Under the pieces are notes generated by a model, which had not been told where the DNA came from, made no database searches, and was given only the letters and a program-made list of their open reading frames with translations. A DNA stretch of 40,038 bases, taken from Candidatus Pacebacteria bacterium CG10_big_fil_rev_8_21_14_0_10_56_10 (GTDB lineage: Bacteria > Patescibacteriota > Microgenomatia > UBA1400 > PJMF01). Below are positions 1 to 40,038 of this stretch, one piece after another; the first letter of the stretch is position 1; each line of letters opens with the position of its first letter. Both the position numbers and the translations under genes were made by a program. The stretch spans positions 1 through 40,038 of the forward strand of contig PFDK01000026.1 of assembly GCA_002772645.1 (NCBI GenBank). Reading direction: 5' to 3'.

Positions 1-80
1 CGAATTTTAATCGCTCACTTTTTGCCTGCAAAACAGTAATAGTTTGAGTCAAAAAACCAACGCAAAACTTCCCTTAACCC
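1..80 (+). mobile_element. 3' end of an insertion sequence (transposase C-terminus plus terminal sequence), cut by the window edge
   Basis: Codons 1-39 read RILIAHFLPAKQ-stop. This matches the last residues (RILVAHYLRSKQ-stop) of the transposase fragment that ends at 20764. The following non-coding bases are also shared: 1-80 aligns with about 20726-20806 with few differences, including an identical stretch around 'gagtcaaaaaaccaacgc' (positions 46-63), and the similarity ends at 'cttaaccc' in both places. This is therefore the right end of the same IS type, whose body lies left of the window. It stops four bases before the start codon of the next gene. The family is uncertain. Confidence 0.75.
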
Positions 81-84
81 GTTT

Positions 85-2745
85 ATGGATGAAAAACTAA
101 CTCAGGGAATACCACCGGAACAGATCCAAGACACCCGACAGGAAAAGTCAACCTTGTTGGGCAGTGTTATCCTTACAGAAAGAGAAACTGGCGCAAGATT
201 ATCGTGGAATGAGGATAAAACCGAACTGAGAGTAAATACGACATTATACCCAGATGAAGATAGTGCTCATTTTGCCGCACTGAGACAAGTAGCTCAGCAT
301 GTTGGTCTTGCTCAGGCTTTTCGCACAGATGCAAATGTATTACTAGACCTATCTAAAAAAGATCCTGGGGCCACGGGACCAATTTTGCGATGGCAGGGAC
401 TAGCTCGCCTTCGAGATGATGCTCAGAAAGTTCTTCAGGATCATCCAACTGCACCACAGAATCATACGCTGTCGCAGGAATTTAATTGGGCAATAGACTT
501 TTATGTTTTAACTGGAAAATATCCAGATCAATTATCCCTACAAGTTCAGGATGCCATCTCACGCATACCTAAAACTCAAGGACAAAGCCTTGTTGACTAT
601 ATCGCCTCTGGCCGCTATCTGAAATTTGATGGTCAAAATTTTGACAAACATTTGAGACCAATAATTGATGATTTAGCGCAAGTCGATAAACAAACTGGTC
701 GCTCTCAACAATTTGAATATCGTCCATCACAAACTCAAGATGTGGCAGGAAGCAAAGAGGCCATCCAGGAATCAGATATCACTGTCCGTGTTGATCCTTT
801 TTACGGCGGATATTATCGTGAGCAGATTTGCCGCTATGATCCTGTAGCAGGACAAATAGTAAAAGAAGCAGGTTTTAAAGAGACCTGGGATGTTGAGGAA
901 CCTCTCAGTGACGAAGCGGTTTGGCAAACACAAAGAAGTTATCAAGGGAAGATAATTCCAGGTAAAGAAACATTGGTAAAACTCCCCTATGGAGCATTAC
1001 CAATTGTCGAATCAATTAAGCCCGCTGGCGCGTTTCACTTAATGCGGGATGAATTGGGCATCATCTCACTGGAACCGAGAGTTGGTAGCGTTTCTTCAGA
1101 AGTGACAGAGTTTTCCTTCGATTTTGTGATGGGCGAAACTGACTCAAATAAACTAAACCATCCACCTACAGATCGCGACATTTCCCCTACTGGCGGAACT
1201 CTTGATTCGGAAACCCAAGCACTCATTGATGATCTATTGACTCAAAACTGGATGAGTGATGTACAAAAGGCACGAGAGGTTGTTCGATATATCCACAGTA
1301 GGCTTCGCTACCCTAATGATGAGTCTGAAATTGGCCAGATAGATTCAGTGTATTTGAGTGCAGGCAGTAATCTTTGGACAAAAATAACAGAGACAGGGAT
1401 AGCACATTGCTACTGGGCCAACATCCTTCGTGATGAGCTATGTAAACGCCTTGGTATTGCATCACGAATTCCAACAGGACCATATATTAACAGCAAAGAT
1501 CCTCGTTTCGACTTTACCGTGGTTGAAGCACCGGGCATTGACAGGCATGCGTGGGGAGAAGTTTGGGACACTAATGCTCAAAAATGGACTCATCGAGGGA
1601 TGGATGCTACCCCACCAAAACAAAAGGATGATTCTCAGGAGGACGAATCAGATCAAGGTGAGCCACTTGATGGAGACTTCGGAGATTCTCTTGTTGATCA
1701 GCCAGAGTTGAGCCAGGAAGAGGTTGAGGGCATGTATCAAGATTTGGTATCAAGTTCAGAACAAACCTCACAATCCGATCCTACCACGGAACAGCGTGCT
1801 GCAGAACAATTTGAACAGGAAAAAGGAGTACCTTACGCTGCTTGGAAAAAATTAGAACGCTGGATTTCCGATGTCAATAATACTGCGATTTCTCCAGAAA
1901 TGAGTATTCGTAAACAGCAGAGCACCCTTTATCAAGAGTGGCGTGATTTGTTTGACCTTCTATATAAAAGACGAGAGGTTCCATATCAGGCATATAAAGG
2001 TCCAGTAAGGCTAAGCGAGGGCGAATTTCTCGATGATCCAGTTACAGCCTACATTGATGTTCGCTCCCGGGATGATGATCCATCTGGCTACCAGCGCGCT
2101 CATCAAAAACAAAAAGAAATTCTAGAAGTATCTGAAGTTGATGATGATTTTGTATTAGATATTTCCGGATCTATGTCTGGGAGTGCTGAAGAAGAAATGA
2201 AAAAGATGGTTCTCAGCTCTAGCTATAACATCATGAAGCTCAACGAACGTTTCCAACATTCTAGCAGTAAGACGAAAATGAGAACGCCACTACAGGTTCG
2301 GTCTACGCAAATAACCTTTGGCAGTGGGGCGACTGAAGTAGTGAAAAAAGAAGATACCATGTCTGAAAAAATACTGATGGATCTTGATCGAGAATTACAA
2401 GCTAGAAATCAAGGTTCGGAAGGACTAGTTGTAGCTTTACAAAAATATCAACAATCTTTGGATGTCGACACTATCACGCAAATTAGACAAGGAAAAAGAA
2501 GTAAAATACTAACCGTTGTTTCTGATGGATATGTAACAAATCAAGCAGAATGTGTTGACTTGATCACTCAGTTAAGGTCACAAGGTATAGTCGTACAAGG
2601 AATAGGTTTTGGTAGTGCGGCTCAAGATATTAAAGTAGTTTGTCATGACTCAGCAGATCCAGAAGCTGCGGTGGTTATTGATGACGTAAGACAAGCAACA
2701 CTGACAAGACATAAATTATTAATGAAGCATTTATCTAAATTGTAA
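85..2745 (+). CDS. Transglutaminase-like and VWA-domain protein, partner of the downstream AAA+ ATPase
   Basis: This is an 886-residue protein with no obvious signal peptide. In the middle is a transglutaminase-like (papain-fold) domain with a visible Cys-His-Asp triad: C442 in AHCYWANIL, H488 in RHAWGEVWD and D507 in RGMDATPP. An acidic, Gln/Ser-rich linker follows at about 510-570. The C-terminal part is a von Willebrand A domain whose metal-binding motif DISGS lies at 692-696, and VVSDGYVT further on fits a later VWA strand. The gene for a MoxR-type AAA+ protein starts 17 bases downstream, so this is a VWA-MoxR pair. Such pairs are known as chaperone-like or conflict-system modules in which the ATPase remodels VWA-bound clients. 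The role of the transglutaminase-like domain (protease, amidase or crosslinker) cannot be told from sequence. The ATG start lies just after an IS end, and the base composition is AT-richer than in the genes after 5.5 kb. Confidence 0.85.
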   Translation: MDEKLTQGIPPEQIQDTRQEKSTLLGSVILTERETGARLSWNEDKTELRVNTTLYPDEDSAHFAALRQVAQHVGLAQAFRTDANVLLDLSKKDPGATGPILRWQGLARLRDDAQKVLQDHPTAPQNHTLSQEFNWAIDFYVLTGKYPDQLSLQVQDAISRIPKTQGQSLVDYIASGRYLKFDGQNFDKHLRPIIDDLAQVDKQTGRSQQFEYRPSQTQDVAGSKEAIQESDITVRVDPFYGGYYREQICRYDPVAGQIVKEAGFKETWDVEEPLSDEAVWQTQRSYQGKIIPGKETLVKLPYGALPIVESIKPAGAFHLMRDELGIISLEPRVGSVSSEVTEFSFDFVMGETDSNKLNHPPTDRDISPTGGTLDSETQALIDDLLTQNWMSDVQKAREVVRYIHSRLRYPNDESEIGQIDSVYLSAGSNLWTKITETGIAHCYWANILRDELCKRLGIASRIPTGPYINSKDPRFDFTVVEAPGIDRHAWGEVWDTNAQKWTHRGMDATPPKQKDDSQEDESDQGEPLDGDFGDSLVDQPELSQEEVEGMYQDLVSSSEQTSQSDPTTEQRAAEQFEQEKGVPYAAWKKLERWISDVNNTAISPEMSIRKQQSTLYQEWRDLFDLLYKRREVPYQAYKGPVRLSEGEFLDDPVTAYIDVRSRDDDPSGYQRAHQKQKEILEVSEVDDDFVLDISGSMSGSAEEEMKKMVLSSSYNIMKLNERFQHSSSKTKMRTPLQVRSTQITFGSGATEVVKKEDTMSEKILMDLDRELQARNQGSEGLVVALQKYQQSLDVDTITQIRQGKRSKILTVVSDGYVTNQAECVDLITQLRSQGIVVQGIGFGSAAQDIKVVCHDSADPEAAVVIDDVRQATLTRHKLLMKHLSKL

Positions 2746-2750
2746 GTTGG

Positions 2751-2756
2751 TACAAT
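2751..2756 (+). promoter_or_regulatory. -10 box of a probable leaderless transcript for the AAA+ gene
   Basis: TACAAT ends exactly six bases before the ATG at 2763. Transcription would therefore start at or next to the A of the start codon, and there is no Shine-Dalgarno sequence. The same spacing recurs at other genes in the window. Confidence 0.5.
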
Positions 2757-2762
2757 ACTAAT

Positions 2763-5372
2763 ATGCCAGAATCGTCACCAGCTGAAATACTTTCAACTCA
2801 ACAAGTCCAACAAGCTCGTTTACGGCTGGCTCCACTTGCGCTTAATCTTTTTGTAGAAGGTGTGCCTATTCGTGAGGATTCTCAACCAATCTCTAAGGAG
2901 CAAGTTGAGGAGCAAATCTTTGCAGTTCTAGGATACATGGAAGAATACTTTCGTCCACCTTCTCAAACAGGTGATGAAATTACTATAAATGGCGAGATGA
3001 ATCTGCGAGAATTGGAAGCGCAACTTGATGCATCTTTATTATCTAGCAAAAGGAATGATAGTGTAAGGAAAGTCCTTACTGGCGTGACCCCAGATGAAGG
3101 TAGTGAAATGACAGAAGAAGCTCAAGAGCTCCGTCCCTACCATCAGGAAAAAATTAAGCAAAAAATTTCCGATCTCCTTTCCCATCCTCAGGTAAGAGAA
3201 AAATTTCAAGAAGAATTGAAACGAGAAATTGGTTTTTACCAGGCTGCCAGAAAACCCATGCGCGAAGTACGAGATATTAATAGAGTTACTGGTAAGTTAA
3301 GACAAACTATTTACAGGCGTTACCTAAAAAGTAAAAGAAAACATGGAAAACTTGTTCAGAGCGCTTCTGACCAAATCGCTTTTTTTCAAGATGAAGCTGA
3401 TGAATTAGAATCCACAGAGAGAGGTATTGAGCAAACGGCTTCAGCTGAAACTCTAGGCTATCTTGAAACACAGAAGCTTCTTGAATACAAAAAACAGCTT
3501 AATGAGCATGGTTTTGTTACAACTCCTTCAAGGGAACACTTAATAGATAGGATAACCCGTGAGGCTCTTGCAGGAAAGAAAATATTTCTCGTTGGCTCTA
3601 CTGGTACAGGAAAAACAGAACTTGCTTTCTATGCTTTAGATTCATTGACCGGTGGGTATGAGATTGTGCCATGGCATGAAGGTACCACACCAAGAGATAT
3701 TTTTGGTCACCGCGAACTTTATGAAGACGCTGAGGGAAAAGTGCGAAGTGGCGTAAAACCAGGACCATATCCTCGTGCGCTGGAAAAACAAGTCGGTCTC
3801 GTTCATGAAGAATTTACAGGTGGTTCTACCAGAACACAATTGAGTATGAAGTATCTCATGGGTGCAAGTCCTGGAGAAAAAGTTCATATTCCAGGATTTA
3901 ACGGAGAGGTCCATGAAATTACACCTAACTTTATAGAACTCTTTACTGGCAATCCCAAAGATGAACGCACCAAACAGCGTGAAGACATGGATCCAGCGAT
4001 TCTTCGAGAACTGACAGGTGTAGAGGTTAGTTACATGCCGGCTTCAGAAATGAATGATATTATTCGTGCTAAGTTGATTGAAGAGAATGGCGTTTTAAGG
4101 CTGGCTCCATCAGAGCTTAAATATATAGAGAACTTGTGTCAAGCAGCTGGAATAATGCAAAAATTCCATAACCGAGATTTTGAAGGATTTACTCCAGAAA
4201 TAAAAGACTTATTTGCCATAGATCCTCGTGGAAATACCGAGAACACGCTCAATAATAACTTTTTTGATCCGGGAACACTATTTAAACTCTTTAGTGAATG
4301 GGAGCTGGCAAGAGCTCGTGGGCAACACTTTGCTGATTATATGCAAACAAAGTTGGGGGAGTTTGTCAGTGACCCAAAGACACTTAGTACACCCGAGGAG
4401 CGAAGAATTCTCCAAAAGGTATTGTATGCTTTTAAACTCACCACTAGTGCTTCAGGTGATATTCAGGTGACTATCGGGAAATCAGAGGATGAAAAAGGGT
4501 ATATCCTACCCTCTGAAATGGCTGGACATGTTGCACTGAGTAATGAAAATCCAATGGGCGCATCATCGCCGGAGGCCAGACGAGTCGCAACTTCAGAGTT
4601 TCAACGCAAAGAAGAACAATTCTGGAGAAATAAGTTGAGACCTGCTCCAGGATCTGTATTTGAGATTCCAGAACTACCAAGATCTGTCCCTCCAGAGTCA
4701 CTTGAGAAATTTGCTGGAGATGCTGAGAATATTGGAGTAAGGAGTTTTCCCAAATTGGACATTGGCACTCCAGATGATCTGAGAAGAATGGATGTTGACG
4801 ACTTCTTGGCTAGAATAGAAGAAAGATATCCAGGTCTGCGAGTATACGAAACTTTATCTGATGCGGAAAAGAATGACCACACTGTTGGGAGACTTCTCAG
4901 AAAATGGTATTGGGAACAAGTTAAGGATGGGAAAATTGATTTTCCTGAAATATATAATAAGGGAGGCTGGTTTGTTACGGAAGTCATGTCAAAGCCAATG
5001 TACAGGGACTCCTATGAGGAAACCATGATAAGTGGCGAACTTGGTCATACTAACAGATTTAATGTTACCTGGGATACTGCTCATGGAGATATTGTAAGAA
5101 ATAAGTCAGAGATACTATCCAAGTTAGGTCTCCCTTCAAATCTAGAAGTTCGCATGCCTACTGCAGCTGAACTGAACATGCTTCTAAACCGTATGGAAGT
5201 AGGAACGGACACGTATGAGTGGACTGAGGATGAATATCGTGGTGACGGCGCTTCTAACCGTGTCGTCGTTGGCGGCTCCGCCCTTGGTGGTGCCGCCCGC
5301 GCCGGTTGGCTTTATCCGGTGGACTCGCGTAACGGCCTTGGTTTCCGTGTCGCTGTAGTTCTTGGAACTTGA
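2763..5372 (+). CDS. MoxR-like AAA+ ATPase with a C-terminal lectin/FGE-like domain that looks like a DGR target
   Basis: The protein has 869 residues. An alpha-helical N-terminal region (about 1-260) precedes an AAA+ domain. Walker A is GSTGTGKT at 278-285. The Walker B position reads LVHEE at 346-350, with His where Asp is usual. A sensor-1-like stretch is FTGNPKDE, and an arginine-finger candidate is in DPAILREL. The final ~200 residues (YPGLRVYETL, GGWFVTEV, then RMPTAAELN, YEWTEDEY, RVVVGGSA, GFRVAVVLG) resemble the end of a formylglycine-generating-enzyme/C-type-lectin fold, which is the usual scaffold of DGR variable proteins. The last 44 codons have very little adenine (see the separate entry). 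The gene lies 17 bases after its VWA partner, so the pair probably works as an ATP-driven machine with a diversifiable binding tip. The ATPase assignment is firm. The DGR assignment is an inference from composition and fold, because no RT or template repeat lies in the window. Confidence 0.85.
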   Translation: MPESSPAEILSTQQVQQARLRLAPLALNLFVEGVPIREDSQPISKEQVEEQIFAVLGYMEEYFRPPSQTGDEITINGEMNLRELEAQLDASLLSSKRNDSVRKVLTGVTPDEGSEMTEEAQELRPYHQEKIKQKISDLLSHPQVREKFQEELKREIGFYQAARKPMREVRDINRVTGKLRQTIYRRYLKSKRKHGKLVQSASDQIAFFQDEADELESTERGIEQTASAETLGYLETQKLLEYKKQLNEHGFVTTPSREHLIDRITREALAGKKIFLVGSTGTGKTELAFYALDSLTGGYEIVPWHEGTTPRDIFGHRELYEDAEGKVRSGVKPGPYPRALEKQVGLVHEEFTGGSTRTQLSMKYLMGASPGEKVHIPGFNGEVHEITPNFIELFTGNPKDERTKQREDMDPAILRELTGVEVSYMPASEMNDIIRAKLIEENGVLRLAPSELKYIENLCQAAGIMQKFHNRDFEGFTPEIKDLFAIDPRGNTENTLNNNFFDPGTLFKLFSEWELARARGQHFADYMQTKLGEFVSDPKTLSTPEERRILQKVLYAFKLTTSASGDIQVTIGKSEDEKGYILPSEMAGHVALSNENPMGASSPEARRVATSEFQRKEEQFWRNKLRPAPGSVFEIPELPRSVPPESLEKFAGDAENIGVRSFPKLDIGTPDDLRRMDVDDFLARIEERYPGLRVYETLSDAEKNDHTVGRLLRKWYWEQVKDGKIDFPEIYNKGGWFVTEVMSKPMYRDSYEETMISGELGHTNRFNVTWDTAHGDIVRNKSEILSKLGLPSNLEVRMPTAAELNMLLNRMEVGTDTYEWTEDEYRGDGASNRVVVGGSALGGAARAGWLYPVDSRNGLGFRVAVVLGT
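5238..5369 (+). other. Putative DGR variable region (adenine-depleted NNY stretch)
   Basis: In these 44 codons I count only 10 adenines in 132 bases, whereas the rest of the gene is clearly A-rich. Thirty-eight codons end in C or T. The residues encoded at the NNY codons are mostly Gly, Ala, Ser, Arg, Leu and Val. This is what adenine-specific mutagenesis of a template rich in AAY codons leaves behind, and it lies at the 3' end of a lectin/FGE-like domain, where DGR variable regions sit. The conserved flank GFRVAVVLG matches the usual end of such domains. A template repeat should match this region except at template adenines, and none was found here. Confidence 0.6.
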
Positions 5373-5553
5373 TCTCTTGAATTCTTGGTTCTTTTGGTTT
5401 TTTGATTCTTGGTCCCTTGACACGCGAAACGGGTAGATTTTATCGAATTTTTTTATGACTTCACAATACGTAGACTATAAATAGCATGGGTCTCATAGTT
5501 ATTTGTTTTATTTTCGATGTCACCTACCAAACATCTGCCCAACTCACCTAGCG
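5373..5553 (+). other. Gap after the AAA+ gene, with a spaced TTCTTGG repeat
   Basis: There is no gene in this 181-base stretch. TTCTTGG occurs at 5359-5365, 5382-5388 and 5406-5412, about 23-24 bases apart, within a pyrimidine-rich stretch that starts at the end of the variable region. In DGRs a recognition element (IMH) and often a hairpin lie here, but I see no strong hairpin. The rest is AT-rich, and the GC-richer backbone begins at about 5540. Confidence 0.35.
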
Positions 5554-6012
5554 CTACTGCTGCCGCAAAACCTCGACCGCTTCTTGGACTTGCTGGCGAT
5601 CGAGCGAGCCTGTCGGTCCCGGGCCAAAGCCGCCGGAATCAAGCTGGTTGAGCGAGTCAAGTGACTGAGTGGCGGTGTCGAGCGTGTCGAACAACGGCTG
5701 CAGCGCAGGCAGCAAAAACCGAAAGGCCACCAACATCAGTGCTCCCCAGAACAGGATTAGGATCAGCACCCCACCCAGTCCTCGTCCCAGGCCCGCTAGA
5801 AAGTTCTTCCAGAAAATTTCGCCGGCGGTCACGTCGTAGAGAGTTCGTGTTTTGTCGTGCTGGTCAAAGCGCGCGTCAGTTTGGGCGATGACTTGGCCGG
5901 CCGGCGGTTGCTGGGATTGGGAGTTGGGTGTGGAGGCTGGCTGAGAAATAGATTGGCCAGTGGGTTGGGATGTAGCTAGTTGCTGGGTTGGAGCCGGCGG
6001 TGATTGGGGCAC
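5554..6012 (-). CDS. Single-helix membrane protein with a Pro/Gln/Ser-rich N-terminus
   Basis: The product has 152 residues and I do not recognise a family. Residues 1-45 are rich in Pro, Gln and Ser and probably disordered. A polar stretch (DARFDQHDKTRTLYDV) leads to one strongly hydrophobic segment at about 80-105 (GGVLILILFWGALMLVAF), followed by a helical, probably coiled C-terminal tail. The start is GTG at 6012, chosen because a TATACT box (6018-6023) lies five bases upstream, which suggests a leaderless transcript. msrB ends 28 bases upstream on the same strand, so the two may be co-transcribed from the msrB promoter as well. Confidence 0.6.
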   Translation of the reverse strand: MPQSPPAPTQQLATSQPTGQSISQPASTPNSQSQQPPAGQVIAQTDARFDQHDKTRTLYDVTAGEIFWKNFLAGLGRGLGGVLILILFWGALMLVAFRFLLPALQPLFDTLDTATQSLDSLNQLDSGGFGPGPTGSLDRQQVQEAVEVLRQQ

Positions 6013-6017
6013 AGCTC

Positions 6018-6023
6018 AGTATA
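6018..6023 (-). promoter_or_regulatory. -10 box (TATACT) upstream of the GTG start at 6012
   Basis: On the minus strand TATACT is followed by five bases and then GTG. This fits a leaderless transcript. No convincing -35 hexamer was recognised. Confidence 0.4.
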
Positions 6024-6040
6024 CCTTATGGCTGTCGCTG

Positions 6041-6421
6041 TCACTCTTCCTGCGAAATAAACTTCAGGGCCAGGCCGTTGATACAGTAGCGCTGGCCGGT
6101 TGGTTCCGGGCCGTCGGCAAAGACGTGACCGAGATGGGCGCCGCTATCAGCCGAAACAACTTCGGTCCGGCCGAGACCATGACTGTTGTCCGGTTTGAGA
6201 ACCACTGCCTGGGGGTTAATGGGTTTGGTAAAACTGGGCCAGCCAGAGCCTGAATCAAACTTGTCGTCGGAGTGGAAAACCGGCCAATTGGTGTCTGCTG
6301 TCACGTAGACGCCGGCCTGTTTGGCATCGTTCAAACTGCTCGAGAACGGCGGCTCGGTGCCCTGCTCGTATAGTATCTGCCGCTGAGCGGCAGTCAGGTC
6401 CTGTCCACTTTGGTTTGGCAC
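6041..6421 (-). CDS. msrB: Peptide-methionine (R)-S-oxide reductase MsrB
   Basis: This enzyme reduces methionine-R-sulfoxide in proteins. The sequence shows the family landmarks in order: LTAAQRQILYEQGTEPPFS, KFDSGSGWPSF, GRTEVVSADSGAHLGHVF, and RYCINGLALKF with the catalytic Cys. The Cys pairs that bind structural zinc in many MsrB proteins are absent (GVYVTADTNWP and VVSADSGAH stand in their places), so this is the zinc-free type. The open frame extends upstream to 6505. I place the start at GTG 6421 (126 residues) because a TACAAT box at 6428-6433 lies exactly six bases upstream. The longer version would run through the divergent promoter and into the neighbouring gene. Confidence 0.9.
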   Translation of the reverse strand: MPNQSGQDLTAAQRQILYEQGTEPPFSSSLNDAKQAGVYVTADTNWPVFHSDDKFDSGSGWPSFTKPINPQAVVLKPDNSHGLGRTEVVSADSGAHLGHVFADGPEPTGQRYCINGLALKFISQEE

Positions 6422-6427
6422 GCTGAC

Positions 6428-6457
6428 ATTGTAGGTTGCCACCGAACAATTTACAAT
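6428..6457. promoter_or_regulatory. Back-to-back -10 boxes for msrB (minus) and the large exported protein (plus)
   Basis: TACAAT occurs on the minus strand at 6428-6433, six bases before the msrB GTG. It occurs again on the plus strand at 6452-6457, nine bases before ATG 6467. The two boxes are 18 bases apart and point outwards, so the two 5' ends are set by a very compact divergent promoter. Confidence 0.45.
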
Positions 6458-6466
6458 CTCCAGGCA

Positions 6467-8824
6467 ATGAGTCCCCAGGCAATGCAGCGGCCAGCACTCC
6501 AGCAACTCCTGATGACAGTGTTGATCTTGGCGATGTCGATGGTGACGGTGATGTCAACGGTGGCCATGCTTTTTTCAGCTCAAGTCGATGCTCAGCTTGA
6601 AAGTCAAGCCGATACCACTCCCGGCCAAGTCCTGATCATCAACCAGGTTCGCGGAAGAGAGTGCTGCGATCAAGGCAGGCTGGCCCACTTGGAGCGCCAG
6701 CTCGAGGCAGTTGGGCGGCTGCGCCTGCCGGCGGTGTTTGTCCTGCGCTGGGACGCTTTGGGTGATGAGGAGATGGTCCGGCTACTGCGCCAGGCCCAGC
6801 TTGAGTCCCGCCGCCAGCCAACCGGTCAGATAGAACTGGGAGCGATGGTGGAGATTACTCCTGGTTTGGCCGCCGCCGCGGGAGTAGCCTACACCGGCAC
6901 GCCGGAGAACTGGTTTGAGGCCCAGCACGCTTTTACTATTGGTTACCAGCCGGCCGAGCGGCGTCGGCTGGTTGATACGCTGATGGCGCGATTCGCCGAG
7001 GTGTTTGGCGAGAATCCGCGAGTAACTGCCGGCTGGATGATCGACACACCCATCCTCAACTACCTCCACGATCAGTACGGTGTCCAGCTGCACCAAATTA
7101 CTCGCGAACAATGGGGAACTGACAGCTACACTCTGATCGGTGGCCCACCCCACTACCCTTATCCGCCCAGTTCCGACTGGTTGTTCGTGCCGGACTTTGG
7201 CCAACAGCGGCGACTGCTGATAGCTCGCCAGACTGTTACCGACCCGCTCCTAAATTATGGCGATACATCAAGCAGTTTTACCTCTCAACCTAACGACTAC
7301 GCGCTGGGAGGTCGTGACATAGAGTACTTTCGACGGTTGTTGGACCAGGCAATCGACCAGCCTGGTCGGCAGGTTTATGCCAACCCTCTTGACCAACCCG
7401 CCCAACCGGGCCCGCTCAACCCGCCCAACCTGCCCGGTTTCGCGCTGATTGGCTTGGAGAACTCGATGGCCGATCAGTTTCAGGCCGAGTTTGTTCGTCA
7501 GCTGGAGCTAGTGGCTCGGCGGCGCGACCAAGGCCGGGCGGTCCTGCCCAGCCTTGATCAGCTGCACCAAACTTGGCAGGCGCCCAGTGTCCGGCTGTAC
7601 GCTTCTCGACCGGACAGTTCGTCGGAGCCCCAGCACCAGGGTCAGTCTGCCTGGTGGATTACTACTGAGCGCTACCGCGTCCGCTTGCGCTCGGACGGTC
7701 AGCGGCTGGCCATCACCGACCTGCGGGTGTTTGACCCTCGCTACCCCGATCCTTACGCTTCGCAGGCCGCGGTTAACAAAGGATACTGGATCGTGCCGTA
7801 CTTGGTGGACGGCTCGCGTTACTATCGGCGTTCCCTGCCCGAGCCTGGTTTGCTTACCAAGTGGTTCGGCCCGCCGGTTATTCCCCAGCTCACTCCTCAA
7901 CCGCAGCCAGACTTGGACCTGCCTACTACTGGCCGGATCGAACTGCCACCGCTCCAGTCGGCAGCTTCTTTGAGAATCAAGCCGGCCCGCGACCGGGTGG
8001 TGTTTGGGTACGTCAGCCAGGACAAGCAGGTGTCGCTGAGCTTTGGGAGTGATTCATTCCGGTTGGAGACAGCCAGTGTGGAAGGTGACGGCCCACCCGC
8101 TGCTGGCGCTCCGCTTGGAACCGGTGATCAGTTTGAGACAGATCTTCGCGAACCCGCTCTACCTGAAGTCGAGCTGTTTTACCCACCCCAGCACCCGGTG
8201 GTCGTTCGTCGGCAGGACGATGGCTCATCGGGTAGCTCAACAACAGCCAACTCAATGGTGGTTCAGTGGCAGCTGCCCGACCTGTCACTCAGCCATAGTT
8301 TGGTGATGGAGTGCGGCCGCCAGACCTGCGGCTCAAAGTTTACCACCAGCCACCAGGCTCTGCCCGCCGCCCGTCAACAACAGTACCCGTTCATTTTTCC
8401 CGAACAGCGCCCCCGTCCTTTGAGCGCCGACGACACCATTCTCTACGTCCACAACTCCTACGCGGTGGCCGGCCGCAACCCTATCCGGTTGGTGGTGGTG
8501 CCGTACGACACACACGGTTTTTTCACCTCCCTGGCTGAGCCGCCGCGGTTGACAACTCGGCCGGCAGTGGCCGTCAGCACCGATCCCGACAGCAATCGGC
8601 TCGACCAAATCCAGCTGTTTGACCTGGCCCATCCCCGGCCGCTGGCTACCACTGTCGATATTCAAGTGGCGCCGGGAGTCACCAAACAACAGCGCGTCTT
8701 TTTCGCGCCAAACTGTAAACAGCAGTGGTGGCACTGCGCTACCCACCCTCAACAAGCTTGGTGGTACTTGCGGGCTATCGTCGGCGATAAGTTTAGAACT
8801 ATTGTTTTGGAAGAGGTCCAGTAA
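6467..8824 (+). CDS. Large membrane-anchored extracytoplasmic protein of unknown function
   Basis: From ATG 6467 the product has 785 residues. A single N-terminal hydrophobic segment (QLLMTVLILAMSMVTVMST) acts as a signal anchor. The next ~300 residues (VLIINQVRG, LPAVFVLRWDAL, ITPGLAAAAG, GWMIDTPILNYL, YTLIGGPPHYPYP) have the alternating beta/alpha look of a TIM-barrel or polysaccharide-deacetylase-like domain. I cannot assign catalytic residues. The C-terminal ~400 residues look beta-rich and Pro/Gln-rich, as in substrate-binding or cell-surface modules. It could act on cell-envelope glycans, but that is a guess. The start is preferred over the upstream in-frame GTG at 6410 because the latter overlaps msrB. 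Another ATG is available at 6479. Confidence 0.7.
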   Translation: MSPQAMQRPALQQLLMTVLILAMSMVTVMSTVAMLFSAQVDAQLESQADTTPGQVLIINQVRGRECCDQGRLAHLERQLEAVGRLRLPAVFVLRWDALGDEEMVRLLRQAQLESRRQPTGQIELGAMVEITPGLAAAAGVAYTGTPENWFEAQHAFTIGYQPAERRRLVDTLMARFAEVFGENPRVTAGWMIDTPILNYLHDQYGVQLHQITREQWGTDSYTLIGGPPHYPYPPSSDWLFVPDFGQQRRLLIARQTVTDPLLNYGDTSSSFTSQPNDYALGGRDIEYFRRLLDQAIDQPGRQVYANPLDQPAQPGPLNPPNLPGFALIGLENSMADQFQAEFVRQLELVARRRDQGRAVLPSLDQLHQTWQAPSVRLYASRPDSSSEPQHQGQSAWWITTERYRVRLRSDGQRLAITDLRVFDPRYPDPYASQAAVNKGYWIVPYLVDGSRYYRRSLPEPGLLTKWFGPPVIPQLTPQPQPDLDLPTTGRIELPPLQSAASLRIKPARDRVVFGYVSQDKQVSLSFGSDSFRLETASVEGDGPPAAGAPLGTGDQFETDLREPALPEVELFYPPQHPVVVRRQDDGSSGSSTTANSMVVQWQLPDLSLSHSLVMECGRQTCGSKFTTSHQALPAARQQQYPFIFPEQRPRPLSADDTILYVHNSYAVAGRNPIRLVVVPYDTHGFFTSLAEPPRLTTRPAVAVSTDPDSNRLDQIQLFDLAHPRPLATTVDIQVAPGVTKQQRVFFAPNCKQQWWHCATHPQQAWWYLRAIVGDKFRTIVLEEVQ

Positions 8825-8883
8825 TGGGCTGGTAAACCAACGCCAGGGCCGTCAGCCACAAAACTTTGGTTAGTTGTTTGAAC

Positions 8884-9549
8884 CTACTCAAAAACATGTA
8901 CTTTTTTTGGTTCGAGGGGGTTGAAAAGTTCTCCGGTCAGCGGCTCCGAACTGACCATGATTTTCCCTGACGAGCGGCTGGCATGGAGAGTGTAGTAATC
9001 AACATTACCGTTGAACTGACTATAAACGTACAGTCTCTGTCCGTCACTCACCCCTAGATTAAGCCCCTGCACTTGCCGGGCGTAGGTGTTGAGCTGGGCG
9101 GTGGTTTTTTCAATGGCAGTTTCCACCTTATCTTTAGCCAGAAATTCCTGCAGTAAACTCCAAATTTTTTGAGCACCAATCTCGCCCGCTACGGGCCGGG
9201 GATACCTCATACCTTTCAGTAACCCATTAAAAACAAAAGCATACTTGCCAGAAATGAAAGGTTGATTGAAGGCCACATTATTTTTACCTTGAGCAAAGGA
9301 GGCGCTACGGGCATGAACTAAAAAAAGGTCGGTCTCGGGCAGACGAGAGAACTCGCTTCTTGACTCCCAAACCGGATTAAGTGAAGCGTGTCTTTGCCAG
9401 GCTCCATTTTGACGCCAAGTTACACCCCAGCCATCACCCTGCAAGTCTCCGTCGGGCGCGCGGCTGGCTTGGGCCATGGTGGAGAAGCGGCCAAGTACTT
9501 CTTGAAGCCTGGTGGGTGCAGTAGTTTTTAGTAACGCGAAACGGCACAT
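8884..9549 (-). CDS. Class II glutamine amidotransferase (YafJ/GATase_4-like)
   Basis: The product has 221 residues. It begins MCRF, which places the Ntn nucleophile Cys at position 2 after Met removal. Other family features follow: GDGWGVTW, LVHARSAS, and NQPFISGKYAFVFNGLL, where the family usually reads HNG. It is a stand-alone glutaminase domain of about the normal size that should release ammonia from glutamine for an unknown acceptor. It starts one base after the lysJ stop and is the last gene of the LysW operon. A link to lysine or arginine metabolism is suggested by position only. No synthetase domain is attached. Confidence 0.8.
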   Translation of the reverse strand: MCRFALLKTTAPTRLQEVLGRFSTMAQASRAPDGDLQGDGWGVTWRQNGAWQRHASLNPVWESRSEFSRLPETDLFLVHARSASFAQGKNNVAFNQPFISGKYAFVFNGLLKGMRYPRPVAGEIGAQKIWSLLQEFLAKDKVETAIEKTTAQLNTYARQVQGLNLGVSDGQRLYVYSQFNGNVDYYTLHASRSSGKIMVSSEPLTGELFNPLEPKKVHVFE

Positions 9550-9550
9550 A

Positions 9551-10717
9551 CTAGTCTCTCAATATCTGTTTTAAAGCTGTTACTAACAGGTCGACGTGTT
9601 TTTTTTGAACTAAGAAGGGAGGTAAAAATCTGACCACCTTATCTCCGGCCGGAATGGCTAAAATGTGATGCCGCTGCAAGCTTTTTAGGAGCTGGTCGCG
9701 ATTTTCTTTTACTTCCAACCCGATCATTAACCCCTTGCCCCTGACAGCCACGATGTGCTTACTTTTAATCAGAGTTAATTGATCAATAAAGTAACTGCCC
9801 ACCTCTTCAACGTGGGCGCGCAGTGTTTTATCAAGTATGTTGAGAGTGGACAGTATGCCGGCACAAGCCAGCGGGTTGCCCCCAAGTGTAGAGGTATGAA
9901 TATGTTTGGGAATACTGTTGGCAACTTTGTCATTTACTAGCGTTGCTCCCACCGGCATCCCACCGGCCAAACCTTTACCAAGGCAGACAATGTCATAACT
10001 GATTTCTTCACTTTGCGATGCCAGAAATGGTCCCGTTCGCCCACAACCGGTCTGAACCTCGTCTACGATCAGGATTGCTCCGTGCCGGTCACAGAGTTGG
10101 CGCACTTTCTTCAGGTAGCCTGGAGAAGGGGGGTAAATACCCGCTTCTCCTTGAATTGGCTCCAGGATAACTGCCGCGACTTGACTACTTAAAACTTCCT
10201 CCAACGCTTGGCTGTTCCCAAACTCAACAGTTTCGAACTCCCACAACAATGGAGCGAATGCCTGCCGGTACTTCTGCCCGTCAGTGGCGGACAAAGACCC
10301 CAGAGTTTTCCCATGGTAGCCGTGGACAGCCGCGACAAATCTCTTTTTTTGAGTGGCCAGTACCGCGAACTTTAGAGCGGCCTCGATTGCCTCGGAGCCT
10401 GAGTTAGAAAAGAAAACCCGGCTCAAGCCGGCTGCGCAACGTCTGACCAGTGCCTTGGCTGCCACGGCCCTGACATCGTTGTTAAAACTGCCATGCAGAG
10501 TAGTTAGTTTTTCCAGCTGTTCGGCAAGGGCTCTAGTAATATCAGGGTGACGGTAACCAAAAATATTAACCCCATAGTTGCTCATTAAATCTAAGTATCG
10601 GTCACCACTGCTGTCGTAGAGATACACTCCTTGACCTTTAACTAAGGTCAGGCCCCGATTCACATAGGTATCGACACAAAAATGCCTCTCGATTGATTGG
10701 TGGTTGTCAGCTGTCAT
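9551..10717 (-). CDS. lysJ: LysW-gamma-L-lysine aminotransferase (LysJ; ArgD-like)
   Basis: This class III PLP-dependent aminotransferase has 388 residues, normal for ArgD/LysJ. It carries SNSGSEAIEAALK for cofactor phosphate contacts, LEPIQGEAG, the PLP-contacting Asp219 in IVDEVQTGCGRTG, and the Schiff-base Lys248 in CLGKGLAGGMPVGA. In the LysW pathway it transaminates LysW-bound aminoadipate semialdehyde to LysW-lysine using glutamate. Sequence alone does not separate LysJ from acetylornithine aminotransferase. The operon with lysW, lysX, lysY and lysZ does. Its ATG overlaps the lysZ stop by four bases (ATGA), so translation is coupled. Confidence 0.9.
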   Translation of the reverse strand: MTADNHQSIERHFCVDTYVNRGLTLVKGQGVYLYDSSGDRYLDLMSNYGVNIFGYRHPDITRALAEQLEKLTTLHGSFNNDVRAVAAKALVRRCAAGLSRVFFSNSGSEAIEAALKFAVLATQKKRFVAAVHGYHGKTLGSLSATDGQKYRQAFAPLLWEFETVEFGNSQALEEVLSSQVAAVILEPIQGEAGIYPPSPGYLKKVRQLCDRHGAILIVDEVQTGCGRTGPFLASQSEEISYDIVCLGKGLAGGMPVGATLVNDKVANSIPKHIHTSTLGGNPLACAGILSTLNILDKTLRAHVEEVGSYFIDQLTLIKSKHIVAVRGKGLMIGLEVKENRDQLLKSLQRHHILAIPAGDKVVRFLPPFLVQKKHVDLLVTALKQILRD

Positions 10718-11562
10718 AACTTTGTCTTTGCGCCGGAGATAGTAGAGCCGGAGATGGTAGTTCTGGAGATGGTAGTTCCGTTTCCCCGCAGGGCGCCAGT
10801 AACGGGATTCTCAACTCTGCCGTCACCCCAATAAACTACTTCCACCCCTAACTCAAGTGCTTTTTTGGCCCCTAGAACTTTCCTCTTCATTCTCCCTTGA
10901 GCGAACGGCAGGTAGTCATCAATTTTTTCAGCCTCAATGTGTTTAACTAAGCTGGTCGGTTCATCAATGTCTTTCAGTAATCCCGGAGCCGCAAACAAGT
11001 AGACAACTTTCTTGACTTGCAGAGCTGCGGCCATGATCGCCACCGCCCAGTCACTGTCCGTGTTGACAACTTCGTTGCTGAAACTTAATGCTGGCGGGGC
11101 AATCACCGGCAGGTAGCCGTTAGCAATCAAGAGCTGAATTAACTCGGTGTTTACCTGCTCAACTCGGCCGGTTAAGTTATCCGTTAAAAGTTTGGTTTTT
11201 CCGCCTTGTTGGGAGAGCGTGTTGGCTTTGCGTTTGGCTCTCCATAAAGCGCCGTCAACTCCCGACAGTCCAACAGCAGAAACGTGATGCGCCTGCAGTG
11301 TGGCCACCACCTTTTTATTTACCAATCCCGGATAGACCATTAAAAAAATATCTAAAGCTGGCTGGTCTGTGTAAACGCTGGGAATTCCCGACGGCGAAGT
11401 GATGGTTTGGGTAGGGGTCGCCAGTTTTTGGGCTACTTCGTCCCTAACTGCTGCCGCGCCATGCACCAGGACCACTGGCTCCTTGACCAGCAGTTGCTTC
11501 AGGTCGGTCGCCACAAAGTTCCAGTTAATGCCGGTGCCGCCTCCAACTTTAACGATGATCAT
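10714..11562 (-). CDS. lysZ: LysW-aminoadipate kinase (LysZ; ArgB-like)
   Basis: This amino-acid kinase has 282 residues and phosphorylates the delta-carboxylate of LysW-bound aminoadipate. Visible features are the N-terminal KVGGGTGINW, VLVHGAAAVRDEVA (the LysZ/ArgB substrate-loop region), SGVDGALWRAKR, VNTDSDWAVAIMAAAL and the lysine-bearing GRMKRKVLGAKKALELG. The usual C-terminal end (GNGTTI) is followed by a short repetitive tail (TTIS-RTTIS-GSTIS) encoded by a 15-bp tandem repeat at 10735-10779. Its 5' end overlaps the upstream small aconitase-like gene by four bases. Confidence 0.9.
   Translation of the reverse strand: MIIVKVGGGTGINWNFVATDLKQLLVKEPVVLVHGAAAVRDEVAQKLATPTQTITSPSGIPSVYTDQPALDIFLMVYPGLVNKKVVATLQAHHVSAVGLSGVDGALWRAKRKANTLSQQGGKTKLLTDNLTGRVEQVNTELIQLLIANGYLPVIAPPALSFSNEVVNTDSDWAVAIMAAALQVKKVVYLFAAPGLLKDIDEPTSLVKHIEAEKIDDYLPFAQGRMKRKVLGAKKALELGVEVVYWGDGRVENPVTGALRGNGTTISRTTISGSTISGAKTKL
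10735..10779 (-). repeat. Three 15-bp tandem repeats inside the 3' end of lysZ
   Basis: On the plus strand the units are GGAGATAGTAGAGCC, GGAGATGGTAGTTCT and GGAGATGGTAGTTCC, back to back. On the coding strand they encode GTTIS, RTTIS and GSTIS. The array duplicates the natural end of the kinase, probably by replication slippage, and keeps frame. Confidence 0.8.
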
Positions 11563-12104
11563 CTTACTTTTCTAGAACCTATTTTATAAGTTTTGAGAAC
11601 TGGTTGTGAACCGGTCACAAATAAGCTCTCGATTGAGTTGAGCCCGTGCTTGTTTAGGTACTTAACGATCCCGCCCGCCCGATGGAGCTTCAGTAAAAGA
11701 GCGGGAATTTCCAGCTTTGTTTGGGTGTGCTGAGTTTTATTTATTAGTATTTTTCTTGTTAAGTCCAGCTCCAAGACATCGTCCTGTTTGACATCGCTCA
11801 CCTTGGTGGCGATGGTCAGCAAGCCTTGGTTCAAAGCATTACGATAAAAAATACGGGCAAATGATCGGGCAAAAATTGCTTTAATGCCGCTCTGTTTGAG
11901 AGCGATCACCGCTGTCTCTCGAGAAGAACCAGAACCAAAGTTGTTACCGGCAGTAATAAAATCGCCCTTTTTTACCTGTTTGGAAAACTCCGGCCGGTGC
12001 TCAATAAAAGCGATTTCAGACAACTCCTGAGGATTAGTAGTAATGTTGTACCTGCCCGGAGTGATCAGGTCAGTGTTGATGTTGTCGCCAAATATCCAGT
12101 TCAT
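11559..12104 (-). CDS. lysU: Homoaconitase / 3-isopropylmalate dehydratase small subunit
   Basis: The product has 181 residues with the swivel-domain signature of LeuD/LysU: GDNINTDLITPGRYN near the N-terminus, then AGNNFGSGSSRETAVIALKQSG and ARSFARIFYRNALNQGL. With the large subunit it should isomerise homocitrate to homoisocitrate. LeuD and LysU cannot be separated with certainty by eye. The homocitrate synthase and LysW genes in the same operon favour the lysine role. It overlaps both neighbours by four bases (ATGA junctions). Confidence 0.8.
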   Translation of the reverse strand: MNWIFGDNINTDLITPGRYNITTNPQELSEIAFIEHRPEFSKQVKKGDFITAGNNFGSGSSRETAVIALKQSGIKAIFARSFARIFYRNALNQGLLTIATKVSDVKQDDVLELDLTRKILINKTQHTQTKLEIPALLLKLHRAGGIVKYLNKHGLNSIESLFVTGSQPVLKTYKIGSRKVR

Positions 12105-12949
12105 AAGTATCTCCTTGGGTCGGTAATGTAGCCGCTAATGGCCGCCGCCGCCGTGGCCGGACTTGCTAAGTAAATCAAGGCTTTGGGGCTGCCCATCCGG
12201 CCCGTGAAGTTCCGGTTGCTGGTCGAGACACACACCTCGCCGTCATACAGCACCCCGCCATGCCTGCCCAAACACGGCCCGCAGCCGGGGTTGAGAATGA
12301 CGGCTCCCTTTTCAGTGAAGAACTTGATGTAACCTTTTGCCAGGGCCTGGAGATAAACGCGTTTGGAGGCAGGAGTAATAATAATCAGCATATTTTTATT
12401 GAGATCATGCCTCTGCCACATTGAGTAGACGATGTCCAGGTCCTCTATCCGGCAGTTAGTACAAGATCCGATGAAAACTTGATCAACGGGAATTTTCTCT
12501 TTTTCAACCTTGGTAACCGGCAGGACCCGATCAATGTCCGGCGGCTCGGCAATCCGCGGGGTCAAGTCAGTAACATCAATGGCGACTACTCGCTCGTACT
12601 CAGCCTCCGGATCGCTGGAAATATCTGGGGCGTTATACCGGTAGGGCCGGTTGTTGGCTGATAAGTACTTGCTGGTTTGATTATCTGGGGAGACAATCGC
12701 CGCTTTGGCTCCCATCTCGGCGGACATATTTGTTAAGGTCAAGCGGGCCGGAAAAGCGTGATCAAAGGGGATGAAAATTTTTGATTTATCAAAGACCTGA
12801 TCAGCTAGCTGTTCGAAAGGCTCGATAGCCCAAGCACAAGTGGTGTCATGCGCCATTACCAAATCTAAGTTGGCCAACACAAACTCACCCGCCTTGACTT
12901 TTTTGCCCGCGTGGCGGCTGAATATTTTTTCCGCTATAGTTTGGGACAT
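12101..12949 (-). CDS. lysT: Homoaconitase large subunit with a large internal deletion
   Basis: The 282-residue product is clearly of the LeuC/LysT family but is far shorter than the usual ~420. The N-terminal part (AEKIFSRHAGKKVKAGE, LDLVMAHDTT, FIPFDHAFPA) runs directly into RLTLTNMSAEMGAKA at about residue 68/69 (base ~12745). The family normally has ~130 residues between these points, including the GADSHT segment. The three [4Fe-4S] cysteines are kept in GSCTNCR and GCGPCLGRHGG, as is the C-terminal end (STSNRNFTGRMG). The frame is intact throughout. Either the enzyme is non-functional or unusual, or the assembly has lost an in-frame block. It starts 11 bases after the homocitrate synthase stop with a GGA element between. 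Confidence 0.8.
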   Translation of the reverse strand: MSQTIAEKIFSRHAGKKVKAGEFVLANLDLVMAHDTTCAWAIEPFEQLADQVFDKSKIFIPFDHAFPARLTLTNMSAEMGAKAAIVSPDNQTSKYLSANNRPYRYNAPDISSDPEAEYERVVAIDVTDLTPRIAEPPDIDRVLPVTKVEKEKIPVDQVFIGSCTNCRIEDLDIVYSMWQRHDLNKNMLIIITPASKRVYLQALAKGYIKFFTEKGAVILNPGCGPCLGRHGGVLYDGEVCVSTSNRNFTGRMGSPKALIYLASPATAAAAISGYITDPRRYL

Positions 12950-12960
12950 AGTTGTTGTTC

Positions 12961-13956
12961 CTAGTTTTTCCCAGAGAGACGAGAGCCAGTCACAATAACT
13001 CGCTGGTTTCCTACTAGCTCCGGGCCGATAGCCTCGTAGGTAGCCGGCCCTTGTTTTTTCAAACCATTGACGTGAATGCCCGCTTTGTGCGAGAAAGCAG
13101 TCGGGCTGGTAATTAGGTTGTGGGGCACATCCAGTCCAACGATTTCCGCCGTCCGCCGCTCGGCGGCAGCCAGCAGCGATAGATCGTACCTGGCAACCAG
13201 TCGCGGGCCGAGCTCGTTTAAGCTAACCAGTAACGAGCTCAAAGGAGTGATGCCGGTTCGCTCGCCCAGCCCCAGCAACGAAGTATCTATCCAGTTGGCC
13301 CCAGCCCGCAGCGCGTAGATAGCGTTGCCGACGGCATGGCCCAAGTCATTGTGGAGATGAACGCCAAGCTGGGTTTGAACTTCACGGCTGAGGGCATGGA
13401 CAACTTCCGCTACCTCCCAAGGGAACAAAACACCTCTGGTATCGGCTACTTGCACGCGATCAACACCCAGAGAATCAGCCACCTTGAATATTTTTAAGGT
13501 GTCAGCAAAAAACCTTTTTTCCAGGCCGTGCTCCACGCTCACCCTGACTATCAGCCCTGCTTGCTGGGCCCGTTGCACGTGCCGCCTCATCTGGGCAGTA
13601 TGCTCCGCCAAGCTAAGGCGCATGCTCTTCAACCGACTGGGATCAGCGGTACAAAGCAGGTGCACTCCCTCCACGCCGACACCCAAGGCCGCCTCTAAAT
13701 CAGGCTCTCTATTTCTAATGTGCGCCATTAAAGGAGGGCGGTCGGTGATGGCAGTCAGCAGCCTGAGGTGGCGGTTGATCTCGGGCACAATCGGATTGCC
13801 CACCTCGGCGGTATCAACTCCGATTGAGTGGAGAAGCCTGAGTATTTCTTGTTGGTCTGCTAGGGAAAACTCAGCGCCATTGTACTGCTCACCTTCTCTG
13901 AGAGTAGAGTCGTTAATGCCGGCAAAGTGGTGGTCAACTGGTCCCAGGCTGATCAT
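12961..13956 (-). CDS. Homocitrate synthase
   Basis: This DRE-TIM-family Claisen condensation enzyme joins acetyl-CoA and 2-oxoglutarate at the entry to the aminoadipate pathway. In its 331 residues I see NDSTLREGEQ at 15-24, VEGVHLLCTADPSRLKS, the metal-binding HLHND at 200-204 with GHAVGNAI, TSLLGLGERTG, and SHKAGIHVNG near the end. It stops right after LSGKN, where homologues usually continue for some tens of residues, so the C-terminus is somewhat short. The catalytic barrel looks complete. 2-Isopropylmalate synthase is the main alternative, but size, the lack of a regulatory domain and the operon favour homocitrate synthase. It starts on the base after the lysY stop. Confidence 0.8.
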   Translation of the reverse strand: MISLGPVDHHFAGINDSTLREGEQYNGAEFSLADQQEILRLLHSIGVDTAEVGNPIVPEINRHLRLLTAITDRPPLMAHIRNREPDLEAALGVGVEGVHLLCTADPSRLKSMRLSLAEHTAQMRRHVQRAQQAGLIVRVSVEHGLEKRFFADTLKIFKVADSLGVDRVQVADTRGVLFPWEVAEVVHALSREVQTQLGVHLHNDLGHAVGNAIYALRAGANWIDTSLLGLGERTGITPLSSLLVSLNELGPRLVARYDLSLLAAAERRTAEIVGLDVPHNLITSPTAFSHKAGIHVNGLKKQGPATYEAIGPELVGNQRVIVTGSRLSGKN

Positions 13957-14994
13957 CTAAATTGGGTGTAAGCCTGGAAAGAGCAGACCAAGCGTCTCTT
14001 CAAACCCGCACATCAGGTTCATGGCTTGCACGGCTTGTCCGGCAGTACCTTTTACTAAGTTGTCGATGGCGGCTATCACCACCAGCCGGTTACTTCGCCT
14101 ATCCAGCTCAAAACCAATGTCACAGTAATTACTGCCTTGCAGGATTTTTGGTTCAGGGAAACGATAAATCCCTCGCTGTTCTTTGACTATTCGAATAAAT
14201 GGCTCGTCTCCATAAAACTGTCGATACGTTTTCCAGATATCTTTTTCGGTTACCTGCCGGCGGGGGGCAGTGTGAATGGTGACCAACAACCCTCTGACCA
14301 TGTCCAGCGCGGTGGCGGAGACGGCGATGTCCAGCTTTTTGCCACCGGCAAGTTCTTGAACGATTTCGGCCGTGTGCCGGTGGCCGGTGGGCATGTACGA
14401 GCGCACACAGCCCGCCCGTTCCGGGTGGTGAGAAGCCGGTGAGGGGTCCATCCCACTCTGAGAGCTGCTCATTTTGGCATCGATAATGATGTTGGGCTTA
14501 ATTAAGTTGGCTTGAACTAGCGGGTAGAGAGCCAAGATAGAGACGGTTGCCTCGCACCCACCGCCAGCTAGGTACTTGGTTTTTTTGATTTCTTGACGAC
14601 GCAGTTCGGCCAGGCCATAAGTAAACTGAGCTAACAGCTCGGGGCTGGCGTGGGGAGCGCCGTACCAATCTTGGAAAACTTGAGGGTCGTTAAGTCTGAA
14701 GTCGGCCCCTAAGTCAATGACTTTACTGGCTTTGGTGAGCAGTTCCGGCATGAGGTGCATTGACTCTCCGTTGGGCAGGGCCACCAACAGGACGTCGCAT
14801 GCTGACAAACTGTCCGGGTGAGTAAACTTTAGCGGGGTAGCTTTTCTTAAGTTGGGGTGCGCGGTGGAGACAGGCCGGCCGGCGAACCGGCGAGAAGTTA
14901 CCTCACCGATCTCCACCTCAGGGTGTTGGAGCAGAATTCTGAGCAACTCTCCGCCCGCATAACCTGATCCGCCGAGGATCGATACTTTTATCAT
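13957..14994 (-). CDS. lysY: LysW-aminoadipate 6-phosphate reductase (LysY; ArgC-like)
   Basis: The product has 345 residues, normal for the ArgC/LysY family. The N-terminal Rossmann motif is ILGGSGYAGGELLR. The catalytic Cys147 lies in AGGGCEATVSILALYPL, and DAKMSSSQSGMDPSP is the family's substrate loop. It reduces the LysW-bound acyl phosphate to the semialdehyde with NADPH. Its ATG overlaps the lysX stop (ATGA), and homocitrate synthase follows without a gap. Confidence 0.9.
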   Translation of the reverse strand: MIKVSILGGSGYAGGELLRILLQHPEVEIGEVTSRRFAGRPVSTAHPNLRKATPLKFTHPDSLSACDVLLVALPNGESMHLMPELLTKASKVIDLGADFRLNDPQVFQDWYGAPHASPELLAQFTYGLAELRRQEIKKTKYLAGGGCEATVSILALYPLVQANLIKPNIIIDAKMSSSQSGMDPSPASHHPERAGCVRSYMPTGHRHTAEIVQELAGGKKLDIAVSATALDMVRGLLVTIHTAPRRQVTEKDIWKTYRQFYGDEPFIRIVKEQRGIYRFPEPKILQGSNYCDIGFELDRRSNRLVVIAAIDNLVKGTAGQAVQAMNLMCGFEETLGLLFPGLHPI

Positions 14995-15848
14995 CGCTGA
15001 GTACTTCCCTGGGCAACTTCAAGACAGTACTCAATGATTGCTCCCGAGATGCTGACCTTAGTTGGCGCTTCTGAGTTTTTGAACTCCATGGTGTGATTTA
15101 CTTCATTGACGGACAAACCATCGTCAGTCTCAAAAACATCGATAGCCAAAACCCCACCACCGACTGCTTGGGAAGACTGGCGGCAAATGTTCTCCAGCTC
15201 CTTGCTTAAGGGGCAGTTGCTAGCTGTACCTCCTCGAGCAGTGTTGGTGATCCAGTGCGACGAGCTTCTGTAAATAGCACCAATAGTTTGGCCACCGATC
15301 ACGAAAGCCCTGATATCTCTGCCGGGTTTTGGTACGTACTGCTGTAAGTAGAAAGCTTTCTGCGCCGGTCCGCCCAGCACTTCTTTGTGCTCAATGAGTG
15401 TCTCCAGGGCATCGATGTCGTTGACTTTCGATAGTAATCGGCCCCAAGAACCTAGAGCAGGTTTGACGATAACGGGGTAGCCCCCTAGTTGCTCAGTGGC
15501 CGCCACCGCTTGCTCCAGCGAAAAAACCATGGCAAATTGAGGAGTGGGGACACCGTTCTTAGCCAGGGCCAGCGAGGTTAAAAACTTATCCGCGCAGATC
15601 GCCGCTACTCGTGACGAGTTGACCACCGGAACACTTTGTGACTCTAGAAACTGGACCGCGTAGTTGCCCTTAGTGGTTGAAACAGACCGCTCCAAAGCCA
15701 CCGCAAAGTTAAGCTGGAAGATGTCGGGATTTAGCAACTGGTCCCTGATGTCGATTAGCTCAATCTCTACACTTCGCTCGCGGGCAGCCTGGAGCAGCAA
15801 TTTTTCCTCTCCTCTGATGGTGGAGTGCAGCAACCCCAGTCTGGTCAC
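14991..15848 (-). CDS. lysX: LysW-alpha-aminoadipate ligase (LysX, ATP-grasp)
   Basis: The product has 285 residues. It attaches aminoadipate to the C-terminal Glu of LysW, which protects the amino group. ATP-grasp features typical of LysX are VNSSRVAAICADKFLTSLAL, IVKPALGSWGRL (GSWGRL at 133-138), FVIGGQTIGAIYR, and VNEVNHTMEFKN ending at 258. The VNHTMEF motif is characteristic of this family rather than of RimK. The start is GTG at 15848, five bases after the lysW stop. It could also accept glutamate (ArgX activity), since some organisms have a bifunctional enzyme. Confidence 0.93.
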   Translation of the reverse strand: MTRLGLLHSTIRGEEKLLLQAARERSVEIELIDIRDQLLNPDIFQLNFAVALERSVSTTKGNYAVQFLESQSVPVVNSSRVAAICADKFLTSLALAKNGVPTPQFAMVFSLEQAVAATEQLGGYPVIVKPALGSWGRLLSKVNDIDALETLIEHKEVLGGPAQKAFYLQQYVPKPGRDIRAFVIGGQTIGAIYRSSSHWITNTARGGTASNCPLSKELENICRQSSQAVGGGVLAIDVFETDDGLSVNEVNHTMEFKNSEAPTKVSISGAIIEYCLEVAQGSTQR

Positions 15849-15853
15849 GGTTG

Positions 15854-16024
15854 CTACTCCCCCCAGTCCTCTTCAATAGCGGGAGCAGGTTCAACTTGAG
15901 GCTCATCGCCGACCGCCTTGACTGCTAGTTGAGTTTGACACTCAGGACAAGAAATAATTTCTGACAGTTCGGTGCCGGCTGGTAAGACAACTTGGGCATC
16001 ACAGGTTGGACAAACGGTTGGCAT
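15854..16024 (-). CDS. lysW: Amino-group carrier protein LysW
   Basis: This is a 56-residue acidic protein. Two CPxC knuckles (CPTC at 5-8 and CPEC at 26-29) bind zinc. After a short acidic stretch it ends in EDWGE, the hallmark C-terminus whose final Glu carries aminoadipate (or glutamate) through the pathway. Acidity lets LysX, LysZ, LysY and LysJ dock. It is the first gene of the operon. Translation starts at ATG 16024, with a strong AGGAGG (16029-16034) four bases upstream. Confidence 0.95.
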   Translation of the reverse strand: MPTVCPTCDAQVVLPAGTELSEIISCPECQTQLAVKAVGDEPQVEPAPAIEEDWGE

Positions 16025-16028
16025 GGTA

Positions 16029-16087
16029 CCTCCTGCTGGTTTTTACAAAACAGACTGAAAAATACCGCTGACGCTGTATTTTGTCAA
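16029..16087 (-). promoter_or_regulatory. Promoter and ribosome binding site of the LysW operon
   Basis: On the minus strand a perfect -35 TTGACA (16082-16087) is separated by 17 bases from TATTTT (16059-16064). Transcription should start near 16052, giving a leader of about 28 bases with AGGAGG at 16029-16034 before lysW. This is the best conventional promoter in the window. It faces the ACT-like gene, whose own promoter lies in the same intergenic space. Confidence 0.75.
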
Positions 16088-16125
16088 ATTTTTGGTTAAA
16101 TAAAACAATTTTCTATAAAAAATGT

Positions 16126-16131
16126 TAAAAT
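16126..16131 (+). promoter_or_regulatory. -10 box (TAAAAT) just before the ACT-like gene
   Basis: TAAAAT ends six bases before ATG 16138, and no Shine-Dalgarno is present, so a leaderless transcript is likely. A second candidate is TTGGTT (16092-16097), 16 bases, TATAAA (16114-16119), which would give a leader of about 12 bases. Confidence 0.4.
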
Positions 16132-16137
16132 ATCGAC

Positions 16138-16836
16138 ATGAAATCAGTTGCTACCGCTGTTGAACAGCTTGTTAACGACTCGCCTTTTCTCAAAGAACTA
16201 GTTTCACTGGACATCATTAACCTGTCTGGTTTAGCCAGACAACTAAAGAACTCGGTAGAAGAAGAAACTCAAAAAGAAGTAACTGCTGGATCGATTGTAG
16301 TCGCGCTGAAGCGACTGGTTAACAAAATTGAAACTGGTAATCAATTTATCTCCACGATTTTTAATGTCGGCCCGGAATTAACGGTCCGGTCAAATTTGTT
16401 TGAAGTCACAGTCAAAAACTCGTCAAGCTTGATCGATAAACAAAAAAAACTGCTCACCTACGCCCATAGGCAACAAAGCCATTTTGTGACTTTTACTTAT
16501 GGACTGTTTGAAACTACCACCATCGCCAGCAACCAAGTACATGATATGGCCATGGGCCTCTATCAAGGCGAGCAAGTAGTCTCCAAACTTGACAATGTCT
16601 CCAGTATCACTATCAAGTTTTCCACCGATATTGTTGATTCTCCCTTTATTTACTACTCAATTTTGCGAACTTTGGCCTGGTCCGGCATTAGCATCGTGGA
16701 AATGATCTCCACTTACTCGGAGCTAGTGATTGTCCTTGCTCAGCAAGACATTGAGCTGGCATTTTCTTTGATTAAAAAACTGTTTGTGCCTCCAGCTGCC
16801 CCCACCCAAACCTTGGTCATTGACGGTTCTGACTAA
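16138..16836 (+). CDS. ACT-domain-like protein, possible regulator of the LysW operon
   Basis: The 232-residue soluble protein has a helical N-terminal third (LNLSGLARQLK-type helix, VAGSIVVALKRLV) that could be a DNA-binding or dimerisation unit. Two beta-alpha-beta-like segments follow. The second (SSITIKFSTDIVDSP, YYSILRTLAWSGISIVEMIST, ELVIVLAQQDIELAFSLIKKL) has the strand-helix-strand-strand-helix order of an ACT domain, as in amino-acid-sensing enzymes and regulators. It is divergent from lysW, which suggests feedback control of lysine synthesis. That is position-based inference. An unannotated regulatory subunit of aspartokinase type is an alternative. Confidence 0.55.
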   Translation: MKSVATAVEQLVNDSPFLKELVSLDIINLSGLARQLKNSVEEETQKEVTAGSIVVALKRLVNKIETGNQFISTIFNVGPELTVRSNLFEVTVKNSSSLIDKQKKLLTYAHRQQSHFVTFTYGLFETTTIASNQVHDMAMGLYQGEQVVSKLDNVSSITIKFSTDIVDSPFIYYSILRTLAWSGISIVEMISTYSELVIVLAQQDIELAFSLIKKLFVPPAAPTQTLVIDGSD

Positions 16837-16872
16837 TATGGTATAGAGTTATTTTAGTAATAAACCATATTA
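16834..16872 (+). promoter_or_regulatory. Inverted repeat upstream of the Fic gene
   Basis: TAATATGGT (16834-16842) is repeated inverted as ACCATATTA (16864-16872), a perfect nine-base match with a 21-base AT-rich centre. The right arm ends five bases before the Fic ATG, and the left arm contains the stop codon of the ACT-like gene. It could be an operator for an autoregulated toxin-like gene or an mRNA hairpin. It lacks the U-run of a classical terminator. Confidence 0.5.
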
Positions 16873-16877
16873 ACACT

Positions 16878-17828
16878 ATGTCCAACCTTCCAGCCATGCT
16901 AGCGAGTCGCATCGATCAAAAACTGAAAAAATTGCAGTCCTTGCGTCCCTTACCAACCTCGGCAGTAAGAAAGCTCAGAGAGCAGTTTGAGATTGAAATG
17001 ACCTACAACTCGAATGCCATTGAAGGCAATAGCTTAACTTTAAAAGAAACTTATTTAGTTATTCACGAAGGCCTAACAATCAGGGGCAAGCCGCTAAAAG
17101 ATCATTTGGAGGCTAAGGACCACCATCATGCTCTAGAGTTCTTGTATGGGATAGTTGGGCAAGACTCGCGTCCCACTCTTTCAGAACACTTAATTAGGAC
17201 CCTGCATCAATTGGTGATGAAAAAAACCGACGAAGAGTTTGCTGGAAAATATAGAAACAGTAATGTTTTTATTGGCGGGGCTAACCATGTTCCCCCCGAC
17301 GCCCTGCAAATTCCTGCAGAAATGAAAAAGTTGATGAGATGGTTTGTAGAAGAAATGAAAAACCTTCACCCCGTTGAGCTGGCTGCTTTACTCCATCATA
17401 AATTAGTCTATATTCATCCTTTTTTTGATGGGAACGGCAGGACGGCACGGCTGACGATGAACATTATTTTGATGAAGTCAGGCTATCCATTAGGTATCAT
17501 TTTAAAAAATGATCGTAAAAAGTACTATCAAGCATTAGAGGAGGCAGATAAAGGCAACTACACGGTATTGGTTAAACTTACTGCCCAAGCAGTAGAAAGA
17601 TCACTAGATATCTACTTAGAAACACTCACACCATCTTCCGAAAAAAGAGAAGAATTCCTTCATTTGTCTGAAATTAGCGTCAAAACTCCTTATTCAGCAA
17701 AGTACCTTAATCTACTAGCCAGGCAAGGTAAGCTAGAAGCACATAAACAAGGTAGGAATTGGCTGACAACAATAGAAGCAGTGGATCGATATATTGACAG
17801 GCGAGAACGAGCAAGAAAGCTGAGTTGA
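16878..17828 (+). CDS. Fic-domain protein (AMPylator type) with built-in inhibitory helix and C-terminal HTH
   Basis: The product has 316 residues. The inhibitory motif S45-x-x-x-E49-G50 (SNAIEG) lies ahead of the Fic core, so this is a class II, self-inhibited Fic protein. The active-site loop HPFFDGNGRTAR starts at catalytic His180. Fic proteins usually transfer AMP from ATP to a hydroxyl of a target protein. The C-terminal ~65 residues (LSEISVKTPYSAKYLNLLARQGKLEAHKQ, then NWLTTIEAVDRYI) look like a winged or MerR-like helix-turn-helix, as in Fic proteins that may autoregulate. Palindromes flank the gene on both sides. A decayed second Fic copy follows. Confidence 0.9.
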   Translation: MSNLPAMLASRIDQKLKKLQSLRPLPTSAVRKLREQFEIEMTYNSNAIEGNSLTLKETYLVIHEGLTIRGKPLKDHLEAKDHHHALEFLYGIVGQDSRPTLSEHLIRTLHQLVMKKTDEEFAGKYRNSNVFIGGANHVPPDALQIPAEMKKLMRWFVEEMKNLHPVELAALLHHKLVYIHPFFDGNGRTARLTMNIILMKSGYPLGIILKNDRKKYYQALEEADKGNYTVLVKLTAQAVERSLDIYLETLTPSSEKREEFLHLSEISVKTPYSAKYLNLLARQGKLEAHKQGRNWLTTIEAVDRYIDRRERARKLS

Positions 17829-17856
17829 CACAAGTAGCTGATGTACTTGATAAGTA

Positions 17857-17878
17857 TAAAGTGTCACGTTACACTTTA
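17857..17878 (+). promoter_or_regulatory. Perfect palindrome downstream of the Fic gene (operator candidate)
   Basis: The arms TAAAGTGT (17857-17864) and ACACTTTA (17871-17878) are exact inverted copies around a six-base centre. The shape and AT content suit a homodimeric repressor site. It sits between the Fic stop and the decayed Fic/MerR reading frame. Confidence 0.45.
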
Positions 17879-17910
17879 CACTATATGAAACATATGTTGG
17901 CTACACTTGA

Positions 17911-18336
17911 GGAAAAAAAACAGCGGCTGCCGCCATTATTCGCCAAGAAGAGCGTCAGCAGTACATCGCCAGTATTGAAAAAGCTCAACTTGGTGGCTCA
18001 TTGGCCGATCACTACTCTCTAATGTACGAAGCAGTGAACCGATCGCTTGATATTTACCTCGAAGCTTTAGCAGGCAAAGAGCAAGAAAAAGTGTTACAAA
18101 AGAAACCTGTCCTCAAAATCGGCGAACTGGCTAAATTAGTAGCTGAAACTGTGCCAACTATCCGTCACTGGACCAAGGCAGGATTATTGAGCGTTGCTAA
18201 CTATTCCCCGGGAGGTTATCAGTTATATAGCCAGGACCAAGTAGTGGTCATCAAAAAGATCCGGAAATTACAACAGCAGGACCGGTTGACCATTGCGGAA
18301 ATTAAGAAAGCTCTGGAAAAAGATTCCCAGCTTTAA
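17911..18336 (+). pseudogene. Decayed second Fic gene: Fic C-terminal helices joined to a MerR-like HTH
   Basis: The frame is open from 17911. It reads AAAIIRQEERQQYIASIEKA, then YEAVNRSLDIYLEAL, which parallels the end of the upstream Fic domain (KKYYQALEEADKG and QAVERSLDIYLETL). No Fic catalytic loop is present. After it comes a MerR-type helix-turn-helix (VLKIGELAKLVAETVPTIRHW, GLLSVANYSPGGYQLY, LQQQDRLTIAEIKKAL). The only in-frame starts are weak (TTG 18001, ATG 18022), with no good ribosome site. I read it as the remnant of a tandem Fic paralogue whose DNA-binding tail survives. The short MerR-like tail could still be expressed as a regulator. Confidence 0.55.
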
Positions 18337-18419
18337 CGACTCAACACTAGCTTTGAGTATGCCAAATTATTATTTCGACGGTACAATCGAGCTATCATAA
18401 GGAGTACCAAGGAGCTAAG

Positions 18420-19112
18420 ATGACTGATTTACCAGGTTCACCGGAGTATCCGCCGAGCCGAGTTGGGAACGGGCCCGATCAAGAGCTCGCCGCCGGACAT
18501 GGCGGCGTGTTGAAAAGTAATGGCGATATTGTTAAGCCGAAAGACCTCATAGACGGCGATAGAGTTTACCTGGTGTTCAATGGCCAACGCACGCTGTGCA
18601 AGTTTGTTAATATTAATCGCTTAAAGTTTGACAATCCAGAGCTTGATCACGGTGTCAATCCTAATGTAGTTTTTTACAGGAAGACCGAGCCTGTAAAAGT
18701 GCGGCTGGCTGAGGGCGGAGAGGAGTACACCATTGATCAAGACGGAGTACCGATCACGGTAATAGCCAAACCCGGTCAAGTCATTGTCCAAAATAATCCG
18801 GATGCGGAGCATCTCGAAAGTTCTTATATTTTTGGCAACCAGGATGAAACCGTTGCAGAACAACAAGCGAGGTTTGAGGCTACCTATCAGCAAGACTCTG
18901 ATCGTCCGGGATACTATCGAAGAAAAAAGGTGATCAAAGCGATCAGAGTTGAAGAACCAATCGCCATTCGGCCAGGTTGGGACCCAGACACCCTGATGGG
19001 CACGCCGGCCGGGGGTGTGATTACTGCCGATGGTTACACTATTAGTCCCTCATCACTTGAAGCATCATACGAGGAAGTAGAGCCGGAGCAAGTGAGCGCG
19101 AACTTACTCTGA
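18420..19112 (+). CDS. Hypothetical protein with two similar halves
   Basis: The 230-residue soluble protein is acidic, with no membrane segment and no family that I recognise with confidence. The start at 18420 is supported by AAGGAG five bases upstream. Two segments resemble each other: PVKVRLAEGGEEYTIDQDG, later ESSYIFGNQDETVAEQQARFEATYQ, and KVIKAIRVEEPIAIRPG, later TADGYTISPSSLEASYEEVEP. This suggests a duplicated small beta-rich domain (Lys- and Tyr-containing, of the kind seen in PGDYG-like proteins). It stands alone between the Fic region and the transposase remnants. Confidence 0.6.
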   Translation: MTDLPGSPEYPPSRVGNGPDQELAAGHGGVLKSNGDIVKPKDLIDGDRVYLVFNGQRTLCKFVNINRLKFDNPELDHGVNPNVVFYRKTEPVKVRLAEGGEEYTIDQDGVPITVIAKPGQVIVQNNPDAEHLESSYIFGNQDETVAEQQARFEATYQQDSDRPGYYRRKKVIKAIRVEEPIAIRPGWDPDTLMGTPAGGVITADGYTISPSSLEASYEEVEPEQVSANLL

Positions 19113-19254
19113 TAGTGAACTTTGCCCGACTCTTGAGCTCAGAAGTTTTGTTCGAACCAGTGTCACAACCCTCACTACCTGTATTCAGGCGGCGCGGTTA
19201 CTGCCTGAGTTCAAAATGGAATCCGAACACTCTTGAGTCATGAAACGACTCGAG

Positions 19255-19260
19255 TAGAAT
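19255..19260 (+). promoter_or_regulatory. -10 box (TAGAAT) six bases before ATG 19267
   Basis: The box has the same spacing to its start codon as others in the window. It is preceded by an imperfect inverted repeat, CTTGAGTC (19232-19239) with GACTCGAG (19247-19254). It may be the native leaderless start of the transposase remnant that follows. Confidence 0.35.
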
Positions 19261-19266
19261 GTTCTG

Positions 19267-19468
19267 ATGTCAAAACCACACAAAAAGATACAAGCCTTTG
19301 AACGAGATCGACTGGCTGTCTGGTCTGCTCAAGGTATCCAAATCAGAGAGATGGCTCGTCGGCAGCCGGTGACAGTTTGCAAAAAAGACGAGGTTGTTGT
19401 CGAAGAACGCATCGACGGCACTATCCACATTAGACTGAGAAGGTGTCAAGTACCCATAGCGTGTCGGG
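19267..19468 (+). pseudogene. Transposase remnant: IS30-like N-terminus joined to a second fragment
   Basis: Residues 1-33 (HKKIQAFERDRLAVWSAQG, IREMARR) resemble the N-terminal helix-turn-helix of IS30-type transposases. After RRQ the text changes to PVTVCKKDEVVVEERIDGTIHIRLR, which looks like the tail of another transposase (a pattern such as VEERxDGTIHI). The catalytic domain is missing, so this is an internal-deletion remnant or a fusion of two fragments. The frame is interrupted at about 19469 by the end of the IS3-like element. It then runs a few codons into that element to a stop at 19494. Confidence 0.5.
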
Positions 19469-20276
19469 AGTTTTCTGAGACAGAATTAGCATAAGCGACT
19501 GGGATCATTTTTAATGATCGGTGTAAACGGTCGAAGTTGTAATAGTGGACTTGCTCATAAATGGCAGTCACAAATTCACCAATAGTCTCGAAGCGATCAG
19601 TCCATCCCAATTCATCTTTGAAGTGAGAGTAAAAGGATTCCTTATAACCATTTTGTCAAGGGCTACCTTTATCTGAAACCGAGACTTGGACCAGATGCTC
19701 TTCCCAAAACTGAGTACTTAAGGCAGCCATAAATTCAGTGCCTTGGTCAGAGTGAAAAATATCAGGGGTACAACCAGCTTCAAGTACGGCTTGTTTGACA
19801 ACTGCATGGATGAGAAAGCGGTCATGGTGGAGGCTGACTTGGGCTCCTAAGACCTGCCTGGTAAACAAGTCTTCAATGGTGGCTAAGTACCACCACCGAC
19901 CTTGAAACCAGATAAAGGTGACATCACCTACCCAGATGTGATGAGGCTTGACCACCACTATCCTAAGCAATGAGGTTAGTGTAATGATGGTGGGAGGTAG
20001 AGTGGGTGCAAAAACGCCTAACTCTCCGGCGGGGTGGTTTTAGGCCATACTTTTTCATCACCCTGGCAGTCCGTTTGTGGTTAATTTTAAGCTCCCAACC
20101 CAACTTAATTGAACCATAGGAGGGGTGCTTCACCCAGGTAGTTTCAATGTTCTGTTTCAAAGCTAAATCTTTAGTTTCCTGTTTCCCGGTGCGGTGTAAA
20201 TGATCGGGACTGATAGCCATGGCCCGGGTTAGGATGGTTTTACAGGTTGAGTCCTGGATTAATTCACTCTTTTTTT
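19449..20276 (-). pseudogene. IS3-family transposase orfB, broken by a frameshift and a nonsense codon
   Basis: Reading through the defects gives a normal rve-type integrase of about 270 residues. The first part (HPSYGSIKLGWEL, KKYGLKPPRRR, HHYTNLIA) stops at 19963. The frame then shifts near 19965 to VVVKPHHIWVGDVTFIWFQG and YLATIEDLFTRQVLG. A TGA at 19656-19658 interrupts GSP-stop-QNGYKESFY, where relatives usually have Trp (TGG). The catalytic acidic residues are visible as D in VGDVTF, D in FHSDQGTEF and E in GYKESFY, the last lying beyond the stop. Two lesions make it inactive. The last codons run past the terminal repeat to a stop near 19449. Confidence 0.8.
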
Positions 20277-20571
20277 CCTCAACTCATGTCGAGAGTGAGT
20301 TTGCCAATGATTCGTTTTAATTCCGTATTCTCCCGTTGCAGCTTGTTGTATTTGAGGATAGTGATGGTGTCAGAGCCGCTGTCTCGAGCGATCCAGTTGT
20401 AGATAGTTTTAGTGCTAATCCCAAAGGTTTCAGCTAAGTCAGCTACTTTTTGGCCACTTTTGGCCTTAGCCATAACTTCATCCCGGATCTCTTTAGGAAT
20501 CAATCTCCGTTGCATGATACCCACTTCAAGATTAATGAGGCGATATTATGTCAGGCTTGCCTCAGAAAACA
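19469..20571 (-). mobile_element. Degenerate IS3-family insertion sequence
   Basis: The element is about 1.1 kb. Both ends read inward as GTTTTCTGAGrCA: plus strand from 19470 (GTTTTCTGAGACA), minus strand from 20570 (GTTTTCTGAGGCA). The minus-strand end shows the family-typical TG as outermost bases, while the other end has AG, probably by mutation. No clear target duplication is visible. Inside are orfA and a broken orfB on the minus strand. The right side is inserted in, or lies next to, a fragment of another transposase, so elements are nested here. Confidence 0.75.
20279..20524 (-). CDS. IS3-family transposase orfA
   Basis: The 81-residue protein has a helix-turn-helix (VADLAETFGISTKTIYNWIAR) followed by a leucine-zipper-like helix (LKYNKLQRENTELKRIIGKL), the standard IS3 orfA layout. 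ATG is available at 20524 and at 20515 (MQRRLIP). It ends just before orfB. An A7 run lies right after the stop, a position that would not support productive frameshifting to an OrfAB fusion. It is probably a relic, because orfB is broken. Confidence 0.8.
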   Translation of the reverse strand: MGIMQRRLIPKEIRDEVMAKAKSGQKVADLAETFGISTKTIYNWIARDSGSDTITILKYNKLQRENTELKRIIGKLTLDMS

Positions 20572-20806
20572 TCCGCAGTATACGGGGTACCTGCCAGTTC
20601 CCAGTCTCTTTTTGTATATCAAGCACCCGCAGATTCCCAACACCACCGACTTCGTTGAAGGTGCTGTTAATGCCACCTTGCAAGAAAAGCTCAGGTTCCA
20701 CCGTGGATTAAAGCTGCCCAAAAGGAGAATTTTAGTCGCTCACTATTTGCGCTCTAAACAATGAGTAATTTGAGTCAAAAAACCAACGCAAAACTTTACT
20801 TAACCC
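20572..20806 (+). pseudogene. C-terminal fragment of a second transposase, with its IS right end
   Basis: The readable part is YTGYLPVPSLFLYIKHPQ, then IPNTTDFVEGAVNATLQEKL and FHRGLKLPKRRILVAHYL, ending at a TGA at 20762-20764. The pattern PNTT-x2-EG-x-N-x4-L-x3-HRGL is typical of the end of MULE/IS256-like DDE transposases (for example IS1249-type), where the Glu is catalytic. The family call is tentative. The N-terminal part is missing and the IS3 element abuts the fragment on the left. The end of this gene plus the next ~42 bases match positions 1-80, so two copies of this IS type exist or existed. Confidence 0.65.
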
Positions 20807-20887
20807 GAATATCTAAGGTTAGAACTCACCAAAAAGAGCGATAAACAGGCGTATTCACCAGATCTCTTGGCTCTGCGTACACGTTGG

Positions 20888-20970
20888 CGGAGGTGGTGGG
20901 ATTCGAACCCACGTAGCCTGACGGCTCACGCTTTCCAAGCGTGTGCAATTGACCGCTATGCGACACCTCC
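20888..20970 (-). tRNA. tRNA-Ser (anticodon GGA)
   Basis: On the minus strand the acceptor stem GGAGGTG pairs with CACCTCC. The D arm is GCA/TGC. The anticodon stem-loop is CACGC-TTGGAAA-GCGTG with anticodon GGA. The variable arm is long and serine-type (AGCC/GGCT), and the T arm is GTGGG-TTCGAAT-CCCAC. The discriminator is G and no CCA is encoded. It decodes UCC and UCU codons. Confidence 0.95.
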
Positions 20971-20986
20971 GTTGTTTGGCGACAGC

Positions 20987-22097
20987 TCACCGCCGTTCAT
21001 GCCTTAAGGTCTGGCCTTTAGCCCGGCCGAACCGAGCGTAGATATTGTAGTACACCCAAGCCAGCAGCCCCACCGCCAGCGTCAGCTCGGCCAGTTCTTC
21101 CCAGATCTTAAACTCCAGCGGGCCCACAAACGTCCGATAATAGGCGTAGAGCGCCATCGGCCAAAACCAGCTGGTGAGGTAGCCTGGTGCGGTGAAAGTG
21201 CTGACTAGTTCTTGCCACCAGCTAACTTGGCTGAGCTTGAACAGCCAGCGCCGGATAAGCGGACCGGCCGCGCCGTACACGGAGATCAGTAAATACCCCC
21301 AGTACACCAGGGGCATCAGCGCGCGGGTGTTGTGGATGTTGAGCTCGTTTTGTTGGTTGACTGCTTGTAGAACTGTCGGCGTTTTGATCTGGAACAGTCG
21401 CTGTCCCCAGGAAACCTCTTCACCAGCCAGCAAAAGTGAGCCGATGGCAACTAGTGCTACCAGCCACGGCAGTATCGATTGAGGAAGGCGCTGTCTTAGC
21501 CGATTTCTTAGTCTGGTCGTGCTGGCGCCTGACAGCCCGGCCATTGCCAGGAAAACAATAAAGGTAGCCATTTCTACCCAGGCGTCTTCCTCTCCCCAGC
21601 TGGCGAACGTCCTTGGGGACGAAAAATACGCCATCGCCGCGGTCAGCCAGATCCAGAACGGTGCCGCTAGCCAATAACGCCAGGCAGCCAGCCCGAACGC
21701 GTGACCAGTCAAGCAGGGCCGCCCCGCCGGCTGTCGCGTAGACTGCCAGCCAGGGCAGCTGGGCCAACACCAGGTGGTACCGAGAAAAGACAAAGTTAGG
21801 AAAGTGGCGTTCTTCCTGCCACCCTAAAAAAATGATGACAGTGACCAGCAGTGGGTACACCGCACCCAGCAAGACTTGACCAAAACGATGAAGTTGTCCC
21901 GGCCGCCAAGAGTTGAGCAACACCAAGCCCAGCACGCTCAGCGCCGCCAGCACCAAACTGCTGACCGAGGCTTTGCTGGACACGAAATCGACGTAGATGA
22001 TCGAATCGAGCAGCAGCGGCACCAGCCCCGCGACCAGCGCCGCGCCCACCAGTAAGGCCGGTATCGGCAGGACAGTGTACTTGAGTTTGGCTGTCAC
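20987..22097 (-). pseudogene. Polytopic membrane protein gene split by a frameshift
   Basis: Two overlapping frames together make one protein of about 370 residues. The first (from ATG 22097) carries several membrane helices (PIPALLVGAALVAGLVPLLL, SSLVLAALSVLGLVLL, YPLLVTVIIFLGW) up to about VYATAGGAALL near base 21725. The second continues from about 21715 (LTGHAFGLAAWRYWL, IWLTAAMAYF, FIVFLAMAGL, LVALVAIGSLLLAGEEVSWGQR, NELNIHNTR, and a final helix LTLAVGLLAWVYY). The AGEEVSWGQR...N-IHN motif is shared by a widespread, uncharacterised membrane family. The segments beyond the junction in each frame look out of place, so a one-base indel at about 21690-21725 is likely. It may be a sequencing error. 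Confidence 0.7.
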
Positions 22098-22236
22098 CAG
22101 GTTTTTTCTTTCATTATTCGTGCTTGGCGATGGAGATCATTATAGAGGAAAGGGCCATTGCCATCCTTAGCAGGCCGCGCCAGCCTGGACTAGACAGCGC
22201 CTGGCCGAATTAGCCATCAGTTGAGCGGTCCGGCCT

Positions 22237-22245
22237 TGATATAAT
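22237..22245 (+). promoter_or_regulatory. Extended -10 promoter of the tRNA-Ser(GCU)-guaA unit
   Basis: TGA followed by the consensus TATAAT (22240-22245) forms an extended -10 element, 12 bases before the mature 5' end of the tRNA. No good -35 at 17 bases was seen, which is acceptable for an extended -10. Confidence 0.6.
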
Positions 22246-22257
22246 GGGGGCCATCCT

Positions 22258-22345
22258 GGAAGCGTCGCATAGTGGCCAATTGCACAGGATTGCTAATCCT
22301 GACCGGTTTTCCGGTTCGCGGGTTCGAATCCCGCCGCTTCCGCCA
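22258..22345 (+). tRNA. tRNA-Ser (anticodon GCU), CCA encoded
   Basis: The acceptor stem GGAAGCG pairs with CGCTTCC. The anticodon loop TTGCTAA is closed by AGGA/TCCT with anticodon GCT. The long variable arm is ACCGG/CCGGT, and the T arm is GCGGG-TTCGAAT-CCCGC. The 3' CCA is present, unlike in tRNA-Ser(GGA) nearby. It decodes AGC and AGU. guaA starts 79 bases downstream on the same strand. Confidence 0.95.
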
Positions 22346-22424
22346 GGTTCTAGTTGCGAAAAGTCTGAAGGAAAAATAAAATGTATCGAAACATAAGGCG
22401 CGACGAAGCATTATCGAAATATAC

Positions 22425-23951
22425 ATGAACAAAATAGTAGTTTTAGACTTTGGCGGACAGTACTGCCACTTGATTTCCCGCCGGATTAGGGACTTTGGAG
22501 TGCGCTCCGAAGTGATGCCGGCAGACACTTCCGCGAAGAAACTGGGTGCGGACAAATTAGTCAAGGGAGTTATCCTCTCGGGTGGCGCGCGATCTGTCTT
22601 TGACAAAAGCGCCCCAAAATTTGACAGACAGATCTTAAACCTTTCCATACCCGTTTTGGGTATCTGTTACGGACATCAGTTGATCGCTGATGCCGTTGGC
22701 GGCCAGGTAGTTGCTGGCAAGTCCGGCGAGTACGGATTGATGAAACTGGATGTCAAGGCCAAGGGAGAGATTTTGGCGCGTCTAGGAAAATCAATAACTG
22801 TGTGGATGAACCATCACGACGTTGTCGAACAACTCCCAAAATCTTTTCAGACGCTGGCCGGCACCGAACATGCCAAGATTGCCGCTTTTGAGAACAAGCG
22901 AGACAAGATTTTTGGAGTCCAGTTCCACCCGGAAGTCAGTCACACTAAAAAGGGTGATCAGATATTGCGAAACTTCACTTTCAAAATCTGTGAGTGCAAA
23001 AAATCGTGGACGTCAGAATTAGTTGCCGAAAATATGATTAGGGAAGCGGCCGATACTATCGGCAGTCAAACCGCGATTATCGGGCTTTCTGGCGGAGTTG
23101 ATTCATCGGTGGCCGCCGCCTTGGTCGGAAAAGCAATCGGAAAACAATTAATTGCTGTTTATGTGGACACCGGCTTGATGCGCGCCGGAGAAACTAAGTT
23201 CATCGAACAGACGTTCAAACAGAAAAACTTAAATCTCAAGATCATCAAAGCAGAAAAACAGTTTTTTCGGGTGCTGAAAGGAGTGAGCTCACCGGAGCGA
23301 AAACGAAAAATCATCGGCAAACTTTTTATCGATATTTTCTATGATGTTGCCAAGCAAGTAAGGGCGGACGTTCTCGTCCAAGGGACAATTTACTCGGACA
23401 GAATTGAGAGTGGCGTAACTAAACATTCTTCAAGAATAAAATCTCACCATAATGTCGGCGGACTTCCTAAAAACTTGAAGATGAAGTTGTACGAACCACT
23501 GAAAGATTTATACAAGGACGAAGTCAGAAACCTGGCCCGGGAGCTTGACCTACCGACAGAAATAACCACTCGCCAAGTGTTCCCAGGCCCAGGCTTGGCG
23601 ATACGGATTATCGGGGAGGTAACACCCAAGCGAGTCAGGGTGGTGCGCCAGGCAAGCAAAATCATTGAGGAGGAATTGAAAGAAACTCAGTTTTGGCAGA
23701 ACATTTGGATGAGCTTTGCCGTCCTGCTACCGATAAAAAGCGTTGGTATCCAAGGAGATAAGCGTAGCTACAAATCTCCGGTAGTGGTGCGGATTATTGA
23801 GTCTCGGGACGCCATGACAGCCAACTTCGCGAAAATTCCGTTTCCCATTCTCGAGCAAATTTCGACTAGAATCACCAACGAGATTGATGAGGTCAATCGG
23901 GTGGCGTACGACATTTCCAACAAACCTCCAGCCACGATGGAGTGGGAGTAG
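22425..23951 (+). CDS. guaA: GMP synthase (glutamine-hydrolysing)
   Basis: The 508-residue enzyme converts XMP to GMP with glutamine and ATP. The class I amidotransferase domain has nucleophile Cys81 in LGICYGHQLI and the His-Glu pair in GVQFHPEVSH. The ATP-pyrophosphatase P-loop GLSGGVDSS lies at about 220-228. The dimerisation domain carries TRQVFPGPGLAIRI and ends with the usual NKPPATMEWE. It is complete and of normal length. It follows tRNA-Ser(GCU), and the two may share a promoter. The IMP dehydrogenase gene is not in the window. Confidence 0.97.
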   Translation: MNKIVVLDFGGQYCHLISRRIRDFGVRSEVMPADTSAKKLGADKLVKGVILSGGARSVFDKSAPKFDRQILNLSIPVLGICYGHQLIADAVGGQVVAGKSGEYGLMKLDVKAKGEILARLGKSITVWMNHHDVVEQLPKSFQTLAGTEHAKIAAFENKRDKIFGVQFHPEVSHTKKGDQILRNFTFKICECKKSWTSELVAENMIREAADTIGSQTAIIGLSGGVDSSVAAALVGKAIGKQLIAVYVDTGLMRAGETKFIEQTFKQKNLNLKIIKAEKQFFRVLKGVSSPERKRKIIGKLFIDIFYDVAKQVRADVLVQGTIYSDRIESGVTKHSSRIKSHHNVGGLPKNLKMKLYEPLKDLYKDEVRNLARELDLPTEITTRQVFPGPGLAIRIIGEVTPKRVRVVRQASKIIEEELKETQFWQNIWMSFAVLLPIKSVGIQGDKRSYKSPVVVRIIESRDAMTANFAKIPFPILEQISTRITNEIDEVNRVAYDISNKPPATMEWE

Positions 23952-24049
23952 TTTAGATGTAGACAATAAACATCTTTTTACAGTGTCTCATCGGTGTTAA
24001 TTTTGGTAGGATTACCCCTAATTTCACCCATCACAGTACACCACCAGAC

Positions 24050-24507
24050 ATGAACAACCACCCAGAGACATTTACATACTAAGGCGAAACGCTGCGGATA
24101 GAGTTTGTAGAATCAATTAAAGTGTGTGACGGCGTCAGTTGTGACCTTTACTCATTTCCAGAGAGTCCTGATAGGGACTTGGCAATGGGGAATGTTGAAG
24201 CTGGTAAGCAAACTCCGCCTCAAAGAGTAGTGGGGGGGGCGATGAAACAATCGAGGGTTACTTGTCAGGACGGGGTAGGTTGGTGATAGTTCGGCCAAGC
24301 GGTGAGAAGCTGAAGTTTGAGGTAGAGCCGCAGGAAGATCTGCAGCTTGATGAGCCCGTCTACTCTAGGGGGTTTTCCATCATGTAGAAGTAGGCGATAC
24401 TATACAGTGGCAGGCCGCGGATGATGAAGAGCTGGAGTCTTTTGAGCTCTGCTTCCCTCCGTATCAGCAGGGCAGGTACGAGGATTTGAAGGAGGGGCGG
24501 CTTTAGA
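24050..24507 (+). pseudogene. Small cupin-like protein gene broken by at least two frameshifts
   Basis: Read across three frames, the region gives one continuous small protein: GETLRIEFVESIKVCDGVSC, DLYSFPESPDRDLAMGNVEA, GKQTPPQRVVGG, then DETIEGYLSGRGRLVIVRPS and GEKLKFEVEPQEDLQL, then HHVEVGDTIQWQAADDEELE and SFELCFPPYQQGRYEDL, ending at TAG 24505-24507. This looks like a cupin-type beta-barrel protein seen in related lineages. The first shift falls in a run of eight Gs (24232-24239), the second near 24375-24385. A stop (TAA) also lies early, after the ATG at 24050. At least the second lesion is not in a homopolymer of doubtful length, so true decay is likely. Confidence 0.6.
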
Positions 24508-24722
24508 ACAACTGTATGATGACAGCTCGCAGTTCAAACGGGGTTGGAGGCGACGGTCTGTGGGTGGCGATCATTGCCGACAATCTGTCTCGCGAAAGAG
24601 AGTATCTCGAACTGTTCCGTTCGGCGTTAAGTTCACATGCATTACCTAAGAAAAACTCAGGAAAGCTATCTGAAATTCCCAAAACTATCTGTAGCCATTA
24701 GTGTAGAATGTGATCTGATTAA
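24508..24722 (+). other. Intergenic region before the glycan island
   Basis: A 61-codon frame (24516-24701) shows no recognisable family and probably belongs to the decayed region. A TAGAAT box at 24704-24709 ends 13 bases before the next ATG and may be its -10 element, giving a very short leader. Confidence 0.35.
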
Positions 24723-25622
24723 ATGAGTAAAAAATCACTGAAAACCATCAAGAAAGTTTACGAGAGAGGTGAGAACATCATCCAACACCTCAAACAAAAT
24801 AAGGGCAATCACAACACATTAGAGATGATCACTATCAGCTATGATTTACAGAGTGGCACTTACATCCGCGAAGTCAAGAAAAATCCGCGATTCAATCGGG
24901 AGTACACAGCTGCCATCGCCCGAGTTATCGACGAACTTGGTGTAAAGTACGATCTTCTTCTTGAAGCTGGCGTTGGTGAAGCTACAACTCTCGCCAACGT
25001 TGTTTTAAAACTTCGAGACAAACCTAAGAAAGTTTTTGGTTTTGACCTTTCCTGGTCCCGGACTCGGTACGCGATCGAGTACCTAACATCGAAACATATT
25101 AACAACTCTTTCTTGTTTACCGGGAACTTGTTCAACATCCCCTTGGCAGATGATTCGATCGACATTGTTTACACTTCACACACTATTGAGCCCAACAGCG
25201 GACGGGAGAAAGAAGCACTTCGAGAGCTGATGAGAGTCACTAAGAAGTACCTAGTGCTACTGGAGCCAGCACACGAATTCGCTAATGAAGAAGCTCGGAA
25301 GAGAATGGAAAGCCACGGCTACATCAAAAATCTTTACGGTAGTGCTGTAGACTTAGGTATGGATGTCATCGAACACAGATTGTTTGACCACTCCAACAAC
25401 CATTTAAATCCAACAGGATTGATCGTAATAAAAAAAGACCTCAAGACTCATCGGACGGTTCGAAATCCTCTTGTTTGCCCCGTTACCAGAACCCCACTCA
25501 GGCTTATCAAGGGTTCATATTTTTCCAGTGATAGCCTGCTGGCGTATCCGGTAATTAAAGGCGTACCATGCTTGCTGGACGAAAACGCCGTGATCGCGAC
25601 TCACTACAAGAGATGGAAGTAG
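24723..25622 (+). CDS. SAM-dependent methyltransferase with a C-terminal Trm112-like zinc segment
   Basis: The product has 299 residues. A class I methyltransferase domain spans about 50-210, with motif I LLLEAGVGEATTLANV, motif II VFGFDLSWSR, and DDSIDIVYTSHTIEP before motif IV/V (LVLLEPAHEF). The C-terminal ~55 residues (NPLVCPVTRTPLR, then AYPVIKGVPCLLDENAVI) resemble the Trm112/UPF0434 family, with two of the usual Cys positions visible. It is the first gene of the AT-richer glycan island, so a role in modifying a lipid-linked sugar or carrier is possible. The substrate is unknown. Confidence 0.75.
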   Translation: MSKKSLKTIKKVYERGENIIQHLKQNKGNHNTLEMITISYDLQSGTYIREVKKNPRFNREYTAAIARVIDELGVKYDLLLEAGVGEATTLANVVLKLRDKPKKVFGFDLSWSRTRYAIEYLTSKHINNSFLFTGNLFNIPLADDSIDIVYTSHTIEPNSGREKEALRELMRVTKKYLVLLEPAHEFANEEARKRMESHGYIKNLYGSAVDLGMDVIEHRLFDHSNNHLNPTGLIVIKKDLKTHRTVRNPLVCPVTRTPLRLIKGSYFSSDSLLAYPVIKGVPCLLDENAVIATHYKRWK

Positions 25623-25659
25623 ATCGCGGACTAACTACTACTCGGTGGCCACTAGGGAT

Positions 25660-26928
25660 ATGAGCAGGAAAAGACAACTGCGAGTATCGCTTATTTGTGA
25701 TAATAAAATCAGAGAGTACGACTCATTACTTTTGCTACAGGAAAAACTTAGAGATGAACTCCACGCTCAAGTAAAAATCTTTGGTAGTATTGCTGAAATT
25801 CAGCGTATCTATTTTATGTTGCACAAGTTTCAGCCGGATGTGGTTATTTTGCCTCAGGTTCAGGAGAAGAGCTGTAGAGAACTGGCTGACTACGTAAGAA
25901 AGTCGGGAGGCATAGTCGGAGTACTGCCCTCAGAAGTAACTCTCAGTGACACTATGGTTAAAACCGTCGTCAATGATGATACCCATTATGATCGATACGT
26001 AGATCTTTTTTTCTTTCCAGGCAAAGATCAGAAGAAGCACTTTTTATTCTCAGACCTGAGCGCGAGTAAAATGTTTGTTACTGGCAGCCCTAAAATAGAT
26101 GTGTCTGTGTTGGCTGCCCAACGACAACCAATGTCCAGAAAAGAATTTTCCACTACTTTTCAAATTCCACTTAATCGAAAGATTAATATTTTTGTCTTTA
26201 CTTCTTTTCCGATCAGTTCTGAAGACTATCAAAAGAAAGACATTTCGTTTTCTAAGAGCATCCCCTTTCTTAGAATGGTTTCAAAGTACATCAGGTTGAC
26301 TAAAGAAAGCTACTTGCAGATGATACCATTGCTAGCTGGGCGATTTTCAAACTGCAACATTATTCTTAAACCTCATCCATTAGAACTGGTATCTACCTAC
26401 TCTTCTCTCAACGTGCCAAACTTACACATTGTTGATAAAGCCACTATTCATCAGTGTTTTGGTAGCATAGATTTAGCAATTCACTGGACGTCAACCGTAG
26501 CATCAGAGTGTTGGATTAATGATGTTAAAACGATCCAGTACTCACCATTTGCAGAGTACGACGAGCACCTGATTGATCTAACGCCGGGCAACCCGCTTTT
26601 TCATACCCGCGAAGAACTTTTTGCTGGTATAACTCACTACCTTAAACATCCTCTCGAACCAAAGTATCTTCGCTTTCAGCGTCAGTACTTGCGTAACAAC
26701 TTTTATCTTCTTGACGGAATGTCGAGCGGGAGAATAGCGTCAGTTATTAAGAGAAATCTTCGGTTCCACAAGACAAAACCATCTTACTCCAGAGGTTATT
26801 CCTACTTGTTTTTTGTTCAACATTTACTTGATAGATGGTTGGGACCAGTCTTAGTAAGGAGAATTATGTCGTCACTGTTCAGGAGTAAGAGTTGGCGATA
26901 CGCACAGCTCAACTACCTACCATATTAA
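25660..26928 (+). CDS. Surface-carbohydrate biosynthesis protein (CDP-glycerol glycerophosphotransferase-like, GT-B fold)
   Basis: The product has ~422 residues. Its landmarks are PDVVILPQVQEKS, VTGSPKIDV, NCNIILKPHPLE and IHWTSTVASECWIN, the pattern of the C-terminal GT-B half of CDP-glycerol glycerophosphotransferases and related surface-carbohydrate proteins. It should transfer a phosphopolyol or sugar to a surface glycan. An upstream in-frame GTG at 25645 is possible. I prefer ATG 25660 because AGGG lies just upstream. It ends two bases before the convergent stop of the next gene. Confidence 0.7.
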   Translation: MSRKRQLRVSLICDNKIREYDSLLLLQEKLRDELHAQVKIFGSIAEIQRIYFMLHKFQPDVVILPQVQEKSCRELADYVRKSGGIVGVLPSEVTLSDTMVKTVVNDDTHYDRYVDLFFFPGKDQKKHFLFSDLSASKMFVTGSPKIDVSVLAAQRQPMSRKEFSTTFQIPLNRKINIFVFTSFPISSEDYQKKDISFSKSIPFLRMVSKYIRLTKESYLQMIPLLAGRFSNCNIILKPHPLELVSTYSSLNVPNLHIVDKATIHQCFGSIDLAIHWTSTVASECWINDVKTIQYSPFAEYDEHLIDLTPGNPLFHTREELFAGITHYLKHPLEPKYLRFQRQYLRNNFYLLDGMSSGRIASVIKRNLRFHKTKPSYSRGYSYLFFVQHLLDRWLGPVLVRRIMSSLFRSKSWRYAQLNYLPY

Positions 26929-26930
26929 AG

Positions 26931-28949
26931 CTATTTTTTAAAAGAGATGGTTCTGCGTAACCAGCCATAGTATCTGGCCAACGCTGCTGTCCACAAACCA
27001 GGAATTAACTGCAGTTTACCTGCTGAGATAAATTCAGCGGTGCCAAAGATTATATATTTTCGGAGTGGATGAGTTATTGACTGAATCTTTCTAAGATTAG
27101 TCCAGTTGGGAGAATACTTACGATAAAACTCAGCATCTCCTTTTCCATAAAACTGCCAGCGATTAATAAATTCGCTCATTTGCATGAGCTGTTGTTCGTA
27201 AGAAGGTGTGCTAATTTTATATAATTTGTACCCTGCTTGAGTAAGTCGAAGTCCTATGTCGGTGTCATCTGTACCGCCTTTTATCTGGGGGTCATAGCGG
27301 ATTTTGCGGACCACTTGAGTGCGGAAAATACAAGGTGTCCCGATCACGTCAGTATAGCCCTCCCTGTTCAGGAGTAGCTCGAATATTTGCTGGGTAGTTT
27401 TTTCCCAGTAGCTTCTTGGTTTTAGCAAGACAGTAAAAGCTTGAACACCAACAATTTGAGGATCGTCTCTAAATTTGTTCAGCATATGAATTAGTGTCTT
27501 TCTGGAAATGTGATCGTCCGCTCCTACAAACGCCACAAAATCACGACTGGTATTGTCTATGCCTAACTGTCTTGCAAACGATAAACCTTTTTGGCGATCG
27601 GAATAAACTCGTCGAGTGAATTTTCTGGCTATTTTTTGTGTTTCGTCAGATGAGTCAGCATCTACCACTAGCAGCTCAGCCTCAGGGGATGCCACCGAAA
27701 TTTGGTCAAGGTTCTTATGCAAATAGGCTGCTGAGTTTTTGGTACAAACTACTATGCTTAGGTTATGCAGAGACTGTGGTCGAGTGCCACGACGATGACG
27801 AATAAGTAAGCTGCTGATTTTTTCTATATCTTGTTTTGTCATGTCTTGATTTCCAGGAAAGTATAATCCTTGGTTGTGTACCCGGGTGGCGTTGGTCAGG
27901 ACTTGCCGACCGTATCGTACTTCCCAAAATGGCTGTTCTCCGATTGACCCGCAAATTAGCGGTCGAGTTTCGACCGAGTTTTCTTCTAACAGGTCGACAA
28001 TATTGGGCAGATCATCATCAATCAGGCCGATCGCAAAGCTTGAAACTGGTGACCCTTTGCTGGTTTGAATCCAGTAGTATGGTGAAAGATTTTCTTTAAA
28101 GGATTCATAAACTTTCTCTCTTTTTCTTACCGTCGAATTCAGCTTTTTGAGTTGTCCCAGTCCTAAAAAAGCATTTAGTTCAGTTGGTCTTAAGTTAAAT
28201 CCTGGGTAGTAGAAAGTGTAACGATTTCTAAAATCATCTATATTGAATTTTATTTTCAATCCTTGCGAGTGCTTAGAAGGCAAATCCCGGGACCAGCCAT
28301 GACTGCGAATAGATAGCATAATTGTGTATAGTTCTTCATCATCAGTTACCACCATTCCTCCCTCTATAGTTGACATGTGGTGACCATAGTAAAACGAAAA
28401 AGAACCCATTAGTCCAAACTTGCCAACCTTTTGGCCGTTGAATTCTGAGCCATGTGACTCGCAACAGTCTTCGAGCAGTAGCACCTCGTACTCACGGCAA
28501 ATTTCTCTGATGTCATCCATATGGTTGGGGTGGCCCAGAACATGTACTAAAATCGCTACCGAGGGCCGATACTCCTGGCAAAGTTGGCGAAAGTGGTCAA
28601 TATTGAGTCCCAAGTTATCAGGGTCACAGTCACACAAAATTGGGTCCATCGCCAGTTGCATAAATGGAGCTACGGTAGTTACCCAACTCACAGCTGGCAC
28701 AATGGCACGATCATTTTTCAGCTTACCTGTCAGCACTAAGGCGTAGAGCATCAATAAGTTAGCTGACGAACCAGAATTAACAAAAACTGCAAACTGACTC
28801 CCATTCCACTTGGCCCATGCCTTTTCAAATTTAGTGACTAGTGGGCCCTTAGTAAGTTGGGTGTTTGTTTCTAGCCAACCAGCCAACTTTTTTAGTTCTT
28901 GATCAGAAATAGTATCCTTGACCAAGGGTATTTGGTAAGAGCTTTTCAT
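26931..28949 (-). CDS. Fusion: ColD-like PLP sugar dehydratase (His in place of Lys) plus GT2 glycosyltransferase
   Basis: The product has 672 residues. Positions 1 to ~385 form a DegT/DnrJ/EryC1/StrS-type PLP enzyme (VFVNSGSSANLLML, VVLLEDCCESHGSEF-like segment, LRPTELNAFLGLGQL). The Schiff-base Lys is replaced by His190 in SFYYGHHMSTIEGG. This substitution marks the 3-dehydratases ColD and RfbH/DdhC rather than aminotransferases. The iron-sulfur cysteine pattern of RfbH is not evident, so ColD-like (GDP-4-keto-6-deoxymannose 3-dehydratase) is the closer guess. From ~395 a GT2 domain begins (LSIVVCTKNSAAYL, LLVVDADSSDETQ, FVGADDHIS, GGTDDTDIGLRLTQ). A single chain could make and transfer a 3-deoxy sugar. 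No frameshift is needed to join the halves. Confidence 0.8.
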   Translation of the reverse strand: MKSSYQIPLVKDTISDQELKKLAGWLETNTQLTKGPLVTKFEKAWAKWNGSQFAVFVNSGSSANLLMLYALVLTGKLKNDRAIVPAVSWVTTVAPFMQLAMDPILCDCDPDNLGLNIDHFRQLCQEYRPSVAILVHVLGHPNHMDDIREICREYEVLLLEDCCESHGSEFNGQKVGKFGLMGSFSFYYGHHMSTIEGGMVVTDDEELYTIMLSIRSHGWSRDLPSKHSQGLKIKFNIDDFRNRYTFYYPGFNLRPTELNAFLGLGQLKKLNSTVRKREKVYESFKENLSPYYWIQTSKGSPVSSFAIGLIDDDLPNIVDLLEENSVETRPLICGSIGEQPFWEVRYGRQVLTNATRVHNQGLYFPGNQDMTKQDIEKISSLLIRHRRGTRPQSLHNLSIVVCTKNSAAYLHKNLDQISVASPEAELLVVDADSSDETQKIARKFTRRVYSDRQKGLSFARQLGIDNTSRDFVAFVGADDHISRKTLIHMLNKFRDDPQIVGVQAFTVLLKPRSYWEKTTQQIFELLLNREGYTDVIGTPCIFRTQVVRKIRYDPQIKGGTDDTDIGLRLTQAGYKLYKISTPSYEQQLMQMSEFINRWQFYGKGDAEFYRKYSPNWTNLRKIQSITHPLRKYIIFGTAEFISAGKLQLIPGLWTAALARYYGWLRRTISFKK

Positions 28950-28977
28950 ATATGCTTAGCTAAGTGGATGATTAACA

Positions 28978-30477
28978 TCATGATTTGAGGGCCATCACAG
29001 TTTGTCTTAGATTTATTGTTTTTGTTATAACCGCAAAAAGGAGAAAAAACAAACTATAAACTATACCCGCCGCAATGTAGTCTACTACGCTCACAGGGTA
29101 AAAGTTGGTAATCATCGTCAGTAAGAAGATTATCCCCAAGAATACACTTGTTTGGAGAATAAAAAAGTAGGGCAGATTAAAATCAACGACTTTTTTCAGT
29201 AGGATAATGTGCAACACCATTGAAAAAAAGTAGACAATGATGTTTGCTGCTAGTGTGCCTATCAGGCCAAACACTGATGTTAAACTAATTCCAAGCAAAA
29301 TGTTGGCCACCGCCACCATCGCTGCCAAGCGCAGTCTTTCTTTGACCATTCCCAGTCCACCAAGAATAGTTGTAAGGTAACTTGTCAAAGTTATGAAAGG
29401 GGTGGAAAGCACTGCCCATCTGAGCGGTACTTCAGAAGCTGCCACCCACCTTTCTCCAAATAAGATCTGAATCGGACTGGCAGGAAAAATGAAAAGAAAG
29501 AAACCAAAGTAGATTGACACCAGTGGGATTACCTTAACTACGACACCAATTATTTTTTTAATATTCGCATCGTCACGATCATGAGACAACTGTGAAATCA
29601 TCGGGAAGAACAAACTATTGATCGGCGAGACAAAAATATCGGAGACGGTAGCCAAAGCAAAGACTACCCCATAAATACCCACCTCTCTAACTCCTCTCAA
29701 CCAGGTTAAGAAGATTGTGTCCGTAGAGTAAATAAAACTAGTGATGGTCGTGCCGAGAAGTGCGGGTAGCGCGAACTTAAACATCTTCCGGAACAGATTC
29801 GGATCCCAGATAATAGAACTGACCAGGTACTTATTGGTTTTCTTCATTACCAAAGCATATAAAACAGCTGCCAATGAATAGCCGACAGCCCAGGACGCCG
29901 CGTACCAAGTTGCTGAAGTTACACCTAGGAGCCAGACTATTACTGAAAAAATTAAAGTGAACAGCAATTTTGTAAACTGGATCGAGGCGTAGAATTTTTC
30001 TTGTTGTAGGCCATTGAACAGCTTACTTAGCGAAGCTAAAAAACTTTGAGCTAAAAAGTAAACCACTAGTAGGTACACAAGCTGCTCGGCCTCCGGCTGC
30101 TTAAAAAAATTACTTGCCAGCCAAGGAGACAGGAGTATTAAAATGAGTGACAAAACGAACGAAGTACCCAACTCCAGGTACTGACCATATTTATAGGTGG
30201 TCCAGACTTTTTGGTAATTCTTATCCTTGATGAATTTTGGTACAAAATACGACACGCTAAAGCCAAACCCGAGGTCGTTGTAGGCACTCAAGAAATTGAT
30301 TAAACCGATAACAGCGTAGAACAAGCCTACATCTTCGATTGACAGCGTCCTGGAGTACAGGAGTCTGATCAGGTATCCTAGGGGAGAGACTAATAGGCTG
30401 AAGAAGAAAATAGTACTTCCGCCCTTGACTATTTTGGCCAAGATTAAGCTAGAGTTTGAACTATTAGGTGCTGTCAT
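28978..30477 (-). CDS. Polysaccharide flippase of the MOP/Wzx family
   Basis: The 499-residue protein has about 12-14 hydrophobic helices spread over its length (FFFSLLVSPLGYLI, FVLSLILILLSPWLA, LLFTLIFSVIVWLLGV, ILLGISLTSVFGLIGTLAANIIVYFF). It carries the N-terminal LIRLLYSRTLSIEDVGLFYAV segment typical of oligosaccharide flippases. It should move lipid-linked glycan units across the membrane. It lies 28 bases upstream of the dehydratase-GT2 gene on the same strand, so the two are probably one transcript. A TATAAT box on the minus strand (30501-30506) and AGTAGG before ATG 30477 fit a normal promoter and ribosome site. Confidence 0.88.
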   Translation of the reverse strand: MTAPNSSNSSLILAKIVKGGSTIFFFSLLVSPLGYLIRLLYSRTLSIEDVGLFYAVIGLINFLSAYNDLGFGFSVSYFVPKFIKDKNYQKVWTTYKYGQYLELGTSFVLSLILILLSPWLASNFFKQPEAEQLVYLLVVYFLAQSFLASLSKLFNGLQQEKFYASIQFTKLLFTLIFSVIVWLLGVTSATWYAASWAVGYSLAAVLYALVMKKTNKYLVSSIIWDPNLFRKMFKFALPALLGTTITSFIYSTDTIFLTWLRGVREVGIYGVVFALATVSDIFVSPINSLFFPMISQLSHDRDDANIKKIIGVVVKVIPLVSIYFGFFLFIFPASPIQILFGERWVAASEVPLRWAVLSTPFITLTSYLTTILGGLGMVKERLRLAAMVAVANILLGISLTSVFGLIGTLAANIIVYFFSMVLHIILLKKVVDFNLPYFFILQTSVFLGIIFLLTMITNFYPVSVVDYIAAGIVYSLFFLLFAVITKTINLRQTVMALKS

Positions 30478-30735
30478 CCTACTTCTGGGAAATGAAAGTA
30501 ATTATATCTTACGAACCAGCTAAATGGCTCCAATCGAAGGTAAATCGAAAGTAATTGGAACATACTTAGTTCCTTCTTTCTGCTTCCCTTATTGAATTCG
30601 CTTTCGTACAATGCTCACTGATAGAACTCAAAGCCGTGGCAGGCGAGCAAAGCGACTGAGGGTAGAAGCTTGGGATCAAGACTTTCCATGAGTGCTTGAG
30701 GTTCTCCAGAAAAATCGTGGTCATATACAGAGCAC
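30478..30735. promoter_or_regulatory. Divergent intergenic region between flippase and FAD-NeuB genes
   Basis: No gene is visible in these 258 bases. The minus-strand -10 TATAAT at 30501-30506 serves the flippase. On the plus strand TATACA (30724-30729) ends six bases before a GTG at 30736, the spacing seen at leaderless starts elsewhere in the window. Confidence 0.45.
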
Positions 30736-33135
30736 GTGAATATGAACAAAAAATTTTACATTCTGGGAGCAGGACCAATTGGCCTGGTCACAGCTTGGAA
30801 GTTGCTTGAGAATGGTTTCTCGGTAGAAGTAGTTGAGAAACTTGACAGGGTGGGCGGCATGTGCCGAACTTGGAAGTGGAGGGACTTTTTAGTTGATACG
30901 GGGCCACACATCTATCACACTCCTGATAAAAACCTAGCTGATTTTTGGGAGAAAGAGTTTGGTGACTTATTTATCAAGAGTGAGTTTTGGTGTCAAAATG
31001 TTAGGGGAAAAAACTTTAATGAGTATTGGGACTACCCAATTTCCTGGCAAAGTATTAGCAAGTACCCCAAGTCTTTGAGACAAAAAGTAGTTTCAGAAAT
31101 CGAAAGCAGGCAAAAAGAGGGCAGAGCTAAAGCGAATAGCTATCAGCAGTACATTGATTCTCAGGTGGGCCCCACTTTACGGAAGATGTTTTTTGATGAA
31201 TATCCTGAAAAGGTATGGGGTATTCCAACCACTTCACTAACACCAGAATGGGCTCCCAAAAGAATCGAGCTGAGGGAAAAAACAACACCATTTTATCATC
31301 AGCAGTGGAATGCTGTTGGCAGATATGGAACAGGCTGTGTTTATGAACGAATCAGTGACATGATTTTGGGTCTGGGCGGCAAGATCAGGTTGAATTCTGA
31401 GGTTAAAAGCATTATTTACCGAGGGAAAGATATTACTGGAGTAAAACTTTCCAAAGGTAAGGACATCAAGATTAATTCGGATGACAGGATTATTTCCAGT
31501 CTGCCCATCAACTTAACCGCCTACTTTTTTGGCTACAAAAGCAAACTACAGTTTAGAGGGATTTGTTCGGTATACCTAGCTTTTGATAAAGAACAAGTTA
31601 TTCCTGGTAGAAATCATTGGCTTTACTACGGTTCACCTCGAGTAGTATTCAACAGGGTTACTGAGCCTAAAAAAATGAGCCCTGATATTGCGCCTCCTGA
31701 CCAAACTTACCTGGTAACAGAAACAACCTTTAGCAGGGGAGATGATTTTGATTCTCTGAGCGATCAACATATTTTCGACACAGTAATTGAGGGAATCGAG
31801 ACAGTTGGTTTGGCCAAAGCTAACGAAGTGGTTGGTTTCTCAATTAACAAAGAGTACTTTGTTTACCCGATACAGTACACCGGTTACCAAGAAGAACTTG
31901 CCAAAACAAAGTCTGCTATATCTCAGTTTGATCAGCTTTTCTCCTTAGGTACTGGGGGTGATTTTAACTACGCAGATAGCCAAATTTTATTTCACAAAGC
32001 TTTGGACTTGGTGGACTCCATTGTTAGGAGTGAAAAAAGCAACTCCTTACTTGACCAAGAACTGAAGAGAGTCGTTAAATGTACACCAAACCAAATCGTC
32101 GACATCAACGGTAAGAAGATAGGCGATGGCCAGCCAGCATATATTATTGCTGAAGCTGGTTTAAACCACAACGGTAGTCTCAAGCTAGCTAAGACACTCG
32201 TAGATAAAGCCGCGGAGGCAGGTTGTGATGCGGTCAAGTTTCAAACGTATAGAGCCAGCAATAGAGTTTCTTCGGAAGTTAAAAGCGTGAAGTATGCTGA
32301 AAGCACAGTTGGCTTAGAAGAAAATCTGCTTCAAGTTTTTGAAAAGCTGGAGATGAGTTTTGGTGATCAAAAGAAATTATTTTCTTATGCTAGAAGAAAA
32401 CAAATTGAGATATTTTCAACGCCTTTTGATACTGAAAGTGCTGATTTTTTAGATACTCTGGGGGTGAGTATGTTTAAGATTGCTTCAATGGATCTGGTTA
32501 ACTTGCCTTTAATTTCCCACATTGCTAAAAAAGGGAAGCCAATTATTTTATCTACCGGTATGTCTTCTCTAGCTCAGGTGGACGAGGCCGTAAACTGTAT
32601 CCTGGAGCAGAATAACTCCAACATTATTCTTCTACAGTGCAACTCTTCATACCCAGCAGCACCAGAAGATATGAATCTCGAAGTAATAAACACTTACAAG
32701 CAGTCATTTAGAGTTCCAGCTGGATTATCGGACCATACTTTTGGTCTTTTTGTTTCGACAGTAGCCTTGGTGATGGGAGCCAATGTCATCGAGCGTCACT
32801 TTACTCTTGATAAAGGGATGGAGGGTCCTGATCACATTCTATCTTCTGAACCTGAGGAGATGGGCGATCTGGTTCGTATTGCCAAGCAGATCCCTCTAGT
32901 AAGAGGGTCAGGAATTAAAACAATTCAACCCGACGAGTACTTTACTCTCAACGCCCAGAGAAAAAGCTTGTACGCTGGCACAGATATAAAGGCCGGACAA
33001 AGAATCTCTAAAGACATGGTAAGTATTAAAGGTCCGGGTGGAGGGTTGTTACCTAAGTACCTATCTATAGTCATTGGTAAAAAAGCTCAAGTAGATGTGC
33101 CAAAAGACCATCCTCTTACTTGGGAAGCAATTTAG
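30736..33135 (+). CDS. Fusion: FAD-dependent amine-oxidase-like protein plus NeuB/SpsE-type nonulosonate synthase
   Basis: The product has 799 residues. An N-terminal Rossmann FAD motif (YILGAGPIGLVTAWKL, VEKLDRVGGMCRT) and TGPHIYHTP, WGIPTTSLTPEWAPKR, YGTGCVYERISD identify the protoporphyrinogen oxidase/UDP-galactopyranose-mutase-like family (~1-445). From ~450 a NeuB domain follows: YIIAEAGLNHNGSLKLA, DAVKFQTYRAS, STPFDTESADFL, IASMDLVNLPLI, ILSTGMSS, LSDHTFG, IERHFTLDKGMEGPDH. It ends with an SAF domain (RKSLYAGTDIKAGQRIS). The NeuB half should condense PEP with a sugar to a nonulosonic acid. The first half may modify a sugar or carrier. GTG 30736 or ATG 30742 may be the start. An SpsF-type activating enzyme lies nearby. 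Confidence 0.85.
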   Translation: MNMNKKFYILGAGPIGLVTAWKLLENGFSVEVVEKLDRVGGMCRTWKWRDFLVDTGPHIYHTPDKNLADFWEKEFGDLFIKSEFWCQNVRGKNFNEYWDYPISWQSISKYPKSLRQKVVSEIESRQKEGRAKANSYQQYIDSQVGPTLRKMFFDEYPEKVWGIPTTSLTPEWAPKRIELREKTTPFYHQQWNAVGRYGTGCVYERISDMILGLGGKIRLNSEVKSIIYRGKDITGVKLSKGKDIKINSDDRIISSLPINLTAYFFGYKSKLQFRGICSVYLAFDKEQVIPGRNHWLYYGSPRVVFNRVTEPKKMSPDIAPPDQTYLVTETTFSRGDDFDSLSDQHIFDTVIEGIETVGLAKANEVVGFSINKEYFVYPIQYTGYQEELAKTKSAISQFDQLFSLGTGGDFNYADSQILFHKALDLVDSIVRSEKSNSLLDQELKRVVKCTPNQIVDINGKKIGDGQPAYIIAEAGLNHNGSLKLAKTLVDKAAEAGCDAVKFQTYRASNRVSSEVKSVKYAESTVGLEENLLQVFEKLEMSFGDQKKLFSYARRKQIEIFSTPFDTESADFLDTLGVSMFKIASMDLVNLPLISHIAKKGKPIILSTGMSSLAQVDEAVNCILEQNNSNIILLQCNSSYPAAPEDMNLEVINTYKQSFRVPAGLSDHTFGLFVSTVALVMGANVIERHFTLDKGMEGPDHILSSEPEEMGDLVRIAKQIPLVRGSGIKTIQPDEYFTLNAQRKSLYAGTDIKAGQRISKDMVSIKGPGGGLLPKYLSIVIGKKAQVDVPKDHPLTWEAI

Positions 33136-33143
33136 GCACTGGA

Positions 33144-34208
33144 ATGAAATCTCATCGACACCTGATTGGGGTGGTAAATCAACTAACCGAATTAGCGAAG
33201 AAGCATAAGAAAAAAACCGCCTTTTTTATTGGCAGTACTGCCAAGGTAAACAAGGGAAGCTTTTACTTTACGCCCGTTAGAGAATTAACCTCGGTTTTTT
33301 TTGCTGGAGCCGTAGTTTACAGTGAGCACCAAGCATTTGAGATCTGCAGAGATGTGGATGGAAAGGTCGACATCATTTTGGTAGACGCTGAGAAAAAAAT
33401 CCTAGGCAAGGATGCTCTAACTGGAACCATCTCTAATATTGAACGTCTAGCCAGAGAAACTGTCACAATAAGTTCTCTTTGGACGTATAAAGGTAATGAC
33501 TTGACGGTAGAAGCAGTTGATTTACTGATCGAAGAACTGTTTTCAAGTGAGGCAAAGGGAGTAGGGGGTAAGAATGCAGCTATTTTAGGTGCCGGCAACC
33601 TGGGTAGCAAGCTTGCCTTAAAACTGGTCGAAAGGGGGATGAATGTGGCCATCACAAGAAGGAATAAAAGGAAGTTACACCTAATCGGGGTAGCTCTAAA
33701 TTACATTAAACCCACGCCAACCATAGCTAAGTTAACCACCGCGACCGACCATACCAAGGCCTGTATAAACGCCGACGTGGTCATCGGTTGTGCCAGAGGC
33801 AATCCTGTAATTTACCCAGAAACTATGGAACAAATTAAAGACACAGCCATCATTATTGATGTAGGAAAAGGAACCTTAACGCCCGAATCAATTAAGCTGG
33901 CTTACAAGAGGAAGATACCCATCTACAGGCTTGATGTAACGGCAGCCATCGAAGGGTTAATTCAAAGTTTGATCTTTAATAAAACCAGCGTCAGTAACTT
34001 GGGTAGAAAAACTCTGCACAATAATATTTGCTTGGTGACTAGGGGACTGTTAGGTAGTGAAGGCGAGGTTGTGGTTGACAACGTCAATCAACCTCAGTAT
34101 ATCTATGGTTTAGCCGACGGTAGGGGTGATTTCGTCAGGAGGCTTAGCGCCAAACAACAAAAGATTGTTGAATCTGTTAAGGAATATATTGTTCGCAACG
34201 AAACATGA
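33144..34208 (+). CDS. NAD(P)-binding dehydrogenase-like protein of the glycan island
   Basis: From ATG 33144 the product has 354 residues. The N-terminal third has no clear family. The middle has a Rossmann motif AAILGAGNLGSKLALKLVERG, then VAITRRNKRKL and ADVVIGCARGNPVI, then TAIIIDVGKGTL, in the style of glutamyl-tRNA-reductase or shikimate-dehydrogenase NAD-binding domains. The substrate is unknown. It lies nine bases after the FAD-NeuB stop, and its own stop overlaps the SDR start by four bases, so the three form one unit, probably for the nonulosonate sugar. A TTG start at 33120 would overlap the upstream gene and is less likely. Confidence 0.6.
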   Translation: MKSHRHLIGVVNQLTELAKKHKKKTAFFIGSTAKVNKGSFYFTPVRELTSVFFAGAVVYSEHQAFEICRDVDGKVDIILVDAEKKILGKDALTGTISNIERLARETVTISSLWTYKGNDLTVEAVDLLIEELFSSEAKGVGGKNAAILGAGNLGSKLALKLVERGMNVAITRRNKRKLHLIGVALNYIKPTPTIAKLTTATDHTKACINADVVIGCARGNPVIYPETMEQIKDTAIIIDVGKGTLTPESIKLAYKRKIPIYRLDVTAAIEGLIQSLIFNKTSVSNLGRKTLHNNICLVTRGLLGSEGEVVVDNVNQPQYIYGLADGRGDFVRRLSAKQQKIVESVKEYIVRNET

Positions 34209-34981
34209 AAAAGAGTCAGGTAAGCAAGTGGTTAGATTTTTCAGATCGGGTGGTTGTTATCACTGGAGCAGCTGGCCAACTAGGTACAGAGTTGTGCGAA
34301 ACCTTCGTAGAACTCGGAGCCAAGGTAGTGGGTTTAGACATCGTGTTGGGCGAACAAGTGCGGGGGGTAACATATAAAAAAACTGATGTCACTCAAGAAA
34401 AAAGTGTGATAAGAGCAATAGAGGGGATATTCAAAGAGCACCAGCAGATTGATGTCTTAATCAATAATGCTGGCGTAGGAGTTTTTAATCGGTTTGACTC
34501 GCGGACAGAGAGAGAACTTGACTTCGTACTAAATGTTAACGTTAAAAGCACAATTTGGTGTATTAAAACTCTCTCCGCTCTCAAGAAAAAATATGACCAA
34601 TCGAAGAAAGCTTCCGTGGTTAATATTAGCTCCTTATATGGGTTGGTTAGTTCTGATCCTCGCATCTACACCGACTTAGCAAGAATGAATTCAGAAATCT
34701 ACTCGGCTACAAAGGCTGGAGCAATTCAGCTTTCTAAGTACTTTGCGGTTCACTTGGCTGGTGAAAATATTAGGGTCAATTCTATTTCACCAGGGGGGAT
34801 TTTTAACGACGCTAACCCTCAAGGCGCAGACTTTGTCAAAAACTATTCCTACCGGACACCAATGGGAAGAATGGCCAAAACTCAAGAAATGGTGGGACCG
34901 ATTCTATACCTAGCCAGCGATGCATCAAGCTACACAACTGGAGCGAATCTTGTCGTTGATGGTGGCTTTAGTTGTTGGTAG
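34205..34981 (+). CDS. Short-chain dehydrogenase/reductase
   Basis: The 258-residue protein is a classical SDR. It has a cofactor motif TGAAGQLGTELCETF near the N-terminus, DVLINNAGVGVF, the catalytic Ser in NISSLYG and Tyr-x3-Lys in YSATKAGAIQLSK, then SISPGGIF. The acidic residue after the second strand (GLDIV) suggests NAD(H) preference. ATG 34205 overlaps the previous stop (ATGA), so it is translationally coupled. It probably oxidises or reduces a sugar hydroxyl in the same pathway. Its stop lies ten bases before the convergent aminotransferase gene. Confidence 0.85.
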   Translation: MKKSQVSKWLDFSDRVVVITGAAGQLGTELCETFVELGAKVVGLDIVLGEQVRGVTYKKTDVTQEKSVIRAIEGIFKEHQQIDVLINNAGVGVFNRFDSRTERELDFVLNVNVKSTIWCIKTLSALKKKYDQSKKASVVNISSLYGLVSSDPRIYTDLARMNSEIYSATKAGAIQLSKYFAVHLAGENIRVNSISPGGIFNDANPQGADFVKNYSYRTPMGRMAKTQEMVGPILYLASDASSYTTGANLVVDGGFSCW

Positions 34982-34991
34982 CCAAATTCAC

Positions 34992-36302
34992 CTAGTTTAA
35001 TCTCGTAAAATCGTTGCTACTGACAGGGCCTTTTAACTTCTTTTCCACAGCATTATTATCGATATCCTGCTTGAGCTGACTAAAGACATAATCAACTCGT
35101 CGCAAGTATTTTTCTATGGTATTCCTTTTATGCGCATAAGAGATATAAAAAGAGGTGTTAGCTAGATAGTTGTGCTCTAGCATGTATTGAGTAAATAAAG
35201 TTCTGATCGCTGCGGAATTTTTGTACGTAAATTCAAATCCACTAAGCGCATAAACGCCATGAACTTTAATCTGAAGTTTATGTTTTTTTGCTAAAGTATT
35301 CCAACCATCCTGAACCAACTTGCCAACTGTTTTTAAATGTCTTGCTACATTGCGAGCTTTAAATTTTCTAATAGTTGCCAAAGCCGCCACCGTTCCAACT
35401 TTATCAGTCCAGTAAGTGCTACTGATAAAGGTTTCTTGAGCTTGGTCCATAATCGCTCGTTTACCAATAATCGCGGCCATCGGGTATCCATTGCTCATCG
35501 CTTTAGCAAACACTGCTATATCAGGATTCACACCTAAGAGCTTATGATAACCACCATCACATTCTCGCCAACCAATGGTTATCTCATCGAAAACAAGTGG
35601 AACTTTGTTGTCAGTGCATAACTGCCTAATTTTTTCTAAATAGCCTGCCTCAGGTGGGTGGTTTCTTATTGGTTCCATCACCACCCCAGCTAGTTCCCGC
35701 CGGTGTTCGTTAAACAACTTAACAAAATTGTCAATATCATTGTATTCGAAAGGGATCATCGTTCCTGCTAACCTTTGTGGCACTCCCTTGGGCTCAAGTC
35801 CTGGCAAAAGGAAGTCGTCCAAAGCTTTGTTTTTGTTTAAATTTGCAGATAAGTACCAATCGTGCCAACCATGATAGCCACAAAACATAATTGTTTCTTT
35901 ATTGGTGTGTGCGCGAACTAACCTCACCGCTATAGCCATGGCTTCGCCACCCGTTCTAGAGTAGCGAACCATTTCACTCCATGGGTGAAGCTCAATTAAC
36001 AGCTCTGCTAGCTCGATTTCTTCAGGAGCATTGAGCGTGGAAATGTTGCCGTCGGCTACTGCCTCGTTAACTGCTTGGTTGACGTCAGGGTCAGCGTAGC
36101 CCAATACACAAGTACCGACGCTCATGATGGTAGTGTCGATATATTTTTTGCCATCAACTCCCCAAATCGTAATACCCTCGGCTTTTGAGTAGTAAGTAGG
36201 CCAATGCTCGGGCAAAAACCTTTCGGCGCGTTTGCTGAGGAGTTGAGTGGCTCCTGGAATAACTTGTTGAGATCGTTTGTAAAGTTGTTGAGGGTCTATC
36301 AT
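34992..36302 (-). CDS. Class III aminotransferase, glutamate-1-semialdehyde-mutase-like
   Basis: Started at ATG 36302 (MIDPQQLYKRS) the product has 436 residues. A longer frame from 36401 would overlap the upstream gene by 80 bases. Landmarks are SRTGGEAMAIAVRLVRA, FCGYHGWHDWY, VMEPIRNHPPEAGYL, VFDEITIGWRE, the Schiff-base Lys in AVFAKAMSNGYPMAA, and STYWTDKVGTVAAL. It belongs to the HemL-like branch, but its place beside SpsF and the NeuB fusion points to sugar amination rather than tetrapyrrole synthesis, and no other haem genes are present. It follows the cytidylyltransferase gene by 19 bases. Confidence 0.8.
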   Translation of the reverse strand: MIDPQQLYKRSQQVIPGATQLLSKRAERFLPEHWPTYYSKAEGITIWGVDGKKYIDTTIMSVGTCVLGYADPDVNQAVNEAVADGNISTLNAPEEIELAELLIELHPWSEMVRYSRTGGEAMAIAVRLVRAHTNKETIMFCGYHGWHDWYLSANLNKNKALDDFLLPGLEPKGVPQRLAGTMIPFEYNDIDNFVKLFNEHRRELAGVVMEPIRNHPPEAGYLEKIRQLCTDNKVPLVFDEITIGWRECDGGYHKLLGVNPDIAVFAKAMSNGYPMAAIIGKRAIMDQAQETFISSTYWTDKVGTVAALATIRKFKARNVARHLKTVGKLVQDGWNTLAKKHKLQIKVHGVYALSGFEFTYKNSAAIRTLFTQYMLEHNYLANTSFYISYAHKRNTIEKYLRRVDYVFSQLKQDIDNNAVEKKLKGPVSSNDFTRLN

Positions 36303-36321
36303 TGGTGGCTTACTAGTTCTG

Positions 36322-37089
36322 TTATTTTTTAGGTCCCATTCGAGCCATTTTTTTGTCCATTTCGAACGCCATTTTGTGACCTTCATTTCGCTGGTACACA
36401 TTATTTATACTACGTAAGTTATGGTTATCAATATGGGAAACGTACTCAGAGAACGATGCCAGCGGTCCAACTTCGGTGATCAGCCGTTTGATTAATTCAA
36501 AGTCGGCTAAGTAATCGATGGTCATGCGATAATCAGAATAATCAACTTCTGATTCTAAGTTAGACTTGGACAGATTTCTTTCCATGTAGAAAGTGACGTG
36601 CTCGCGCTCCGAATATAAGGCAGCATTCTTCCAGGTTTCTCTCAGAGCCTTGACGGTAAAAACTTCGGTGTCTAGACCATCGGGAAAAGTTGGAGGATAG
36701 CAGTTGGAACCGTACTTAACTTTTGAACTCAGAAACAAAGCTATTGTCTGATCAACAATTTCCGGATCAATCAGCGGGCAGTCCGAGGTAACTCTCACGA
36801 TGTTATCAAAACCAGGGAAAGCCTGCGCACACTGATAGTACCTATCCAAGACATCGTTTTCACTTCCACGAAAAAAAGGTATTTTCATTTGGTGGCAAAA
36901 CTGGACTATTGGCTCACTTTCATCCAATTCTGTGGTGGCAATTACTACCTTTTCGATTAACTTGGAGTGTTTAAGTCTATTAAGCTGGTGCTCAAGTAAA
37001 GTCTTGCCTTTAACCTTCAAGAGCACTTTGCCGGGCAATCTTTTAGAACCCATGCGTGCCTGAATAATGCAGATGTTTTTTGTTTTCAT
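36322..37089 (-). CDS. SpsF/NeuA-like cytidylyltransferase
   Basis: The 255-residue protein opens with ICIIQARMGSKRLPGKVLL, the nucleotide-binding motif of CMP-sugar synthetases (CTP_transf_3). It continues with VIATTELDESEPI, FFRGSENDVLDRYYQCA and VRVTSDCPLIDPEIVD. It should activate an acidic sugar as the CMP derivative, fitting the NeuB/SpsE half of the fusion protein about 3 kb away. It is the first gene of a minus-strand pair with the aminotransferase. A TATAAA box lies about 30 bases upstream of ATG 37089 (near 37119-37124). Confidence 0.87.
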   Translation of the reverse strand: MKTKNICIIQARMGSKRLPGKVLLKVKGKTLLEHQLNRLKHSKLIEKVVIATTELDESEPIVQFCHQMKIPFFRGSENDVLDRYYQCAQAFPGFDNIVRVTSDCPLIDPEIVDQTIALFLSSKVKYGSNCYPPTFPDGLDTEVFTVKALRETWKNAALYSEREHVTFYMERNLSKSNLESEVDYSDYRMTIDYLADFELIKRLITEVGPLASFSEYVSHIDNHNLRSINNVYQRNEGHKMAFEMDKKMARMGPKK

Positions 37090-37199
37090 AAGCTTATTCC
37101 TGGTTTTTCAGAGTGATTTTATACTTTCGCGTTTACAAAAGTGCTTGTTAAACTAGGAATGATCTTTCCATATAATCAGATACTACCAGTAAGCATACA

Positions 37200-37679
37200 A
37201 TGAAACGCAACCTGTTTGCCGCTTTTGCCGCCGCCGTCATTATAGTAGTGGCTGCTCTGTGGTTTGTCACTTTGTTGTTTGGTGGTAGGACTGACAACCG
37301 TACCGACGCCAGCCTAACTACCCGGCCCTTTGTATCAGCAGACTTGGGTGTGAAGCTGAACTTGCCGCCTACCTGGCGGGTGGAAGAGTCCACCGGCTCC
37401 GCCGAGTTTATTACTCCGAACGGCCGGATTGTGCTCAAGCGCGCGGCCGGAAAGTTCGGTGACGTTCAGGCGCGGCTGGCTGGTGAAAACGGGGGTACCG
37501 GTGGCAAGATCGGCAGCAGGGCTGGTGACGCCGGTGGTACCGGCAGCCGGCCGGACACCGACCAAGTGTTTTTCTTCTCAAGGGGCGGCTGGGTCTACTA
37601 CCTGGCAGCCGACTCGCCGCGACTGTTTGACCAGCTGCTGTTCGTACTAGGCAGTCTCGAATTCAGTGAGGCTGAGTGA
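37200..37679 (+). CDS. Small membrane-anchored protein of unknown function
   Basis: The 159-residue protein has an N-terminal signal anchor (LFAAFAAAVIIVVAALWFVTLLFG) after a short basic end (MKRN). The exposed part begins DLGVKLNLPPTWRVEESTG, a beta-rich PsbP-like pattern common in lipoproteins and anchored domains. A Gly-rich linker (GENGGTGGKIGSRAGDAGGTG) interrupts it before a final YYLAADSP segment. I do not recognise a family. The base composition returns to GC-rich here. TATAAT at 37171-37176 is a likely -10, giving a leader of about 17 bases. Confidence 0.6.
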   Translation: MKRNLFAAFAAAVIIVVAALWFVTLLFGGRTDNRTDASLTTRPFVSADLGVKLNLPPTWRVEESTGSAEFITPNGRIVLKRAAGKFGDVQARLAGENGGTGGKIGSRAGDAGGTGSRPDTDQVFFFSRGGWVYYLAADSPRLFDQLLFVLGSLEFSEAE

Positions 37680-37687
37680 CAGACTGC

Positions 37688-37693
37688 TACAAT
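37688..37693 (+). promoter_or_regulatory. -10 box (TACAAT), leaderless start of the acetyltransferase gene
   Basis: Six bases separate the box from ATG 37700, with no Shine-Dalgarno between. The box lies just after the stop of the preceding gene. Confidence 0.5.
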
Positions 37694-37699
37694 ACTTCC

Positions 37700-38272
37700 A
37701 TGCCCAATTTCCAGCCTGGCAAAGTTGTAACCACCACCCAGCTCAAGACCGGCGAGCATGCCCAGATACGCTATCCGCGTTGGCAAGACCTCGATCGGTA
37801 CCTTGAGTTTATCAATCGCTTGTCGAGCGAGAACACCTTTGTCAGGTTTTCCGGACAGACGGTGAGTATCGCCGACGAAGCCAATTACCTGGCAAACGTT
37901 TTTAGCAGTTGTGAACTTGGCGACCAGGTAGTGCTGGGTGCTTTTGTTGATGATCGGCTGATTGCCAACAGCGGCGTGGAGCGCAACTTGGAGGACAAGG
38001 AGCGTTCTCGGCACGTGGGCAAGTTCGGTATCGCGGTCGATCGGGACTGGCGCGGCCGCGGTGCGGGCCAGGCTTTAGCGGAAGCAGTCATGGCCGAAGC
38101 CGGCCGCCAACTGGAGGGCTTGAGGCTTTTTCACTTGACGGTTTTTAGCGTCAACCAGCCAGCCATCGCTTTGTATCGCCGGCTTGGGTTTAAGGAGGTT
38201 GGTCGTGAGCCCGGCACGCTCAAGCACCGTGAGGAGTACGTTGATAGGCTGATCATGGTCAGGCCTGTTTAA
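37700..38272 (+). CDS. GNAT-family N-acetyltransferase
   Basis: The 190-residue protein has the acetyl-CoA loop as KFGIAVDRDWRGRGAGQALAEA (R/Q-x-x-G-x-G/A pattern). It ends with the usual VFSVNQPAIALYRRLGFKEVG. The acceptor is unknown: it could be a protein N-terminus, an aminoglycoside-like compound or a metabolite. ATG 37700 is preferred over GTG 37676 because TACAAT (37688-37693) lies exactly six bases upstream, and the longer version would start inside the previous gene. Confidence 0.88.
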   Translation: MPNFQPGKVVTTTQLKTGEHAQIRYPRWQDLDRYLEFINRLSSENTFVRFSGQTVSIADEANYLANVFSSCELGDQVVLGAFVDDRLIANSGVERNLEDKERSRHVGKFGIAVDRDWRGRGAGQALAEAVMAEAGRQLEGLRLFHLTVFSVNQPAIALYRRLGFKEVGREPGTLKHREEYVDRLIMVRPV

Positions 38273-38298
38273 TGGTCGAGCCCATTTCAGTAGCGCGT

Positions 38299-38760
38299 TC
38301 AGCGCTTGGGCTGCTGCCGGCGCTGTTCGATTTTCTTGAGGGAGTAGACCATGCAGTCGTCCAGGTTAATGTTCTTGATGCGGGCCAGCCGGAGAATCGT
38401 CACCATCAGGTCGCCCAGCTCTTGGGTGTAGGTTTCGTCGGTTTGGGCGGCGATGTTGGTTTTTTTGCGGCCGTGCTCAGCTAAGTAGGCCCGGGCCATC
38501 TCTCCCAGTTCTTCCATCAGGCCCAGGATCAAGATTGAGCCAAACTCTCTGGTGTAGCGTTTGCCTTTGTCCACTTCGTCGAGGATGCGGAAGTACTTGG
38601 AGAACGGCGTGTCGTGATAGTCGCGCTTCTTGTCCGGAGTTGACACGGCCGGTTGAGGCTGAGATGACCGGGAGGTTCGGGAGGATTGAGAGGACCGAGA
38701 GGTTTGGGTAGCGGCCAACTTTGATTTGGCGGACCGGTCGGCCGGTGCTGCTGGATTCAT
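38299..38760 (-). CDS. MazG-like nucleotide pyrophosphohydrolase
   Basis: The product has 153 residues. The first ~45 are Ser/Ala/Gln-rich and probably disordered. The rest is an all-alpha MazG-type domain with LMEELGEMARAYL (the EExxE metal site) and ETYTQELGDLMVTILRLA (the ExxD site). It should hydrolyse a nucleoside triphosphate to the monophosphate, either as housecleaning or in a specific pathway. TACAAT on the minus strand (38767-38772) ends six bases before ATG 38760, again the leaderless pattern. The gene is divergent from dnaG. Confidence 0.8.
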   Translation of the reverse strand: MNPAAPADRSAKSKLAATQTSRSSQSSRTSRSSQPQPAVSTPDKKRDYHDTPFSKYFRILDEVDKGKRYTREFGSILILGLMEELGEMARAYLAEHGRKKTNIAAQTDETYTQELGDLMVTILRLARIKNINLDDCMVYSLKKIEQRRQQPKR

Positions 38761-38766
38761 AGCCCC

Positions 38767-38772
38767 ATTGTA
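38767..38772 (-). promoter_or_regulatory. -10 box (TACAAT), leaderless start of the MazG-like gene
   Basis: On the minus strand, TACAAT, six bases, then ATG 38760. No ribosome binding site is present. Confidence 0.5.
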
Positions 38773-38864
38773 CTTGATGCCGACAACTCCGAAGCACAGA
38801 CCACCACAAACGAGTAGCTAGGCCACCACCACTTGGCAGCTAGCGTATACTTGAAAGACATCCC

Positions 38865-40038
38865 ATGTCGCAGGTCCAGGACGTCAAGCAAGCTATCGAC
38901 ATTCTCGAGGTAATTGGTCAGCGGCTCCAGCTGCAGCGCGCCGGCAGCAACTACAAAGCCGTCTGTCCGTTCCACTCCGAAAAAACGCCGTCGTTTTTTG
39001 TCAACCAAGACCTGCAACGCTACAAATGTTTCGGCTGCGGCCGCAGCGGCGACGCGCTGTCTTTTCTCCAGGAGTACGAAGGAATGACGTTTGGGGAAGC
39101 CCTCGAACAACTGGCCGACCAGGCCGGCATCACCCTGGAGCGTTTCCGGCCGTCTTCCCAGGAACAGCGCGGCAAATCTTTGCTCGAAGTCTTGGACTTA
39201 GCTAAAGAGTACTACCACTTTCTGCTCACCCAGCACCGCCTGGGCGGTCTCGCTCGGGACTACCTCAAACAGCGCGGGATCACAGCCGAGTCAACCAAAG
39301 TGTTTCAACTGGGGTTCGCGCCGGCCAAGTGGGACGGCATACTGACGTACTTAACGAAAAAAAAGAAGTACTCGCCGCAACTCCTCGAGGAAGTCGGCTT
39401 GATCGTCAGGCGCAACGGCCGGCAGTACGACCGGTTTCGCGATCGGCTGATGTTCCCGCTCAAGGACCATCGCGGCCAAGTGGTTGGGTTTGCCGGCCGC
39501 CTGCTCAACGACCAGGCCCAAGAGGCCAAGTACATCAACTCGCCGGAAACCAGCCTGTACCATAAATCAAAACTGCTGTACGGCTATCACGAACTGCGCC
39601 AAGAGATCCGTAAAGCCGGTCAGGCAGTGGTGATGGAGGGCGAACTGGACGTCATCTCTAGCAGTCAGGCACACTTGAACAATGTAGTGGCGATCAAGGG
39701 ATCGGCGTTGACCAGCGATCAGGCGCGGTTGCTCAAGCGGCTGGTGACCAAGGTGGTGCTGGCTCTCGACACCGATGCCGCCGGAGTGACTGCCACCAAA
39801 CGGGCGGTGCCGGTAATAGAGCAAGCCGGCTTGGAACTGCGGGTAGCCAGCCTGCCGGCGGGCAAGGACCCGGACGAGCTGGGCCGGTCCAACCCCAAGC
39901 TACTGCGACAGAGCGTCTCTCAGGCTGTCTCGGTGTACGAGTTTATTATCGAGGCGGCGCTGGCCGCCCACGACGCCACCACTCCGGACGGCAAACGGTA
40001 CATCATGCAGGAAGTAGCGCCGTACATCAGCGCTATCA
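38865..40038 (+). CDS. dnaG: DNA primase DnaG (5' part; runs off the window)
   Basis: The frame is open from ATG 38865 to the window end (391 codons, no stop), so the C-terminal part is missing. The N-terminal CHC2 zinc finger shows CPFHSEKTPSF and YKCFGCGRSGDALSFLQ. The primase core follows (FAPAKWDGILTYL, YDRFRDRLMFPLKDHRGQV, GFAGRLL). The Toprim domain carries VVMEGELDVISS, VAIKGSALTSDQ and VVLALDTDAAG, with its Glu and DxD metal ligands. It makes RNA primers at the replication fork. TATACT at 38846-38851 lies 13 bases upstream, implying a leader of only a few bases. Confidence 0.96.
   Translation, partial: MSQVQDVKQAIDILEVIGQRLQLQRAGSNYKAVCPFHSEKTPSFFVNQDLQRYKCFGCGRSGDALSFLQEYEGMTFGEALEQLADQAGITLERFRPSSQEQRGKSLLEVLDLAKEYYHFLLTQHRLGGLARDYLKQRGITAESTKVFQLGFAPAKWDGILTYLTKKKKYSPQLLEEVGLIVRRNGRQYDRFRDRLMFPLKDHRGQVVGFAGRLLNDQAQEAKYINSPETSLYHKSKLLYGYHELRQEIRKAGQAVVMEGELDVISSSQAHLNNVVAIKGSALTSDQARLLKRLVTKVVLALDTDAAGVTATKRAVPVIEQAGLELRVASLPAGKDPDELGRSNPKLLRQSVSQAVSVYEFIIEAALAAHDATTPDGKRYIMQEVAPYISAI

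Follow-up and report, generated by a model that had tools for sequence, protein, structure and literature searches.

An AAA+ ATPase gene of a Candidatus Pacebacteria genome ends in the variable repeat of a diversity-generating retroelement and has phage-borne relatives

Fusions of a lectin domain to an AAA+ protein are the commonest target of diversity-generating retroelements (DGRs) in CPR bacteria, according to Paul et al. 2017 as summarised in Dore et al. 2024 (PMC10907252). Nearly all members of CPR clade 2 of the reverse transcriptases (RTs) were described as cellular (Roux et al. 2021, PMC8144416). A MoxR-like ATPase, a VWA protein and a DGR-variable domain are found in one operon in the VMAP/MoxR-vWA ternary conflict systems with a DGR (PMC7159879) and in the Thiohalocapsa DGRs (PMC10907252). 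The variable domain of the VMAP/MoxR-vWA systems usually lies on the vWA protein or on a separate target. The DGR of Bordetella phage BPP-1 diversifies a tail fibre.

We analyzed a 40,038-nt stretch of DNA (the window) from a Candidatus Pacebacteria genome, in which an AAA+ ATPase gene ends in an adenine-poor sequence. This locus and its relatives share with the CPR AAA+-lectin DGRs the taxon group, an AAA+ protein with a C-terminal variable domain, an AAY-type template repeat (TR), Avd, and a DGR-type RT. However, the source genome assembly lacks TR, Avd, and RT, its variable repeat (VR) is most likely frozen, and its AAA+ gene shares an operon with that of a VWA-transglutaminase protein. As DGR targets, AAA+-lectin proteins were known from CPR bacteria before, and the source locus adds a member in a degenerate state. 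The RTs of its relatives would belong to CPR clade 2, whereas the nearest TR found here lies on a phage. As in the ternary systems and in Thiohalocapsa, a MoxR-like ATPase, a VWA protein, and a DGR-variable domain share one operon, but here the variable domain is fused to the ATPase and no VMAP was recognized. With BPP-1 the locus has in common the TR/VR/RT/Avd logic, a hairpin 3' of the VR, and phage-borne relatives, although these relatives diversify the AAA+ protein of a HEPN-VWA operon between portal and capsid genes. Two features look new, namely the phage-borne cassette in a HEPN RNase-VWA-AAA+ operon and the VWA-transglutaminase partner in the source genome. A literature search for the phage-borne form found no description of it in a limited paper collection, which is weak evidence.

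Target gene and adenine-restricted variation of its 3' end

The features of the operon and of the repeat are as follows.

85..2745, + strand: operon partner, an 886-aa transglutaminase-like cysteine peptidase with a C-terminal VWA domain (Pfam)
2763..5372, + strand: AAA+ (MoxR-like) ATPase, the DGR target protein, 869 aa (AAA_5, 36.4 bits; cut-off, 22)
4501..5369, + strand: C-terminal module, approximately residues 580–869, a presumed C-type-lectin/FGE-like ligand-binding domain (blastp against the phage target, 45%)
5238..5363, + strand: VR (against the TR of phage contig L087, 21 of 28 template adenines and 5 of 98 other bases replaced)
5336..5360, + strand: constant 3' end of the repeat, an IMH-like anchor common to the TRs of relatives (VR/TR alignment)

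The AAA+ gene is a single ORF. Its AAA_5 domain covers residues 274–415 (Pfam, above the cut-off), and a Walker A motif, GSTGTGKT, at residue 278 identifies a MoxR-like AAA+ core; the specific bpMoxR model scored 13.4 against a cut-off of 27, below threshold. The upstream partner matched Transglut_core (25.4 bits; cut-off, 23) and VWA (29 bits; cut-off, 23.8). The Cys, His, and Asp residues of its transglutaminase-like domain are readable, as is the MIDAS motif DISGS in its VWA domain. The two genes thus form an operon of a MoxR-like ATPase and a VWA protein, as found in MoxR-vWA ternary systems. No third component, neither VMAP nor another effector-bearing protein, was recognized beside the pair; the transglutaminase-like domain is part of the VWA protein itself.

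The original prediction was that the 3' end of the AAA+ gene is depleted in adenine, biased toward NNY codons, and written by a DGR. The composition was as described. Positions 5238–5369 hold 10 A in 132 bases, the minimum over all 132-nt windows of the gene, which as a whole is 31.6% A. The third position was C or T in 38 of 44 codons, compared with a gene average of 50% and a maximum of 27 of 44 elsewhere. The motifs cited in support were all present in the AAA+ protein, with RMPTAAELN upstream of the A-poor stretch. The block comparable with a template spans 5238–5363, and the last residue changed relative to the template is 858.

Two orthologues were informative. The AAA+ protein of G051 (DNEP01000013.1, Candidatus Paceibacterota isolate UBA12128, another family of the order) is 87% identical, and that of G019 (JAHIVK010000010.1, Patescibacteria group bacterium, same family as the source genome) is 73% identical. 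Both genomes keep the same two-gene operon, with the VWA-transglutaminase orthologue adjoining the AAA+ gene on its upstream side. In both, a TR lies ~450 nt past the AAA+ stop codon, and its variable codons are AAC, AAT, GAC, or GAT. The TR of G019 is followed by a convergent Avd gene, an RT gene, and an HTH gene. Avd is an accessory protein of most but not all DGRs. The Avd ORF of G019 matched NCBIfam NF033474 (DivGenRetAVD) with 97.4 bits (cut-off, 80) and also Pfam bAvd; Avd homologues are present in G274, L087, and L088 as well. The RT matched RVT_1 above the cut-off, and the hallmark IGNLTSQ, defined for DGR RTs (PMC3521204), occurs with Y-A/V-DD in relatives and phages. The G019 RT has one in-frame stop at codon 242, and the rest is alignable throughout. 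A more distant genome, G274, carries the full intact series of AAA+ target, TR, Avd, RT, and HTH. At the G051 locus, the Avd gene is truncated and unrelated genes take the place of the RT. The best PDB match of the RT was 8ub7 ("Reverse transcriptase," 2.7e-41), the BPP-1 DGR RT complex. All three predicted elements, namely the near-copy differing at adenines, the DGR-type RT, and Avd, therefore exist, both on phage contigs and in relatives, where they directly follow the 3' end of the orthologue.

Some further observations concern these relatives. The in-frame stop of the G019 RT is a single TAA at L014 ~3832, which may mark a recent pseudogene or a sequencing error. G051 holds a second DGR-like RT of a different type, in two pieces at the ends of contigs C5 and C1 (L060 and L061), with an Avd-like ORF beside it; this RT could act in trans on the orphan G051 TR. 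The leader between target and TR, ~400 nt of non-coding DNA, is conserved in three genomes (84% and 73% identical DNA) at L014 4960–5420 (− strand) and the equivalent places in L013 and L055. It is possibly a structured part of the TR RNA, and an Rfam search with it found no known RNA. The VR of the G419 target (L083 6395–6514), which lies close to the contig end, has a frameshift near its 3' end. Two tandem lectin-module proteins in G272 (L057 5475–6947) are 89% alike over 147 nt with no TR or RT close by; they were excluded from the DGR evidence, their differences being mostly at non-A bases. The homologues in G095 and G292 were also excluded, as no TR was found in the region examined.

The VR and TR of each complete pair were compared. 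Differences fell at 21 of 27 adenines and 5 of 99 other bases in G051, and at 22 of 27 and 3 of 99 in G019. The corresponding counts were 19 of 30 and 1 of 96 in G274, 13 of 28 and 3 of 98 in L087, and 18 of 27 and 2 of 99 in L088. The source-genome VR was closest to the L087 TR, and the restriction of its differences to adenines was significant (Fisher P = 1.3e-13); against the G019 TR, 20 of 27 adenines and 9 of 99 other bases differed (P = 6e-11). Two of the five non-A differences from the L087 TR lie at the 3' boundary, where all VRs with this flank differ from the TR. Furthermore, the L087 TR accounts for four bases of the source VR that the G019 TR leaves unexplained (in TCT, ACG to GTG, CTT, and GGT). 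All 20 changed adenines before the 3' boundary occupy codon positions 1 and 2.

Purifying selection on the constant part of the AAA+ gene is strong, with dN 0.06 and dS 0.52 against G051 (dN/dS ~0.11) and dN 0.17 and a saturated dS of 2.3 against G019 (dN/dS ~0.07). The last 44 codons, which contain the VR, gave dN/dS values of 3.5 or more (dN 0.34/dS 0.10 and 0.30/0.03; ranges, 0.25–0.34 for dN and 0.03–0.10 for dS). Ordinary conservation of the stretch was therefore not seen in orthologues. A low dS beside a high flanking dS is the pattern expected when a VR is repeatedly overwritten from a conserved template. These results, together with the TR, Avd, and RT of relatives, indicate that the A-poor 3' end is the VR of a DGR.

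The VR lies at the C-terminus of the target, the position usual in DGR targets. The predicted lectin/FGE-like fold was confirmed neither by profiles nor by the low-confidence models. Pfam and PDB profile searches returned nothing relevant to a lectin/FGE fold. AF2 models of the C-terminal 230 residues from 3 and 5 sequences had pLDDT values of 34 and 53, the latter with 25–47 over the VR, and Foldseek comparison of these models with the PDB gave no match below an E value of 2. The C-type-lectin fold of the module is thus presumed.

Phage-borne cassettes and the possible role of the variable module

A scan of IMG/VR with the C-terminal module identified two contigs, L087 (311–8424, IMGVR_UViG_3300037483_001825) and L088 (291–8434, 3300013122_000499), both with an intact DGR. 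A viral-contig scan with the whole target returned nothing, and collections of phage and plasmid records gave no match. The same two contigs also yielded the RTs nearest to that of G019 among those lacking internal stops, with 84% and 75% identity over the query. The viral cassettes encode, in order, a TPR-HEPN_LA2681 protein, a CobT-type VWA protein, a small ORF, the AAA+ target, the TR, Avd, and the RT; the HEPN protein of L087 has the motif RNVLTH. The 62-kb contig is a phage genome, with genes for a terminase large subunit (1e-91), a portal protein, an SU10-type major capsid protein, an endolysin, and a tail fibre, and the cassette lies between the portal and capsid genes. The same HEPN-VWA-AAA+ order was found in the genome G419, again with a HEPN_LA2681 protein. 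As judged from the similarity of RT and TR, the hosts of these phages are probably Patescibacteria.

The source and phage AAA+ proteins are alike at 45% over residues 580–869, and the AAA part alone reached an E value of only ~0.6–0.8 (blastp). The VWA proteins of the two show no close relation. The C-terminal module alone is common to both, so that the variable module and its DGR have been joined to different ATPase-VWA pairs. Modularity of DGR targets has already been described (PMC8144416), and module swapping here is in line with it. The whole 3' module was probably acquired horizontally, the nearest known source being the phage-borne cassette, and transfer would then have run from such a cassette. 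Consistent with a horizontal origin, the 87% orthologue is in another family and the 73% orthologue is in the same family, the GC content of the operon contrasts with its surroundings, and phage copies exist.

We tentatively suggest that phages, probably those infecting Patescibacteria, use a DGR to diversify the AAA+ sensor of a HEPN RNase-VWA-AAA+ operon rather than a tail fibre. In that case the cassette could serve conflict or superinfection immunity through hypermutation and be spread by phages, and bacteria could keep frozen receptors after loss of the mutator. A role in attachment to, or recognition of, the host of the CPR cell, with the DGR origin unchanged, has been suggested for part of the CPR/DPANN DGRs (PMC10907252). 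This role is the less likely one here, as the partners are a VWA-peptidase in the source genome and a HEPN RNase with a VWA protein in the phages and G419.

Probable loss of the retroelement from the source genome

Two features mark the 3' flank of the VR.

5419..5435, + strand: decayed 3' hairpin (three of seven pairs broken in the window)
5487..5488: breakpoint, the end of homology with the 3' flank of the DGR (blastn against L087)

The TR and RT predicted for the source genome were not found. Its assembly comprises 949,651 bases in 29 contigs and is 93.8% complete, and searches of all contigs with several kinds of query detected no second copy of the stretch or TR, no TR leader, no RVT_1 match, and no relative of the DGR RT. 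An RT with the (I/V/L)GxxxSQ motif is thus present in relatives and phages but not in this assembly. Within the window, a repeat scan found no TR, and no avd was found. The 3' flank matches L087 over 173 nt at 88% and ends at 5487, 115 nt after the stop codon; past this point come unrelated chromosomal genes, with no leader, TR, Avd, or RT. The hairpin of relatives and phages (GACCCGC-GAA/GTA-GCGGGTC) has all seven pairs in G019, L087, and L088, and six plus one wobble in G051, but only four in the window. Some DGRs use a hairpin in this position for target recognition (PMC3521204), although this one might alternatively be a terminator. The window therefore holds the remnant of a DGR target, not a complete DGR. 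Because TR and RT are missing, the hairpin is broken, and homology ends at 5487, the source VR is most likely a stranded, frozen target rather than an active one.

Ongoing diversification in the source genome was not supported. The DGR would still be active on the AAA+ gene if TR and RT lay in the unassembled part of the genome, or if they were supplied by a resident phage or a second DGR. A gap in the 29 contigs could hold them, and apart from the 3' boundary, the VR has only three non-A differences from the phage TR. The case of G051, which keeps a TR without a locus RT and has the split RT elsewhere, makes action in trans conceivable, and TRs elsewhere in the genome were reported for other DGR systems (PMC7159879). 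Nevertheless, we consider continued activity improbable, because several kinds of query found no TR, leader, or RT, homology stops 115 nt past the stop codon, and among the close relatives compared, only the source genome has a broken hairpin.

The loss of TR, Avd, and RT is qualified mainly by the possibility of an assembly error at 5487; it would be false if contig C17 were misjoined there. The operon lies at the contig end, its GC content of ~41% stands next to a backbone of 50–60% and jumps to ~59% after the operon, and the first 86 bases recur at 20727–20812, so that the contig starts at a repeat. However, after a misjoin TR and RT should be found on a different contig, which is not the case; C17 has other AT-rich islands as well, and the decay of the hairpin is independent of the junction. 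We therefore regard a misjoin as very unlikely. The two copies of the repeat, the first of which precedes the VWA gene, are 82–89% identical, and the second lies near a seemingly broken transposase region (19656–20524, IS3-type by eye). Finally, a GC-rich codon-usage patch or a recombined segment without a DGR, suggested by the A-poverty of the stretch relative to the rest of the gene, was refuted by the TR comparison and has practically no probability, given the adenine-specific pattern in five TR/VR pairs, the Avd and DGR-type RT, and a dN/dS that reaches 3.5 or more in this stretch only.

Proposed mechanism and biological meaning

A frozen, DGR-written VR in a horizontally acquired module whose machinery was lost is, taken as a whole, very probably the correct explanation of the locus. 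In the ancestral locus, a TR a few hundred bases downstream would have been transcribed, and its RNA copied by an error-prone, Avd-assisted RT that misincorporates opposite template adenines. The mutated copy would then have overwritten the end of the AAA+ gene, with the constant 3' segment and probably the downstream hairpin as anchors, thereby randomizing ~15 residues (827–858) at the protein tip. Later, deletion or rearrangement at 5487 would have removed template, avd, and RT and frozen one version of the VR. Since overwriting keeps the VR synonymously alike, the few sites available suggest that the template was lost recently relative to the split from G051.

The ligand of the variable tip may be a foreign molecule or a partner, and its binding would be signaled by the MoxR-like ATPase to the neighboring VWA-transglutaminase protein. 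The effector would be the transglutaminase-like peptidase in the source genome or the HEPN RNase in the phages and G419. By analogy with Kaur et al. (PMC7159879) and Dore et al. (PMC10907252), the operon may work as a conflict module with sensor, transducer, and effector, comparable to the MoxR/VWA systems linked to DGRs in multicellular bacteria.

The source locus offers a frozen snapshot of one DGR-made receptor whose template is readable in relatives, which allows the effects of mutagenesis to be told apart from selection acting on a fixed variant. Judging from the phage cassettes, DGR-diversified AAA+ sensors may travel between ultra-small bacteria with phages. If this is true, targeted hypermutation, MoxR/VWA conflict systems, and HEPN RNases would be linked in one mobile unit.
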